From a virus, in the IMG/VR virus record IMGVR_UViG_3300010150_000042, positions 1-42,526 of that record: a DNA stretch of 42,526 nt; one strand, 5' to 3'. A model generated the notes under the pieces. It was not told the origin of the DNA. It did no database searches and saw nothing but the letters and a program-made list of their open reading frames with translations. The position numbers were made by a program, and so were the translations under genes. Shown piece by piece: positions 1 to 42,526 of this stretch. How positions within the stretch are numbered: position 1 is the first letter of the stretch; every line of letters begins with the position of its first letter.

Positions 1-1
1 A

Positions 2-3000
2 ATCCAACCGAATTTGATTGGTGGAAACATAGATGAAGACCCGATCACCGCTCAGATAACAAAAATCAATGGTGGAACGACAGCAATATTAAGTTCTACA
101 ATATCAAAATTAAATGCTGGTGACGTTTACGTTCAACCAAAAATTTCTCCATTTGTCGGAAACCAACTTCCAGAAGTTTTGCAAGTAGACTTCCCGCTCT
201 TTAAGACTTTCTTTGAAAAATACTATCAGTTCTTAGAACAAACAAATACATCGGACAGTACCAATCACGGACCATTGAAGGTACTTCAAGATTTTCTTAG
301 CAAACTTGATGTTGACTTTAACGATGATGGTAGTCCAATCACCGATGACAATTTCCTAATAGAATTTTTCAAAGACTATGCTAAAGACTTTCCTCTGAAA
401 CAGAGCGCAAAGTTATCAAGAGTTATCAAAGATATCAATTCGTTCTATACTGCAAAGGGTAGTCCAGAAGCGATCAAATATCTATTCAAAGCTCTGTACA
501 ACGAAGATGTGGGTGTAGTAAACTCTGGTCAATTTATTCTTAGACCTTCATCAAACCAATTTACTCAAGACTATGTTATTAAAGTTTTTGAATCAGAATC
601 GAATCCAAACAACCCCTTGGAGTTGGAAGGCAGGAGAATCGACCTCCACTATTCTGTTTCCGAGGGGGCTTCTACACAGAATTTAATTAAAACTACTACA
701 GTAAAACGAGCTACAAAAATATCATACACCAACCCGCAAACATTTGAGTTGGTATTGGACTTACCTCCCAGTTTTACTCTGGTTGGGCCCGGCGTTGGAC
801 AAGATGGATATGACGATCAGTTGTTTGCTTATGTCTGCGGTAACGTTGGCACGATAACCGGCACTGGTACTGGTGGAATTTTTGAAAATCCCAGTTCCAG
901 CGTAGTCGATGGAACATACACAATTACCGAGTCCGATTACACATCTTATCTAGATGTTGAATATCAAAATAATGTTGAGTATCCAAAAGGGACGTATGTC
1001 ACGGCAAACGGTAAACTGTACGTTACTGTAAACGAAGGGACAACTGATTCGTCTGGTACTGGACCCACACATGAAAGTGGAGAAGTCTTGAACGGAACCT
1101 CAAAGTTTCGATTCCTATCTTTTGATGACCACAAGACAACATCAAGCACTGGCGCAGAATTTGAAGTAGTAATCCAAGGAAACTCCATAGATAGTGTCAC
1201 TGTTAATTCAGTTGGCAGTAATTATGTTCTTGGTGAAATTTTTGAAATACCAACAACGGTATTTGGGGGCGCTGGAACGCCTCCCGTAAAGTTTAAAGTT
1301 GGCACAATTACTTCTGGTAAGATAGACCACGTTCTAATTACTGATGGTGGTACTGGATTTAGTGCAAATCCTGGCGTGACGATTAAACCAAACCCAGCTG
1401 ATACTATCTTATCCGATGCAGCCATTTCAACAAGAATAACTGATGGTGTTGTCACTTCTACCTCGTTCATCTCAAACGCTAGAGGGATTGGATATAACAA
1501 CCCACCAGAACTCAAAATAAACGTTGCTAATCTGTTTTCTTATATCACATTAGAAGGTGAAGAAGAATTAAAGGCTTTTCCTACTAGAGTTTTAAATGGT
1601 TCTACTTTCAATACAATATCTCCATCATCTTCTACTACGAATGGTGGTTTTAATATTGGTGATACTTTCAAAGTATCGGAAACGGGATCAACTCTTGGCC
1701 AGTATGCTATAGATTACTTCTTAGAAGACTACACGATTAGTGGCGCCACTAATAATGGATATATCAAAGTTACTGCTTTAAGTGACAACGGATACCCAAG
1801 TGAATTTGAAGTAATTGCTGTTGGCGCTGGATACTACAGAGCTGACTTCAAATTTGATATTGTTTCTGACTCAGATCAAACTTGTACAATCGACGTAACC
1901 ACTGGATATAATGCGCTTCTCGCTGGTGTGTTTAAAGACGCCGGAAGTTTCTTGTCAGATGCAAACAAAGTATTTGATAACAGAATTTACCAACACTTCT
2001 CATATGAAATTGAGAGTGAAAGACCTCAGGCCGAATGGGATGGGTATGTCAAAAGAGCTGCTCACCCAATTGGATTTGGTGTCTTTGGAAACTTGCAGAT
2101 TAAACAAGATGTTGATTTGTCCTCAAACTTTGTTGTTGAGACTGATGTCTACATGTTCTTCAAATATCCAGAAATTGAAGAGATATTGATTTCGGATGAT
2201 GACTTTGCGAAAGATATGCACAAACCCTCGATTTCGGATTCGATATTCCCAGGCGATGGTCTGTCAACCAGACAAAATATCGGAGTGGTGGTCAACAAAT
2301 TTGATGTTACTCAGGGCAAAACCGATTCCTTTGAATTGTCAGATGAGTTTGGGCCCTATACACTGCAAGGTACGGAAGTACAAAACGTCTACGCTACCGA
2401 GGATGGAACTATCTTGGGAGCTCCATACTTCTTTGTCCACGGGGATAGGGAAGATGATTACATAGAAAGATTTGCGAATGGTGATTACTTCTTAGAAGAC
2501 TATGTAGAACAAGGAAACCCATTCAAAGATATTGAGATGGTGCTTGACTCCACTACTACTGGCGGATATGCTACCGACTATTTCTTAGAAGATTATGCAT
2601 TGGTTTTAGATGCAGACCCAGAGAGAGGAACAACACTTGTCTTTATAGATGATGCTGTTTCTAGTTTAAGTGTTCACATCGAAGTTGCAGGTGGCGTTTC
2701 TCCTGTAGATGGATTATATGCTACTTCAGATGGTACACTTACCGGAGACCCATACTTCCTCCAAAATCCAGATTCTGCCGACGATTATGTGCGCCGAGTA
2801 ATTCCGAGTGGAGACGAAATAACTTTAGACGATTCGAGTATTACAGTCGCCTTCATTTTCTTCAGAACTTCTCCGACAGACTTTGACGAAGAATCTGTAA
2901 CTATAGATGACACGGCAGTGCCAGAATTGAATAGGGTTCTTGCAGAAGATATCTTGTTTGCTGATGCGTTTGATCGATTTGAGATAACTACAGAACAGTC

Positions 3001-3436
3001 AGACACCATTAACATCGATGACTCTACTGTGTTTGATGTCACCAGACCTGTTACTGACACATACGATGTAGATGATTCTACAGAATTTGATGTGACTACA
3101 ACTGCTGTTGATACGATGAACATGCAGGACATCCCATCGGTTGAAGCTCAACCAGTTACCACAGATACATTTGCACTGGCTGACTCCCTAGACAAATTTG
3201 ACATTGGTGTTGGACCGAGTGATACAATCGCATTCGGAGATGGCACAAGTTTTGAAGTAGCGACTTCACCGACAGAAACTCCAAATGTAAATGAATCAAC
3301 AGAATTTGATATTACTACCGGAACTACGGATACATTTGGTGCCGCTGATAGTGGTAGTTTAATATCTCAATCTTATATGGAAGACTTAACATATTTTGCT
3401 GAAGATTATGTTGCAGATTCCGTAATTAACTTCTAG
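2..3436 (+). CDS. Large virion structural protein, gp7 position (5' partial)
   Basis: Probable baseplate or tail-tip structural protein. The frame is open to the left edge (first possible start is a TTG at 14), so the N-terminus lies outside the window and at least 1145 codons are present. Seen in order: a segment with FPLFKTFFEKYYQFLEQ near residue 60, a style common in marine phage structural proteins; a Y..G..V module around nt 970-1120; three GxGY-type beta repeats (nt 1170-1535); three copies of DYFLEDY plus a fourth variant; a duplicated 'YAT.DGT..G.PYF' block (nt 2390 and 2720); and a Thr/Asp/Ser-rich tandem-repeat C-terminus (nt 2850-3350). It lies upstream of gp8, where T4 has gp7 (baseplate wedge initiator), but I see no gp7 sequence signature, so that equivalence is positional only. 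Confidence 0.75.
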   Translation: MQPNLIGGNIDEDPITAQITKINGGTTAILSSTISKLNAGDVYVQPKISPFVGNQLPEVLQVDFPLFKTFFEKYYQFLEQTNTSDSTNHGPLKVLQDFLSKLDVDFNDDGSPITDDNFLIEFFKDYAKDFPLKQSAKLSRVIKDINSFYTAKGSPEAIKYLFKALYNEDVGVVNSGQFILRPSSNQFTQDYVIKVFESESNPNNPLELEGRRIDLHYSVSEGASTQNLIKTTTVKRATKISYTNPQTFELVLDLPPSFTLVGPGVGQDGYDDQLFAYVCGNVGTITGTGTGGIFENPSSSVVDGTYTITESDYTSYLDVEYQNNVEYPKGTYVTANGKLYVTVNEGTTDSSGTGPTHESGEVLNGTSKFRFLSFDDHKTTSSTGAEFEVVIQGNSIDSVTVNSVGSNYVLGEIFEIPTTVFGGAGTPPVKFKVGTITSGKIDHVLITDGGTGFSANPGVTIKPNPADTILSDAAISTRITDGVVTSTSFISNARGIGYNNPPELKINVANLFSYITLEGEEELKAFPTRVLNGSTFNTISPSSSTTNGGFNIGDTFKVSETGSTLGQYAIDYFLEDYTISGATNNGYIKVTALSDNGYPSEFEVIAVGAGYYRADFKFDIVSDSDQTCTIDVTTGYNALLAGVFKDAGSFLSDANKVFDNRIYQHFSYEIESERPQAEWDGYVKRAAHPIGFGVFGNLQIKQDVDLSSNFVVETDVYMFFKYPEIEEILISDDDFAKDMHKPSISDSIFPGDGLSTRQNIGVVVNKFDVTQGKTDSFELSDEFGPYTLQGTEVQNVYATEDGTILGAPYFFVHGDREDDYIERFANGDYFLEDYVEQGNPFKDIEMVLDSTTTGGYATDYFLEDYALVLDADPERGTTLVFIDDAVSSLSVHIEVAGGVSPVDGLYATSDGTLTGDPYFLQNPDSADDYVRRVIPSGDEITLDDSSITVAFIFFRTSPTDFDEESVTIDDTAVPELNRVLAEDILFADAFDRFEITTEQSDTINIDDSTVFDVTRPVTDTYDVDDSTEFDVTTTAVDTMNMQDIPSVEAQPVTTDTFALADSLDKFDIGVGPSDTIAFGDGTSFEVATSPTETPNVNESTEFDITTGTTDTFGAADSGSLISQSYMEDLTYFAEDYVADSVINF

Positions 3437-3442
3437 AAACAT

Positions 3443-3450
3443 TATAAATA
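3443..3450 (+). promoter_or_regulatory. T4-type late promoter
   Basis: TATAAATA in a 54-base gap between two structural genes, about 40 bases before the next start codon. It matches the T4 late promoter element read by the phage late sigma factor gp55. An AAAGGAG ribosome site follows near 3478. Confidence 0.8.
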
Positions 3451-3490
3451 AGAAGATCACAGGCAAAACAAATCCCCAAAGGAGATACAA

Positions 3491-3940
3491 ATGCAACATT
3501 CTACTGCCTTAAATGCCAAAGGTCGTTTGACCATTCAACAGTTTGATAAGGAAGGCAACCTTATTCACACAGAAGATACGACTAACGTTGTTGTTAGTGA
3601 CGGTCTTGATTATATCACCGAGCGTATGAAAGACGCTACTACAACTGTCATGTCTCACATGGCTGTTGGTTCTGACAACACTGCTGCTGCAGCTGGTGAT
3701 AGTACCCTTGGAGTGGAACTTGGTCGAGTCGCTCTTACATCAACAACCGTTTCCAGTAATACTATTACCTATGTCGGAGATTTTCCTGCTGGTACTGGTA
3801 CTGGTGCTGTCGTTGAAGCCGGTGTCTTGAATAACGTTACTGGTGGTGATCTGCTTTGCAGAACAGTATTCTCAGTAGTGAATAAGGCTGCCGCGGATAC
3901 GTTAAAAATTACTTGGACGCTGACTGTAAGCGACTCCTAA
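3491..3940 (+). CDS. Small virion structural protein (149 aa)
   Basis: Probable minor tail or baseplate component; specific function not recognised. The N-terminus has a 'G.L.I...D.EGN' strand followed by NVVVSDGLDYITERM, a pattern I associate with small phage structural proteins that begin with a strand and a conserved 'GL..I...M' helix. The rest is Gly/Thr/Ala-rich and predicted to be beta strands, with no membrane segment and no catalytic motif. It is the first gene after a late promoter and sits directly before gp8. Its stop codon forms one arm of a hairpin that covers the gp8 ribosome-binding site, so the two may be translationally coupled. Confidence 0.7.
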   Translation: MQHSTALNAKGRLTIQQFDKEGNLIHTEDTTNVVVSDGLDYITERMKDATTTVMSHMAVGSDNTAAAAGDSTLGVELGRVALTSTTVSSNTITYVGDFPAGTGTGAVVEAGVLNNVTGGDLLCRTVFSVVNKAAADTLKITWTLTVSDS

Positions 3941-3957
3941 TCTTAATTTTTAGGAGT
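3933..3957 (+). promoter_or_regulatory. Hairpin hiding the gp8 ribosome-binding site
   Basis: ACTCCTAA (3933-3940) is perfectly complementary to TTAGGAGT (3950-3957), giving an 8-bp stem with a 9-base loop. The 5' arm contains the stop codon of the upstream gene. The 3' arm contains the TAGGAG Shine-Dalgarno of gp8, eight bases before its ATG. A ribosome finishing the upstream gene would open the stem, so translational coupling is the likely role. It is not a convincing terminator because no T tract follows. Confidence 0.6.
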
Positions 3958-3964
3958 TTGCCGA

Positions 3965-5572
3965 ATGGCTATATTAATACGAGACCAAGCAAGGGTACAA
4001 CAGGCAAGATCATTTTATAGAGATATCTACAATGACAATGATAGATATTTCTTAGCTGCCTCGCGTACCTCCACTTGGACAGTAGACACCGATCCTGACA
4101 CCTCTTTTGATAACAGGATCGACATGTCACAATTTCGGAGAGACATTCTTTTTGTAAAGAAGGTCCAAAACTCCGATGTAGCCATGCTTGCTAGAAGGAT
4201 CGATTGGGTAAGTGATACAGTGTATGACCAGTATGACGATGCACTGACTCCAACCAATACTTCCAACTCTGGTGCAACATCACTTGATGAAGCAAACTTT
4301 TATGTTCTTACAGAAGATTTCAATGTCTACAAGTGCATGAATAATAATTTTAATGCACCGAGTACAACGAAACCGTCTAGTACAGGAACAGAAGTTTTTG
4401 AAACTGCTGATGGATACCAGTGGAAGTTTCTATTTCAAATAGGTGCTTCTGATAGAACAAAGTTTCTGTCCAGCGCTTATATGCCAGTGAGAAAAGTTTC
4501 TGGTGGAGGAGAACCGGACTTTGATGTAAACGGCGAGATTGATAATATTTCCATCTCTAATAGTGGCGCTGGATATACAAGTTCTCCGATTGTTACTATA
4601 CAGGGAGACGGCATTGGTGCTGTTGCCACTGCTACCGTTTCCGGTGGAGTGGTGACTGCGATTACCATCACAAATGGTGGTTATGGATACAGTTTTGCAG
4701 ACGTTGTTTTGACGGGTGGTGGTTTTACCACACTGGCGACAGCTGATGCTTTGTTGGGGTCTACCGAATCCAACACACTTCAAGGTCCAGTAGAATCCAC
4801 TGCGGTGAGAGGAACGATTGATAATATCATTATTGATAATATCGGACAAGACTATGTAAACGGTGACGCACTAGTTAAGATCGAAGGTGATGGTCAAGGC
4901 GCCCAAGCAGCATTGGTAATCAATACAAACGGAAACGTCGAGTCGATATCGATTACTGACCCTGGCGTTGGATACACGAAGGCTACGGTAACACTTACCC
5001 AAACTTTGGGTTCTGGTACTAATGCTTCCTTTAGGGCAATCATTGCTCCTTGGGGTGGACATGGTTCAAACCCACAACAGGAATTATTTACCAGAAGGGT
5101 TGGTATTACCATATCCTTTGATAACGACTCACAAGATTTGATTACATCCAATGATTATAGACAAGTTGGATTGTTGAAGAACATACATCCGTATGGAAAC
5201 ACAACACTTTTCAATGACGCAACGGGTACGGCCTGTTTTACAGTTGGCACTTCAACCCCAACCAGTTTTGCTCCAGATGATAACATTACAACCGATAGTC
5301 AAGGAGAATTCTTAGTTACTCAGATCAGAGATGCAAACGAAGATCAGACAGACGATACCGTTTACTTGCAAGAGATAACTGCTGGTATTGCAGAGTCAGA
5401 TACTTTGACAAATAACACACAAGACATCACTGGACTGACTATAAATAGTAGTACTCTTGCGAATCCCGAAATAGATGTTAGATCGGGAGAACTTTTATAT
5501 TACGACAACAGAAAACCTATCACCAGAGACGAAGATCAAGTTGAGACGGTGAAGTTAATCTTTACGTTCTAG
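3965..5572 (+). CDS. 8: Baseplate wedge protein gp8 with inserted beta repeats
   Basis: Baseplate wedge subunit, homologous to T4 gp8. The C-terminus (SGELLYYDNRKPI, then DQ.E...LIFTF) matches the T4 gp8 ending (SGEMIYMENRPPI, then DQTEEINILFTF) almost position by position. Upstream, 'FYVLTEDFNVYKCMNN' and 'TADGYQWKFLFQI' correspond to the T4 'WLVYRCLD' and 'GDGYVWEYLFEI' strands. At 535 residues it is about 200 longer than T4 gp8. The excess is mainly residues 185-365, where GxGY-type beta repeats (for example SGAGYTSSPIVTIQGDG) are inserted between the conserved halves. Translation may depend on the upstream hairpin. Confidence 0.88.
   Translation: MAILIRDQARVQQARSFYRDIYNDNDRYFLAASRTSTWTVDTDPDTSFDNRIDMSQFRRDILFVKKVQNSDVAMLARRIDWVSDTVYDQYDDALTPTNTSNSGATSLDEANFYVLTEDFNVYKCMNNNFNAPSTTKPSSTGTEVFETADGYQWKFLFQIGASDRTKFLSSAYMPVRKVSGGGEPDFDVNGEIDNISISNSGAGYTSSPIVTIQGDGIGAVATATVSGGVVTAITITNGGYGYSFADVVLTGGGFTTLATADALLGSTESNTLQGPVESTAVRGTIDNIIIDNIGQDYVNGDALVKIEGDGQGAQAALVINTNGNVESISITDPGVGYTKATVTLTQTLGSGTNASFRAIIAPWGGHGSNPQQELFTRRVGITISFDNDSQDLITSNDYRQVGLLKNIHPYGNTTLFNDATGTACFTVGTSTPTSFAPDDNITTDSQGEFLVTQIRDANEDQTDDTVYLQEITAGIAESDTLTNNTQDITGLTINSSTLANPEIDVRSGELLYYDNRKPITRDEDQVETVKLIFTF
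5450..5457 (+). promoter_or_regulatory. Possible late promoter inside gp8
   Basis: Exact TATAAATA within the gp8 coding region, about 125 bases before the next gene. It could give extra late transcripts of the giant protein, but it also encodes in-frame residues, so the match may be chance. Confidence 0.3.
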
Positions 5573-5581
5573 GGAAAAAAG

Positions 5582-8500
5582 ATGGCAATCAATTTAAATG
5601 TATCTCCATACTATGATGACTTTGATGCAAATAAAAAGTTTAATCGTGTGGTCTTCAAACCCGGCGTTGCCGTGCAGGCTCGCGAACTTACTCAAATGCA
5701 GGATTACTTTTATGAAACCATAAAAGACTTTGCAGAACATTTGTTTGTTGATGGAGCCGCGGTCAGTGGATGTGAAGGAAGTATCAATCTTCTGGAATAC
5801 ATAAAAATATCTGACGTTGATAATGCGGGAGTTACTGTTTCAAACGACTCTCTAGAATCATATACTGGAGACGCGGTAATTGGCAGCGTAACTGGAATTA
5901 GGGCAAATATTACGGCGGTCAAGTCTGGGTTGTCCACCAATGTCACAGCAAAGAAGATTCTTTACTTAGATTATAAAGTAGGTAATACCGATGGCGCCGG
6001 CGACAACACCAACAAAAGATTTGATGCTGGTGAGACTCTTACTGTAGTATCCGACGATTCCGATAGAAACGGCGATACGTTTGTTGTAGACACTAATACA
6101 AACTTTGATAGTTTTACAGAAAATTTTTATGGACTGGCAATGGATTTTGTTATTCCAGAAGGCGTTTTGTTTATTCAAGGTAAGTTTGTAAAACATGAAC
6201 GACAAATTATTAGACTTGATGATTACAGTGCTCGAGTAAATTATTTTATTGGTGTAATTCTCAAAGAAGAAATTGTCACCTCAGATTCAGATGGGACTTT
6301 GCTAGACCCAGCGACAGGAGCTTTTAACTACAATGCCCCAGGCGCGGATCGAACAAAGATTACAACCGTCATTGAGAAGGTTCCTTTTGGTGCAGAGTTT
6401 GCAAACAATACCTATTATGACTTAGGCCAACATGTTTCCTTTGATGATAAACTGTATGAAGTTACAACAGCTGGTACTACTGGAGCTCTTGATGAGTCAA
6501 ACCCAGGCCCAGTACACACATCCGGTTCACAAACTTTCGGCAGTGCGACTTTTACTTTCTTCCCATTCCCAGAAGACTTTACCGCTGTGTACAAGGTGCA
6601 AGACGGTGCCATTGTCAGGAAACTCAATCCAGAGTTGAAGGAGTATTCTAGACTTGGTGTAACTCTTGCTGAAAGAACATACGAAGAGTCGGGCAACTAT
6701 GTAGTTGAACCGTTCACTCTGGAGTTGTTAGAACACCTTAAAACAGTCAAGGGGTCTACATTCAATACTTCAGTTAATACCACTTATGCGTCAAATCAGT
6801 TTGTAAACCATAACGGCAATCTGTATTATTCTTCTAACACCGGGCCGGCCGAAGCAGCTGCTGGAGCGCCTCCGGTTCACACTAGTGGCACTGTAACTTC
6901 TGGTGAAGTAAAATTTACCTATGCGGGAGACTCGTACAGATTTGATAATAGTGGTGTATATCTCTCAAATGATCCTATCAACCCAGGCGATCCAAATGCT
7001 TTGGTTGCTAAGGTCTCGCCAGGCGTTGCATATGTAGATGGATACCGAAGAGACTTTGGTGCTGGTGAAGCAAATACATATTTAAAAGTTAGAAAAGGTG
7101 TCGCCACAGAAACAAAAGAAGGACTAGATACTAACCTCGGATATGGAAACTATTTTGAGTGTAGAGAAGTTTGTGGCGATTGGAGTATGGAAGCGGGCGA
7201 TACGATTGGCATCTATACCAACCAGACAGTTTCCGGTGGTTCATTTGCCGTCGGTTCCCAGTACCAAATCGTTACAGCGGGTACTACCGACTTTACGCTG
7301 ATCGGTGCCGCTGACTCTGCTGTAGGAACTATATTCACCGCTTCGGGCGCTGGTACTGGATCGGGTACTGCTGCTCTGCTTTCTGGTGCAGTCACTGACG
7401 GTACATTCTCTTCAACTGCTGCACCAGCTACATCTGACAAAATTGGCCAGTGCCGAGTCAGAAGTATCAAACTGTTAAATGGAACACCAGGCGATGCCGC
7501 TTCTAGATACAGAGTATTTGTCTATGATGTAAAAATTACTAGAGGTAATATAACAAATGCAAGAACCTTATATTACAATGGACTTTCTGGTGGTTCTTTT
7601 GCAAACATCATTTTAGAAGCCGGAATAGACATTGACGGTGATCCCATTGTCTTTGCTGATTTAAAGGGCCGATCACACAACAAGATGGTATTCCGATGTC
7701 CTTGGAGATCAACGAAGACTCTTTATGCTGAAGCAGGAAATACATTAGACACCCAGTATTACTACACGGAGGAGTTTTCGGGACTCAGTACCGACAATGC
7801 TGGCACGTTTCAAGTGTCCATTGCTGGTCTAGGTTCTGAATTTAGTTTCCCATATTCTGCCACTCCCACTGCTGCTCAGATGACCGATTCGTTCTATCTT
7901 GTAAACAGAGGGAATTCGGTTACTATAAGCGGTGTAGTATATCCGCCTGGCGCAATTATTCCCATGACCCCCTCTATGGTTACTGCTTTTGCTTTTGACC
8001 AAATGGATTTTGACCTCACATCAGGTGGTGGTGTAGGAGCTATGAGCGGTGCTGCTGACTTATATTTACAAGTCAAACTGAAAGTAACTGATGCCGTTCC
8101 GGTCACAAAGAACTTAAACACTTCACGGTATGTTAAAATCCGCACAGTAGATAATGCTGGTGGTGCATCTGGTCCTTGGAGTCTTGGTGTTTGTGATGTC
8201 AATGAAATTGAAGCTATCTATGTTGCAGACGGTGAAAGACAAGGCGGACACTTTGATGACGCTGACAATCCAGTAAACTTAAAAGATAGTTTTAACTTGG
8301 ACAATGGTCAACGTGACAATCTTTATACTCACGCCAGTATTTCTAAGAAGGGTACAGAAGCAATTGACTTATCAAATAAGTTGATTACGGTCAAATTTAG
8401 TCACTTTGACCCAGACTACGATAGTTCCAACGGAACATACTTTGCTTTTGATTCTTATCCAGTTGACGATACTGGTGCTACTGGTATATACTCACACGAA

Positions 8501-11500
8501 GTACCGTACTACAGATCAGAACTTTTCGGCACAATGGATTTGAGAGACTGTATTGACTTCAGACCATATGTTAAAAATACTGCCGCTAGTTCTCTAACAT
8601 TGGCTGGTGCTACACAGAACCCCTATAGGACCGAAGACTTGGATTTGCCTAATAATGGTATTCAATATCCGATTCCAGCTACTGCTTTCACCACTGACGT
8701 AACATATTACCTACCTAGAATCGACAAAGTTTTCATTGACAAGTTTGGTAGAATGACGATCAAAGAGGGTCTATCAGAAGCTAAGGCTAAACCCCCTGTA
8801 TTGAAACAGGGTATGCAAATAGCACAAATTTACATTCCTCCGTTCCCGTCTATTTCCAGAAAAGTTGCGATAAAATATGGCAAACTGGAACAGTCTGCAA
8901 CCTTTGAACTACAAGGACAAACTAAACGATATACCATGGCTGACATTGGTAATATCGCAAAAAGAATTGATAGGTTGGAGTATTATCTTGCATTATCTCT
9001 GATGGAAATGAGTGCAAAGGATACACAATTACTAGACGCTAACGGGAACGACAGATTTAAGAACGGTATCTATGTCAACGCATTTGATAGTGACCTTCTT
9101 AGTGATCTTGCTGACCCCAGCTATAACTGCGCTTACGACTCTATAGCAAAACTAGCAGAACCAAACTACGAAGAAAGTGATGTTGATCTAGTTATTAACC
9201 CAAATCACCAGAGTTCTACTTGGAAATTTATGGGGCAACACATAACAAGACCTTACGTTAAAGAGGGATTGTTTGAAAATCGTTTTGCTACTAAGACTAG
9301 AAATTGTGTTGGAGAATTGTTGTTCAACTATACTGGTAAGATGGAGTTGTTCCCAAGATCGGACAACTTTGCTTCTACTAGTACAATGGAACCGATGAAC
9401 CTCACTTCCAACAACCAAGCAGCTGTACAAGCTGCAGCTGCTTCTGTGAATGCCTCCAAGAATGTTATTGGTACTTCTAGTGCTATCACTACCGGCGCAG
9501 TTGCTGGAGTGCCTGGTTCTTTTTCTGGCAAAAAAACTACGACAACAACCAACTTTGAACCAGGCGGTGATGGTGCCTTTAAAATGGAGAGTGAGGAAGT
9601 ATTTAACCCTCCTCTGCCAGCAGGATCAACCACCCCAAACAACCCAAATGGATGGTTCGAGAAAGTTGAAGACGGCAAAAAAACAACAACAACAACTGGT
9701 AACATCGATGTTAGTGGTTCCTTTGATACTACAACCACAACTTCAAGTATCGTGCAGTCAACAACAGAATACCTATTAACTGCTTCTGCTAAATCAGCTG
9801 GTTCATTGGAGTTTAATATAGGTGATGTAGTAAGAGATGTTTCTCTCTTGCCGTTCATGCGAGCCAAAGCAATTGGAGTCAGATGTTCTGGATTGAAACC
9901 CAAAACTAAACTGTATTGTTTCTTTGATGACGTAAACGTAACAGAATTCTGTGAGTCAATGCGTGTCAGATCAACCTCTGCCGGGCCTGGATTTGATGAT
10001 TCTATTGGTCTGGCTTGGCCCACTAGTAGACAGACAAGTATTAGAGAAGTTCTTTCTAGCGGATGCACTTTCAATTCGGGAGAAACGATTGATGGTGTTG
10101 TCCATTTCCCCGATGTAATTAAGACCGATGACGCGGGTGATTGTGCATTTACTCTTAATCTGCCAGGCGATAGATTCCCTGTTGGTACTAGAAGAATCTT
10201 TGTTGTAGATGACCCTACGAATAGAAACAACTTTATTACTACGATGGCAGAGAACCAATATTCCGCATTTGGTATGCACCAAACAACGCAGGAAGTAAGT
10301 TTGACTGCCGAGTTATATCAACTAGAGTATGGTAGTACTACGGGTGGTACGAGTAGTGCTGTTGTTGGTACTACAGTAACTGGTGTTGAAAATAGTGCAG
10401 CTACAATAAGTGTCGATATCACAGACGTAGAGACCACGATTGATGTAACCAACCCAGTATATGTATTCCACCCGCCAATTAGGTTTGGCGATCCTATTGC
10501 ACAGTCGTTCGCGGTAGATCAGTCACCGACAGAAGTATTCTTATCTAGAGTTAAGGTTTGGTTCAGATCAAGACCGGGCGAAAAGGACGGAATTTCCAAT
10601 CTTGATACCAGCCCAATCAACACTGGTACTGGTAGAAAACTAACGATGGAAATCAGACAGTGTAATTCAGCTGGTTATCCAACAAATGTTGTGATTGGCA
10701 GATCAACACTGCCTTACAACGCGATCAAAACTACACCCGACCTGTCTGGTGGAAACGCTACAAACTTTGACTTCAGAGATGAGTTTTCTACGAACTTTGA
10801 CTTTGGTAAGGGTCCAGATTTAAGCTCGTTCAGAACTGGGAATGTTGCTGACTTTAGAATTGGTCTTTCACAAGAAAGTCTCCAAAAACCAGTTGTTCTT
10901 GATCCAACCAAAGAATATGCTTTTATTATAATTCCAGAGAATAATGATCCGAATTATGACATCTGGTGTTCTAAGTTGGGTGAGACTAAAATTGGTACTG
11001 CAGCAGATAGAGTTACCGCAGAAGAAGCTTTCTCTGGAATTCTATTCACATCTGCTAATAACAGAACGTGGACTCCACATCAACAGGAAGATTTGAAGTT
11101 TGTTATGTATGCATGGACATTCCCCACTGGAACTGGTGAGGTTGAATTCGTCAACGAACACGCAGAATTTGTAAGTGCAAAAGACTTTATTGGTGGCAAA
11201 CCTGACAAGAACGAGCCAGGAACTTGGTATAGTTTCAAGAACTCGATTGGCAACGCAGGAACTGGATACAGTGTCGGTGATGTAATCAATATAGACTCTT
11301 CCACGAAAACTAATGTACCGAGTGGAATTAAGTTTGAGGTACTAACTGTAGGTGGCGGTGGCGAAGTTCTGACGATTAAAGCACTCCAATATTCTGATGG
11401 TTCTAACGCCAGTTACAGAAATTGGCCTTACACTTGCGGTGTAGACAGTATTGGCCAAGGCAATTTCGAGTTTATCAACGGCGATCTCAGCACCCTGCTT

Positions 11501-13015
11501 CCTGTGCCTTGTCAATCAGACGTTGTTTTTGCACAAGGATCTACCACTGGTAGTGGTGTTGGATTTACTGTCAATATGCGTCCCAAGAAGATGTTAATGA
11601 AAAAAGTGGATAACGTGTTGGATAGATACGACTTCATTCTCCCAGACGCACCCTTTGAAAGAGAGGTTGATGTCACTGCAATCCTAAACGGAGATACTTC
11701 ACTGTTACCTCAAGTTGATGATTTGTGGTTCCAAAGAAAGATTGGGATAAAATCATTCTATATCAAAGAGGCTGGTCTCAAAAAGATTATTAATGTCACT
11801 AGAACAAATATGACGCTCAGGGATTATGACTCTACTGATACTCAAGTTTTCCGAGCGGTTACAAATTCGTCCGGTGTCAACCAAGCAGGTAGTACATTCA
11901 CGCCGATGATTCCGACAATGTTGATGCCCACTAATCAAGAATGTGCTGTATATTCTCTCAGTGGAGAATTGGGATTCGCCGTAGGTGGAAACATCATGGA
12001 GAAAAAGAGTTACCGACACAGGGTTCAACTCAGTAATGCTGTATCGACAGTATCACCAATATTAAATCCATCTAGAACTTCTGCTGAAGTTAGAGAGTAC
12101 TTGGTGAACAACGATTATGCAAATGAAGAGAATGCTGCTGGTGGTAATGCTAGGGCTAGATTTATTAGTAAGATTGTTAGACTGGCAGACGGACAAGAAG
12201 CAGAAGATATTCATTTGTCTGTTGGACAATTTACTCCGCCTGGATCAGAAGTTAAGGTATATTTTAGGGGAGTAACCGCTCACGACGATATTGATATTAG
12301 GAGAGAGAAGAACTGGGTTGAGATGGTCTTTGGTTCAAATAACCGAAATGGTTCTCTAAACAACAACTCATTCGTAGATATGGAATATAAACTACCTCAG
12401 ACTTCACTGTCCGGTGGTAAGTATTTTTATGACACCAGTAGACTCAACCCAACCGCTCTAGTTTTGAATGGGGGTAGCGGGTATAGTTCTTTGGACGAGG
12501 CTACCGTCTTTGTTGATGGAGGCACAAGTACTGATATTGTGTTCAGAACCATAAATAGTGGAGTCCTACAGGGAGATTTTGATGTATTGAACCCAGGCGC
12601 CAACTTTAATGGGGTCGCGCCGACTATCAAGATTGGATTGGATCATCAGGGTAGTGAAACATATCCAGTAAATACTGTTGTTGCTGATACCGATACTACT
12701 GCTGGGGTAGAAAGAATCTACAGATGTATAACGCCTGGTACAACCAATGCATTGTCTGAGAACACAAACCCTGGCCACGCACTTGATGGTTCTGCTCTCA
12801 ATGACACCGCATCAGACGGGACTTGCGTTTGGCAGTATATTGGTGATAGGGCAACATTCACCCCCAGTAGTATTCAACTAGAAACTGTAACACACACCGG
12901 ATTTAAATATTTCCAGTGTAAGATTGTATTACTTGCATCGAACACTTCTGTGATACCAAGACTAAAACAACTGAGAATGATTGCCTTGCAAGCTGGTGTA
13001 CAGGATAGTGCATAA
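5582..13015 (+). CDS. Giant DUF4815-type virion structural protein (2477 aa)
   Basis: Probable baseplate or tail-fibre attachment protein. The N-terminus (YYDDFDANKKFNRVVFKPG, then VQARELTQMQ) is the hallmark of the DUF4815 family, found at the tail ends of many marine myoviruses. The middle carries three Y..G..V-type modules (two at nt 6400-6580 and 6740-6930, one near the C-terminus at 12660-12860), a 'TAGTTDFTLIGAADS.VGT.FTA' module (nt 7250-7370) and two Thr runs following GKK (nt 9525-9550, 9672-9700). It also has GxGY beta repeats at nt 11250-11390 and 12445-12640. It occupies the T4 gp9/gp10 region, but I cannot align it to those proteins. It is much larger than any T4 baseplate gene and looks built by domain accretion. 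Confidence 0.82.
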   Translation: MAINLNVSPYYDDFDANKKFNRVVFKPGVAVQARELTQMQDYFYETIKDFAEHLFVDGAAVSGCEGSINLLEYIKISDVDNAGVTVSNDSLESYTGDAVIGSVTGIRANITAVKSGLSTNVTAKKILYLDYKVGNTDGAGDNTNKRFDAGETLTVVSDDSDRNGDTFVVDTNTNFDSFTENFYGLAMDFVIPEGVLFIQGKFVKHERQIIRLDDYSARVNYFIGVILKEEIVTSDSDGTLLDPATGAFNYNAPGADRTKITTVIEKVPFGAEFANNTYYDLGQHVSFDDKLYEVTTAGTTGALDESNPGPVHTSGSQTFGSATFTFFPFPEDFTAVYKVQDGAIVRKLNPELKEYSRLGVTLAERTYEESGNYVVEPFTLELLEHLKTVKGSTFNTSVNTTYASNQFVNHNGNLYYSSNTGPAEAAAGAPPVHTSGTVTSGEVKFTYAGDSYRFDNSGVYLSNDPINPGDPNALVAKVSPGVAYVDGYRRDFGAGEANTYLKVRKGVATETKEGLDTNLGYGNYFECREVCGDWSMEAGDTIGIYTNQTVSGGSFAVGSQYQIVTAGTTDFTLIGAADSAVGTIFTASGAGTGSGTAALLSGAVTDGTFSSTAAPATSDKIGQCRVRSIKLLNGTPGDAASRYRVFVYDVKITRGNITNARTLYYNGLSGGSFANIILEAGIDIDGDPIVFADLKGRSHNKMVFRCPWRSTKTLYAEAGNTLDTQYYYTEEFSGLSTDNAGTFQVSIAGLGSEFSFPYSATPTAAQMTDSFYLVNRGNSVTISGVVYPPGAIIPMTPSMVTAFAFDQMDFDLTSGGGVGAMSGAADLYLQVKLKVTDAVPVTKNLNTSRYVKIRTVDNAGGASGPWSLGVCDVNEIEAIYVADGERQGGHFDDADNPVNLKDSFNLDNGQRDNLYTHASISKKGTEAIDLSNKLITVKFSHFDPDYDSSNGTYFAFDSYPVDDTGATGIYSHEVPYYRSELFGTMDLRDCIDFRPYVKNTAASSLTLAGATQNPYRTEDLDLPNNGIQYPIPATAFTTDVTYYLPRIDKVFIDKFGRMTIKEGLSEAKAKPPVLKQGMQIAQIYIPPFPSISRKVAIKYGKLEQSATFELQGQTKRYTMADIGNIAKRIDRLEYYLALSLMEMSAKDTQLLDANGNDRFKNGIYVNAFDSDLLSDLADPSYNCAYDSIAKLAEPNYEESDVDLVINPNHQSSTWKFMGQHITRPYVKEGLFENRFATKTRNCVGELLFNYTGKMELFPRSDNFASTSTMEPMNLTSNNQAAVQAAAASVNASKNVIGTSSAITTGAVAGVPGSFSGKKTTTTTNFEPGGDGAFKMESEEVFNPPLPAGSTTPNNPNGWFEKVEDGKKTTTTTGNIDVSGSFDTTTTTSSIVQSTTEYLLTASAKSAGSLEFNIGDVVRDVSLLPFMRAKAIGVRCSGLKPKTKLYCFFDDVNVTEFCESMRVRSTSAGPGFDDSIGLAWPTSRQTSIREVLSSGCTFNSGETIDGVVHFPDVIKTDDAGDCAFTLNLPGDRFPVGTRRIFVVDDPTNRNNFITTMAENQYSAFGMHQTTQEVSLTAELYQLEYGSTTGGTSSAVVGTTVTGVENSAATISVDITDVETTIDVTNPVYVFHPPIRFGDPIAQSFAVDQSPTEVFLSRVKVWFRSRPGEKDGISNLDTSPINTGTGRKLTMEIRQCNSAGYPTNVVIGRSTLPYNAIKTTPDLSGGNATNFDFRDEFSTNFDFGKGPDLSSFRTGNVADFRIGLSQESLQKPVVLDPTKEYAFIIIPENNDPNYDIWCSKLGETKIGTAADRVTAEEAFSGILFTSANNRTWTPHQQEDLKFVMYAWTFPTGTGEVEFVNEHAEFVSAKDFIGGKPDKNEPGTWYSFKNSIGNAGTGYSVGDVINIDSSTKTNVPSGIKFEVLTVGGGGEVLTIKALQYSDGSNASYRNWPYTCGVDSIGQGNFEFINGDLSTLLPVPCQSDVVFAQGSTTGSGVGFTVNMRPKKMLMKKVDNVLDRYDFILPDAPFEREVDVTAILNGDTSLLPQVDDLWFQRKIGIKSFYIKEAGLKKIINVTRTNMTLRDYDSTDTQVFRAVTNSSGVNQAGSTFTPMIPTMLMPTNQECAVYSLSGELGFAVGGNIMEKKSYRHRVQLSNAVSTVSPILNPSRTSAEVREYLVNNDYANEENAAGGNARARFISKIVRLADGQEAEDIHLSVGQFTPPGSEVKVYFRGVTAHDDIDIRREKNWVEMVFGSNNRNGSLNNNSFVDMEYKLPQTSLSGGKYFYDTSRLNPTALVLNGGSGYSSLDEATVFVDGGTSTDIVFRTINSGVLQGDFDVLNPGANFNGVAPTIKIGLDHQGSETYPVNTVVADTDTTAGVERIYRCITPGTTNALSENTNPGHALDGSALNDTASDGTCVWQYIGDRATFTPSSIQLETVTHTGFKYFQCKIVLLASNTSVIPRLKQLRMIALQAGVQDSA

Positions 13016-13020
13016 ATAAA

Positions 13021-13260
13021 ATGGACATGGACAATAAAGTATCAAGGAAACACTTTTCTAGAGATGAAGGTTCTGGCGCATTGTTGTCTGTTGACAATGA
13101 TGCCCTTGCTGCATACAAACAACGTATTGCAAAACAACAGATATCGAAAAGAAATATTTCCAAAATGTCAGATGATATAAATAGTCTGAAAGAAGAATTT
13201 CAAGAAATGAAAGACCTCTTGATACAAGTTACTAATTCTTTAAAACAAAATGATAGATAG
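13021..13260 (+). CDS. Small coiled-coil protein (79 aa)
   Basis: Function not recognised. The N-terminal half is charged (VSRKHFSRDEGSGALLSV). The C-terminal half (residues 40-79) has regular hydrophobic spacing (MSDDINSLKEEFQEMKDLL) predicting a coiled coil. It starts five bases after the giant structural gene and is followed by fibre genes, so a connector, chaperone or small structural role is plausible but inferred. A second in-frame ATG lies two codons downstream; neither start has a strong ribosome site. Confidence 0.6.
   Translation: MDMDNKVSRKHFSRDEGSGALLSVDNDALAAYKQRIAKQQISKRNISKMSDDINSLKEEFQEMKDLLIQVTNSLKQNDR
13176..13183 (+). promoter_or_regulatory. Possible late promoter before fibre gene
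   Basis: Exact TATAAATA inside the small coiled-coil gene, 85 bases upstream of the next start. Right sequence and distance for a T4-type late promoter, but it overlaps coding sequence. Confidence 0.35.
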
Positions 13261-13268
13261 GGACTAAA

Positions 13269-14108
13269 ATGGCTACGATAACTTTAAGGGCATCGAAGGG
13301 GTCTCCGCTCACTAACACCGAGGTGGACACCAACTTTACGAACCTCAATAATGCAAAATATGAGAGTGGTGATAATGCATCTTTCGGAACACTGACGGCA
13401 TCGGGTAATTTAACCCTTGGTGTTGCCGCGGCAGTTTCTGCCGCTGGTGCTGATGCAGCTACCGCTACTGCACTCACAAAAACTTACAACATCATCTCGA
13501 CTGCTTCTTCTGGTCAGGGTGTTGTACTTCCTGCTGCTACTGCTGGATTGCTTGTAAACGTCTTTAACACTAGTGGTAACACTGTTAAGGTTTACGGTAA
13601 CGCAGGAACAGAGACTATTGACGGATCAACGGCCGTCGATCTGGTAACTGCTAATGGTTACGAATTAATTGCTACGGGTACTGGTACTTGGAGTCAGGTT
13701 GGTTCCGGTGGTAGTAACGTAGAAGATTTCACAATCAACGGTACTGCTGAACTTCTGGGCGACTTGAAAATTGGCGTAACTGCTAACGTATCTTCTGCTG
13801 GAACGAATCAATCTGATGCAACTGAACTCACAGAAACTTTCAACATAATTACTACTGTTGGTGGTTCTACGCAGGGTGTTAAATTGCCTACCGCCGCGGC
13901 GGGGTTGTCAATCATTGTGACGAATACCACAACGACCGATTGCGAATTGTATCCGAATACTTCAGATTCTATTGAGGGTGGTACTGCAAACATTGCTGTT
14001 ACTCTTCCCGCAAAAACCACATTTACTTTGACATGTAAAGATGCTACTGATTGGATTAAACACAGAAGTATTGCTGTATATAATTCTAGTGGCACTTTGA
14101 TTAACTAA
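13269..14108 (+). CDS. Tail fibre-like protein (279 aa)
   Basis: Probable fibre or appendage protein. The N-terminus contains the motif 'KGSPLTNTEVDTNFTNLN', common at the start of phage fibres. After it come two tandem copies of a roughly 100-residue block, each with an 'AA.VSAAG....ATALT.TYNII' start and a 'GVVLPAATAGL...V.NT' strand (first copy from about residue 55, second from about 170). The duplication is clear by eye: TALTKTYNIIST against TELTETFNIITT, and QGVVLPAATAGLLVNV against QGVKLPTAAAGLSIIV. It is Gly/Thr-rich, with no enzyme motif or membrane segment. Confidence 0.72.
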   Translation: MATITLRASKGSPLTNTEVDTNFTNLNNAKYESGDNASFGTLTASGNLTLGVAAAVSAAGADAATATALTKTYNIISTASSGQGVVLPAATAGLLVNVFNTSGNTVKVYGNAGTETIDGSTAVDLVTANGYELIATGTGTWSQVGSGGSNVEDFTINGTAELLGDLKIGVTANVSSAGTNQSDATELTETFNIITTVGGSTQGVKLPTAAAGLSIIVTNTTTTDCELYPNTSDSIEGGTANIAVTLPAKTTFTLTCKDATDWIKHRSIAVYNSSGTLIN

Positions 14109-14118
14109 GGAGTTAGAA

Positions 14119-15093
14119 ATGGCTGGTCCAATAACACTTGAAGCTGGAAGCTATCCAGTAGCCGCTGATGGGTTACAGGGATTTCGTGAACTGACAGCAA
14201 CTCAAATTAGGGAACAGATCGCTGGTGTTATTACCCAAAAGTTTGCTACTGATACGGATGGGTCTGGTACTGCTGAACTGAATGTTGTCACTGGAGGTTC
14301 TGCTGGTTCTGATGAGATTGGTACTTTCTCAGACAGAGCAAGAACGGAATCCGTGGGAACTCACCCCGCAGCTGGCACTCTCACTACAACTACATTTCGT
14401 TTCAATCAACCCGTTGCGAGTGTGAGTGAGTCCGGTCAAATCAGACCATTGCGATGGACAAACACATCCGTAGATGAAATGACGGACGGAGAAATTGATT
14501 CCGATATTTTAGACGAAGTTATCCAGGCAATGGCAACGGAATCTGCTAACACAGTAGGACAGTATAAAATCGATACTTCTACCCCTTCTGGTGGAACGTG
14601 GACCGCTCGGTATACTATCCCAGATACGCAAACCGATGGCACTACCATAAACTATTATCTTTGGCAAAAAACTGCGCCGACAACGGATGCAGGTTCTGAT
14701 ACCAATATGCTTCTCCAAACTGATGTAGATGGTAACATTGATGAGATGGCAGACGCTGATGTAGAAACTCTAGTTCCTGCTTTCAGAAACAGAATCATTG
14801 CTTCTGGTGTTGGTACATATTTACTACAAACTGGTTCTCCGACTGCTACTGGGACTTGGGCTCAGATGGGTGGAACCATGACCGACCAAGTTAAAGACAT
14901 TGTTTCAGAAAATTATTCTGGTGAATATGCTGGTTCCTATGTTGGATACTATGACAGAATATTCAACGGATTCTTGGAAGGTGCCTATGCTGGTACATAC
15001 TCAGGAACTTACTACGGTGAGTATGCCGGTAACACTATTCAAACTTCTAGTTCTACTCAGGAAACGAAACAACTCTTTATAAGAACTGCTTAA
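14119..15093 (+). CDS. Appendage protein with YxG-rich tail (324 aa)
   Basis: Probable virion appendage; family not recognised by name. An N-terminal region (LTATQIREQIAGVITQKFA) is followed by a duplicated domain. Copy one runs from DEMTDGEIDSDILDEVIQ to PSGGTW and copy two from DEMADADVETLVPAFRNR to TATGTW. Residues 265-305 are a tyrosine/glycine repeat (EYAGSYVGYY, then AYAGTYSGTYYGEYAG) that should form short strands. A clear AAGGAG ribosome site precedes the ATG. It is the last gene before the accessory island. Confidence 0.65.
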   Translation: MAGPITLEAGSYPVAADGLQGFRELTATQIREQIAGVITQKFATDTDGSGTAELNVVTGGSAGSDEIGTFSDRARTESVGTHPAAGTLTTTTFRFNQPVASVSESGQIRPLRWTNTSVDEMTDGEIDSDILDEVIQAMATESANTVGQYKIDTSTPSGGTWTARYTIPDTQTDGTTINYYLWQKTAPTTDAGSDTNMLLQTDVDGNIDEMADADVETLVPAFRNRIIASGVGTYLLQTGSPTATGTWAQMGGTMTDQVKDIVSENYSGEYAGSYVGYYDRIFNGFLEGAYAGTYSGTYYGEYAGNTIQTSSSTQETKQLFIRTA

Positions 15094-15097
15094 CCAT

Positions 15098-15127
15098 TTG
15101 ACATATATACTAGATGAGTGTTATAAT
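15098..15127 (+). promoter_or_regulatory. Consensus sigma70-type promoter
   Basis: TTGACA at 15098-15103 and TATAAT at 15122-15127, separated by 18 bases. Both boxes are perfect bacterial consensus. It stands at the head of the accessory island and differs from the TATAAATA elements elsewhere, so the downstream genes may be transcribed early by the host RNA polymerase. A 7-bp inverted repeat (ATGAGTG/CACTCAT) straddles the -10 box. Confidence 0.65.
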
Positions 15128-15147
15128 GCACTCATAGTATTTTTTAT
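15114..15147 (+). terminator. Weak hairpin with T-rich tail
   Basis: ATGAGTG (15114-15120) pairs with CACTCAT (15129-15135) around an 8-base loop, and is followed by AGTATTTTTTAT. This could end transcription of the upstream fibre genes. The stem is short and the same DNA overlaps the promoter, so an operator role is an alternative. Confidence 0.35.
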
Positions 15148-15162
15148 AGTATGAGGAATATC

Positions 15163-15600
15163 ATGGAACCCCAACCAAAATATCGCAACCCCCGCTGGAT
15201 CAACAAAGAGAACCGCAGAGTTTTCTGTGAGATTCTTATTGGTGACGTTTACCGCCCCTGTAACATCAACGTTGGAAATCCAGAAGAAGGACTAGTCAAC
15301 AAAGACTTTGATGCGATCATGGAAGAGTTTGGAGAAGAGGTGTTGAATGAGAACACCAAACTTCACAAAGAAGGTGTTGACGAAGAACATAAGAAAAGAG
15401 AAGAGATGCAGGAGGTTCATGTAAACAGGGTGAAACAAGAAACTCTGTTTGAAATGAAACTGCAAGCATTTGAGTCCGAGTACATCAAAAACTCTGACAA
15501 CAAAGAATTCAAAAAACTTCTTAGAAAATCAAAGTCACTCATCGAAGTACAAGCAATCGCGACTATTCTTATTCAAGAAGAACTCAATAAGTCAGAATGA
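15163..15600 (+). CDS. Hypothetical protein, possibly tail-associated (145 aa)
   Basis: Function not recognised. I chose the ATG at 15163 over the in-frame ATG at 15151 because TGAGGA lies six bases before it. The first 45 residues (NPRWINKENRRVFCEI, then the region of VYRPCNINVGNPEEG) loosely recall short phage tail-associated proteins with a 'NP.W.N....I.CEI' start. Residues 60-145 are highly charged and helical, likely coiled coil. It is the first gene after the sigma70-like promoter and overlaps the next start by four bases, so it is probably co-transcribed with the glycosyltransferase. Confidence 0.6.
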   Translation: MEPQPKYRNPRWINKENRRVFCEILIGDVYRPCNINVGNPEEGLVNKDFDAIMEEFGEEVLNENTKLHKEGVDEEHKKREEMQEVHVNRVKQETLFEMKLQAFESEYIKNSDNKEFKKLLRKSKSLIEVQAIATILIQEELNKSE

Positions 15601-16325
15601 ACGGATATCTATATGTAGCGACAGTCAGATATGAATATTATCTGGCTGCGAAAGAGTCTGCCCTGTCCCTTCTAGATTTTCACCCAGAAGCTAATATTTG
15701 TTTATTTACTCTACCAGAATGGGTAGAAGAAGAAGATCATGAAATATTTGATCGCATTGTCACGGACATACCCAATCACACTAGAACAAAACTATGGGCT
15801 CTATCAAGAACACCATATGATCTGACACTCTATGTAGACTGCGACACATGGGTTCAGAGTGAAGACATCCAAACTATATTTAATTATATTGAAGACAATG
15901 ATATAATCTTCACTCGCAATCGACCCTACAATTCAAAGATCACTCAACTAAATGAAGAAGAAGAGATGATCTACCATTGTGGCATTTTTCTGTACAGGAA
16001 GAATATGCAGATAGTTGAGTTGATGGACGATTGGTATGAATACTATTGCAAACAGATCAACAGAGATCACGATATGAGTCCGTACCCAGAAAAGGCCAGA
16101 CCTTGGGATACGTTTACCATGTGGTACTTACTAAATAAAACCAAACATAAAGATACCATAAAGATAGGAGATTTTCCATCACCAGATGCGAGGTGGAATT
16201 TTTGTATGGGGCAAAGGCCAGAAGAGTTAGAAGGTCAAGATGTAATCATCACTCACTACAGCTTAGGAAATGTCACACTAAATGAGAAGCATACCAATAA
16301 ATCAAGAGCTGCACAAGTTTCTTGA
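15597..16325 (+). CDS. GT-A-type glycosyltransferase (242 aa)
   Basis: Predicted nucleotide-sugar-dependent glycosyltransferase, cytoplasmic. An N-terminal Rossmann-like strand (GYLYVATVRYEYYLAAKESA) is followed by the metal-binding DxD motif in YVDCDTWV (Asp81, Asp83), typical of GT-A folds related to GT8 and similar families. A later 'YHCGIFLYRKN' strand fits the acceptor-side sheet of that fold. It starts on the ATGA overlap with the previous gene. Its sequence differs from the four minus-strand glycosyltransferases in the island (no WGxKY motif). Sugar and acceptor are unknown. It is not a T4 alpha- or beta-glucosyltransferase of DNA, which have a GT-B fold and no DxD. Confidence 0.75.
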   Translation: MNGYLYVATVRYEYYLAAKESALSLLDFHPEANICLFTLPEWVEEEDHEIFDRIVTDIPNHTRTKLWALSRTPYDLTLYVDCDTWVQSEDIQTIFNYIEDNDIIFTRNRPYNSKITQLNEEEEMIYHCGIFLYRKNMQIVELMDDWYEYYCKQINRDHDMSPYPEKARPWDTFTMWYLLNKTKHKDTIKIGDFPSPDARWNFCMGQRPEELEGQDVIITHYSLGNVTLNEKHTNKSRAAQVS

Positions 16326-16890
16326 CGATTATATTTCTTGGTTCAATAAGAAAGATTTTAAACTCCCAACCGAAGAAAACCACAAGGACGGTTTGGGGAT
16401 GGATTACTATTGTTCCAAGGAATATCTAGACACCGTAATAGAAAAAGGCAAAGATCACAGAGGTCCGCCAGAGTTTGGTATTACATGCAGTTTGCAAAGA
16501 AATACAAATGTACCAGAAGATGCTAGATTAAAGTCACTGGAGTTTTGTTCTTCCCTATCTTCTTATCTGGGAGCAAAGTATACTGCGGTACATGTATACT
16601 ATCCACCAAACGGATTCATGTCGTGGCACTGTAATTGGGATTGTCCCGGCTACAATATTCTATTATCTCATAGTGACGGTGGTGGATTCTTCAGATACCT
16701 AGAAGATGGTGAGATCAAAAACACCCAAGACCCAGCTGGATGGTCTGTTAAGGTGGGATATTATGGTAGTAAAGATGAGACACCATATTGGCACTGCGCG
16801 GGGTCAACTAGTCCTAGACAAACTATTGGATTTGTTGTTCCAGATAAAAATATGTGGGAGATGATGGTAGAGGATATTAGTGCAGAATGA
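16282..16890 (+). CDS. 2OG-Fe(II) oxygenase-like protein (202 aa)
   Basis: Probable double-stranded beta-helix protein of the 2-oxoglutarate/iron oxygenase type. The strand HVYYPPNGFMSWHCNWDCPG gives His116 with Asn118 and Asp120. A distal 'PYWHCAGSTSPRQTIGFVV' supplies His171 and Arg179, the expected second iron ligand and 2OG-binding arginine. The usual HxD is HxN here, with an Asp two residues further on, so metal binding could be altered or lost. The start overlaps the upstream gene by 44 bases, which is long, and the ribosome site is weak. A role in modifying a sugar, peptide or nucleotide in the island pathway is inference. Confidence 0.6.
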   Translation: MRSIPINQELHKFLDDYISWFNKKDFKLPTEENHKDGLGMDYYCSKEYLDTVIEKGKDHRGPPEFGITCSLQRNTNVPEDARLKSLEFCSSLSSYLGAKYTAVHVYYPPNGFMSWHCNWDCPGYNILLSHSDGGGFFRYLEDGEIKNTQDPAGWSVKVGYYGSKDETPYWHCAGSTSPRQTIGFVVPDKNMWEMMVEDISAE

Positions 16891-17645
16891 GTTTGATGCA
16901 CAAAGAAGGCGATCAACTCTGGCCAAAAGTTAAAACCGTTGACGATGGACGGGTTGTTGGTTATGAATCTAACAGCATCACCGAATATTTGTTATCCGAC
17001 AATCCAAATTTTTCTAGCTACAATGAACACTATGGTCACCGAATATCATATGACTTCAATTTTGCTGGACACAGAACACCAAAAACTTTTGATAAAACAA
17101 ATCACTTCTTAGTTGTAGGTGGTTCTCAGACCTTTGGTATTGGAGTTCCAGAAGATAAGTGCTACCCATCAATGATTGCAAAAAGTTTGGGTATGGACTA
17201 TTACAACATGTCTTTGCCTGGTGTGTCGCATGACATAAACATTTCAAATCTATTATGGTATCTATCCACATACTCTCCCAGATTTATATTGTGGGAGTGG
17301 TTATTCGATTCAAGAAATTATATAATTCTTCCGCATATGGATGATATGGTTCTCCCTCTTATTTCAACCCATGTACAAAAATATGAAGAGGTGTTTGATC
17401 TGCGTGGACTGTCGGAATTTTTTCTGTCTTGCAATGACATTGGATATAATAAATCTCGCAGATTGCTGCATGAGATGGCATTAAAAAATATTTCTAATAT
17501 GCATCAAGTCTATCAATTTGATTTCAACAAGGACTTTGAAGTAAATTCCGTTGACGTTGGCAGAGAAGGATTCCACTACGGAATTGATACTCACCAATCA
17601 ATTGCAGACAGTTTAATCAAAAGAATCCTTCCTTCTGGCCGATAA
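16887..17645 (+). CDS. SGNH/GDSL hydrolase-like protein (252 aa)
   Basis: Predicted SGNH-fold esterase or acyl hydrolase. VVGGSQTFGIGV places a nucleophile serine at Ser80 in a GxSxTxG context (block I). NMSLPGVSHD (Gly112) resembles block II. The C-terminal GREGFHYGIDTHQSIADSL resembles block V, where Glu227 stands in for the usual Asp, with His230 or His236 as catalytic histidine. No signal peptide is visible. Proteins of this fold in glycan clusters often add or remove acetyl groups; that role is inferred. The ATG overlaps the previous stop, and the 3' end overlaps the convergent methyltransferase-like gene by 29 bases. Confidence 0.65.
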   Translation: MSLMHKEGDQLWPKVKTVDDGRVVGYESNSITEYLLSDNPNFSSYNEHYGHRISYDFNFAGHRTPKTFDKTNHFLVVGGSQTFGIGVPEDKCYPSMIAKSLGMDYYNMSLPGVSHDINISNLLWYLSTYSPRFILWEWLFDSRNYIILPHMDDMVLPLISTHVQKYEEVFDLRGLSEFFLSCNDIGYNKSRRLLHEMALKNISNMHQVYQFDFNKDFEVNSVDVGREGFHYGIDTHQSIADSLIKRILPSGR

Positions 17646-18300
17646 TCATAAACCTATCGTATTCTTTTTTTCCGTCCCAAGAGTGATAAGTTTGTTTGAT
17701 GGTGCCCTCAAATTCTGCATCAGGCAATCCGATCTGATCTTTTAACTCTTCAATAGAACCCACACAGTTTATACCATACATCTCTTCAACCACGTTAGAG
17801 TTTTGCATGGCGAATACTGCATTGGGATTCTTTGTAACTAGTTCTTCTAGGGGATACATTTGTTCTGTGTGAATACAGATCACAACATCTACTTCAATCT
17901 TGTTGAGGTTTTCAAACTCAAATGGGATATCCAAATTCCAGTGTCGAATGTTGACAAACTTTTCTTGGGCGTAGTGTTTGTGAAAAATCTTTGACAACTC
18001 AATCGACTCTTCATCCAAGTCAACCATGTGAATCTGTGCTACGTCTAGGTTCTCACAGATCAACGGGACCATAGGCATTCCTAACCAAGAATTTAGGATC
18101 AGTACTCTGAGACTCCCAGGCTTTGCATAGTATTCATCAAGATACTTTTGTAGTTCCTCGACCAACCAAACACTTGATTCCACGTTGTTCTCTGACAAAG
18201 ACTGTCTGAAGTCTGCCAGTTTGTGTGGCATCTTATGTTCTATGATACTTAGGGCCTCGCCCCAGTGTTTGAAATTATTTAAGAAATTAAAATTTAACAT
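17617..18300 (-). CDS. Class I methyltransferase-like protein (227 aa)
   Basis: Possible S-adenosylmethionine-dependent methyltransferase. Strand one is SLRVLILNSWLGMPMV, a degenerate form of the usual 'VLDxGxGxG' SAM loop. Strand two is IHMVDLDEESIELS, with the acidic residues that normally hold the ribose. Then come 'NIRHWNLDIPF' and strand four 'VDVVICIHTEQMYP'. The weak glycine loop means activity is uncertain. I chose the ATG at 18300; the upstream TTG at 18324 would lengthen the overlap with the preceding gene. It is the last gene of the minus-strand operon. Confidence 0.6.
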   Translation of the reverse strand: MLNFNFLNNFKHWGEALSIIEHKMPHKLADFRQSLSENNVESSVWLVEELQKYLDEYYAKPGSLRVLILNSWLGMPMVPLICENLDVAQIHMVDLDEESIELSKIFHKHYAQEKFVNIRHWNLDIPFEFENLNKIEVDVVICIHTEQMYPLEELVTKNPNAVFAMQNSNVVEEMYGINCVGSIEELKDQIGLPDAEFEGTIKQTYHSWDGKKEYDRFMIIGQKEGFF

Positions 18301-18961
18301 CTTCACTTTTTCCCATTGAGTCAAATATACAAATGTATGGTAGTTCTCGGTAGGTATGTTTTTCTATGTCGTGGGGAAAAACAAATCCTTGGTTGAAACT
18401 ATACACCCATCCAAGGGGGAACAGTTTTGTTTTGATTACTCTTCTGTTGTAGAAGAAGTTATCAAGACCACGATAATACCACAGTATTTGTTCTTTATAC
18501 TTGTTGAAGTATTCGGTTAGTTCTCTAGTATTTAGACTGTCATTCCAACGCAACACGGATGAGTTTAAATCCGTAAACTTGTGAGGAATGTGTCTAGTGT
18601 CTTTGTATTGTGTTTCAAGATCGTGCCACCAAGTCTTTACCATACACAAACAATCTTCTGGGTCATACTCAGCTATCACATCAACATTTTTTTGGATGAT
18701 GGTGTCAATGTCAAAAAACATCTTCTCGCCTTTTTGGGTCACGATGCTGTCGTCGAACAGGTACATCTTGTTCCACCACTTTTGTAGTTTGTTGCCGCCC
18801 GGCAGAGTCAAAGGCTTAATCGATGGGTCCAATCCTTTGGGGTCTTCTGTTAGACAGAAAAAATCAAAGTCACATGTTAGATATTTCAAACACTGTTCAT
18901 AGATACTGTTGACATGTTGGTGATTATATTTGTCACCCCACTTTACGGTATAGATGTTCAT
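18287..18961 (-). CDS. Glycosyltransferase paralogue (224 aa)
   Basis: Predicted GT-A glycosyltransferase. It opens with IYTVKWGDKYNHQHVNSIY, the 'KWGxKY...VN' signature shared in this operon. The DxD is in FFDIDTIIQ (Asp84, Asp86). A late 'GWVYSFNQG' strand also recurs in its neighbours. I chose the ATG at 18961 over the TTG at 18967. The start overlaps the stop of the upstream gene by four bases and the stop overlaps the downstream methyltransferase-like gene by 14, so the operon is tightly coupled. Donor and acceptor are unknown. Confidence 0.75.
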   Translation of the reverse strand: MNIYTVKWGDKYNHQHVNSIYEQCLKYLTCDFDFFCLTEDPKGLDPSIKPLTLPGGNKLQKWWNKMYLFDDSIVTQKGEKMFFDIDTIIQKNVDVIAEYDPEDCLCMVKTWWHDLETQYKDTRHIPHKFTDLNSSVLRWNDSLNTRELTEYFNKYKEQILWYYRGLDNFFYNRRVIKTKLFPLGWVYSFNQGFVFPHDIEKHTYRELPYICIFDSMGKSEDVKF

Positions 18962-19770
18962 CGCCAATGCTCCAGTAATTTAGGATCAGCAAGTTCATCT
19001 TGTTTCGTGTGACCTCTACTCTTATCCTCAAAGGGCAACAGATCAACGTTGAACACGCAGATGATGCAGTTTGGTCTGTAGATACCAACGTTCAAATCGT
19101 CTTCATCCCATGACCGACCACGGTTGTATGAGTATGCCATCCAAGAAGGAAAGTGATCCCACAAGTCTTCACCGTATCTACCCCACTTCCATGAATGATA
19201 GTTATCGGTTCCGTCAGTGTATGTGAACCAAATCTTCTTTTGATTTTTTAGCACATCTTCCCAGATACACTCACACTGATCGTCTGACCACACTTGACAC
19301 GATCCGTTTGTATATGCACCATGAGCCAACTTAAATTGTCTAGTCTCCATTGGTCTGGGGTCTTGCCACCAAGACTTCATCTTGGTGGGTCTTTCCATGT
19401 TATATGTTATAACAGGTGTAAGATCGCGTTGAATGATAACATCCAAGTCAAAAAAAACAAAACGTCCAGTAGGCTTATCAGGAGCAAAATTATGGGTATT
19501 AAAAACAAAAGTTTTAGGACGATCCCAACAGCGGGCCATACCATACTTAAAATTTTCACTGCCAAACCAATACTTAGGATGAATATCAGGAATGTCAGGA
19601 AAAGGGATAACATTAACATCATCATCAAATCCTTCAGAGTTATCGGTGTAGCAATAAAAGTGAAACTCAAACTTGTCTGGAGTATTTCTTTTTGCCATCT
19701 CTTTCAATCTGTTGACGAAGTGTGGACCGTATTTGGTTCCCCACTTACAACATACATAATTTACTCTCAC
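18958..19770 (-). CDS. Glycosyltransferase paralogue (270 aa)
   Basis: Predicted GT-A glycosyltransferase. Signature start VNYVCCKWGTKYGPHFVN, DxD in FFDLDVIIQ (Asp108, Asp110), then a 'KSWWQDPRP' segment and 'WMAYSYNRGRSW' near residue 215. It shares 'HP.YWFG.ENF/Y' and 'DGTDNY' with the N-terminal domain of the 835-residue neighbour, so those two are the closest pair and probably arose by tandem duplication. The start is GTG at 19770 in a GTGA overlap with the upstream stop, a sign of translational coupling. Confidence 0.78.
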   Translation of the reverse strand: MRVNYVCCKWGTKYGPHFVNRLKEMAKRNTPDKFEFHFYCYTDNSEGFDDDVNVIPFPDIPDIHPKYWFGSENFKYGMARCWDRPKTFVFNTHNFAPDKPTGRFVFFDLDVIIQRDLTPVITYNMERPTKMKSWWQDPRPMETRQFKLAHGAYTNGSCQVWSDDQCECIWEDVLKNQKKIWFTYTDGTDNYHSWKWGRYGEDLWDHFPSWMAYSYNRGRSWDEDDLNVGIYRPNCIICVFNVDLLPFEDKSRGHTKQDELADPKLLEHWR

Positions 19771-22274
19771 TTACACCCCCCACATCTTTTGGTGCATATG
19801 TTTAACGGTTTTCGTTTTAGGTGTTGACTTATATTTTCAAAGTCGTGATTGAATATTACTTCACCAACAGAGAACTTACTTAGATCATTATACCGTCTAT
19901 TGTAGGTATAGTCAAGGGGATGGTGCGGCAATAGTTTATTTTCTTCTACGTCTCTAGAAATAAAGGCGCAGGGAAACGCATTTCCAGCTGAGTTGACATA
20001 GAAGTAGCCAGACTTTCTTGAGTCACACCACACGGGGTCTCTCTCTTTCATTTTTCTTTTGATCGGTCTTATCTCATCTGACTTCTTGAACATTTTCAAA
20101 GTCTCTAGGTTCACGGGGATGTCACTTGCTATTATCTCTGTTACCCCGTTTTCTGATTCTGCTTTCTGTGGCTGCGGCACATATTGTAAGTTGTCAATGT
20201 AGATTGGTTTGATAAAATTTTTGTTATATGTCTGTACGGTGATGGTAACATTTTTTTCTTTGAAGTACTTACAGATGTCCTCTAGGTGTTGCGACTTTGT
20301 GGGGTCAGAAGTTTCGCACATAAACGTGACCCAGTTGACTTTGAATTTGTCAAATATATTCTTGATCGATGCCGGGCTGTGTTCTTTGCCGTTTACAAAT
20401 AGGTCATTGAATTCATCTCCGGTGTCGTTCTGCGTTGTACTCAATTGAATCAGAGCTCCATCTGGAGCACCGTCATCATACAGTCCGTGATATAGGTCAC
20501 TGAATTGTTCCCCATGCATTTGAAAGTATTTTATCAGAGTGTCGTTGTCCGATACATTGTCTTGATTTAGAATCGACAACAACTCTTGTTTCGGCATGAT
20601 ATTATACAGACGTTCAAATACTTTTTCATAGTCTTGTTTATAGAATAGTTCCTTTAGAGTATTAACATAATATTTTTTATACAATGCCTGTATGTCCGAC
20701 TCCGATGAATCCCAAAATATTCTTTGTAACCCATGTTGTTTGATGTTTTCCATAACATCGTGTTTGATTTTAGGAAGTGTATTATTCTTCCAAAGTCTTT
20801 TGTAAAGAGCAAAACATTGTAGATTGCTGACGTTCCAAAAGTATCTCACTGGCCCACAATCTTTTGCCTCTTTATATACTACTCGTTGCATCTTGTTGAT
20901 ATATCTTTGTTTGTAAAAATCATAGATATCATCTGCATCTTTATTCCAATATAGAGATTGGTCACCTTCTTGGAGTAGTCTGTCTTCTGGGAAGTCTGCA
21001 CAAAATTTCAAGTGCATTGATATCATGTCACCAGATTCAAATAAATCCTTGATGACTCCTTTGTGGTGAGGTTCGATCATCCTGATAAACTTCATGTCTG
21101 AGACTTCACGTTCTAGTTCTGGAACAAGTTTTTTGACTTCTTCCACGGGTTTGGCAAAGTATTCTTTTAGTTCTGGAAAGTCTTTGATTAGTTTCTCAGA
21201 CAAAGATTGTAAATCATTTTGGTCAACCAGACTTTTGATTGACGATACCACATCTTGATTCATGTAGTTTTTTTCTAGTGAGTCATCTGATACGGAATCA
21301 AATCCCAACCACTCACGCAGAGTTTCAAACTTACTCGAATACTTTTCCCAATCATCTTTCAATTGGGGCAGGTCTTTCTCAAACTTTGACTGCAATGTAT
21401 CGTAGTCTTTGTTCTTCAAAAGTTCTGATATTTTATCGGTGTGTTTGTTTTTGGTAAAAAATGTACTAGGAAATTTGGGCAACCAAAGTCTTTCAAACTC
21501 TGTCTTGCCGTGCCAGTGTATCAGAAGGTTATAGTCCTTCACATCATGCGGTTTAAAAAACTTTGTTCTCTTGGGTACAACTGGTGCTTCAAAGATACAA
21601 AACTTTGGTTCTTCCCTGTATAGATGCGGAGTAACATCATCTGGGTATTGTTGGCCGCGATTATAAGAATACGCCCACTCCGAGGGAAGGAAAGACCAGT
21701 ACCCATCCCCTACCACTTGGTGTTCTCTCCAAGGATAGTAATTGTCGGTTCCCTTCCAGAAGGTTTTGAATATCGTGTCCTTGTGTTTTAGGACATCATT
21801 GTAAATTTTTTCCCCTGCATCGTTACACCACAACATTACGCTGGAGTTATGCAGAGTGCCTCTTATGTCTTTGAAACGTCTATCATGCAACACTGAGGGA
21901 TTTTCCCAGTTTGAATACAACATGTGTGGTGTTGCAGAGAGTTCAAATATGTCATCGATGTTGTTTTGAATGACAACATCTAAATCAATATAACAGAACG
22001 GGCCCTTGGTACGCAACCAATGGTGAGAATTTAGTACTAGAAATTTTGATCTGTCCCAACAGTAGTTCTCTTTGCCGAACCAGTAGTCGGGATGCAGTGG
22101 GTCAACTCTGGGTATTGATCGAATGGTTATGCCTTTGTCAATACCATCTGGATCATCGGTGTAACATATAAACTTGTGCCGCTTGGTATAGTTCTGTTGA
22201 ACCATGTTGCGTAAATTGTTTACATATTCTGCCGAGTACTTATTTCCCCATTTCATGCAGAGAAAGTGCATCAT
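19767..22274 (-). CDS. Glycosyltransferase fused to degenerate radical-SAM/SPASM-like domain (835 aa)
   Basis: Three-part protein. Residues 1-270 are a GT-A glycosyltransferase: start FLCMKWGNKYSAEYVNNL, DxD in YIDLDVVIQ (Asp97, Asp99), 'WAYSYNRGQQ' near 215. Residues 290-600 are helical, with two repeat types: one like 'LVDQNDLQSLSEKLIKDFPE' and one like 'FWDSSESDIQALYKKYYVN'. Residues 609-835 look like a radical-SAM protein whose cluster cysteines are lost: IQLSTTQNDTGDEFND replaces the expected CxxxCxxC strand, followed by 'VTFMCETSDPTKSQHLEDI'. The end keeps a SPASM-like set of cysteines (Cys750, 769, 827, 831, 834; GNAFPCAF and ICTKRCGGCK), which could still bind an iron-sulfur cluster or zinc. 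The start is the first of two adjacent ATGs. The fusion has no T4 counterpart. Confidence 0.72.
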   Translation of the reverse strand: MMHFLCMKWGNKYSAEYVNNLRNMVQQNYTKRHKFICYTDDPDGIDKGITIRSIPRVDPLHPDYWFGKENYCWDRSKFLVLNSHHWLRTKGPFCYIDLDVVIQNNIDDIFELSATPHMLYSNWENPSVLHDRRFKDIRGTLHNSSVMLWCNDAGEKIYNDVLKHKDTIFKTFWKGTDNYYPWREHQVVGDGYWSFLPSEWAYSYNRGQQYPDDVTPHLYREEPKFCIFEAPVVPKRTKFFKPHDVKDYNLLIHWHGKTEFERLWLPKFPSTFFTKNKHTDKISELLKNKDYDTLQSKFEKDLPQLKDDWEKYSSKFETLREWLGFDSVSDDSLEKNYMNQDVVSSIKSLVDQNDLQSLSEKLIKDFPELKEYFAKPVEEVKKLVPELEREVSDMKFIRMIEPHHKGVIKDLFESGDMISMHLKFCADFPEDRLLQEGDQSLYWNKDADDIYDFYKQRYINKMQRVVYKEAKDCGPVRYFWNVSNLQCFALYKRLWKNNTLPKIKHDVMENIKQHGLQRIFWDSSESDIQALYKKYYVNTLKELFYKQDYEKVFERLYNIMPKQELLSILNQDNVSDNDTLIKYFQMHGEQFSDLYHGLYDDGAPDGALIQLSTTQNDTGDEFNDLFVNGKEHSPASIKNIFDKFKVNWVTFMCETSDPTKSQHLEDICKYFKEKNVTITVQTYNKNFIKPIYIDNLQYVPQPQKAESENGVTEIIASDIPVNLETLKMFKKSDEIRPIKRKMKERDPVWCDSRKSGYFYVNSAGNAFPCAFISRDVEENKLLPHHPLDYTYNRRYNDLSKFSVGEVIFNHDFENISQHLKRKPLNICTKRCGGCK

Positions 22275-22974
22275 AATATTTTTTTCTCAACTCATCTTTT
22301 GCAGTTAGACCATTCATAATCACGATTGGATATTCTGGTTTTATTTTATATCCTCTTGGGGATACGTCTGTGTCGTAATCTACTCCGGCTTGAAACGAGT
22401 ACATCAATCCCTTGGGAAATGTGTTGTCGAAGAGTTTTTCGTGGTATAAAAATCTATCGTCTCCACAGTATTTAGTCATAAAATATTGATCGTTATCTTC
22501 AAAGTAGTCGTAGATATATCTCGCGTCATTCCCGTTCCATGCCATCACGCTGGAATTCCACAATCCCAACCACTTATATGTCCAAGGTAGATCATCAGAA
22601 CCATCGTCAAAATGATACTTTTTTGGTTTGTTGTAGATTTTATTCTCACTGGTATCCCACGGAGCCTTCCAGTAACAATAACAAATTGTTGGTTTTGAAC
22701 AGTGGTCGAACAATTTGTCTAGACTACCCTGTATTATAACATCTAAGTCTAGGTAAAGGCAATCCCCTTGCCAATTATTTTTGAATATTTTTATCTTCTC
22801 CCAGTGTCCCTCTGGTTCTTCTATTCGGATTTGTTTTATATTTTTGTTAAGGTGTTTGCTGTTCTCGTCATCTACGATGCATATATGATTGTACTGTTTG
22901 GTTTTATCATAAATATAGTGTACGTCATCCGCACTATACTTTTCACCATAAAGAACCGTCACAACTGTTTTCAT
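22240..22974 (-). CDS. Glycosyltransferase paralogue (244 aa)
   Basis: Predicted GT-A glycosyltransferase and first gene of the minus-strand operon. It starts VVTVLYGEKYSADDVHYIY (the YGxKY form of the operon signature), has DxD in YLDLDVIIQ (Asp76, Asp78), a 'WNSSVMAWNG' strand near 140-150 that matches the 'NSSVMLW' of the 835-residue protein, and 'GLMYSFQAG' near 195. A purine-rich AGAAAGAGA lies a few bases before the ATG. The 3' end overlaps the next gene by 35 bases. I could not define a minus-strand promoter in the short gap upstream. Confidence 0.76.
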   Translation of the reverse strand: MKTVVTVLYGEKYSADDVHYIYDKTKQYNHICIVDDENSKHLNKNIKQIRIEEPEGHWEKIKIFKNNWQGDCLYLDLDVIIQGSLDKLFDHCSKPTICYCYWKAPWDTSENKIYNKPKKYHFDDGSDDLPWTYKWLGLWNSSVMAWNGNDARYIYDYFEDNDQYFMTKYCGDDRFLYHEKLFDNTFPKGLMYSFQAGVDYDTDVSPRGYKIKPEYPIVIMNGLTAKDELRKKYYDALSLHEMGK

Positions 22975-22988
22975 AATATTCTCTTTCT

Positions 22989-22996
22989 TATAAATA
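22989..22996 (+). promoter_or_regulatory. T4-type late promoter
   Basis: TATAAATA in the 44-base divergent gap between the glycosyltransferase operon and the plus-strand fibre cluster, 23 bases before the start of the first fibre-cluster gene. It restarts late transcription of virion genes after the island. Confidence 0.75.
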
Positions 22997-23018
22997 ATAA
23001 GAACAAAAAGGATAGAAA

Positions 23019-23345
23019 ATGGCCACTGTACAGAATATCACAATAGATCAGGGTACAACGTTTTCCTTGACAATAACTCTGACCAACGATGACGGGACGG
23101 CAAAAGTCTTGACAGATTATACCGTGTCCGCACAACTGCGAAAAAGTTATTATACTAATACTTATACAGATTTTACAACAGCAAAAGTAGACGGCACAGG
23201 AGAGATAACAATTTCATTGACTGCCGCTCAGACCAGTGATATAAAATCTGGAAGATATGTCTATGACATTGAGATTGCTAGTTCGGTCGAAACTCTGAGA
23301 ATCTTGGAGGGTATAGTAACCGTAACACCGGAGGTGACTAAGTAA
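23019..23345 (+). CDS. Small beta-rich structural protein (108 aa)
   Basis: Probable baseplate or fibre accessory protein. 'ITIDQGTTFSLTITLTNDDG', then a 'YTVSAQLRKS' strand and 'GRYVYDIEI', form the pattern of an immunoglobulin-like domain often seen beside phage receptor-binding proteins, where 'DQGTTF...I.L.D..G' is followed by an 'A.aqIR' strand. No enzyme motif. AGGAT precedes the ATG, and its stop overlaps the next ATG by one base. Confidence 0.65.
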   Translation: MATVQNITIDQGTTFSLTITLTNDDGTAKVLTDYTVSAQLRKSYYTNTYTDFTTAKVDGTGEITISLTAAQTSDIKSGRYVYDIEIASSVETLRILEGIVTVTPEVTK

Positions 23346-23608
23346 TGGCTGTCAACGTAACACTGGGTTCGTCTGGGACTAGAATAGTAACGCAGTCCCC
23401 AAGTACTACTGCTAGATTAAAAACAGCAGTAACCAACACATCAAAGACACAGACCTCTACAAGTATCGATGGTCTACAGGGGGTAGACTTACAAAACTTG
23501 GCAGACGGCGATACGTTAGTATATGACTCAGACTCGGGCAATTGGGAATCCGCTCCCCTGTCTTCAGCTAATGTAAGTGTCAATTCTATAGATGGTGGAA
23601 CATTTTAA
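23345..23608 (+). CDS. Small structural protein (87 aa)
   Basis: Not recognised beyond a phage structural style. Residues 40-70 (GLQGVDLQNLADGDTLVYDS, then 'GNWESAPL') form a module often found in marine phage fibre proteins. Ser/Thr-rich throughout. The ending 'SVNSIDGGTF' resembles the 'ATIDGGTY' that ends the next gene, so the two may share a C-terminal element or a common origin. The start codon overlaps the previous stop. Confidence 0.6.
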   Translation: MAVNVTLGSSGTRIVTQSPSTTARLKTAVTNTSKTQTSTSIDGLQGVDLQNLADGDTLVYDSDSGNWESAPLSSANVSVNSIDGGTF

Positions 23609-23646
23609 AAAAAATAAAAACATAAAAACTCTAGGGAGAAAGTTAA

Positions 23647-25194
23647 ATGTCAACAACAATTCAGATTAAAAGGTCAACGGGCAGCGCCGCTCCAGCTACC
23701 AGCGACTTGCTCAACGGTGAAATGGCTTATGCACAAGATACCTCTAATGATGGTGCTTCTGCAAAATTATATATGGAGTCGGTTGATAGTGGTTCTAACG
23801 CAGTTATTCACACCATCGGTGGTAAGTACTACACCGATGAGGTAGATGGCGCCACTAATGCTAACACCGCATCTAAAATTGTAAAGAGAGATGGTTCTGG
23901 TAACTTCTCTGCTGGTACAATTACTGCTGCACTCACAGGCAACGTAACTGGTAATGTCACTGGTACAGTTAGTGATGTTAGTAACCACGATACAGATGAC
24001 ATCTCTGAAGGTTCAACCAACCTTTACCACACTACTGCTAGAGCAAGAGCTGCTATATCTGCTAGTGGTGATATTTCATACAACTCTACTACTGGTGTAA
24101 TTTCATTTACAAACGATGCCGGTGACATTGAGTCTGTTGTCGCTGGTTCCGGTCTAACTGGTGGTGGAACATCTGGTGATGTCACTCTGAATGTTGGTGC
24201 TGGTACTGGTGTTACAGTTGCCGCTGATGCGATTAGTATTGGTCAGGACGTTGCTACGAACGCTAGTGTCACCTTTGCGGGTATTACTGGTCCACTTACG
24301 GGCAACGTAACAGGTGACGTTACTGGTGATATTACTGGTGACGTAACAGGTAATGCTGATACTGCTACTGCTCTCGCAACTGCTCGCACAGTTGGTATGA
24401 CAGGAGATGTCTCATGGACTTCTGCTGCCTTTGATGGTTCAGCAGCAGTAAGTGGAACCTCTACTCTCGCAACAGTAAACAGTAACGTAGGTTCTTTCGG
24501 TTCTACAACGGCTGTTCCCGTTATTACAGTCAACGCTAAGGGTCTTGTAACTGCTGTTTCAACACAGTCTATTGCAACTTCTTTTGATGTTGCCGCTGAC
24601 AGTGGAAGTACTGACACGGTTGCTGGTGGTGAAACACTTACATTCGCTGGTACAACAAATGAGATCGAAACTGCGGTTTCTAATAACCAGATCACTATCG
24701 GTCTGCCAGATGATGTAACAATCGCTGGTAACCTTACTGTAAACGGAACAACAACTACTGTTGCCACAACAAACTTGGAAGTGACCGACCCATTGTTCTC
24801 AATTGGTTCTGGTAACGGTGCTTCTGACTCTGTTGACCTTGGTTTCTATGGTCTGTATGACACATCTGGTTCGCTAGACCTGTACTCTGGTCTATTCCGT
24901 GATGCATCTGACAGTGGTAAGTGGAAGTTGTTTAAAGACCTACAATCAGCTCCGACCACTACCGTCAATACGGGTGGAACTGGATACACAGTGGGTACTC
25001 TTGTTGCAAACCTTGAAGGTAATGTAACAGGTAACGTAACTGGTACTGTTTCTAGTATTTCTAACTTTGACACGGATGATCTCAGTGAAGGATCAACTAA
25101 CCTGTACTACACAGATACAAGAGTCGGTACTTTCTTGGCTGGTGGTACTTCAAAAACTATTGCTAATGCTACCATCGATGGTGGTACTTACTAA
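23647..25194 (+). CDS. Tail fibre-like repeat protein (515 aa)
   Basis: Probable tail fibre. The N-terminus (TTIQIKRSTGSAAPATSDLL, then 'NGEMAYAQD') is the attachment-type start found on many phage fibres ('IKRS...AP....L..GE.A'). The shaft contains runs of 'NVTGNVTG' and 'DVTGDITGDVTG', the block 'TALATARTVGMTGDVSWTS' and two copies of 'ISNFDTDDLSEGSTNLYYT' (also 'VSNHDTDDISEGSTNLYHT'). These are collagen-like or beta-helical shaft elements. No chaperone domain is present at the C-terminus. A strong terminator follows, so this gene ends a transcription unit. Confidence 0.8.
   Translation: MSTTIQIKRSTGSAAPATSDLLNGEMAYAQDTSNDGASAKLYMESVDSGSNAVIHTIGGKYYTDEVDGATNANTASKIVKRDGSGNFSAGTITAALTGNVTGNVTGTVSDVSNHDTDDISEGSTNLYHTTARARAAISASGDISYNSTTGVISFTNDAGDIESVVAGSGLTGGGTSGDVTLNVGAGTGVTVAADAISIGQDVATNASVTFAGITGPLTGNVTGDVTGDITGDVTGNADTATALATARTVGMTGDVSWTSAAFDGSAAVSGTSTLATVNSNVGSFGSTTAVPVITVNAKGLVTAVSTQSIATSFDVAADSGSTDTVAGGETLTFAGTTNEIETAVSNNQITIGLPDDVTIAGNLTVNGTTTTVATTNLEVTDPLFSIGSGNGASDSVDLGFYGLYDTSGSLDLYSGLFRDASDSGKWKLFKDLQSAPTTTVNTGGTGYTVGTLVANLEGNVTGNVTGTVSSISNFDTDDLSEGSTNLYYTDTRVGTFLAGGTSKTIANATIDGGTY
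24304..24351 (+). repeat. Four tandem 12-base units encoding (N/D)(V/I)TG
   Basis: Four in-frame 12-base units, each encoding Asn/Asp-Val/Ile-Thr-Gly, inside the fibre gene. Related pairs occur at about 23941-23964 and 25018-25041. The units differ at the third codon position, so the protein repeat is kept while the DNA has diverged. Confidence 0.7.
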
Positions 25195-25206
25195 ATAGTT
25201 TACTGA

Positions 25207-25229
25207 GGGGGGATACGTCCCCCCGTTTT
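25207..25229 (+). terminator. Strong rho-independent terminator
   Basis: GGGGGGA (25207-25213), loop TACG, then TCCCCCC (25218-25224), followed by GTTTT. Seven perfect pairs, six of them G-C, with a UNCG-type loop. It sits 12 bases after the stop of the long fibre gene and is the clearest terminator in the window. Confidence 0.85.
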
Positions 25230-25244
25230 AATATGGAGAATATT

Positions 25245-25421
25245 ATGGACGAAGAATTTTTGCAACTTTATGTGAATAAGTTGACCAGCAAAATTAACGA
25301 ATTGACCCAAGAGAATTTACTTCTCAAAGCTCACTTGGAGAATGCAAACGCAAAACTACAAGATTCAGCTACAGAAATGCCTGGGTTGTCCGAGCCGGAA
25401 GAGAAAAAAGAAAAGAAGTAA
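25245..25421 (+). CDS. Small coiled-coil protein (58 aa)
   Basis: Function not recognised. I chose the ATG at 25245 because GGAG lies six bases before it; the in-frame ATG at 25233 overlaps that ribosome site. Residues 5-40 (YVNKLTSKINELTQENLLLK) show a clean leucine/isoleucine heptad pattern, and the C-terminus is acidic then lysine-rich (EEKKEKK). It lies right after the terminator and ends one base before the next fibre starts. A trimerising or assembly-helper role for fibres is inference. Confidence 0.6.
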   Translation: MDEEFLQLYVNKLTSKINELTQENLLLKAHLENANAKLQDSATEMPGLSEPEEKKEKK

Positions 25422-26375
25422 ATGACGAATATCATCAAGCCAAAAAGAAGTGAATCAAGTGGAGCTCCTACTGCCAGTGATTTAGCTGTTGGGGAACTTG
25501 CCATAAACCTAGCGGATGGTACTATCCATTCTAAAAAGGTTGATGGTACGGTTGTCTCTCTTGGTTCATCTTCTTCCTCAGCTGGGAGTATTACATTTGC
25601 TTCTGCAAACGATACTCAGGATTTTGGTGATTTAACTACTTTTAGTCATACTGGCGATCTGGGGTCCATTGCAGAAACAGAAAACAATGGACTCACCCCA
25701 ACAGATTTGGGTCTGTTGCATTACGACGAAATCTTTAGAAGTCTCACAGTCAATATTTCCCTTACTGCAATGGGATTGACGTATCCCACTTCAGACGGTT
25801 CTGCTGGCCAGTTTTTAAAGACGGATGGCAGTGGTACGCTTTCTTTTGCCACTGTCTCAACAGATTTGGTGAGTGATACTACTCCGCAACTTGGGGGCGA
25901 TCTAGATTTAAACTCAAACGATATTACTGGAACGGGTAATATTGACATTACGGGAAACACTGGTCTCACTGGCACTACAACACAGGGCGCGACTGACTTC
26001 TACACCAAACAATATGTTCTGTACGGCACAACAACAGATGCCACTGAGACAGAAGTATTGATAGGAGGTTCAACTAGAATTTCTGTACCCTCAAACACAA
26101 CAATGTTTTATGAAGTAAATATTGTTTCTAGAAGGACAGACGCAACAGGAGAGTCTGGTGCGTGGCACTTGAAGGGTTGTGCAGACAACTTCTCTGGTAC
26201 TGTCGCTGACGTAGGTGATGTTTACGAAATTGCTGTCGCTCAGGATGATGTAAACATGTCCGTCGATGTTAGGGCAGATGACACAAACGATGCAATCAAT
26301 GTGTTTGTAACTGGTGTCGCTAGTAAGACGATTCGATGGACTGCAATTGTCAAGACGATAGAGGTTGCACAATAA
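25422..26375 (+). CDS. Tail fibre-like protein (317 aa)
   Basis: Probable tail fibre or receptor-binding protein. The N-terminus (IIKPKRSESSGAPTASDLAV, then 'GELAINLADGTIHSK') is the standard phage-fibre attachment start. Residues 145-185 contain 'TTPQLGGDLDLNSNDITGTG', a shaft element seen in many marine phage fibres. The C-terminal 110 residues (from about 'YGTTTDATETEVLIGG') look like a compact beta-sandwich head, a candidate receptor-binding domain. Its stop overlaps the next start by one base. Confidence 0.75.
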   Translation: MTNIIKPKRSESSGAPTASDLAVGELAINLADGTIHSKKVDGTVVSLGSSSSSAGSITFASANDTQDFGDLTTFSHTGDLGSIAETENNGLTPTDLGLLHYDEIFRSLTVNISLTAMGLTYPTSDGSAGQFLKTDGSGTLSFATVSTDLVSDTTPQLGGDLDLNSNDITGTGNIDITGNTGLTGTTTQGATDFYTKQYVLYGTTTDATETEVLIGGSTRISVPSNTTMFYEVNIVSRRTDATGESGAWHLKGCADNFSGTVADVGDVYEIAVAQDDVNMSVDVRADDTNDAINVFVTGVASKTIRWTAIVKTIEVAQ

Positions 26376-27946
26376 TGGCTCGTAGAAACAGAAAGTTTTT
26401 CTTTGATAACGTCAGAGGAAAACTCTTAAAAAATACAAACAAAGGTGTCAAAGATTCTGCCGATGAAGGACTCAAAGTAAGTGGATTTGCCAACACCGCA
26501 GTTATTCATAGTACAGATTCTTTTTCAGACGTAAACACGAAGTTTATGACTGCGGCGGCGATTGATGATAGAATCGGCACACGGACAAGCGATCTAGTAG
26601 ACTCTGCGCCTTCAACTTTAAACACGCTCAATGAACTTGCCGCGGCGCTCGGGGACGATGCTAGTTTTTCTACGACAACTGCAACATCTCTTGGTAATCG
26701 ATTACGCATTGATGTAGACGATCAGTCCTTAACCTCAGCGCAAAAGACAAATGCAGTGACCAATCTGGGTCTTGCTACTGTTGCATCAAGTGGTGCATAC
26801 AGTGACCTCACTGGTACACCTACTATCCCAACGAACAACAACGAATTGACTAACGGTGCATCATACATCACAGGGTACACTGTAACCGAATCTGATGTCA
26901 CTGGTCATCAAGCCGCGCTCTCAATTACTGAGTCACAGATCAGTGACTTGGGATCGTATTCTACATTCAGTGGCGCGTATGCCGACCTAACAGGTAAACC
27001 TACATTATTCTCTGGTGCTTATGCTGATCTAACTGGCAAACCTACTATCCCAACGAACAATAATCAATTGACGAATGGTGCTGGATACATTACTTCTGCT
27101 GATGGAGGTAATGCTGACAACTTAGACGGATATACATGGGACACTTCTGGTAAAAATGTAAGGGCATCCGAATCTTATTCTGACGGCTGGTTCCGCAATT
27201 ATAATAGTGGAAAAGGTCTATACAATCAGGCAACTACTCAGCATTTTTATTCTGATAACGACGATGGATGGACGATTGCTGGTGGTACGGGCGCTAACTG
27301 GTTAAAACTGTGTGCTGAATACGAGGGTTCAGTGCAGGGTTGGTTTTATGCTGATAATGATTACCAAGGATTTTTAAATCACGCAGGACAGTGGCAATTA
27401 AGAATACGAGCAGACGATGGATATTCACCTAGTTTATATTTTCTTGAGGAAAGCAATGAGAGTTGGAGTGGGAATCCTGGATCAAATCAAGGAAAAATTG
27501 AGTATCATTCAAATCGTTTTTATATTGCATCTGGGTCTAATTCCACTGAAGTTTTGAGATTAAGACGGAGCGGTGATGATGTTGCCGCGTTCGCCAATGA
27601 CGGCAGCCTAAGATGTCAAGGAAATATTACAGCCTACTCTGACCCATCAGATATTAAACTAAAAGAAAATATAACTAATATCCCCAACTCTCTTGATAAA
27701 GTAAAGTCTCTAAACGGAGTGCAATTTACATACAAGAAGGATGGGGGTAAGTCTAGTGGTGTTATTGCACAAGAAGTTGAAGCGGTGCTGCCGGAGCTTG
27801 TTTATGAGAGTAAAGACCTAGATACCGACGAAGCATTTAAAGTCGTGAGGTATGGAAACATGGTAGGACTATTAATTGAAGCAATCAAAGAGCAACAAGA
27901 ACAAATTGAAGAATTGAAGGAGATGATCGGTGGCTCTTCAGAGTAG
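26375..27946 (+). CDS. Tail fibre with S74 intramolecular chaperone (523 aa)
   Basis: Tail fibre or spike that matures by self-cleavage. The start at 26375 (MARRNRKFF) overlaps the previous stop; an upstream in-frame ATG would lie inside the previous gene. The shaft has repeated 'FSGAYADLTGKPT' units. The middle contains an aromatic, Asp/Gly-rich region (DDGWTIAGGTGANWLKL), likely the receptor-binding part. The last 99 residues are a peptidase S74 chaperone: SDIKLKENI carries the Ser425/Lys dyad, followed by 'LNGVQFTYKK', 'GVIAQEVEAVLPELV' and a C-terminal coiled coil. By analogy with the family, the chaperone cuts itself off just before Ser425 after trimerisation. Confidence 0.9.
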   Translation: MARRNRKFFFDNVRGKLLKNTNKGVKDSADEGLKVSGFANTAVIHSTDSFSDVNTKFMTAAAIDDRIGTRTSDLVDSAPSTLNTLNELAAALGDDASFSTTTATSLGNRLRIDVDDQSLTSAQKTNAVTNLGLATVASSGAYSDLTGTPTIPTNNNELTNGASYITGYTVTESDVTGHQAALSITESQISDLGSYSTFSGAYADLTGKPTLFSGAYADLTGKPTIPTNNNQLTNGAGYITSADGGNADNLDGYTWDTSGKNVRASESYSDGWFRNYNSGKGLYNQATTQHFYSDNDDGWTIAGGTGANWLKLCAEYEGSVQGWFYADNDYQGFLNHAGQWQLRIRADDGYSPSLYFLEESNESWSGNPGSNQGKIEYHSNRFYIASGSNSTEVLRLRRSGDDVAAFANDGSLRCQGNITAYSDPSDIKLKENITNIPNSLDKVKSLNGVQFTYKKDGGKSSGVIAQEVEAVLPELVYESKDLDTDEAFKVVRYGNMVGLLIEAIKEQQEQIEELKEMIGGSSE

Positions 27947-28454
27947 TGGAACAATCAGTCTCAACGATATACACATTGAAGCTGGGGGATCATCAGGTAC
28001 ACTTTGTAGCATCAACGACTCAGATATTCGTGGACTTATAGGAAAATCGTCGGGTGCGGCATCCTCGTTTAGCAACTTCTATGGTGCATCTGCTGTTTCT
28101 GTAAGTGTGTCTAGATCAAGTTGGTATAACACTGGATCAGGAACAAGCAGTAGTAAGTGGACAGGATACTCACAGAACAAATCACACAATTCTCAGGCAA
28201 ATATTTATTTTAATGTTTCTGGAGGCACTGCTACGTTTAATGTGAACGCTGTAATAAGTAGTGAACGAAACTATGACTTTGGATATGTTTATAACGGAGG
28301 ATCACAGTTGTGGCGTCAGTCTGGTAGTGGTTATAGTTACAACAACAGCAGTTTATCGATTGGAGCAGGGTCGTACTTACGTTTAAGATATACTAAAGAC
28401 TACAGTGTTTCTAGTTATGGAGACGATTTGACACATACAGTATATTGGTCATAG
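27930..28454 (+). CDS. Fibre-associated structural protein (174 aa)
   Basis: Probable virion adhesin or fibre component. The N-terminus (ALQSSGTISLNDIHIEAGGS, then 'SINDSDIRGLIGKSSGA...FSNFYGAS') is a conserved marine-phage module that often precedes variable adhesive domains. The C-terminal 100 residues are Ser/Tyr/Gly-rich (SGSGYSYNNSSLSIGAG). It starts with GTG at 27930, 17 bases inside the previous gene, behind an AAGGAG site. That overlap suggests coupling to the S74 fibre. Confidence 0.7.
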   Translation: MALQSSGTISLNDIHIEAGGSSGTLCSINDSDIRGLIGKSSGAASSFSNFYGASAVSVSVSRSSWYNTGSGTSSSKWTGYSQNKSHNSQANIYFNVSGGTATFNVNAVISSERNYDFGYVYNGGSQLWRQSGSGYSYNNSSLSIGAGSYLRLRYTKDYSVSSYGDDLTHTVYWS

Positions 28455-28462
28455 GTAAAAAA

Positions 28463-28924
28463 ATGAATTATTCTTACGAAATCTTAAAAGCAGAACCCAA
28501 ACACAAGTTCCTCAGTGTTAGATATTTCGCTGAAGGAAAGGATGATTTTTTCAAAAACTTCAATCCAGAAAATTGGGAAGCAGAAGCGATTACTGGTTTA
28601 ATTGAAGATCACGCTCAGTTTGTCGTTGCACACTGGGACTATCAAGAAACTGCTACTGAAACTAGTCCCCTGTCTGTGGGTGATATCGGCACATCAAGTG
28701 CGACCGCTTGGACTCCCCCTCCTCCGCCTGGGTTTGATGACCCTACACAAGAAGAGATGGTTAGACAGGAAAGAAACTATCTATTGAGAGAAACTGATTG
28801 GATGATGTTTTCTGATACAGACTCTCCTTCTCAGGCCTGGTTAGATTACCGCCAAGCATTACGAGACATTCCAGAACAGTCTGGGTTTCCAACGTCGGTC
28901 ACTTGGCCCACCAAACCCGCATAA
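28463..28924 (+). CDS. Tail fibre assembly chaperone-like protein (153 aa)
   Basis: The C-terminal 60 residues (RNYLLRETDWMMFSDTDSPS, then 'WLDYRQALRDIPEQSGFP' and 'VTWP') match the tail assembly chaperone domain found in many tail-fibre assembly proteins (Phage_tail_APC type). The N-terminal half has a small mixed domain ('YEILKAEPKHKFLSVRYFAE'), and a proline run (WTPPPPPGF) links the two. I chose the ATG at 28463, behind AGG at eight bases, over an upstream TTG. It probably helps fold or attach the adjacent fibres rather than being part of the virion. Confidence 0.78.
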   Translation: MNYSYEILKAEPKHKFLSVRYFAEGKDDFFKNFNPENWEAEAITGLIEDHAQFVVAHWDYQETATETSPLSVGDIGTSSATAWTPPPPPGFDDPTQEEMVRQERNYLLRETDWMMFSDTDSPSQAWLDYRQALRDIPEQSGFPTSVTWPTKPA

Positions 28925-28925
28925 T

Positions 28926-28933
28926 TATAAATA
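28926..28933 (+). promoter_or_regulatory. T4-type late promoter
   Basis: TATAAATA two bases after the stop of the chaperone gene, 35 bases before the next start. It likely drives the short fibre gene and the neck-packaging genes beyond. Confidence 0.8.
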
Positions 28934-28967
28934 GGTAGTAAATTGAATCTTTATAAAGAGATAGAAT

Positions 28968-29399
28968 ATGCCTACTAAACTACAACTTAGACGGGGCACC
29001 ACTACTGAACACAACAGTTTTACTGGAGCTGCTGGGGAAGTAACATTTGATACCACCCTTGATACCATCAGAGTACACGATGGTAGTACGGCGGGTGGTA
29101 TTCGTCTAGCAAAACATTCAGAAGTAACTCTTGAAGACGTTGTTGGTGGTGCTGGTCTTACTGAGTCTGGAAGTACAACCGTTACTCTTGCTGTTGGTGC
29201 AGGAACAGGCATCACAGTCAACGCAGATGATATTGCGGTAGATACTGCAACCATCTTTGCCTCTGCCGCTTTAACTGGTACGCCGACTGCTCCTACCGCG
29301 TCTACGGGAACCGATACAACACAGATTGCAACTACCGCATTTGTTCAACAAGAAATTACTGCGTTGAAGGCACTGTTGTACGCATACGAACAATCTTAA
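28968..29399 (+). CDS. Short fibre or adhesin protein (143 aa)
   Basis: Probable short fibre. The N-terminus (LQLRRGTTTEHNSFTGAAGE, then 'VTFDTTLDTIRVHDGSTAGG') is the beta-rich attachment module found in phage fibres and at the N-terminus of phage tropism determinants. The C-terminus contains 'LTGTPTAPTASTGTDTTQIA' and 'TTAFVQQEI', a repeat known from many lambda- and T4-like fibres. It is only 143 residues, much shorter than most fibres, and has no separate receptor-binding domain visible. Confidence 0.7.
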   Translation: MPTKLQLRRGTTTEHNSFTGAAGEVTFDTTLDTIRVHDGSTAGGIRLAKHSEVTLEDVVGGAGLTESGSTTVTLAVGAGTGITVNADDIAVDTATIFASAALTGTPTAPTASTGTDTTQIATTAFVQQEITALKALLYAYEQS

Positions 29400-29411
29400 T
29401 AGGAGACACTA

Positions 29412-30374
29412 ATGGCATTGTCTAGCAGACAAGAACTGATTGATTACTGTCTCAGGCGACTTGGGTTTCCTGTAATTGAAATCAACGTCGATGAAGACCA
29501 AGTATCCGATAGAATAGACGATGCGTTTCAATTTTGGACAGACTATCACTTTGATGGTTCGGAAAGAACTTACTTTAAGAAGGCGCTAACAGGTTCTACA
29601 GTAAACCTTCAAGCCTCGCTGGCAAGCAACTTTCATATCGGTGAAACCATCACTGGGAATACTTCTGGAACAACAGCTATAGTAAAAGAATTGGACGGTA
29701 ATAACATCTCCGTAGAGAAGTCCAAGGGAACTTGGGAAGCCAGCGAAAGTATCACTGGTGGAAATTCTGGTTACACTGCAACACTTTCTACTACACCTTA
29801 CACAAAGGGCGACATTGAAAATGGTTATGTCGAAGTAGGAAATAACATCTTGAACATCACAAAGTTGTTTAAGTTTGGAAAGTTGTTGGGAGGCACTAAG
29901 TCTGATGGATTATTTGATATAGACTATCAGTTTGCATTAAACGATATGTACAACCTGATGTCGGCGGATGTCACATATTACGCCATGACAAAAACTCATC
30001 TGTCAACTCTTGAACAACTGTTCCGAAACGAAAGACAAATAAGATGGAACAGAAAAACAAATAGATTGCACATTGACGCTGATTTGTCAGAGACATATGA
30101 TATCGGCGACTTTATTGTTGCAGAAGGATACGCTGTGCTAGACCCAGCGCAATTTACGGAAGTTTATGATGATATGTTTCTCAAGAGGTACTCCACTGCT
30201 CTTATCAAAAGACAGTGGGGGGAGAACATGAAAAAGTTTCAAGGCATTCAAATGCCTGGTGGCGTAACTCTCAACGGAGAAACGATATACCAAGAAGCCA
30301 TACAGGAGATTGCACAGATAGAAGAAGAAATGCAACTCAAGTACGAACTTCCCCCGACACTTATGGTGGGGTAA
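29412..30374 (+). CDS. 13: Neck protein gp13
   Basis: Head-tail neck protein, homologous to T4 gp13. The start 'LIDYCLRRLGFPVIEINVDE' matches T4 '[20 protein letters not shown]'. The end 'YSTALIKRQWGENMKKFQGI', 'MPGGVTLNGETI' and 'PPTLMVG' matches T4 '[20 protein letters not shown]', 'LPGGVTIDGQRL' and 'PPFGILVG'. Length 320 against 309 in T4. Residues 70-125 hold two copies of a 'GE.ITG.TSG.TA' module (HIGETITGNTSGTTAIV and ASESITGGNSGYTATL) not seen in T4 gp13. It is followed by gp14, as in T4. Confidence 0.9.
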   Translation: MALSSRQELIDYCLRRLGFPVIEINVDEDQVSDRIDDAFQFWTDYHFDGSERTYFKKALTGSTVNLQASLASNFHIGETITGNTSGTTAIVKELDGNNISVEKSKGTWEASESITGGNSGYTATLSTTPYTKGDIENGYVEVGNNILNITKLFKFGKLLGGTKSDGLFDIDYQFALNDMYNLMSADVTYYAMTKTHLSTLEQLFRNERQIRWNRKTNRLHIDADLSETYDIGDFIVAEGYAVLDPAQFTEVYDDMFLKRYSTALIKRQWGENMKKFQGIQMPGGVTLNGETIYQEAIQEIAQIEEEMQLKYELPPTLMVG

Positions 30375-30377
30375 CTA

Positions 30378-31121
30378 ATGCCCACTAACTTTTATTTTCA
30401 GTCCGGTAACACAATGGGTACGACCAACGAACAAAGGTTGGTCGAGGACTTGGTTATTGAGAGCCTGAGAATATATGGACATGATGTTTACTATCTCCCA
30501 AGAACAGTAGTGAACAGAGACACGATATTTGACGAAGATTCTTTGTCTCAGTTTACTCAAGCGTATCCCCTAGAAATGTATTTGGAAAACGTTGATGGTT
30601 TTGAGGGAGAGGGTGATCTTTTTTCCAAATTTGGTATTGAGATAAGAGACTCGGCAAACTTCATCCTATCAAAGAGAAGATGGGAACAGATGGTTGATAG
30701 TACTGGTGGCCAGTTTCAGTTGGATGCTCGACCGGCCGAAGGTGATCTGTTGTATTTTGAAAAGACGGGTTCTATCTTTGAAATAAAGTTTGTAGAGTTT
30801 CAAAACCCCTTCTATCAACTAGGAAAGATTTACGTCTTTAAATTGCAATGCGAACTCTTTGAGTACTCTTCAGAAAGTTTCGATACTGGTCTTGATGATC
30901 TTGACGGTGTTGTTTCTGACTTCAGTCTTGATGCATTGAGATTCCAATTTCAGACAGAGAGTGGCGATCTATTGTTGCAAGAGGACGATGGATGTCTTAT
31001 CTTGGAGGACTTCACTGCACAAAGAGGTCTCATCAACAGTGACAATGACGATCTGGATGTGTTCCAAGAACAAGAGGGAATACTTGACTTTAGTGAAGTC
31101 AATCCCTTTGGGGAAATCTGA
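30378..31121 (+). CDS. 14: Neck protein gp14
   Basis: Neck protein, homologous to T4 gp14, forming the connector collar with gp13. 'EDLVIESLRIYGHDVYYLPR' matches T4 '[20 protein letters not shown]', and 'YLENVDGFEGEGDLFSKFGI' matches T4 '[20 protein letters not shown]'. Length 247 against 256. The C-terminus is acidic (SDNDDLDVFQEQEG). The gene order 13-14-15 and a one-base overlap with gp15 support the call. Confidence 0.92.
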   Translation: MPTNFYFQSGNTMGTTNEQRLVEDLVIESLRIYGHDVYYLPRTVVNRDTIFDEDSLSQFTQAYPLEMYLENVDGFEGEGDLFSKFGIEIRDSANFILSKRRWEQMVDSTGGQFQLDARPAEGDLLYFEKTGSIFEIKFVEFQNPFYQLGKIYVFKLQCELFEYSSESFDTGLDDLDGVVSDFSLDALRFQFQTESGDLLLQEDDGCLILEDFTAQRGLINSDNDDLDVFQEQEGILDFSEVNPFGEI

Positions 31122-32122
31122 TGTTTAAGAATCAACAATTTTATAATCAACATACAAAAAAAGCAATCGTAGCTTTTGGTACAATCTTCAATAACATTCA
31201 GATCAATAGAGTGAATTCTGCCGGAGAAGTAGCCCAGAGTGTTCGTGTACCACTAGCATACTCCCCAAAACAAAAGTTTTTATCTCGTATAGCGCAAGTC
31301 CCAGACACCACTACTAGAGGCGAGGTTGCAATTACATTGCCTAGAATGGGGTTTGAGATTCTTGGTTTTAACTTTGACCCTCTCAGAAAATTATCACCGA
31401 TTCAGAAAAACATTTCTGTCGGTACTGGAGATGACGCCAATACATTCAGAAAAACTTTTGTATCAACTCCATACGATATGCAAGTTGGTCTTTATATCTT
31501 TGCAAAGAATCAAGAAGACGGTTTGCAGATCGTAGAACAGATTTTACCATACTTCAATCCCGATTTTAATGTCACGGTAAATGATCTTCCATCTATGGGT
31601 ATCAAACGCGACATCAAAATAACATTGGACAGCATCGGATTTGAAGATGAGTATGAGGGTGATTTTGCCGCGAGACAAAGTATCATTTGGTCATTGAATT
31701 TCACAATGAAGTTAAATTACTATGGCGTTGTCGATAATCAAGGATTTATTAAGAAAGCTATTGCAAAAGTTTTTGAGAATGAGTCAATGGATGGACCCCA
31801 TATTAAGAGACAACTTGAGATTGCAACCACTATTCCAACCGCAACTGCAACGATAAGCGGAGGTTCTGTCGATTCTATTACTCTCACATATGGTGGAGAG
31901 GGATATTCTAGTAACCCACCCAATATAACTGTAGATGGCAACGCTAGGGCTCATGCAGAAATTACCAATGGCGTTGTTACAAAAATCGTAATCGATGATG
32001 TAGGTTCTGGTTATGTGACTGCTCCAACAGTCACCTTTGAAGAACCACCGGAGTACAATGACAACCCTTACAAGCATGAACCTTATAGGTTTATTGATGA
32101 ATTTGAACAAGTATATGAATAG
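31121..32122 (+). CDS. 15: Tail completion and sheath stabilizer gp15
   Basis: Tail terminator that caps the sheath and tube and meets the neck. 'FGTIFNNIQINRVNSAGE' matches T4 'MGDLFSNIQIKRQLESGD', 'QIVEQILPYFNPDFN' matches T4 'QIVEQILPYFQPHFN', and 'MGIKRDIKITL' matches T4 'IPFKRDIKIVL'. At 333 residues it is about 60 longer than T4 gp15. The extra length is residues 240-308, a pair of GxGY-type beta repeats (GGEGYSSNPPNITVDG and GSGYVTAPTVTFEE) before a short charged tail. This inserts a foreign-looking module near the C-terminus of a core protein. Confidence 0.92.
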   Translation: MFKNQQFYNQHTKKAIVAFGTIFNNIQINRVNSAGEVAQSVRVPLAYSPKQKFLSRIAQVPDTTTRGEVAITLPRMGFEILGFNFDPLRKLSPIQKNISVGTGDDANTFRKTFVSTPYDMQVGLYIFAKNQEDGLQIVEQILPYFNPDFNVTVNDLPSMGIKRDIKITLDSIGFEDEYEGDFAARQSIIWSLNFTMKLNYYGVVDNQGFIKKAIAKVFENESMDGPHIKRQLEIATTIPTATATISGGSVDSITLTYGGEGYSSNPPNITVDGNARAHAEITNGVVTKIVIDDVGSGYVTAPTVTFEEPPEYNDNPYKHEPYRFIDEFEQVYE

Positions 32123-32130
32123 GTGATGTG

Positions 32131-32568
32131 ATGAGCAGAAACAAAGTATTCGATGCTCTTGATAAAACATTTCAAACCGTATCAACTGAAACGACTAAGG
32201 TGAACTCCCCAGCCGTGACAGATAATAACGATGTTGATGCAGACTTTCAAAAGGCGAGACAGGCTATGGAAAAGGCCATGTCTTACAGTGAACAAGCCGC
32301 AGAAGGTATTTTGAATGTTGCAATGAATAGCGACAACCCCCGAGCCTACGAGGTCGCCGGTCAGATAATCAAGACGATGGGTGAACAGGCAAAAGACATG
32401 ATGGATGTCCAAGAAAAGAAACATAGGATTGATGTTAAGTCTGGTGTCGATAATAAACCAAAAATTGAAACACAGAACAATATCGTTTTTGCCGGTACTA
32501 CAAGTGATATTCTTAAAGCTATTCGTGATGAAAAAGATGGGACCGTCATAGACCATGAACCAGATTGA
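32131..32568 (+). CDS. 16: Terminase small subunit gp16
   Basis: DNA-packaging recognition subunit. The start at 32131 (ATG) follows AGGTGAT; a GTG one codon earlier is less likely. Helical and charged, with 'NPRAYEVAGQIIKTMGEQAK' (residues 70-90), a conserved helix of T4-type small terminases, then 'MMDVQEKKHRID'. Length 145 against 164 in T4. The 3' end overlaps gp17 by 14 bases, a typical small/large terminase arrangement. It would form the ring that regulates the gp17 motor. Confidence 0.85.
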   Translation: MSRNKVFDALDKTFQTVSTETTKVNSPAVTDNNDVDADFQKARQAMEKAMSYSEQAAEGILNVAMNSDNPRAYEVAGQIIKTMGEQAKDMMDVQEKKHRIDVKSGVDNKPKIETQNNIVFAGTTSDILKAIRDEKDGTVIDHEPD

Positions 32569-34183
32569 AACCTCATACCACGGCAATCCAAATCTAAAAG
32601 CAGTTGGATACCAACACGATTTCACCAAAGAACAACTGGAAGAATTTGTCCGGTGTTCTGAAGACCCCATTTACTTCATTGAAAATTATTGTAAGATTGT
32701 AACTCTTGATAAAGGTTTGCAACCATTTAAACTATATGATTGTCAGAAAGTGAAAGTAGATTTTATTATGAACAATCGTAAAACAATCTTGATGGAGGGC
32801 AGACAACAAGGAAAAACAATCACCTCGGCCGCATGTATTCTGCACTATACTATTTTTCAAGATAATAAGAACGTTGCGATCATGGCGAACAAGACCGCAG
32901 CTGCCAGAGAGGTGTTGTCTCGTTATCAAATCATGTATGAGAACCTGCCTATTTGGATGCAACAGGGTGTAAAGACTTGGAACAAGGGTGACGTTGATTT
33001 AGAAAATGGATCAAGAGTTTTCACATCTGCAACCACAACATCTGGTATTCGTGGTAAGTCGGTAAACTGGTTGTACATTGATGAGGCTGCGATCATCCCA
33101 AACAACATTGCGGATGAGTTCTTTGCTTCTGTATATCCAACCATTTCTGCTGGTGAGACAACAAAGATTCTTTTGACATCAACACCATTGGGATACAACC
33201 ACTTCTGGAAATTCTGGAATGAATCGGAGAAGGGTACTAATGGGTTTGAGAATATGTTCATCCACTACACGGAGATTCCTGGCCGTGATGAGAAGTGGGC
33301 AGAAGAACAATTTAAACTTCTCGGTGAAGTAAAGTATAATCAGGAAGTTTTATGTGAATTCTTGGGATCAACAAACACTCTTATTAGTGGAAAAGCACTG
33401 GCAGTAATGTCATCAAAAGAAATTCTTTACAAGAAAGATGGGTTAGACATTTATGAAGAACCTCAAGAAAATAAATACTATGTAATAACAACTGACACAG
33501 CGAGAGGAATCGGTGGAGATTATTCTGCTTTTGTTATCATTGATATTACAGAGATGCCTTTCAAGGTTGTCGGAAAGTTTAGAGACAACAAGGTTTCGCC
33601 GCTCTTGTATCCAGACTTTATTGCAAGAGTGGCAAAAGATTTTAACAATGCGTATGTATTAATAGAAAATAATGATATTGGTCAACAGGTAGTTGACATA
33701 CTGCACCAAGAACTAGAGTACGAGAATATCTTTAGTACAGTGCAAGAAAAAAACAAACAATATGTATCGCCTGGTTTTGGAAAACAAACTACTCTGGGTG
33801 TTAGAACATCAAAGGCTGTCAAAAGACAGGGGTGTTTGGCACTAAAAAGTTTGGTAGAAGAAACTAAGTTTTTAGTTTGGGATGCCGACTGTATCAATGA
33901 GTTGTCAACCTTTGTGGAAAAGGCTGGTTCTTTTTCCGCTGATGAAGGATATCATGATGATCTGGCCATGTGTATGGTCTTGTTTGCTTGGTTGTCTACA
34001 CAACAATTTTTTAAAGACTTGACTGATGTGGATATTCGCGAAGGGTTGTATGACTCACAGATAAGGTACATCGAAAGAGACTTGACTCCGTTCGGGTTTG
34101 TAGAAACAGGGCATGGAGTAGAGGCAGAAGTAATTGATGGCGACTATTGGATGTGGTCAAATGAGAAAACAGATTTATTATAA
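32555..34183 (+). CDS. 17: Terminase large subunit gp17
   Basis: ATP-driven packaging motor and headful nuclease. The ATPase domain has Walker A GRQQGKT (82-88), Walker B WLYIDEAA (Asp176, Glu177) and the coupling motif LLTSTPLG (207-213). The RNase H-like nuclease domain starts ITTDTARGIGGDYSA (Asp314), then LIENNDIG (Glu371, Asp374) and YHDDLAMCMVLFAW (Asp468, Asp469). All expected catalytic residues are present. At 542 residues it is shorter than T4 gp17 (610), mainly at the ends. No intein or intron is visible. Its stop codon overlaps the next late promoter. Confidence 0.97.
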   Translation: MNQIETSYHGNPNLKAVGYQHDFTKEQLEEFVRCSEDPIYFIENYCKIVTLDKGLQPFKLYDCQKVKVDFIMNNRKTILMEGRQQGKTITSAACILHYTIFQDNKNVAIMANKTAAAREVLSRYQIMYENLPIWMQQGVKTWNKGDVDLENGSRVFTSATTTSGIRGKSVNWLYIDEAAIIPNNIADEFFASVYPTISAGETTKILLTSTPLGYNHFWKFWNESEKGTNGFENMFIHYTEIPGRDEKWAEEQFKLLGEVKYNQEVLCEFLGSTNTLISGKALAVMSSKEILYKKDGLDIYEEPQENKYYVITTDTARGIGGDYSAFVIIDITEMPFKVVGKFRDNKVSPLLYPDFIARVAKDFNNAYVLIENNDIGQQVVDILHQELEYENIFSTVQEKNKQYVSPGFGKQTTLGVRTSKAVKRQGCLALKSLVEETKFLVWDADCINELSTFVEKAGSFSADEGYHDDLAMCMVLFAWLSTQQFFKDLTDVDIREGLYDSQIRYIERDLTPFGFVETGHGVEAEVIDGDYWMWSNEKTDLL

Positions 34184-34186
34184 ATA
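34179..34186 (+). promoter_or_regulatory. T4-type late promoter
   Basis: TATAAATA overlapping the gp17 stop codon, 53 bases before the sheath gene. A GAAGGAG ribosome site follows. It would give strong, separate late transcription of sheath, tube and portal. Confidence 0.82.
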
Positions 34187-34238
34187 ATTCTCAGGAACAC
34201 TATTTATTTAGTAAAATAAAAACACGAAGGAGAACAAC

Positions 34239-36188
34239 ATGGCTTTCCAGTTATCACCTGGCGTCCTAATCAAAGAGAGAGACCTCACCAACGTTGTCCC
34301 AGCAGTAGCTACTACAATCGGCGGGATTGTTGGAAATTACATTTGGGGGCCCGTTCACGAAATTACGTCCGTAGATTCGGAGAACAATTTGGTAGAAAGA
34401 TTTGGGAGACCAAGTACTACGACTTTCTACGATTTCATGACCACCGCATCATTTTTGGCATATGGGTCTAATTGTTTAACAGTAAGAGAAGTCGGTGCTC
34501 TATCCGTGAACAGCGTTTCAGAAGGAACCGCTGTTCTTATTAAGAATGAAGATCACTATCAAGACCAATTTTCACAGGGCACCAACAGTGTTGGTCCTTG
34601 GGCATCAAAGTATGCCGGTGGTCTTGGTAACAGTCTCAAAGTTGTTATGGCTGATGCCACTTCAACTTCTAATTTAAGTGTCGCAACTATTACACTAGAT
34701 GCTTCTGACACTGCTGGTGACAGAACTACTGCAACAGTGGCAATTGCCGCACCTGATTTGTTTGCAGTTGGTAGTGGTGGTATTCAAGCTACTGCAACCG
34801 CAACTGTCTCTGGTGGTAACGTTACTTCAATCACTGTTACAAACCCAGGCTTTGGTTACTCTAACTCAACTCCCCCCACGGTCACGGTGACCGCTGATGG
34901 TACTGGTGCTGTTGCTGCTACTGCTGTTATGGCAGTTGAGTGGGAATACAAGGACGAGTTTGACAGTATCCCCAATACTACTACTTGGGCTTTAAACAAC
35001 GGTGCAGAAAACGACGAATTAAACATTCTCGTTATTGACGAAGATGGTGCCATTAGTGGTGTTGCTGGTACTATACTTGAGAAGTTTGCCGGTCTATCAA
35101 AGGCAAAAGACGCAAAAGATGATGTCAACTCTACCAACTACTATAAGAACGTAATCAATGATCGTTCTAAGTGGGTTTGGTGGATGGACAATCCAGCCAG
35201 TGGAACAAACTGGGGCGCATCTTCAGAAGGTGGAACATCATTTGCCTGCATGGGTGTGGATGATGCGGATCAAAATATCTCTCTCACGGGTGGTATTGAT
35301 GATGCACCATCAATTGGCCAACTTCAACAGGGTTACGATCTCTTTGCAAACGACGAATTAGTTGACGTTTCTTTGATTCTACTGTCTGCACACCCAGTTT
35401 CAGTTGGTGATTACGTTATTGATAACGTTGCAGAGGTTCGCAAAGACTGTCTCGCATTCATTTCTCCGCAGAGAGGAAACGTTGTAAACAACGAAGGTGA
35501 TGAGGTTGCTGACATTCTTTCTCAACCAGATCACGGTTCTTACACTCGTTCTTCTTACGCTGTCATGGACAGTGGTTGGAAGTACATGTACGATAAGTAC
35601 AACGATAGATACACATATGTACCCCTAAACGGTGACGTTGCTGGGTGTTGTGTAATTACTGACCTCGGTGATGATCCTTGGTTCTCTCCTGCTGGTTTGA
35701 ACCGCGGCATCATTAAGAATGCTATCAAACTTGCTTGGTCTCCCAGAAAGGCTGACAGGGATACTCTGTATCAGAAGAGTGTAAACCCTGTTATCAACAC
35801 GCCTGGAACGGGTATCGTTCTGTTTGGTGATAAGACAATGCTTGCCAAACCTTCTGCTTTCAATAGAATTAACGTTCGCAGATTGTTTATCGTTCTTGAG
35901 AAGGCAATCGCAACTGCTGCAAAATTCCAGTTGTTTGAATTCAACGATGCGTTTACAAGAGCACAGTTTGTTGCACTAGTAGAACCATTCTTGCGTGACG
36001 TACAGGGACGCAGAGGTATTTACGACTTCCGTGTGGTTTGTAATGAAACAAACAACACGCCACAGGTTATCGACTCTAATGAGTTTAGGGCAGATATTTA
36101 CATTAAACCTGCTAAGTCAATCAACTTCATCACTCTGACGTTTATTGCTACTAGAACTGGCATCTCGTTTGAAGAACTTGGCGCTTAA
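34239..36188 (+). CDS. 18: Tail sheath protein gp18
   Basis: Contractile tail sheath subunit. The N-terminus 'SPGVLIKERDLTNVVPAVAT' and 'GNYIWGPVHEIT' are typical of T4-like sheaths. The C-terminal domain 'RINVRRLFIVLEKAIATAAK', 'FRVVCNETNNTPQVID' and 'DIYIKPAKSINFI' is the conserved core that packs around the tube. Length 649 against 659 in T4. Residues 176-230 contain a GxGY beta repeat (VTNPGFGYSNSTPPTVTVT), the same element inserted in gp8 and gp15, here in the outer part of the sheath. Confidence 0.96.
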   Translation: MAFQLSPGVLIKERDLTNVVPAVATTIGGIVGNYIWGPVHEITSVDSENNLVERFGRPSTTTFYDFMTTASFLAYGSNCLTVREVGALSVNSVSEGTAVLIKNEDHYQDQFSQGTNSVGPWASKYAGGLGNSLKVVMADATSTSNLSVATITLDASDTAGDRTTATVAIAAPDLFAVGSGGIQATATATVSGGNVTSITVTNPGFGYSNSTPPTVTVTADGTGAVAATAVMAVEWEYKDEFDSIPNTTTWALNNGAENDELNILVIDEDGAISGVAGTILEKFAGLSKAKDAKDDVNSTNYYKNVINDRSKWVWWMDNPASGTNWGASSEGGTSFACMGVDDADQNISLTGGIDDAPSIGQLQQGYDLFANDELVDVSLILLSAHPVSVGDYVIDNVAEVRKDCLAFISPQRGNVVNNEGDEVADILSQPDHGSYTRSSYAVMDSGWKYMYDKYNDRYTYVPLNGDVAGCCVITDLGDDPWFSPAGLNRGIIKNAIKLAWSPRKADRDTLYQKSVNPVINTPGTGIVLFGDKTMLAKPSAFNRINVRRLFIVLEKAIATAAKFQLFEFNDAFTRAQFVALVEPFLRDVQGRRGIYDFRVVCNETNNTPQVIDSNEFRADIYIKPAKSINFITLTFIATRTGISFEELGA

Positions 36189-36210
36189 TAGTACGAATAA
36201 ATAACAGACA

Positions 36211-36227
36211 AACTTAGGAGAAAAGTT
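36211..36227 (+). promoter_or_regulatory. Small hairpin presenting the gp19 ribosome site
   Basis: AACTT (36211-36215) pairs with AAGTT (36223-36227), leaving AGGAGAA in the loop two bases before the gp19 start. The stem is only five bases, so its significance is uncertain. Confidence 0.3.
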
Positions 36228-36229
36228 AG

Positions 36230-36745
36230 ATGAATATTGAAGAGTTTAAGGCAAGACTTGGCGCCGGGGGTGCTCGCCCCAATCAGTTTAGGGTGAAACT
36301 CGCGTTTCCATCTTATGTGGTTGGTGTTGACACTTCTTATAGTCTGCTCGTAACTGGTGCCGCACTTCCTGCTTCTAACGTAAACCCCGCGATCATCCAG
36401 TATAGGGGTCGCGAGGTGAAGTTGGCGGGAGAAAGAATCTTTGATCCGTGGACAATTACGGTTGTAAATGATTCTGAATTCAGTCTCAGAAGTCCCTTTG
36501 AACAGTGGATGAATGGTCTGAATGATCGTGCTGAAAACACTGGTGTTCTTACACCGCGTGATTATCAGACCGACATCGTTGTTGAACATTTGGATAGAAA
36601 CGATGCAGTATTGCCTGGTGGTGCTTATACACTACGCAATGCCTTCCCTATCCAGATGTCAGAAATCGCATTGAACTATGCACAGAATGATATTTTTGAA
36701 GAATTTACGGTGACTTGGCAGTATTCACACTACGATATTGATTAA
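36230..36745 (+). CDS. 19: Tail tube protein gp19
   Basis: Tail tube subunit, stacked as hexamers inside the sheath. 'ARPNQFRVKLAFPSYV', 'AALPASNVNPAIIQYRGREV', 'FDPWTITVVNDSEFSLRSPF' and 'FEEFTVTWQYSHYDI' form the beta-barrel pattern of T4 gp19. Length 171 against 163. It directly follows the sheath gene and precedes the portal, as in T4. Confidence 0.96.
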   Translation: MNIEEFKARLGAGGARPNQFRVKLAFPSYVVGVDTSYSLLVTGAALPASNVNPAIIQYRGREVKLAGERIFDPWTITVVNDSEFSLRSPFEQWMNGLNDRAENTGVLTPRDYQTDIVVEHLDRNDAVLPGGAYTLRNAFPIQMSEIALNYAQNDIFEEFTVTWQYSHYDID

Positions 36746-36772
36746 GTTTTAACCGTTAATCTAGGATAAATT

Positions 36773-38281
36773 ATGGAATTATTTGGGTATAGCATAGAGC
36801 GATCCAAACCATCTAAGGGGGAGAAATCTTTTGTACCTCCTTCTGATGATGGGTCGCTCGAAGCTATTAGAGCTGGTGGATACTACGGTACATACTTTGA
36901 TATCGAAGGTACTGCTAATAATGAAAGCCAGCTAATTAAAAGATACAGGGACATCTCTATGATGGGAGATGTTGACGCAGCTATTGAAGATGTGGTCAAC
37001 GACTCTATATCAAATCTTGACGATGAAAAACCAGTAGTACTTGATCTTGATAATATAAACGCTTCTGCAAGTGTAAAGAAAACTATTGCAGAAGAGTTTA
37101 ACAACATCATGACTATCTTGGACTTCAATACGAAGGCGCAAGATTATTTTAGAAGATGGTATATTGACGGAAGAATTTACTTCCACAAGGTGATTGATAC
37201 AGAAAAACCCAAAGAGGGTTTGAAAGATATTCGTTACGTTGATCCAAGAAAGATTCGCAAGGTCAGAGAGATCAAAAAAGAGAAAGATGCAAAGTCGCAA
37301 GTTTCTCTGGTCAAAGAAGTAAATGAGTATTTTGTTTTTGATGAAAAGGGTATTGCTCTCACTAGCAATCAATTGTACAAGACAGATGTTGCTAATGACA
37401 AAGCAATTAAGGTTAGTAAGGATGCGGTTGCGTATTGTACATCTGGTCTAGTTGACCAAGATAAAAATATACCACTGTCCTTCCTTCACAAGGCTATTCG
37501 ACCTGCTAACCAACTGAGAATGATGGAGAACTCAGTGGTGATTTATCGTATCACACGTTCCCCAGAAAGAAGAATATTTTACATAGATGTTGGTAACTTG
37601 CCGACTGCAAAGGCAGAACAATATCTTAAAGATGTCATGAACAGATATCGTAACAAGTTGGTGTACGATTCTGAGACCGGAGAAATCCGAGATGACAAAA
37701 AGTTTATGTCAATGCTTGAAGACTTCTGGTTACCACGAAAAGAGGGTGGCAGAGGAACAGAGATTCAAACATTGCCTGGTGGTCAGAACTTGGGTGAGAT
37801 TGAAGACGTAGTTTACTTTCAAAAGAAACTATATCAATCACTCAATGTTCCTGTCTCTAGATTAGAACAACAGGCTGGACTTAATTTTGGTAGGTCGGCC
37901 GAGATTACAAGAGATGAATTAAAGTTTACTAAGTTCATTTCTAAACTGAGGAGAAGGTTCTCCGGTGTCTTTGATGATTTGTTAAAGACTCAGTTAATTC
38001 TCAAAGGAGTTATTAACGAGACAGAGTGGCCTGCAATCAAAGAAGACATTCAGTATAGATTTGCATCTGATGCTTATTATACTGAGTCGAAAGAACAAGA
38101 AGTATTAAGAAGTAGAGTTGAAATTCTTAATCAGGTTGCACCTTATGTTGGACAACTATTCAGCAAAGAATATGTCCAGAAAAATATTTTAAGATTTAGT
38201 GACAAAGAAATTGCCTTAATAGATCAACAAATAGGGTCAGGTCAACCAGAAGATAATGTAGTAGGAGATAATAATGAGTGA
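36773..38281 (+). CDS. 20: Portal protein gp20
   Basis: Portal vertex protein, the dodecameric DNA entry ring and site of prohead initiation. Typical T4-like portal segments: 'MMGDVDAAIEDVVNDSI', 'WYIDGRIYFHKVID', 'IRYVDPRKIRKVREI', 'LPGGQNLGEIEDVVYFQKKL', 'SLNVPVSRLEQQAGLNFGRS' and 'EITRDELKFTKFISKLRRRF'. Length 502 against 524 in T4. No insertion is seen. The stop overlaps the start of the next gene by eight bases. Confidence 0.96.
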   Translation: MELFGYSIERSKPSKGEKSFVPPSDDGSLEAIRAGGYYGTYFDIEGTANNESQLIKRYRDISMMGDVDAAIEDVVNDSISNLDDEKPVVLDLDNINASASVKKTIAEEFNNIMTILDFNTKAQDYFRRWYIDGRIYFHKVIDTEKPKEGLKDIRYVDPRKIRKVREIKKEKDAKSQVSLVKEVNEYFVFDEKGIALTSNQLYKTDVANDKAIKVSKDAVAYCTSGLVDQDKNIPLSFLHKAIRPANQLRMMENSVVIYRITRSPERRIFYIDVGNLPTAKAEQYLKDVMNRYRNKLVYDSETGEIRDDKKFMSMLEDFWLPRKEGGRGTEIQTLPGGQNLGEIEDVVYFQKKLYQSLNVPVSRLEQQAGLNFGRSAEITRDELKFTKFISKLRRRFSGVFDDLLKTQLILKGVINETEWPAIKEDIQYRFASDAYYTESKEQEVLRSRVEILNQVAPYVGQLFSKEYVQKNILRFSDKEIALIDQQIGSGQPEDNVVGDNNE

Positions 38282-38546
38282 AGAAGTTGAAAACGTTGAA
38301 TTGGAAGTACAGGACGAAGTTGGTTCCCAAGATGCTATCAGACAAATGATGGATAAGTGGGCCGATGGTGACCTTGCTGGTGCAAACGACGAATTCTTTT
38401 CGATGATGAACAAACGTGCCGATGATATGCTCGCGGTCAGAAAGTCCGAGATCGTACCAGGCATCTTCAACGATCCAGAAATGCAAAAGATGGGTTTAGA
38501 AGCAACCCCAGAAGAATCAGAGGAAGAGTCAGATGAAGACGTTTAA
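38274..38546 (+). CDS. 67: Prohead core protein, gp67-like (90 aa)
   Basis: Probable internal core protein needed for prohead assembly. 'MDKWADGDLAGANDEFFSMM' followed by 'RADDMLAVRKSEI' lines up with T4 gp67 'IEAIKSNDLVAARKLFAEAM' followed by 'RTIDLIKEEKIAI'. Both proteins end in an acidic tail (here EESEEESDED). It directly follows the portal gene, as in T4. It is likely degraded by gp21 during maturation. The similarity is short, so the call rests on pattern plus position. Confidence 0.75.
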   Translation: MSEEVENVELEVQDEVGSQDAIRQMMDKWADGDLAGANDEFFSMMNKRADDMLAVRKSEIVPGIFNDPEMQKMGLEATPEESEEESDEDV

Positions 38547-38880
38547 AGATTTTCGTGAAGAGGCCAAACCAGTAGAGAAGGTTTCAAAAGAAGAGCCTAC
38601 TGCGAATCATCCTACTGAAACTGGTACTGAGGGAGACAAGACTCCCCCGAAACAGGGTAGCTCTGAAGAACCCAAACTCACTCACGCTTGTGCTACAAAA
38701 GTGGTGCATCCTAAGTTTGGTGAAGGTAAGCCAATCATGGGAGAACACGCAGAACCTGATGCAAACGGGGATGTGTGGTGGTATAAAGTTATGTTTGAAC
38801 ATGGCATTGAAATGTGTGAGACATACGCCTTGGATATTCAAGAAATGGCGTCTCACGGCAACCACAAAAAGAAATACTAA
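38533..38880 (+). CDS. Protein at the gp68 position (115 aa)
   Basis: Lies where T4 has gp68 (prohead core), but I see no clear similarity to it. The N-terminus 'MKTFKDFREEAKPVEK' is a charged start common in small marine phage proteins, followed by a disordered Pro/Thr/Glu region (residues 15-48). Residues 50-110 look like a small beta-barrel: 'VVHPKFGEGKPIMGEHAEPD' and 'WWYKVMFEHGIEMCETYALD'. The 'HP.FG.G....V.F..G' pattern recalls Tudor-like domains such as the UvrD C-terminal one; that is a guess. It overlaps the previous gene by 14 bases. Confidence 0.6.
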   Translation: MKTFKDFREEAKPVEKVSKEEPTANHPTETGTEGDKTPPKQGSSEEPKLTHACATKVVHPKFGEGKPIMGEHAEPDANGDVWWYKVMFEHGIEMCETYALDIQEMASHGNHKKKY

Positions 38881-38893
38881 CGGAGATAGGTAG

Positions 38894-39286
38894 ATGGCAT
38901 TCGCAAAATCTAACTTAAAACTGACTCAAGTGCAGGCAGTTGTTAGGTGTACGGGCACTGGTGGTGACAGCGGAACCATCGATATCGACACCGATATAGT
39001 CAAGTCGGGAGAGACTGCCTCTAGTCCGACAGTAAACATAACAAGAGTACACTGGAACTGTGACAAAAACGCCGCTATAACTATCACTCGCAACAGTGTT
39101 GATATTATGCATGTCCACGGTACTGGTTTTACCGATTGGTACGGATGGGTAGAAAACACTGAAAACGATCAAGACATTGACATTGCCATTTCAAACGGTG
39201 ATGCAGTTGTCTGGTTAGAACTATCCAAGGTTACTGGATTTGGTTCACAACAACACCAAGATCAGGGAACTTTAGGAGGTAATTAA
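38894..39286 (+). CDS. Unknown beta-rich protein inserted before gp21 (130 aa)
   Basis: Not recognised. Predicted mostly beta: 'GTIDIDTDIVKSGETASSPT' and 'ITRVHWNCDKNAAITITRNS', then 'GFTDWYGWVENTENDQDI' and 'GDAVVWLELSKVTGFG'. It could be a small jelly-roll or Ig-like virion protein, such as a head decoration or internal component, but no motif proves this. It lies between the gp68-position gene and gp21, where T4 has no extra gene. A GGAG site precedes the ATG and its last base is the first base of gp21. Confidence 0.55.
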   Translation: MAFAKSNLKLTQVQAVVRCTGTGGDSGTIDIDTDIVKSGETASSPTVNITRVHWNCDKNAAITITRNSVDIMHVHGTGFTDWYGWVENTENDQDIDIAISNGDAVVWLELSKVTGFGSQQHQDQGTLGGN

Positions 39287-39939
39287 TGAAACTAATAACC
39301 GAAGTTACTGAAGATATTCAATATATCTCAGAAGAGAAAAACGGAAAAAGACACCTTTATATCGAAGGTGTTTTCTTGCAATCCAATATCACCAATCGCA
39401 ATAATCGTTCTTATCCCAAGGAGATTATGCGAGCAGAGGTAGATAGATATCGGACTGAACAGATAGACAAGAAGAGAGCGATGGGCGAATTAGGTCACCC
39501 AGAAGGACCGACTCTCAATCTGGATCGGGTATCTCATATGATTACCGGACTTAAAGAAAGTGGTGATAACTGGGTAGGTAAAGCTAAAATCCTAGACACT
39601 CCTATGGGTAACATTGTTAAGAATTTGATGGACGAAGGCGCACAACTTGGTGTGTCATCAAGAGGCCTTGGTTCACTGAAAGAGAAGAACGGCATCAATG
39701 AAGTACAAGATGATTTTGTTCTCGCAACTGCTGCTGATATTGTGGCAGACCCTTCTGCTCCTGATGCCTTTGTTAGAGGTATCATGGAAAACAAAGAATG
39801 GATGATGATAAACGGTGTATGGACCGAAAGAGAAATGGACATTGCTCAAACGATTATTAGAGAATCTAGTTCCCGTGAACTGGAGGAGCAAAAACTCCAA
39901 GTGTTCAGTTCATTCCTAGATCGTTTATCAAAGATATAA
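39286..39939 (+). CDS. 21: Prohead protease gp21
   Basis: Serine protease that matures the prohead by cutting core, scaffold and capsid proteins. It contains 'MGELGHPEGPTLNLDRVSHM' (catalytic His71) and 'GAQLGVSSRGLGS' (catalytic Ser at 124 or 125), the two hallmarks of the T4 gp21 type, followed by 'ATAADIVADPSAPDAF'. Length 217 against 212 in T4. It is followed by the scaffold and capsid genes, its main substrates. Confidence 0.95.
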   Translation: MKLITEVTEDIQYISEEKNGKRHLYIEGVFLQSNITNRNNRSYPKEIMRAEVDRYRTEQIDKKRAMGELGHPEGPTLNLDRVSHMITGLKESGDNWVGKAKILDTPMGNIVKNLMDEGAQLGVSSRGLGSLKEKNGINEVQDDFVLATAADIVADPSAPDAFVRGIMENKEWMMINGVWTEREMDIAQTIIRESSSRELEEQKLQVFSSFLDRLSKI

Positions 39940-39944
39940 TTTTT

Positions 39945-39952
39945 TATAAATA
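39945..39952 (+). promoter_or_regulatory. T4-type late promoter
   Basis: TATAAATA six bases after the gp21 stop and 38 bases before gp22, in an AT-rich gap. An AAAGGAG ribosome site follows. Confidence 0.82.
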
Positions 39953-39989
39953 ATTATCAGTAACGCAAAAATTCTCAAAGGAGACAATC

Positions 39990-41210
39990 ATGAGCGTAGA
40001 AAGTAAAATCAGAGACTTTCTGAAGAAGGGTAAGGAGATCGAAGAATCTCTGCAGCTCGCTGAAGAAGTCAATGAACTGGAAGAGAAGGCTGCTGCGGAA
40101 AACCTTAAGCCCAATGCAACACCCGGCGATTCCACAAATCCTACTCAGGGTTCTTCTAACCCATCACCCGAAATGCAAGACCTGTCTGGTACAGGTGACA
40201 AGCACGGCGGGTTGACATCCTCTATTGGTAAGGCTGCCGCTGACAAAATGAGTCAGTCTGGTGAACTTACTAACTCTGGTGCTGGCGATGCGCCCAACTA
40301 TGAAACTGACGAAGATCCCCGCAAGGTTGTCAATCAGTCATCTTCAAAGGGCAACGTCAATCAAGAAGAAGTAGAAGAGTCGGAAGAAGAAGTTATCGCT
40401 GAAGACGAAACTGTAGAAGAGTCTGAAGAAGTTGAAGTTGTTTCTGAAGAAGAGTCTATTGAAGACGCTGAAGAAGAAGTCGAAGGCGAAAGTCTCTTTG
40501 AAGGTGACATCGCTGGTCTGTTCGCAGACGAAGAACATCTTTCAGAAGACTTTAAGGTTAAGGCCGCTGAACTTTTTGAGACAGTAGTTACTGCTCGTCT
40601 TGCTAACGAAATCGAAGGTATCCAGGCCGAACTTGCAGAAGAGGCTGATGCCGCTCAAGCAAAATTCCAAGACGATATGGTTGAGAAGATTGACGCATAC
40701 CTCAACTATGTTTCTGAGAACTGGATGAAAGAGAACGAACTCGCTATTGAACGCGGTATTCGTACTGAAATTACAGAAGACTTTATCAAGTCTCTGAAAA
40801 CCGTTTTCACCGAACACTATATTGAAGTGCCTGAAGAAAAGTACGATGTACTTGGTGAAATGCAAGCACAAATCGAAGAACTCAAAGGAAAACTCAACGA
40901 GTCTATCGAAACACAGGTATCTCTGACTAAGGAAAGAGAAGACATGTTGCGCGATAAGATTATCGGTGAGGCATCTGAAGACTTGACAATGACAGAATCA
41001 GAAAAACTGTCATCACTTCTTGCTGATGTAGATTTTGGTGACTCGGAACTGTTTGCTGAGAAAGTTTCTGTTGTTAAGGAAAACTATTTCCCCAAACAGG
41101 GTGTAGATACTGCTGAAGTGATGTCAGATACCGTCGAAGGCGAAGGTCTGACCGAATCATCCTCAATCAGTAAGTACGCTCAGGCAATTTCAAAACAGAT
41201 TAAAAAGTAA
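39990..41210 (+). CDS. 22: Prohead scaffold protein gp22
   Basis: Main scaffold of the prohead core, removed by gp21 after assembly. Acidic and helical. Residues 1-35 are a helix (ESKIRDFLKKGKEIEESLQL), followed by a Ser/Thr/Gly-rich linker and a very acidic stretch (about 125-165, for example VEESEEEVIAEDETVEESEE). The rest is a long coiled-coil region of the T4 gp22 type ('ALKVKAAELFETVVTARLAN'-like helices and 'SENWMKENELAIERGIRTEI'). At 406 residues it is well above the 269 of T4, mainly through the added N-terminal and acidic part. SLFE|GDIA at nt 40491-40512 is a plausible gp21 cleavage site. Confidence 0.9.
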   Translation: MSVESKIRDFLKKGKEIEESLQLAEEVNELEEKAAAENLKPNATPGDSTNPTQGSSNPSPEMQDLSGTGDKHGGLTSSIGKAAADKMSQSGELTNSGAGDAPNYETDEDPRKVVNQSSSKGNVNQEEVEESEEEVIAEDETVEESEEVEVVSEEESIEDAEEEVEGESLFEGDIAGLFADEEHLSEDFKVKAAELFETVVTARLANEIEGIQAELAEEADAAQAKFQDDMVEKIDAYLNYVSENWMKENELAIERGIRTEITEDFIKSLKTVFTEHYIEVPEEKYDVLGEMQAQIEELKGKLNESIETQVSLTKEREDMLRDKIIGEASEDLTMTESEKLSSLLADVDFGDSELFAEKVSVVKENYFPKQGVDTAEVMSDTVEGEGLTESSSISKYAQAISKQIKK

Positions 41211-41216
41211 AATTTT

Positions 41217-41224
41217 TATAAATA
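41217..41224 (+). promoter_or_regulatory. T4-type late promoter for the capsid gene
   Basis: TATAAATA preceded by a T run, 40 bases before gp23. A strong AAAGGAG ribosome site stands nine bases before the ATG. Matches the separate high-level late expression of gp23 in T4. Confidence 0.85.
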
Positions 41225-41263
41225 AACCTAGTACAATTAAAAAAACCCCTAAAGGAGATTACA

Positions 41264-42526
41264 ATGTATCTTTCTGAAGAAATCCAAAAAAAGTGGAGTC
41301 CTGTTCTGGATCATCCCGATCTGCAAGAGATTGCTGACCCTTATCGTAAGGCAGTAACTTCCGTAGTTCTTGAGAACCAAGAAAAGGCTCTCCGTGAAGA
41401 GAAGAATGTTTTCTCTGAAGCGGTACACGCTAACAACATGTCAGGTGAGATTGATACATATGATCCCATCCTGATCTCTCTGGTTCGTCGCGCACTCCCT
41501 AACTTGATGGCGTATGACGTTGCTGGTGTTCAACCGATGACTGGTCCTACTGGTCTTATCTTTGCGATGAAGTCGCATTACTCTTCACAGACAGGTGATG
41601 AAGCTCTGTTCAACGAAGCTGATACAGACTTCTCTGGTGCTGGTACTCACGCTGGTTCAAACCCAGTTGACGGTTCCTACACTACGGGTACTGGTGTGTC
41701 GCGTGATGACGCTGAGAGATTCGGTGATTCCGGTGGTACTACTCTGAACCAGATGGCGTTCTCAATTGAGAAGACCACTGTAACTGCTAAGTCACGCGCA
41801 CTGAAGGCAGAGTACACTGTCGAATTGGCGCAAGACCTCAAGGCAGTCCACGGTCTTGACGCTGAGTCAGAGTTGTCAAACATTCTGTCTCAAGAAATCC
41901 TCGCTGAAATCAACCGCGAAGTGATCCGTACAATCTACAAAGTCGCTAAGACGGGTGCTGCTTCTACTGCAACGCCTGGTACTTTTGACCTTGACGTAGA
42001 TTCAAATGGTCGCTGGTCTGTTGAAAGATTCAAGGGTCTGTTGTTCAACATCGAAAGAGATGCGAACGTAATCGCACAAGACACTCGTCGCGGTAAGGGT
42101 AACTTCCTCATCTGTTCTTCAGATGTTGCTTCTGCCCTGTCAATGGCTGGTGTACTTGATTACACTCCTGCTCTTTCTACTAATCTGAACGTTGATGACA
42201 CTGGTAATACTTTCGCTGGTGTACTGAATGGTCGTTACAAGGTTTACGTTGATCCTTATTCTGCAAACACTGGTGCTGCTAGTCAGTTTTACGTTGCAGG
42301 TTACAAGGGTACTTCACCTTATGACGCAGGTCTGTTCTACTGCCCATATGTACCTCTGCAAATGGTACGCGCAATTGACCCTGACACCTTCCAACCAAAA
42401 ATTGGTTTCAAGACTCGTTACGGTATGATTGCTAACCCTTACGTTGTTGATGGTTCTGGTAACACTGACGGTGATACTTTCACTGCTGATCGTAACCAGT
42501 ACTACCGCGCTGTTAAGGTTTCAAAC
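41264..42526 (+). CDS. 23: Major capsid protein gp23 (3' partial)
   Basis: Major head protein. The frame is open from the ATG at 41264 to the last base (421 codons), so the C-terminus lies outside the window. Conserved T4-like segments: 'SLVRRALPNLMAYDVAGVQP', 'MTGPTGLIFAMKSHYS', 'ALKAEYTVELAQDLKAVHGL', 'ILSQEILAEINREVIRTIY' and 'FYCPYVPLQMVRAIDPDTFQ'. The leader should be removed by gp21 at FSE|AVHANNMSG, between Glu52 and Ala53, which matches the usual 'E|A..ANNM' site of this family. Confidence 0.97.
   Translation, partial: MYLSEEIQKKWSPVLDHPDLQEIADPYRKAVTSVVLENQEKALREEKNVFSEAVHANNMSGEIDTYDPILISLVRRALPNLMAYDVAGVQPMTGPTGLIFAMKSHYSSQTGDEALFNEADTDFSGAGTHAGSNPVDGSYTTGTGVSRDDAERFGDSGGTTLNQMAFSIEKTTVTAKSRALKAEYTVELAQDLKAVHGLDAESELSNILSQEILAEINREVIRTIYKVAKTGAASTATPGTFDLDVDSNGRWSVERFKGLLFNIERDANVIAQDTRRGKGNFLICSSDVASALSMAGVLDYTPALSTNLNVDDTGNTFAGVLNGRYKVYVDPYSANTGAASQFYVAGYKGTSPYDAGLFYCPYVPLQMVRAIDPDTFQPKIGFKTRYGMIANPYVVDGSGNTDGDTFTADRNQYYRAVKVSN

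Follow-up and report, generated by a model that had tools for sequence, protein, structure and literature searches.

A conserved glycosyltransferase-rich gene block next to a repeat-rich fibre gene in marine T4-like phages, and its possible role in virion-protein modification

The 42,526-nt viral record IMGVR_UViG_3300010150_000042, analysed here over its full length (the window), represents a T4-like myovirus of a marine lineage; its terL is 51% identical to that of cyanophage S-H9-2, and its sheath, portal and major capsid genes were identified from sequence. Positions 15151–22974 hold an island of nine packed ORFs, which abut or overlap and are flanked by fibre genes on both sides, within a neighbourhood matching baseplate, head-tail adaptor, head-closure and sheath-stabiliser families. 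Four of the genes (orfA, GT1, the oxygenase gene OG and the SGNH-like gene) lie on the forward strand and five on the reverse strand (GT5, GTSP, GT3, GT2 and MT, in order of transcription). Guided by relatives, we adjusted the ORF starts, giving 17617–18300 for MT, 18287–18961 for GT2 and a GTG start at 19770 for GT3. The features of the locus are as follows.

14119–15093, forward strand: g14119, a fibre-like protein with six C-terminal YxGxY repeats; the proposed substrate
15098–15127, forward strand: sigma-70-type promoter, TTGACA-18-TATAAT, a 12/12 match, 5' of orfA
15114–15135, forward strand: terminator-like inverted repeat with a T-run; its loop contains the -10 box
15151–15600, forward strand: orfA, a small protein of unknown family, kept in all loci
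15597–16325, forward strand: GT1, a GT-A/GT8-like glycosyltransferase with DxD at 81-83
16282–16890, forward strand: OG, a 2OG-oxygenase-like protein of prolyl-hydroxylase fold, with H116-x-N118...H171 and R179
16887–17645, forward strand: SGNH, an SGNH/GDSL-like protein with GGSQTFG and GIDTHQ blocks recognised by inspection; a swappable accessory
17617–18300, reverse strand: MT, Rossmann methyltransferase-like (Spermine_synth, E 0.0018, sub-threshold)
18287–18961, reverse strand: GT2, a glycosyltransferase (phrog_1962, 9.7e-11) with invariant DxD
18958–19770, reverse strand: GT3, a glycosyltransferase with invariant DxD
19767–22274, reverse strand: GTSP, with a predicted GT-A domain (1 to about 260), a variable helical middle, a truncated radical-SAM-like part (about 602-700) and SPASM/twitch cysteines (750-834)
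22240–22974, reverse strand: GT5, a glycosyltransferase (phrog_1962, 7.4e-13) with invariant DxD, the first gene of the reverse block
22989–22996, forward strand: T4-type late promoter TATAAATA, which belongs to g23019, the next fibre gene, and marks the block boundary

The preliminary description had reported nine tightly packed genes between two fibre blocks, including the only real minus-strand genes; all nine ORFs are indeed found there, and apart from the five reverse genes the window has no sizeable coding gene on that strand. Its family labels were nearly right: five glycosyltransferases (GTs) and an oxygenase fold are borne out, whereas the methyltransferase and SGNH labels are weakly supported. 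The DxD motif is invariant in GT1, GT2, GT3, GTSP and GT5, and in GT1 this holds across 48 sequences. GT1 aligns with GT5 across the DxD region (hhalign 86%) and has glycogenin as its best, weak, PDB profile match (E 0.08); the Skp1 galactosyltransferase was likewise matched weakly by a GT profile (E 0.023). GT3 is 35% identical to the N-terminus of GTSP (5e-51), which itself matches the phage glycosyltransferase family phrog_1962 (1e-4). No family match was obtained for orfA, which could possibly be a fibre chaperone; both orfA (38%, 1e-13) and GT1 (31%, 1e-36) have homologues in phage C48C1 (OQ984149). The island DNA matched no phage, the NCBIfam search returned nothing above the cut-off, and sequence searches of the PDB with GT3, OG and GTSP gave no meaningful match. 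GT3 and MT had no match in cultured phages, with zero GT3 matches among the phage-collection records.

The AlphaFold model of OG (18 orthologues; pLDDT 89.5) is a double-stranded beta-helix of the prolyl-hydroxylase type. Foldseek matched it to the P. putida P4H (5e-5) and to PHD2, and VIA ranked a Shewanella oxygenase at the top (Z 11.4), with PHD2 (Z 10.7) and the Dictyostelium PHD (Z 9.3) among the matches. The canonical HxD/E...H facial triad is absent; H116-x-N118...H171 is invariant in 17 diverse sequences, that of C48C1 included, and D120, near the metal motif, is not invariant. The basic 2OG-binding residue expected after the second His is present as the invariant R179. Since the defining acidic metal ligand is missing, we do not call OG a proven hydroxylase, and it may not hydroxylate.

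In GTSP a GT is joined to a shortened radical-SAM/SPASM domain, from which CX3CX2C has been lost and in which the SPASM cysteines remain. The [4Fe-4S]/SAM ligands of the CX3CX2C motif are replaced by an invariant NDT...ND stretch, and all five SPASM cysteines (C750-x13-G-x4-C769 and C827-x3-C831-x2-C834) are invariant, with a sub-threshold Pfam SPASM match (E 0.005-0.095). Residues 602-809 matched the peptide maturases SuiB (Z 12.6) and PqqE (Z 12.3; 2.4 A), as well as BtrN (Z 12.1), by VIA, in which the best 21 rows are all radical-SAM enzymes and the next fold scores Z 5.8; the Foldseek matches were not trusted by themselves, and it was VIA that then revealed this clear gap to other folds. 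Comparison with intact phage radical-SAM proteins agrees (hhalign 83%, E 9e-6). Confidence in the model as a whole is low (pLDDT 65, with much of the GT part below 50; best Foldseek E 0.017), so we base our reading of GTSP solely on its C-terminal match together with the sequence data. A match of residues 1-177 to GT-A chains (Z 5.7) falls in a stretch modelled with low confidence. The helical middle varies in length and is missing in the short forms of L128 and L133. Enzyme decommissioning of this kind, with a GT fused to a pseudo-radical-SAM-SPASM part, is unusual, and other lineages have radical-SAM genes at this place that are intact.

Across about 220 related viral loci, which overlap in part, the gene order is the same wherever enough sequence is available, with few distant exceptions. 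The GTSP scan recovered 63 viral loci, all syntenic. To avoid the bias of searching with island genes, the flanking fibre gene g14119 was also used as a query, and every sufficiently long locus of the 80 recovered reads orfA, GT1 and OG on the forward strand, MT, GT2, GT3, GTSP and GT5 on the reverse strand, then g23019. Two further scans with OG reached more distant relatives, in which the order is again kept apart from the loci of C48C1 type, of L233 type and L187-L189. Many contigs were fetched repeatedly and loci from different scans overlap; the counts should therefore not be taken as independent. Of the island genes, GT3 is the most strongly conserved, at about 75-93% identity across the lineage. 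Paired over loci, its identity exceeds that of the sheath (7/7), the neck (22/22), g14119 (73/73) and indeed every fibre gene, and is on par with that of terL (higher in 8/14 loci, mean +2.5). Eight of the nine genes thus belong to the fixed, strongly conserved content of the lineage and are not recent cargo. As to the host, psbA was not found in six relatives, which argues against a cyanobacterial host without naming another, and the GT3 scan of the genome collection offered no clue, yielding two short viral contigs within mis-assigned MAGs and one 30% match.

Variation is confined to fillers at a few junctions. Among the island genes only SGNH, which is limited to the nearest relatives (the clade of the window) and has DUF6473 as its best Pfam match (E 0.0036, sub-threshold), behaves as a swappable cassette gene. 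In other clades Pfam identified as fillers a second 2OG oxygenase, an FkbM methyltransferase, a phosphomannomutase (PMM), a cytidylyltransferase, Methyltransf_24, a fatty-acid desaturase and an alternative oxidase; DNA-ligase-like and ThyX-like genes were recognised by inspection. These accessory genes are mostly of glycan type.

The more distant loci suggest that the island consists of two units of different age. In all loci where the contig extends that far, g14119, the only protein of the window in which YxGxY is repeated, lies directly 5' of orfA-GT1-OG; the number of YxGxY in relatives rises to about 60, and a few have one or none. In C48C1, a fibre of 3,347 aa with repeats homologous to those of g14119 is followed by orfA, GT1 and OG and then directly by the g23019 homologue, the locus lacking MT, GT2, GT3, GTSP and GT5; elsewhere, this genome encodes one GT distantly related to GT2/GTSP/GT5. 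The viral contigs L224-L226 have the same arrangement, and these loci represent a natural site lacking the reverse block. In L233, L254, L257 and L265, fibre-orfA-GT1-OG is followed by a different block, comprising a GT5-like GT, an MT homologue (29%, 2e-14, compared in L233 alone) and radical-SAM genes that are intact in the three loci read, L233, L254 and L265 (Pfam 1e-10 to 3e-8), with a carbamoyltransferase and a DegT aminotransferase in addition in L233. As the front unit occurs both alone and with a different block, the simplest reading is that fibre-orfA-GT1-OG is the older unit, to which the reverse block was added at a later stage, becoming fixed in this lineage. OG of L187-L189 lies on the reverse strand adjoining MT, which suggests that both halves work together.

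The 12/12 sigma-70 match 5' of orfA has no equal in 30 simulated windows, and in 14 aligned leaders, near-duplicates included, TTGACA is invariant and a TATAAT-like element is present in nearly all. The arms of the overlapping inverted repeat differ between loci with their complementarity kept. The late promoter TATAAATA occurs eight times on the forward strand of the window and not at all on the reverse strand, against 1.7 expected, and in several other clades it stands in the orfA leader at the position of the sigma-70 promoter. Since the orfA promoter is of the sigma-70 and not the late type, and no late promoter could be recognised for the reverse block, expression may be early. Early-gene orientation as the cause of the reversed strand was considered and rejected: in a 165-kb relative, where nearly all genes lie on one strand, the block opposes both early and late genes.

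We put at about even the chance that the nine-gene module modifies the adjacent fibre, i.e. that it is devoted to virion-protein modification. In such a scheme, orfA would handle the fibre, OG and GT1 would act first, on its repeat-rich part, the GTs of the reverse block would extend or cap the glycan and MT would methylate it; the decommissioned radical-SAM/SPASM part of GTSP would hold the peptide or scaffold the complex, and the swappable genes (SGNH, second oxygenases, FkbM methyltransferases, PMM and cytidylyltransferase) would vary the final decoration between phages. The fixed order in nearly all checkable loci, the conservation of GT3 and the invariant DxD motifs support fibre modification, as do the prolyl-hydroxylase fold of OG, the likeness of GTSP to peptide maturases, the late promoter in the orfA leader of several clades and the glycan-type accessories, and it gains further from the invariant fibre-orfA-GT1-OG linkage, which extends to C48C1. 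It is weakened by the sigma-70 promoter of orfA and the HxN motif of OG, and the reverse block may serve some other purpose. A more specific version, in which the HxN oxygenase-like protein and the GTs act on the Tyr/Gly-rich repeats of one fibre and the cluster-less radical-SAM/SPASM part serves its GT as a peptide-recognition arm, is put forward tentatively and is rather unlikely.

Alternatively, the GTs, methyltransferase and oxygenase might remodel the host surface, altering LPS or capsule so as to block the adsorption of competitors (superinfection exclusion), a possibility that we consider somewhat unlikely. It is what the authors of the pelagimyophage study propose for the GT8-type enzymes of the corresponding region (PMC7029224). 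The perfect sigma-70 promoter, the reverse orientation of the block, the PMM, cytidylyltransferase, carbamoyltransferase and DegT genes in the same region of relatives and a second glycan/radical-SAM-like cluster elsewhere in one relative all point the same way. The invariant coupling to a single fibre gene, even in phages without the reverse block, and the late promoter of other clades argue against it, and the conservation of GT3 far exceeds what would be expected of an enzyme facing variable host O-chains. Sets of oxygenases and GTs are known from phage DNA modification, and AlkB-family proteins are among the Foldseek matches of OG, so that OG might oxidise a base in the manner of TET/JBP or AlkB for the GTs to glycosylate; we consider such hypermodification improbable, given that the linkage is to fibre genes and not to nucleotide-metabolism genes, that the best VIA rows of OG are mostly prolyl-hydroxylase-type oxygenases and that the GTs are GT8-like and not of the DNA-GT families.

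The island might also be a mobile cassette that brought unrelated cargo into the late region; spot counts had hinted at a different composition. The GC content of the island is slightly lower than that of the remaining coding genes (38.7% vs 42.0%) and close to the minimum among 7.8-kb windows (0.385), but values as low are found for terL (0.386) and portal (0.374) and the GC3 of the island is not reduced, and a foreign origin is therefore not indicated; the spot counts reflect enzyme versus structural-protein composition. Beyond the slightly low GC, a few junctions with swappable genes and the C48C1 locus without the reverse block speak for a cassette. Patchiness among close relatives, as expected of a mobile element, is restricted to SGNH: the eight core genes are strongly conserved, occur in all checkable close relatives and form an identical block, in the same place, order and orientation, essentially throughout the lineage. 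The cassette idea, very improbable overall, is thus refuted for the core and stands only for SGNH, similar fillers and the older arrival of the reverse block.

Fibre modification of the kind favoured here has a eukaryotic parallel in the Skp1 pathway of Dictyostelium, a prolyl hydroxylation-glycosylation system with a normal HxD oxygenase; both combine a prolyl-hydroxylase-fold enzyme with known or predicted GT-A GTs, and weak profile and fold matches to Skp1 enzymes were found, but the resemblance is at the level of the fold. GTSP shares with the radical-SAM/SPASM peptide maturases SuiB and PqqE a partial barrel and the SPASM/twitch region (Z 12-13), but it differs from them in its fusion to a GT and in having neither the CX3CX2C ligands nor the distal barrel half. 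The C48C1 locus resembles that of the window from the YxGxY fibre through orfA, GT1 and OG to the g23019 homologue, and differs in its giant 3,347-aa fibre and the missing reverse-block genes. Among cyanophages, 2OG oxygenases are common and widely distributed (PMC3037559).

The usual view of GT-rich islands in the fibre regions of marine T4-like phages is that they are hypervariable cargo directed at the host surface. With a core that matches the terminase in conservation and is tied to a single fibre gene, the island points to a target that is essential to the virion (or invariant for other reasons), and the candidate proteins come down to a short list. Already known are GT-rich, radical-SAM-containing fibre regions such as the host recognition cluster (HRC) of pelagimyophages, which combines tail-fibre genes with those for GT8-type glycosyltransferases and radical-SAM enzymes and is described as large, non-syntenic and hypervariable (PMC7029224). 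As far as our tools reach, the conserved module, its two-step build, the HxN oxygenase and the GT-pseudo-radical-SAM-SPASM fusion are new. Both regions contain fibre and GT genes, but the GT block of the island is syntenic and conserved, with variation in the fillers only, and the island can be seen as a structured, conserved variant of the HRC. The HRC is placed between VrlC and neck gp14; at the island, a head-tail adaptor/neck gene lies on the right, and the giant gene on the left matches phrog_358/877, of unknown function.

GTSP, the protein in which a GT-A domain is fused to a truncated radical-SAM-like domain, has relatives of ~500 aa encoded at three related viral loci:

L121:18437-19945, GTSP-like protein
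L131:9897-11381, GTSP-like protein
L140:18666-20153, GTSP-like protein

In these proteins, the glycosyltransferase DxD motif has also been lost (LVTPN / FITPN), which may represent further decommissioning. Each adjoins a separate, intact-looking glycosyltransferase gene. Several twitch/SPASM radical-SAM-like proteins, together with carbamoyltransferase-like and UDP-sugar-dehydrogenase-like genes, were recognized by eye among the ORFs of a second cluster:

L155 ~6000 to L156 12421, in a relative's record of 165,637 bp

The junctions of the module accommodate additional genes in relatives. The interval between the 2OG-oxygenase-like (OG) and methyltransferase-like (MT) genes holds an inserted alternative oxidase gene in L044 (16154-16732; PF01786, 1.8e-72), and inspection of translations in the divergent clade of L121, L140 and L146 revealed DNA-ligase-like genes at the OG-MT and GT3-GTSP junctions, with a ThyX-like gene also inserted within the module of L140.

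Ahead of orfA (window 15098-15143), a perfectly matching sigma-70 promoter overlaps a terminator-like inverted repeat that holds the -10 box in its loop. The arms of this repeat remain complementary although their sequence varies among loci; in other clades, this position is occupied by the late promoter TATAAATA. The YxGxY fibre encoded directly upstream carries 6 motif copies in the window versus ~60 near OG of L227, and is much enlarged in phage C48C1 (3,347 aa; L066:12-10055). The right-hand fibre block includes a chaperone gene:

window 28445-28924, tail-fibre assembly chaperone (Phage_tail_APC, 6e-21, a clear match)

Two viral contigs encoding the glycosyltransferase GT3 (L147 and L148) had been assigned to MAGs that carry the labels Bifidobacterium breve and Flavobacteriales, a placement that probably reflects mis-binning.

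Follow-up and report, generated by a model that had tools for sequence, protein, structure and literature searches.

A candidate fusion of terminator and promoter between two transcription units of marine T4-like phages

Why should a perfect sigma70 promoter stand among the virion genes of a T4-like phage, with a palindrome laid over its -10 box? The window studied here, that is the whole stretch of 42,526 nucleotides, is by its gene content a fragment of a T4-like myovirus: PHROGs matches include portal, sheath, terminase, baseplate wedge and head-maturation genes, and the portal has at most ~55% identity to named phages, the best being cyanomyoviruses and the Methylophilales phage Melnitz. 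A search of 50,697 phage records with the DNA between 13200 and 18400 gave no match. The promoter lies there on the plus strand, in a gap of 69 bases that runs from the stop of a 324-aa gene to 15163, where the next gene probably starts. Our preferred reading, which we hold to be fairly probable, is that in this marine T4-like phage the terminator of one transcription unit and the promoter of the next are fused here into one compact element.

Promoter, hairpin and T tract at the junction

The -35 box TTGACA (15098-15103) and the -10 box TATAAT (15122-15127) are separated by 18 nt and match the sigma70 consensus at 12/12 positions, the -10 box being extended by a preceding TGn. The earlier note had called this promoter fully consensus, and the counts bear it out: TTGACA-16..18-TATAAT occurs once in the window, against a mean of 0.03 expected from 100 dinucleotide shuffles. 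Judged by its consensus, it is a promoter of the ordinary early type. The inverted repeat that had been described as centred on the -10 box is also there. Its arms, ATGAGTGT at 15114-15121 and GCACTCAT at 15128-15135, enclose TATAAT, which doubles as the loop of a hairpin (15114-15135, plus strand) with an 8-bp stem containing one G-U pair. Outer TACT/AGTA pairs with an AG bulge extend this structure to 15108-15139, and a T6 tract, the putative terminator tail, follows at 15140-15145. The predicted RNA fold reaches -12.1 kcal/mol with a z of -4.1 over 15108-15145 (z -3.0 over 15100-15150), with only 3/8 G-C pairs in the stem, and an equally good stem around TATAAT is found in ~1% of random placements. 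A stable hairpin with a T tract directly after it is what defines an intrinsic terminator by sequence; Rfam gave no match in the window. The T4 late promoter box NATAAATA is not present at this site, where 15102-15109 reads instead CATATATA, an 8-mer that differs from it by one base and to which the late box of relatives, TATAAATA or CATAAATA, aligns.

In the fusion that we propose, RNA polymerase coming through the fibre-like gene would copy both arms, the RNA would fold into the hairpin, and transcription of this preceding gene would probably halt at the T6 tract. The sigma70 form of the host polymerase would also start at TTGACA-18-TATAAT, using a -10 box placed in the hairpin loop. The predicted start, at the 7th base after the -10 box, is 15134, inside the right arm. 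RNA begun near this position could not form the hairpin because the left arm would be missing, and the terminator would act on read-through while sparing the promoter's own RNA. In E. coli, the frd terminator/ampC attenuator is a single hairpin that ends the upstream operon beside the downstream promoter; there, the promoter precedes the hairpin, which is included in its transcript, whereas the start predicted in the window lies inside the hairpin. Folding predictions for relatives with both sigma70 boxes (class A below) are consistent with such an exemption: in 6/6 examples the predicted energy is -9 to -18 kcal/mol for read-through RNA and 0 for RNA begun at the promoter itself. Junctions with a late box lose part of the stem (from -17.2 to -4.1 in L049, from -13.9 to -8.0 in L061), the late +1 being assumed at the 6th base after the box; the T4 late start lies about one turn after the box (PMC2988020). 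A sigma70 fusion in P-SSM4 is a counter-example, in which the hairpin is retained (-10.8 to -10.3).

Genes on either side

The upstream gene (14119-15093, plus strand) found no match in family searches; from its place, its product is probably tail-fibre-like, and its transcript is the one that the hairpin would end. An ORF of 2477 aa lies at 5582-13015, between the baseplate and fibre-like genes. The downstream gene (15163-15600, plus strand) belongs to no known family and has GAGG at 15153-15156 before its likely start, the ORF tool placing the start at 15151. Its product gives an AlphaFold2 model of mean pLDDT 90. That it is a tail-fibre chaperone is only a guess made from the gene's place, because the protein matches no Pfam or PHROG family and structure searches returned nothing at E <= 0.001 in BFVD or PDB.

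The promoter had been taken to suggest an island that is expressed early or to a timetable of its own. Such timing is plausible, judging from the promoter type. The island itself is not supported, because most of its genes are syntenic in relatives. The downstream unit has three further plus-strand genes (15597-17645), one of them glycosyltransferase-like (a weak match, below cut-off) and the other two without assignment. Among the 69 sequences searched (65 loci, some sharing contigs, and four genomes), the two genes that follow the promoter gene are present in 67 (15597-16325) and 64 (16282-16890), which led us to reject a mobile island carrying its own promoter. The third, at 16887-17645, is present in only 8/69, varying within a block that is otherwise syntenic; it has a weak DUF6473 match. 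The minus-strand block at 17617-22974, five genes, some glycosyltransferase-like, set within the plus-strand virion region, is mostly syntenic in relatives too, and no obvious promoter of its own was seen.

The same junction in relatives

Protein searches for relatives of the downstream protein gave 18 loci and then 53, whose junctions fall into four classes. Class A (31 loci) has TTGACA together with TATAAT (25) or TACAAT (6) in the hairpin; class B (6 loci) retains TTGACA and has a strong hairpin with T7, the -10 box being gone; class C (12 loci) has TATAAATA immediately before the hairpin and no sigma70 boxes; class D (4 loci) is without hairpin. In A and B, except for L034/L035, the -35 box is overlapped by the 8-mer CATATATA or CATAAATA, which aligns with TATAAATA of C, and in three groups of relatives a T4-late box stands at this spot instead.

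We folded a fixed 52-base stretch of each junction, with 500 shuffles each and with L071 and L072, which have no ribosome-site motif, left out. The hairpin is the predicted fold in 18/18 distinct sequences of classes A to C and in 0/2 of those tested from class D. For eleven of the 18 hairpins, no more than 6 of 500 shuffles do as well; the other seven are individually weaker, and that of L041 is at chance level (214 of 500 shuffles match it). The arms change together, for example from ATGAGTGT/GCACTCAT to GTGGGTGT/ACACCCAC, and the conservation of the palindrome that the earlier note had asked about is found in the pairing and not in the arm sequences. Comparing own-arm with cross-arm pairing is partly circular, because the arms were picked for pairing, and the fixed-stretch folding is the fair test; formal covariation within one clade is weak, its single double change being reached in 258 of 500 shuffles, the A4 alignment having been left out of this work for gap misalignment. 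A T tract of at least 5 follows the stem in 7/18 distinct A-C sequences, the window's counted as L020. It is short or absent in part of class A (L032/33, L034/35, L044/45/51/57), and for this reason those hairpins are not classical intrinsic terminators. The distant relative C48C1 has a hairpin with a T-rich tail at the same gene junction. A terminator for the upstream unit was one of two roles suggested for the palindrome, and it is the one favoured by the hairpin with T6 directly behind a fibre-like gene, by the pairing kept in relatives and by the putative C48C1 terminator. In a protein tree of 30 rows, a well-supported clade holds both the class C rows L049 and L050 and 12 rows of class A, and at least two changes on the starred branches are needed to explain class A; the promoter type therefore switched more than once while the hairpin was kept.

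The hairpin could instead be mainly a 5'-leader structure of a late mRNA, protecting or regulating it, to which a sigma70 promoter was added later. The late-type box would be TATAAATA in class C and CATAAATA or CATATATA in A and B, and the addition would yield overlapping early and late promoters. Promoters of this kind are described for RB49 and S-PM2, with a proposed middle mode (PMC2984593), and there too the sigma70 -35 box overlaps a late-type 8-mer. Furthermore, the hairpin starts a few bases past the late-type 8-mer in classes A to C, and the NATAAATA motif is found in class C and, as an exact match, in L036-L043 and L066, whose CATAAATA conforms to it; the window differs from those promoters in having CATATATA and a hairpin. 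However, L034 and L035 carry the hairpin without any late-type box, and hairpins are not general after late boxes: none of the eight TATAAATA boxes of the window is followed by a fold below -3.7 kcal/mol. Nor is CATATATA clearly enriched before genes (4/17, against a permutation mean of 1.0 and a maximum of 5). We consider this leader reading unlikely.

Alternatively, promoter and terminator may both have been squeezed into the 69-base gap, their nesting gaining nothing. Related genomes are indeed ~95-96% coding by their ORF masks. This explanation is compatible with the fusion that we favour and denies only selection for nesting; the switching of promoter class while the hairpin stays speaks mildly against pure accident, and we give it a rather small chance of being the whole story. 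Finally, a phage or host repressor that binds the palindrome as an operator and delays the promoter would account for a dyad centred on the -10 box, but we abandoned this as the main reading and find it highly improbable, since the arm sequences differ in relatives while their pairing persists, which fits an RNA hairpin better, and since the hairpin persists without the sigma70 -10 box (class B) or with a late box in its stead (class C).

Promoters and terminators across the phage group

All other promoters of this DNA had been described as T4-type. This is broadly true of the window, which has TATAAATA eight times on the plus strand and 0 times on the minus strand, but it does not extend to the phage group. 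Perfect TTGACA-16..18-TATAAT is found in 12/13 named T4-like records (68 sites versus 4 for the reversed control), T4 itself having 0; among related contigs, with spacers of 15-20, there are sites in 8/9, with a total of 39 versus 0 in the control, 18 of them on the 165-kb contig G005. By these counts perfect sigma70 promoters are ordinary features of this group, and the window shows only one because it covers mostly virion genes. T4-like phages are described as transcribing early genes with unmodified host polymerase and late genes through NATAAATA, and the near-consensus sigma70 promoters of cyanomyoviruses are proposed to be read by the unmodified host enzyme (PMC2984593). The early sigma70-type promoters of Syn9, S-PM2, P-SSM4, Melnitz and C48C1 are likewise near-consensus TTGACA-16..18-TATAAT; unlike them, the window's has a fibre-like gene before it and the neighbouring gene after it, and its -10 box lies in a hairpin loop. 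Among 53 sigma70-like sites in four related genomes, a strong hairpin sits on the -10 box in two, both at this same junction, with a hairpin score of 10.5 versus at most 8.0 at the other 51.

We also counted overlaps of promoters with terminators more generally, in 16 T4-like genomes (12 named, 4 from IMG/VR), whose gaps between ORFs hold 194 terminator-like hairpins; leaving out G010, which is closely related to G011, gives 15 genomes, T4 included, and 188 hairpins. Sigma70 boxes overlap 11/188 of these on the same strand; the opposite strand has one such overlap and reversed motifs give none, and in T4 the count is 0/23. Among the forms are a -35 box inside the terminator loop, as in S-SM2, S-PM2, P-RSM1 and S-SZBM1, and a promoter just before the hairpin with the predicted start in its left arm. 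In S-PM2, Melnitz, G010 and G011, the hairpin contains a late box whose predicted start falls in the right arm. These cases resemble the window in geometry alone, and their boxes and genes differ. Overlaps of late boxes with terminators in the 15 genomes are not significant (5 same-strand versus 3 opposite), whereas late-box starts predicted inside a hairpin number 9 versus 1, G010 included. In all viral contigs, a late box falls in terminator loops in 46 stretches versus 22 for the opposite-strand box; we claim no general enrichment, the numbers of distinct hairpins being similar after merging near copies.

Tight packing can explain these overlaps as such, because a terminator is in any case followed by a promoter of the same direction. 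It is a tentative proposal, and one that we would not bet on, that a "self-exempting terminator" is in general use among marine T4-like phages: transcription would start inside the hairpin, read-through RNA would be stopped while RNA begun there could not fold, and the promoter, sigma70 or late, would be an exchangeable module. If this were so, a promoter swapped on a kept hairpin would set the timing of the next unit with insulation retained. Phrase searches of open PMC papers found no description of a promoter within or overlapping a terminator in phages.

Other combinations of these elements were seen as well. At 71927-71990 of G011 and 45618-45679 of G010, a strong terminator precedes TTGACATTTGTTATAAATAGCAGTATAAT, in which the spacer of a sigma70 promoter contains a late box, giving an overlapping early/late promoter. 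CATAAATA lies in the stem and loop of a terminator hairpin in L140, L158 and 19 further contigs, and at G011 18253 and G010 100065; these hairpins, one of several late-box-in-terminator families, directly precede a gene starting MAKIMDG or MAEIMDG. In L138 and nine further contigs, the GGGGTACTATAAATATAGTATACCCC hairpin, a late box in a terminator-like hairpin with T5, lies before a gene starting MELFGFE.

As far as sequence evidence goes, the terminator-promoter fusion at this junction is real, conserved and compact, and a single short piece of DNA may serve to close one message and to open another. If our reading is true, annotators of marine T4-like phages should bear in mind that a promoter call and a terminator call may both be correct where they overlap. 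A packed phage genome would then end one message and start the next within ~50 bases, and the timing of expression could switch, from sigma70 to late, at a boundary that is itself kept.

Follow-up and report, generated by a model that had tools for sequence, protein, structure and literature searches.

In many radical-SAM/SPASM-Twitch enzymes, a peptide or protein is held at the open barrel face. The SPASM domain itself is described by a seven-cysteine motif, CX9-15GX4C..CX2CX5CX3C..C (PMC6231123). Among phages, the slot termed the host recognition cluster in pelagimyophages contains GT8 genes and radical-SAM cassettes (PMC7029224), and 12 radical-SAM genes have been reported in one T4-like marine genome (PMC5332604). 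GT8 enzymes, phage radical-SAM arrays, and degenerate radical-SAM/SPASM proteins are each already known separately, and it is their combination that is new. No description of a glycosyltransferase (GT) fused to a degenerate radical-SAM domain was found in literature searches (open PMC library), in agreement with the initial annotation of this DNA, which noted no described system of this form.

The fusion is encoded within the window, that is, the whole stretch analyzed, which is the 42,526-nt (42.5-kb) IMG/VR virus record IMGVR_UViG_3300010150_000042; the source lineage is that of uncultured large T4-like marine phages. The minus-strand frame is open over exactly the span of the gene and the plus-strand frame there is full of stops, so that the single open frame of the initial annotation, for which no strand had been stated, is borne out on the minus strand. 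The sequence features listed in that annotation were all found at their residues when checked on the translation: DLD at 97-99, IQLSTT at 609, NDTGDEFND at 616, VTFMCETSDP at 649, VTITVQT at 676, and the C-terminal cysteines 750, 769, 827, 831, and 834. The parts of the gene and its operon neighbors are collected in Table 1. The window holds no tRNA or Rfam feature.

Table 1. Features of the fusion gene and of the operon around it (positions in the window)
Feature	Position	Strand	Description
Fusion gene	19767-22274	minus	835 aa; GT8-like glycosyltransferase, helical repeats, pseudo-radical-SAM half-barrel, and Twitch-like cysteine domain
GT8-like domain	21450..22274	minus	residues 1-275; DxD 97-99; HWHGK 253-257
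Helical repeat region	20475..21449	minus	residues about 276-600
Pseudo-radical-SAM half-barrel	20175..20465	minus	residues about 604-700; 615/619/622 = Q/G/F; N616 invariant
Twitch/SPASM-like domain	19770..20036	minus	residues 747-835; C750-x13-G764-x4-C769 ... C827-x3-C831-x2-C834
Upstream GT	22240..22974	minus	phrog_1962; weak Glyco_transf_8; 35 nt shared between its end and the start of the fusion
Downstream GT paralogue	18958..19770	minus	37% identical to the fusion GT half; 4-nt overlap with the fusion
Third separate GT	18287..18967	minus	phrog_1962 E=9.7e-11
Methyltransferase-like last operon gene	17617..18324	minus	weak Spermine_synth / Methyltransf_12

The assignment of the N-terminal domain as GT8-like is well supported at the sequence level, because D97 and D99 are the sole residues invariant in an alignment of 14 diverse phage GTs and because 22 of the 23 structures that the GT profile hits in the PDB are glycosyltransferases of the GT8 type, LgtC, glycogenin, and Gat1 among them (best E 0.0024). 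The intact GT motifs noted earlier are thereby upheld. Profile search linked the fusion GT to phrog_1962 (E=1e-4) and gave no PF01501 match for the fusion itself; two members of the GT alignment did match PF01501 (best 2.7e-7). In a full-length AlphaFold model the GT part is poor (pLDDT about 30 to 40), so the arrangement of the domains is left unplaced by the model. The helical region is predicted with AF2 pLDDT of 80 to 93 over residues 281-530, and its repeats vary in copy number: a 911-aa homologue carries a 73-aa duplication (46/73 identical in direct alignment, which revealed internal repeats where BLAST self-comparison gave nothing), homologues of 735 to 739 aa are without part of the region, and those of 438 to 478 aa are without the whole of it. 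The region is most simply read as a spacer of variable length. The short fusion genes (L269, L271, L299, L303, and L304) show no in-frame ATG upstream of the conserved ITILTFLTIKWG start; their start codon may be CTG or TTG (or ATT), within the overlap with the upstream gene.

The C-terminal half was proposed to follow a radical-SAM plan, and such an ancestry is supported here by fold matches together with profile-profile alignment. In a first AlphaFold model, residues about 604-694 are predicted with high confidence (block means 82 to 96), and the Twitch part with low to moderate confidence. When the stretch 600-811 was searched against the PDB, the top 26 rows were all radical-SAM proteins, with SuiB (Z 11.3), BtrN (10.7), CteB (10.6), and PqqE (10.3) as the best matches and the first unrelated row at Z 5.1. 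The second, full-length model placed 38 radical-SAM rows first (SuiB, Z 12.8), with the next unrelated match at 5.0, and phage radical-SAM/SPASM proteins were the best matches in a viral structure library. The fold is thus radical-SAM-like in both models, and an unrelated one emerged from neither.

Profile-profile comparison of 60 distinct homologous domains with 15 proteins of a phage radical-SAM set, in which the cysteine triad is missing from one Mosig ORF and present in all the others, gave a probability of 93.5% (P = 2.3e-7). The score of 55.7 compares with a maximum of 16.5 in 60 column shuffles, 15.3 for the reversed profile, and 15.1 when an unrelated GT profile was used. Taken alone, the half-barrel scores 41.3 (shuffle maximum 14.2) and the Twitch part 28.8 (shuffle maximum 17.1). 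With seven intact sequences, an earlier comparison had given a weak signal (P 0.023), and the relationship became strong after both sides were diversified. Short homologues read VVLELTNKSNDTDNKFNDIF, corresponding to the canonical LTNxCN strand (LTNxCNxxCxxC) with its Cys replaced by Ser, Phe, His, or Tyr. Direct profile searches gave no NCBIfam or PDB sequence match for the fusion. The search against radical-SAM and SPASM families that the initial annotation suggested had a divided outcome, in that PF04055 matched neither the fusion, nor its homologues, nor anything else in the record, and PF13186 was hit below threshold in 9/9 homologues (best E 7.7e-5), scoring 13.4 to 16 bits on the window protein against a cut-off of 21.5.

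Alignment to the canonical LTN-x-C-N-x-x-C-x-x-C places the triad positions of the fusion at 615, 619, and 622. The triad was said to be lost at about 616-623; the loss holds and the site shifts by one residue. None of the 60 distinct homologous domains has Cys at any of the three positions, which are occupied by Q/R/H/S/T/Y/F/I, by G/D/N/K/E/S, and by F/Y, respectively. By contrast with the triad, each of the five C-terminal cysteines is present in 60/60 domains, other cysteines being variable, and the lack of conservation named as a possible counterargument was not encountered. With counts of 0/60 and 60/60 in distinct homologous domains, neither the loss nor the retention is attributable to chance. 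The barrel is also truncated: from the first triad position to the first Twitch Cys there are 114 to 136 residues, against 239 in intact phage relatives. As about 105 residues are gone, and with them the final strands of the (beta/alpha)6 core, and as four strands are predicted, the domain is a half-barrel and not a TIM barrel, and the "old barrel" of the initial annotation was overstated. Loss of the CxxxCxxC loop and of the last third or so of the barrel means that a SAM-cleaving [4Fe-4S] cluster cannot form. Since the defining CxxxCxxC motif was tested for and is absent, we do not call the protein a radical-SAM enzyme.

In place of that loop there is a conserved N-D-T..F-N-D-x-F motif. The Asn that follows the first triad position (N616) is invariant in 60 domains, and D617, D624, and F626 are invariant in the long forms. 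Such conservation could be taken to mean that the loop has acquired a catalytic role of its own, for example as a metal or sugar-nucleotide site, and that the protein is bifunctional. This seems very improbable to us, as the half-barrel is without its last strands and no family or solved structure was matched in the searches made.

The retained cysteines define a Twitch-like rather than a SPASM domain. The fusion has five, arranged C-x13-G-x4-C .. C-x3-C-x2-C, in place of the SPASM seven. C-x13-G-x4-C agrees with the opening of the SPASM motif (PMC6231123), and Twitch-like is preferred because the remainder is shorter. A CX9-15GX4C pair and a later Cys group beside a radical-SAM core, which mark a Twitch domain, are both present, the adjoining core being degenerate; Gly764 is not invariant among homologues. 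With this arrangement the set could still hold one auxiliary iron-sulfur cluster. The invariance of the five cysteines in 60/60 domains, amid cysteines that vary, might then reflect a redox- or iron-sensing cluster that regulates the GT and has no part in acceptor recognition. We regard that as improbable, because it leaves the conservation of the half-barrel (N616, P658, and the NDT..FND motif) unexplained.

Among close pairs, dN/dS is about 0.025 to 0.13 in the half-barrel, 0.009 to 0.12 in the Twitch part, and 0.02 to 0.07 in the GT domain, pairs with saturated dS being uninformative. From these ratios the domain is judged to be under strong purifying selection with its function retained; values this low, near those of the GT, indicate that the C-terminal domain does something. 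The domain occurs in 119 viral stretches of IMG/VR and was never lost in the long loci examined; the viral contigs that carry homologues reach 165 kb. That the catalytic triad and about 105 residues have gone might suggest a decaying relic without function, carried along by the GT. This hypothesis was rejected as scarcely credible, given the low dN/dS in both the half-barrel and the Twitch part and the persistence of the domain across those stretches.

As to origin, the domain was met in viral contigs alone in the searches made. Across 84,980 scanned species of bacteria and archaea no relative was confirmed, so the scan did not trace a cellular origin. When the C-terminal part was searched against phage records by tblastn, matches were weak or absent, with no clear one in phage isolates, and the searches made turned up no GT-fused relative in which the triad is intact. 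Each of the five largest relatives searched has 7 to 9 radical-SAM genes, many of them in a tandem array elsewhere in the genome, and three array genes tested are N_Twi_rSAM. It is likely, judging from these sequences, that the C-terminal domain was derived from a resident radical-SAM gene of such arrays.

The tandem arrays of intact genes, several of them N_Twi_rSAM, were seen in L194, L196, L197-L198, L200, and L201, relatives of the window phage, with carbamoyltransferase-like, dehydrogenase-like, and Asn/Thr-repeat secreted-protein genes (named by eye) as neighbors. Separately, an intact phage radical-SAM/SPASM-like protein (L199:5934-7679 and homologues L202-L218) carries an apparent C-terminal fusion that by eye is short-chain-dehydrogenase-like (RYYITGNNRGLGLDLSEYF, ...YAIAKDALATASR).

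When these results are placed into genomic context, a role in glycosylation comes into view. Five minus-strand genes, with the fusion as the second, overlap end to start, and the 35-nt and 4-nt overlaps at the start and stop of the fusion suggest translational coupling. The order of the genes is the same in 24/24 loci examined, apart from an occasional insertion of one or two further genes, and the last three genes are 68 to 93% identical between contigs, compared with 82 to 90% for the terminase, while the fiber genes barely align. On the grounds of constant order and terminase-like conservation of the last three genes, the operon is a core module of the lineage and not a variable cassette. 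The GT downstream of the fusion is 81 to 93% identical between distant contigs and thereby as conserved as the large terminase; phage GTs located in host-recognition regions are not usually so constant.

The operon runs opposite to the structural genes. It is flanked on one side by a 2477-aa protein (phrog_358/877), which we read by its position as VrlC-like, and on the other by genes for a tail-fiber assembly protein, fibers, a neck protein, a sheath stabilizer, the terminase, and the sheath. This slot, from the VrlC-like gene to the tail-fiber and neck genes, is the pelagimyophage host recognition cluster (PMC7029224). Nearby, at 26336-27943 of the window, lies a tail-fiber protein with a terminal Peptidase_S74 intramolecular chaperone domain, in a region that is hypervariable between relatives. 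In Tetraselmis viridis virus S20 (L344), a related GT, a methyltransferase, and a sialyltransferase directly adjoin head-tail genes, a further instance of glycan genes set within a structural region.

The explanation that we favor, tentatively and with somewhat less than an even chance of being right as a whole, is that the C terminus descends from a phage radical-SAM/Twitch enzyme and that this dead module binds an acceptor, likely a virion protein, on behalf of the GT to which it is joined. In a substrate-recognition module made up of the half-barrel and Twitch part, the open barrel face would present the acceptor to the GT, with the helical repeats as an adjustable spacer. Along with the remaining three GTs and the methyltransferase-like protein of the operon, the fusion would build a short, possibly methylated glycan. 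The scaffold role suggested in the initial annotation, binding of an acceptor peptide or sugar, is a reasonable but tentative inference. That the acceptor would most likely be a virion protein encoded by the surrounding tail and baseplate genes is suggested by the structural-gene setting and the unusual conservation of the operon. GT8 also includes protein glycosyltransferases, and glycogenin and Gat1 are among the PDB matches of the GT profile. The more specific proposal, a protein-glycosylation system whose acceptor is recognized by a module that still holds an auxiliary Fe-S cluster, is doubtful.

Four GTs and a methyltransferase-like gene also look like a set for building a glycan on the host, and the operon may instead alter the polysaccharide of the host surface (LPS O-chain) in the course of infection, for instance to prevent coinfection, with the pseudo-radical-SAM part serving structurally or in complex docking. 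GT8 enzymes are common in LPS synthesis, and LPS is the target favored by the authors for same-slot GTs of related phages (PMC7029224), which counts against a virion acceptor. Tailoring of the host surface would, however, be expected to vary with the host, whereas three operon genes are conserved much as the terminase is, amid hypervariable tail-fiber genes. Radical-SAM/Twitch proteins, moreover, act mostly on peptides, nucleotides, or sugars rather than on lipid-anchored polymers. Modification of LPS is the main rival to a virion target and is considered rather unlikely.

If the favored reading of a dead module that binds the acceptor is true, the fusion would clearly exemplify how a radical-SAM enzyme can become a noncatalytic module welded to another enzyme, and the evidence does suggest an old catalyst converted into a binding module. 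It also points to a glycosylation operon that is conserved in a phage lineage often sampled though uncultured, and it offers a test of Twitch domain function in the absence of radical chemistry. A pseudo-enzyme that may retain the binding half could, in addition, help to find the substrates of the radical-SAM arrays in the same genomes.

Compared with known systems, the fusion resembles the radical-SAM/SPASM-Twitch enzymes SuiB, BtrN, PqqE, CteB, SkfB, and MoaA in the predicted fold of residues about 600-811, the order of strands, the LTNxxN strand, and the C-terminal Cx13Gx4C with its later Cys group. It differs from them in having no CxxxCxxC and no PF04055 match, in missing the last strands, in having five Cys and not seven, and in being fused to a GT. 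The phage L202/L199 family (intact CNAACPQC), from the same phage group, is collinear with the fusion over the half-barrel and the Twitch cysteines, but its triad is intact, its barrel is full-length, and no GT is attached. The N_Twi_rSAM (NF033640) arrays, found in relatives of this phage and thus in the same genomes, likewise combine radical-SAM and Twitch parts; there, the Twitch part is N-terminal, the triad is intact, and the genes stand alone elsewhere in the genome, whereas the Twitch part of the fusion is C-terminal and an NCBIfam search gave it no NF033640 match. TIGR04347 of haloarchaea is likened by its NCBIfam name alone, as a pseudo-SAM/SPASM relative of radical-SAM/SPASM proteins treated as non-SAM, and gave no match to the fusion in the NCBIfam search. 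In Campylobacter phage CP220, radical-SAM genes adjoin nucleotide-sugar transferase genes, but unlike the fusion these are separate genes with intact triads; a radical-SAM run, an amidinotransferase-like gene, and the nucleotide-sugar transferase genes lie side by side there (L220). Finally, the GT8s of marine T4-like phages (PMC7029224) share with the fusion both a GT8-like domain and the slot between VrlC and the neck genes, from which the fusion is set apart by its extra domain and by its place in an operon that is fixed, highly conserved, and encoded on the other strand.
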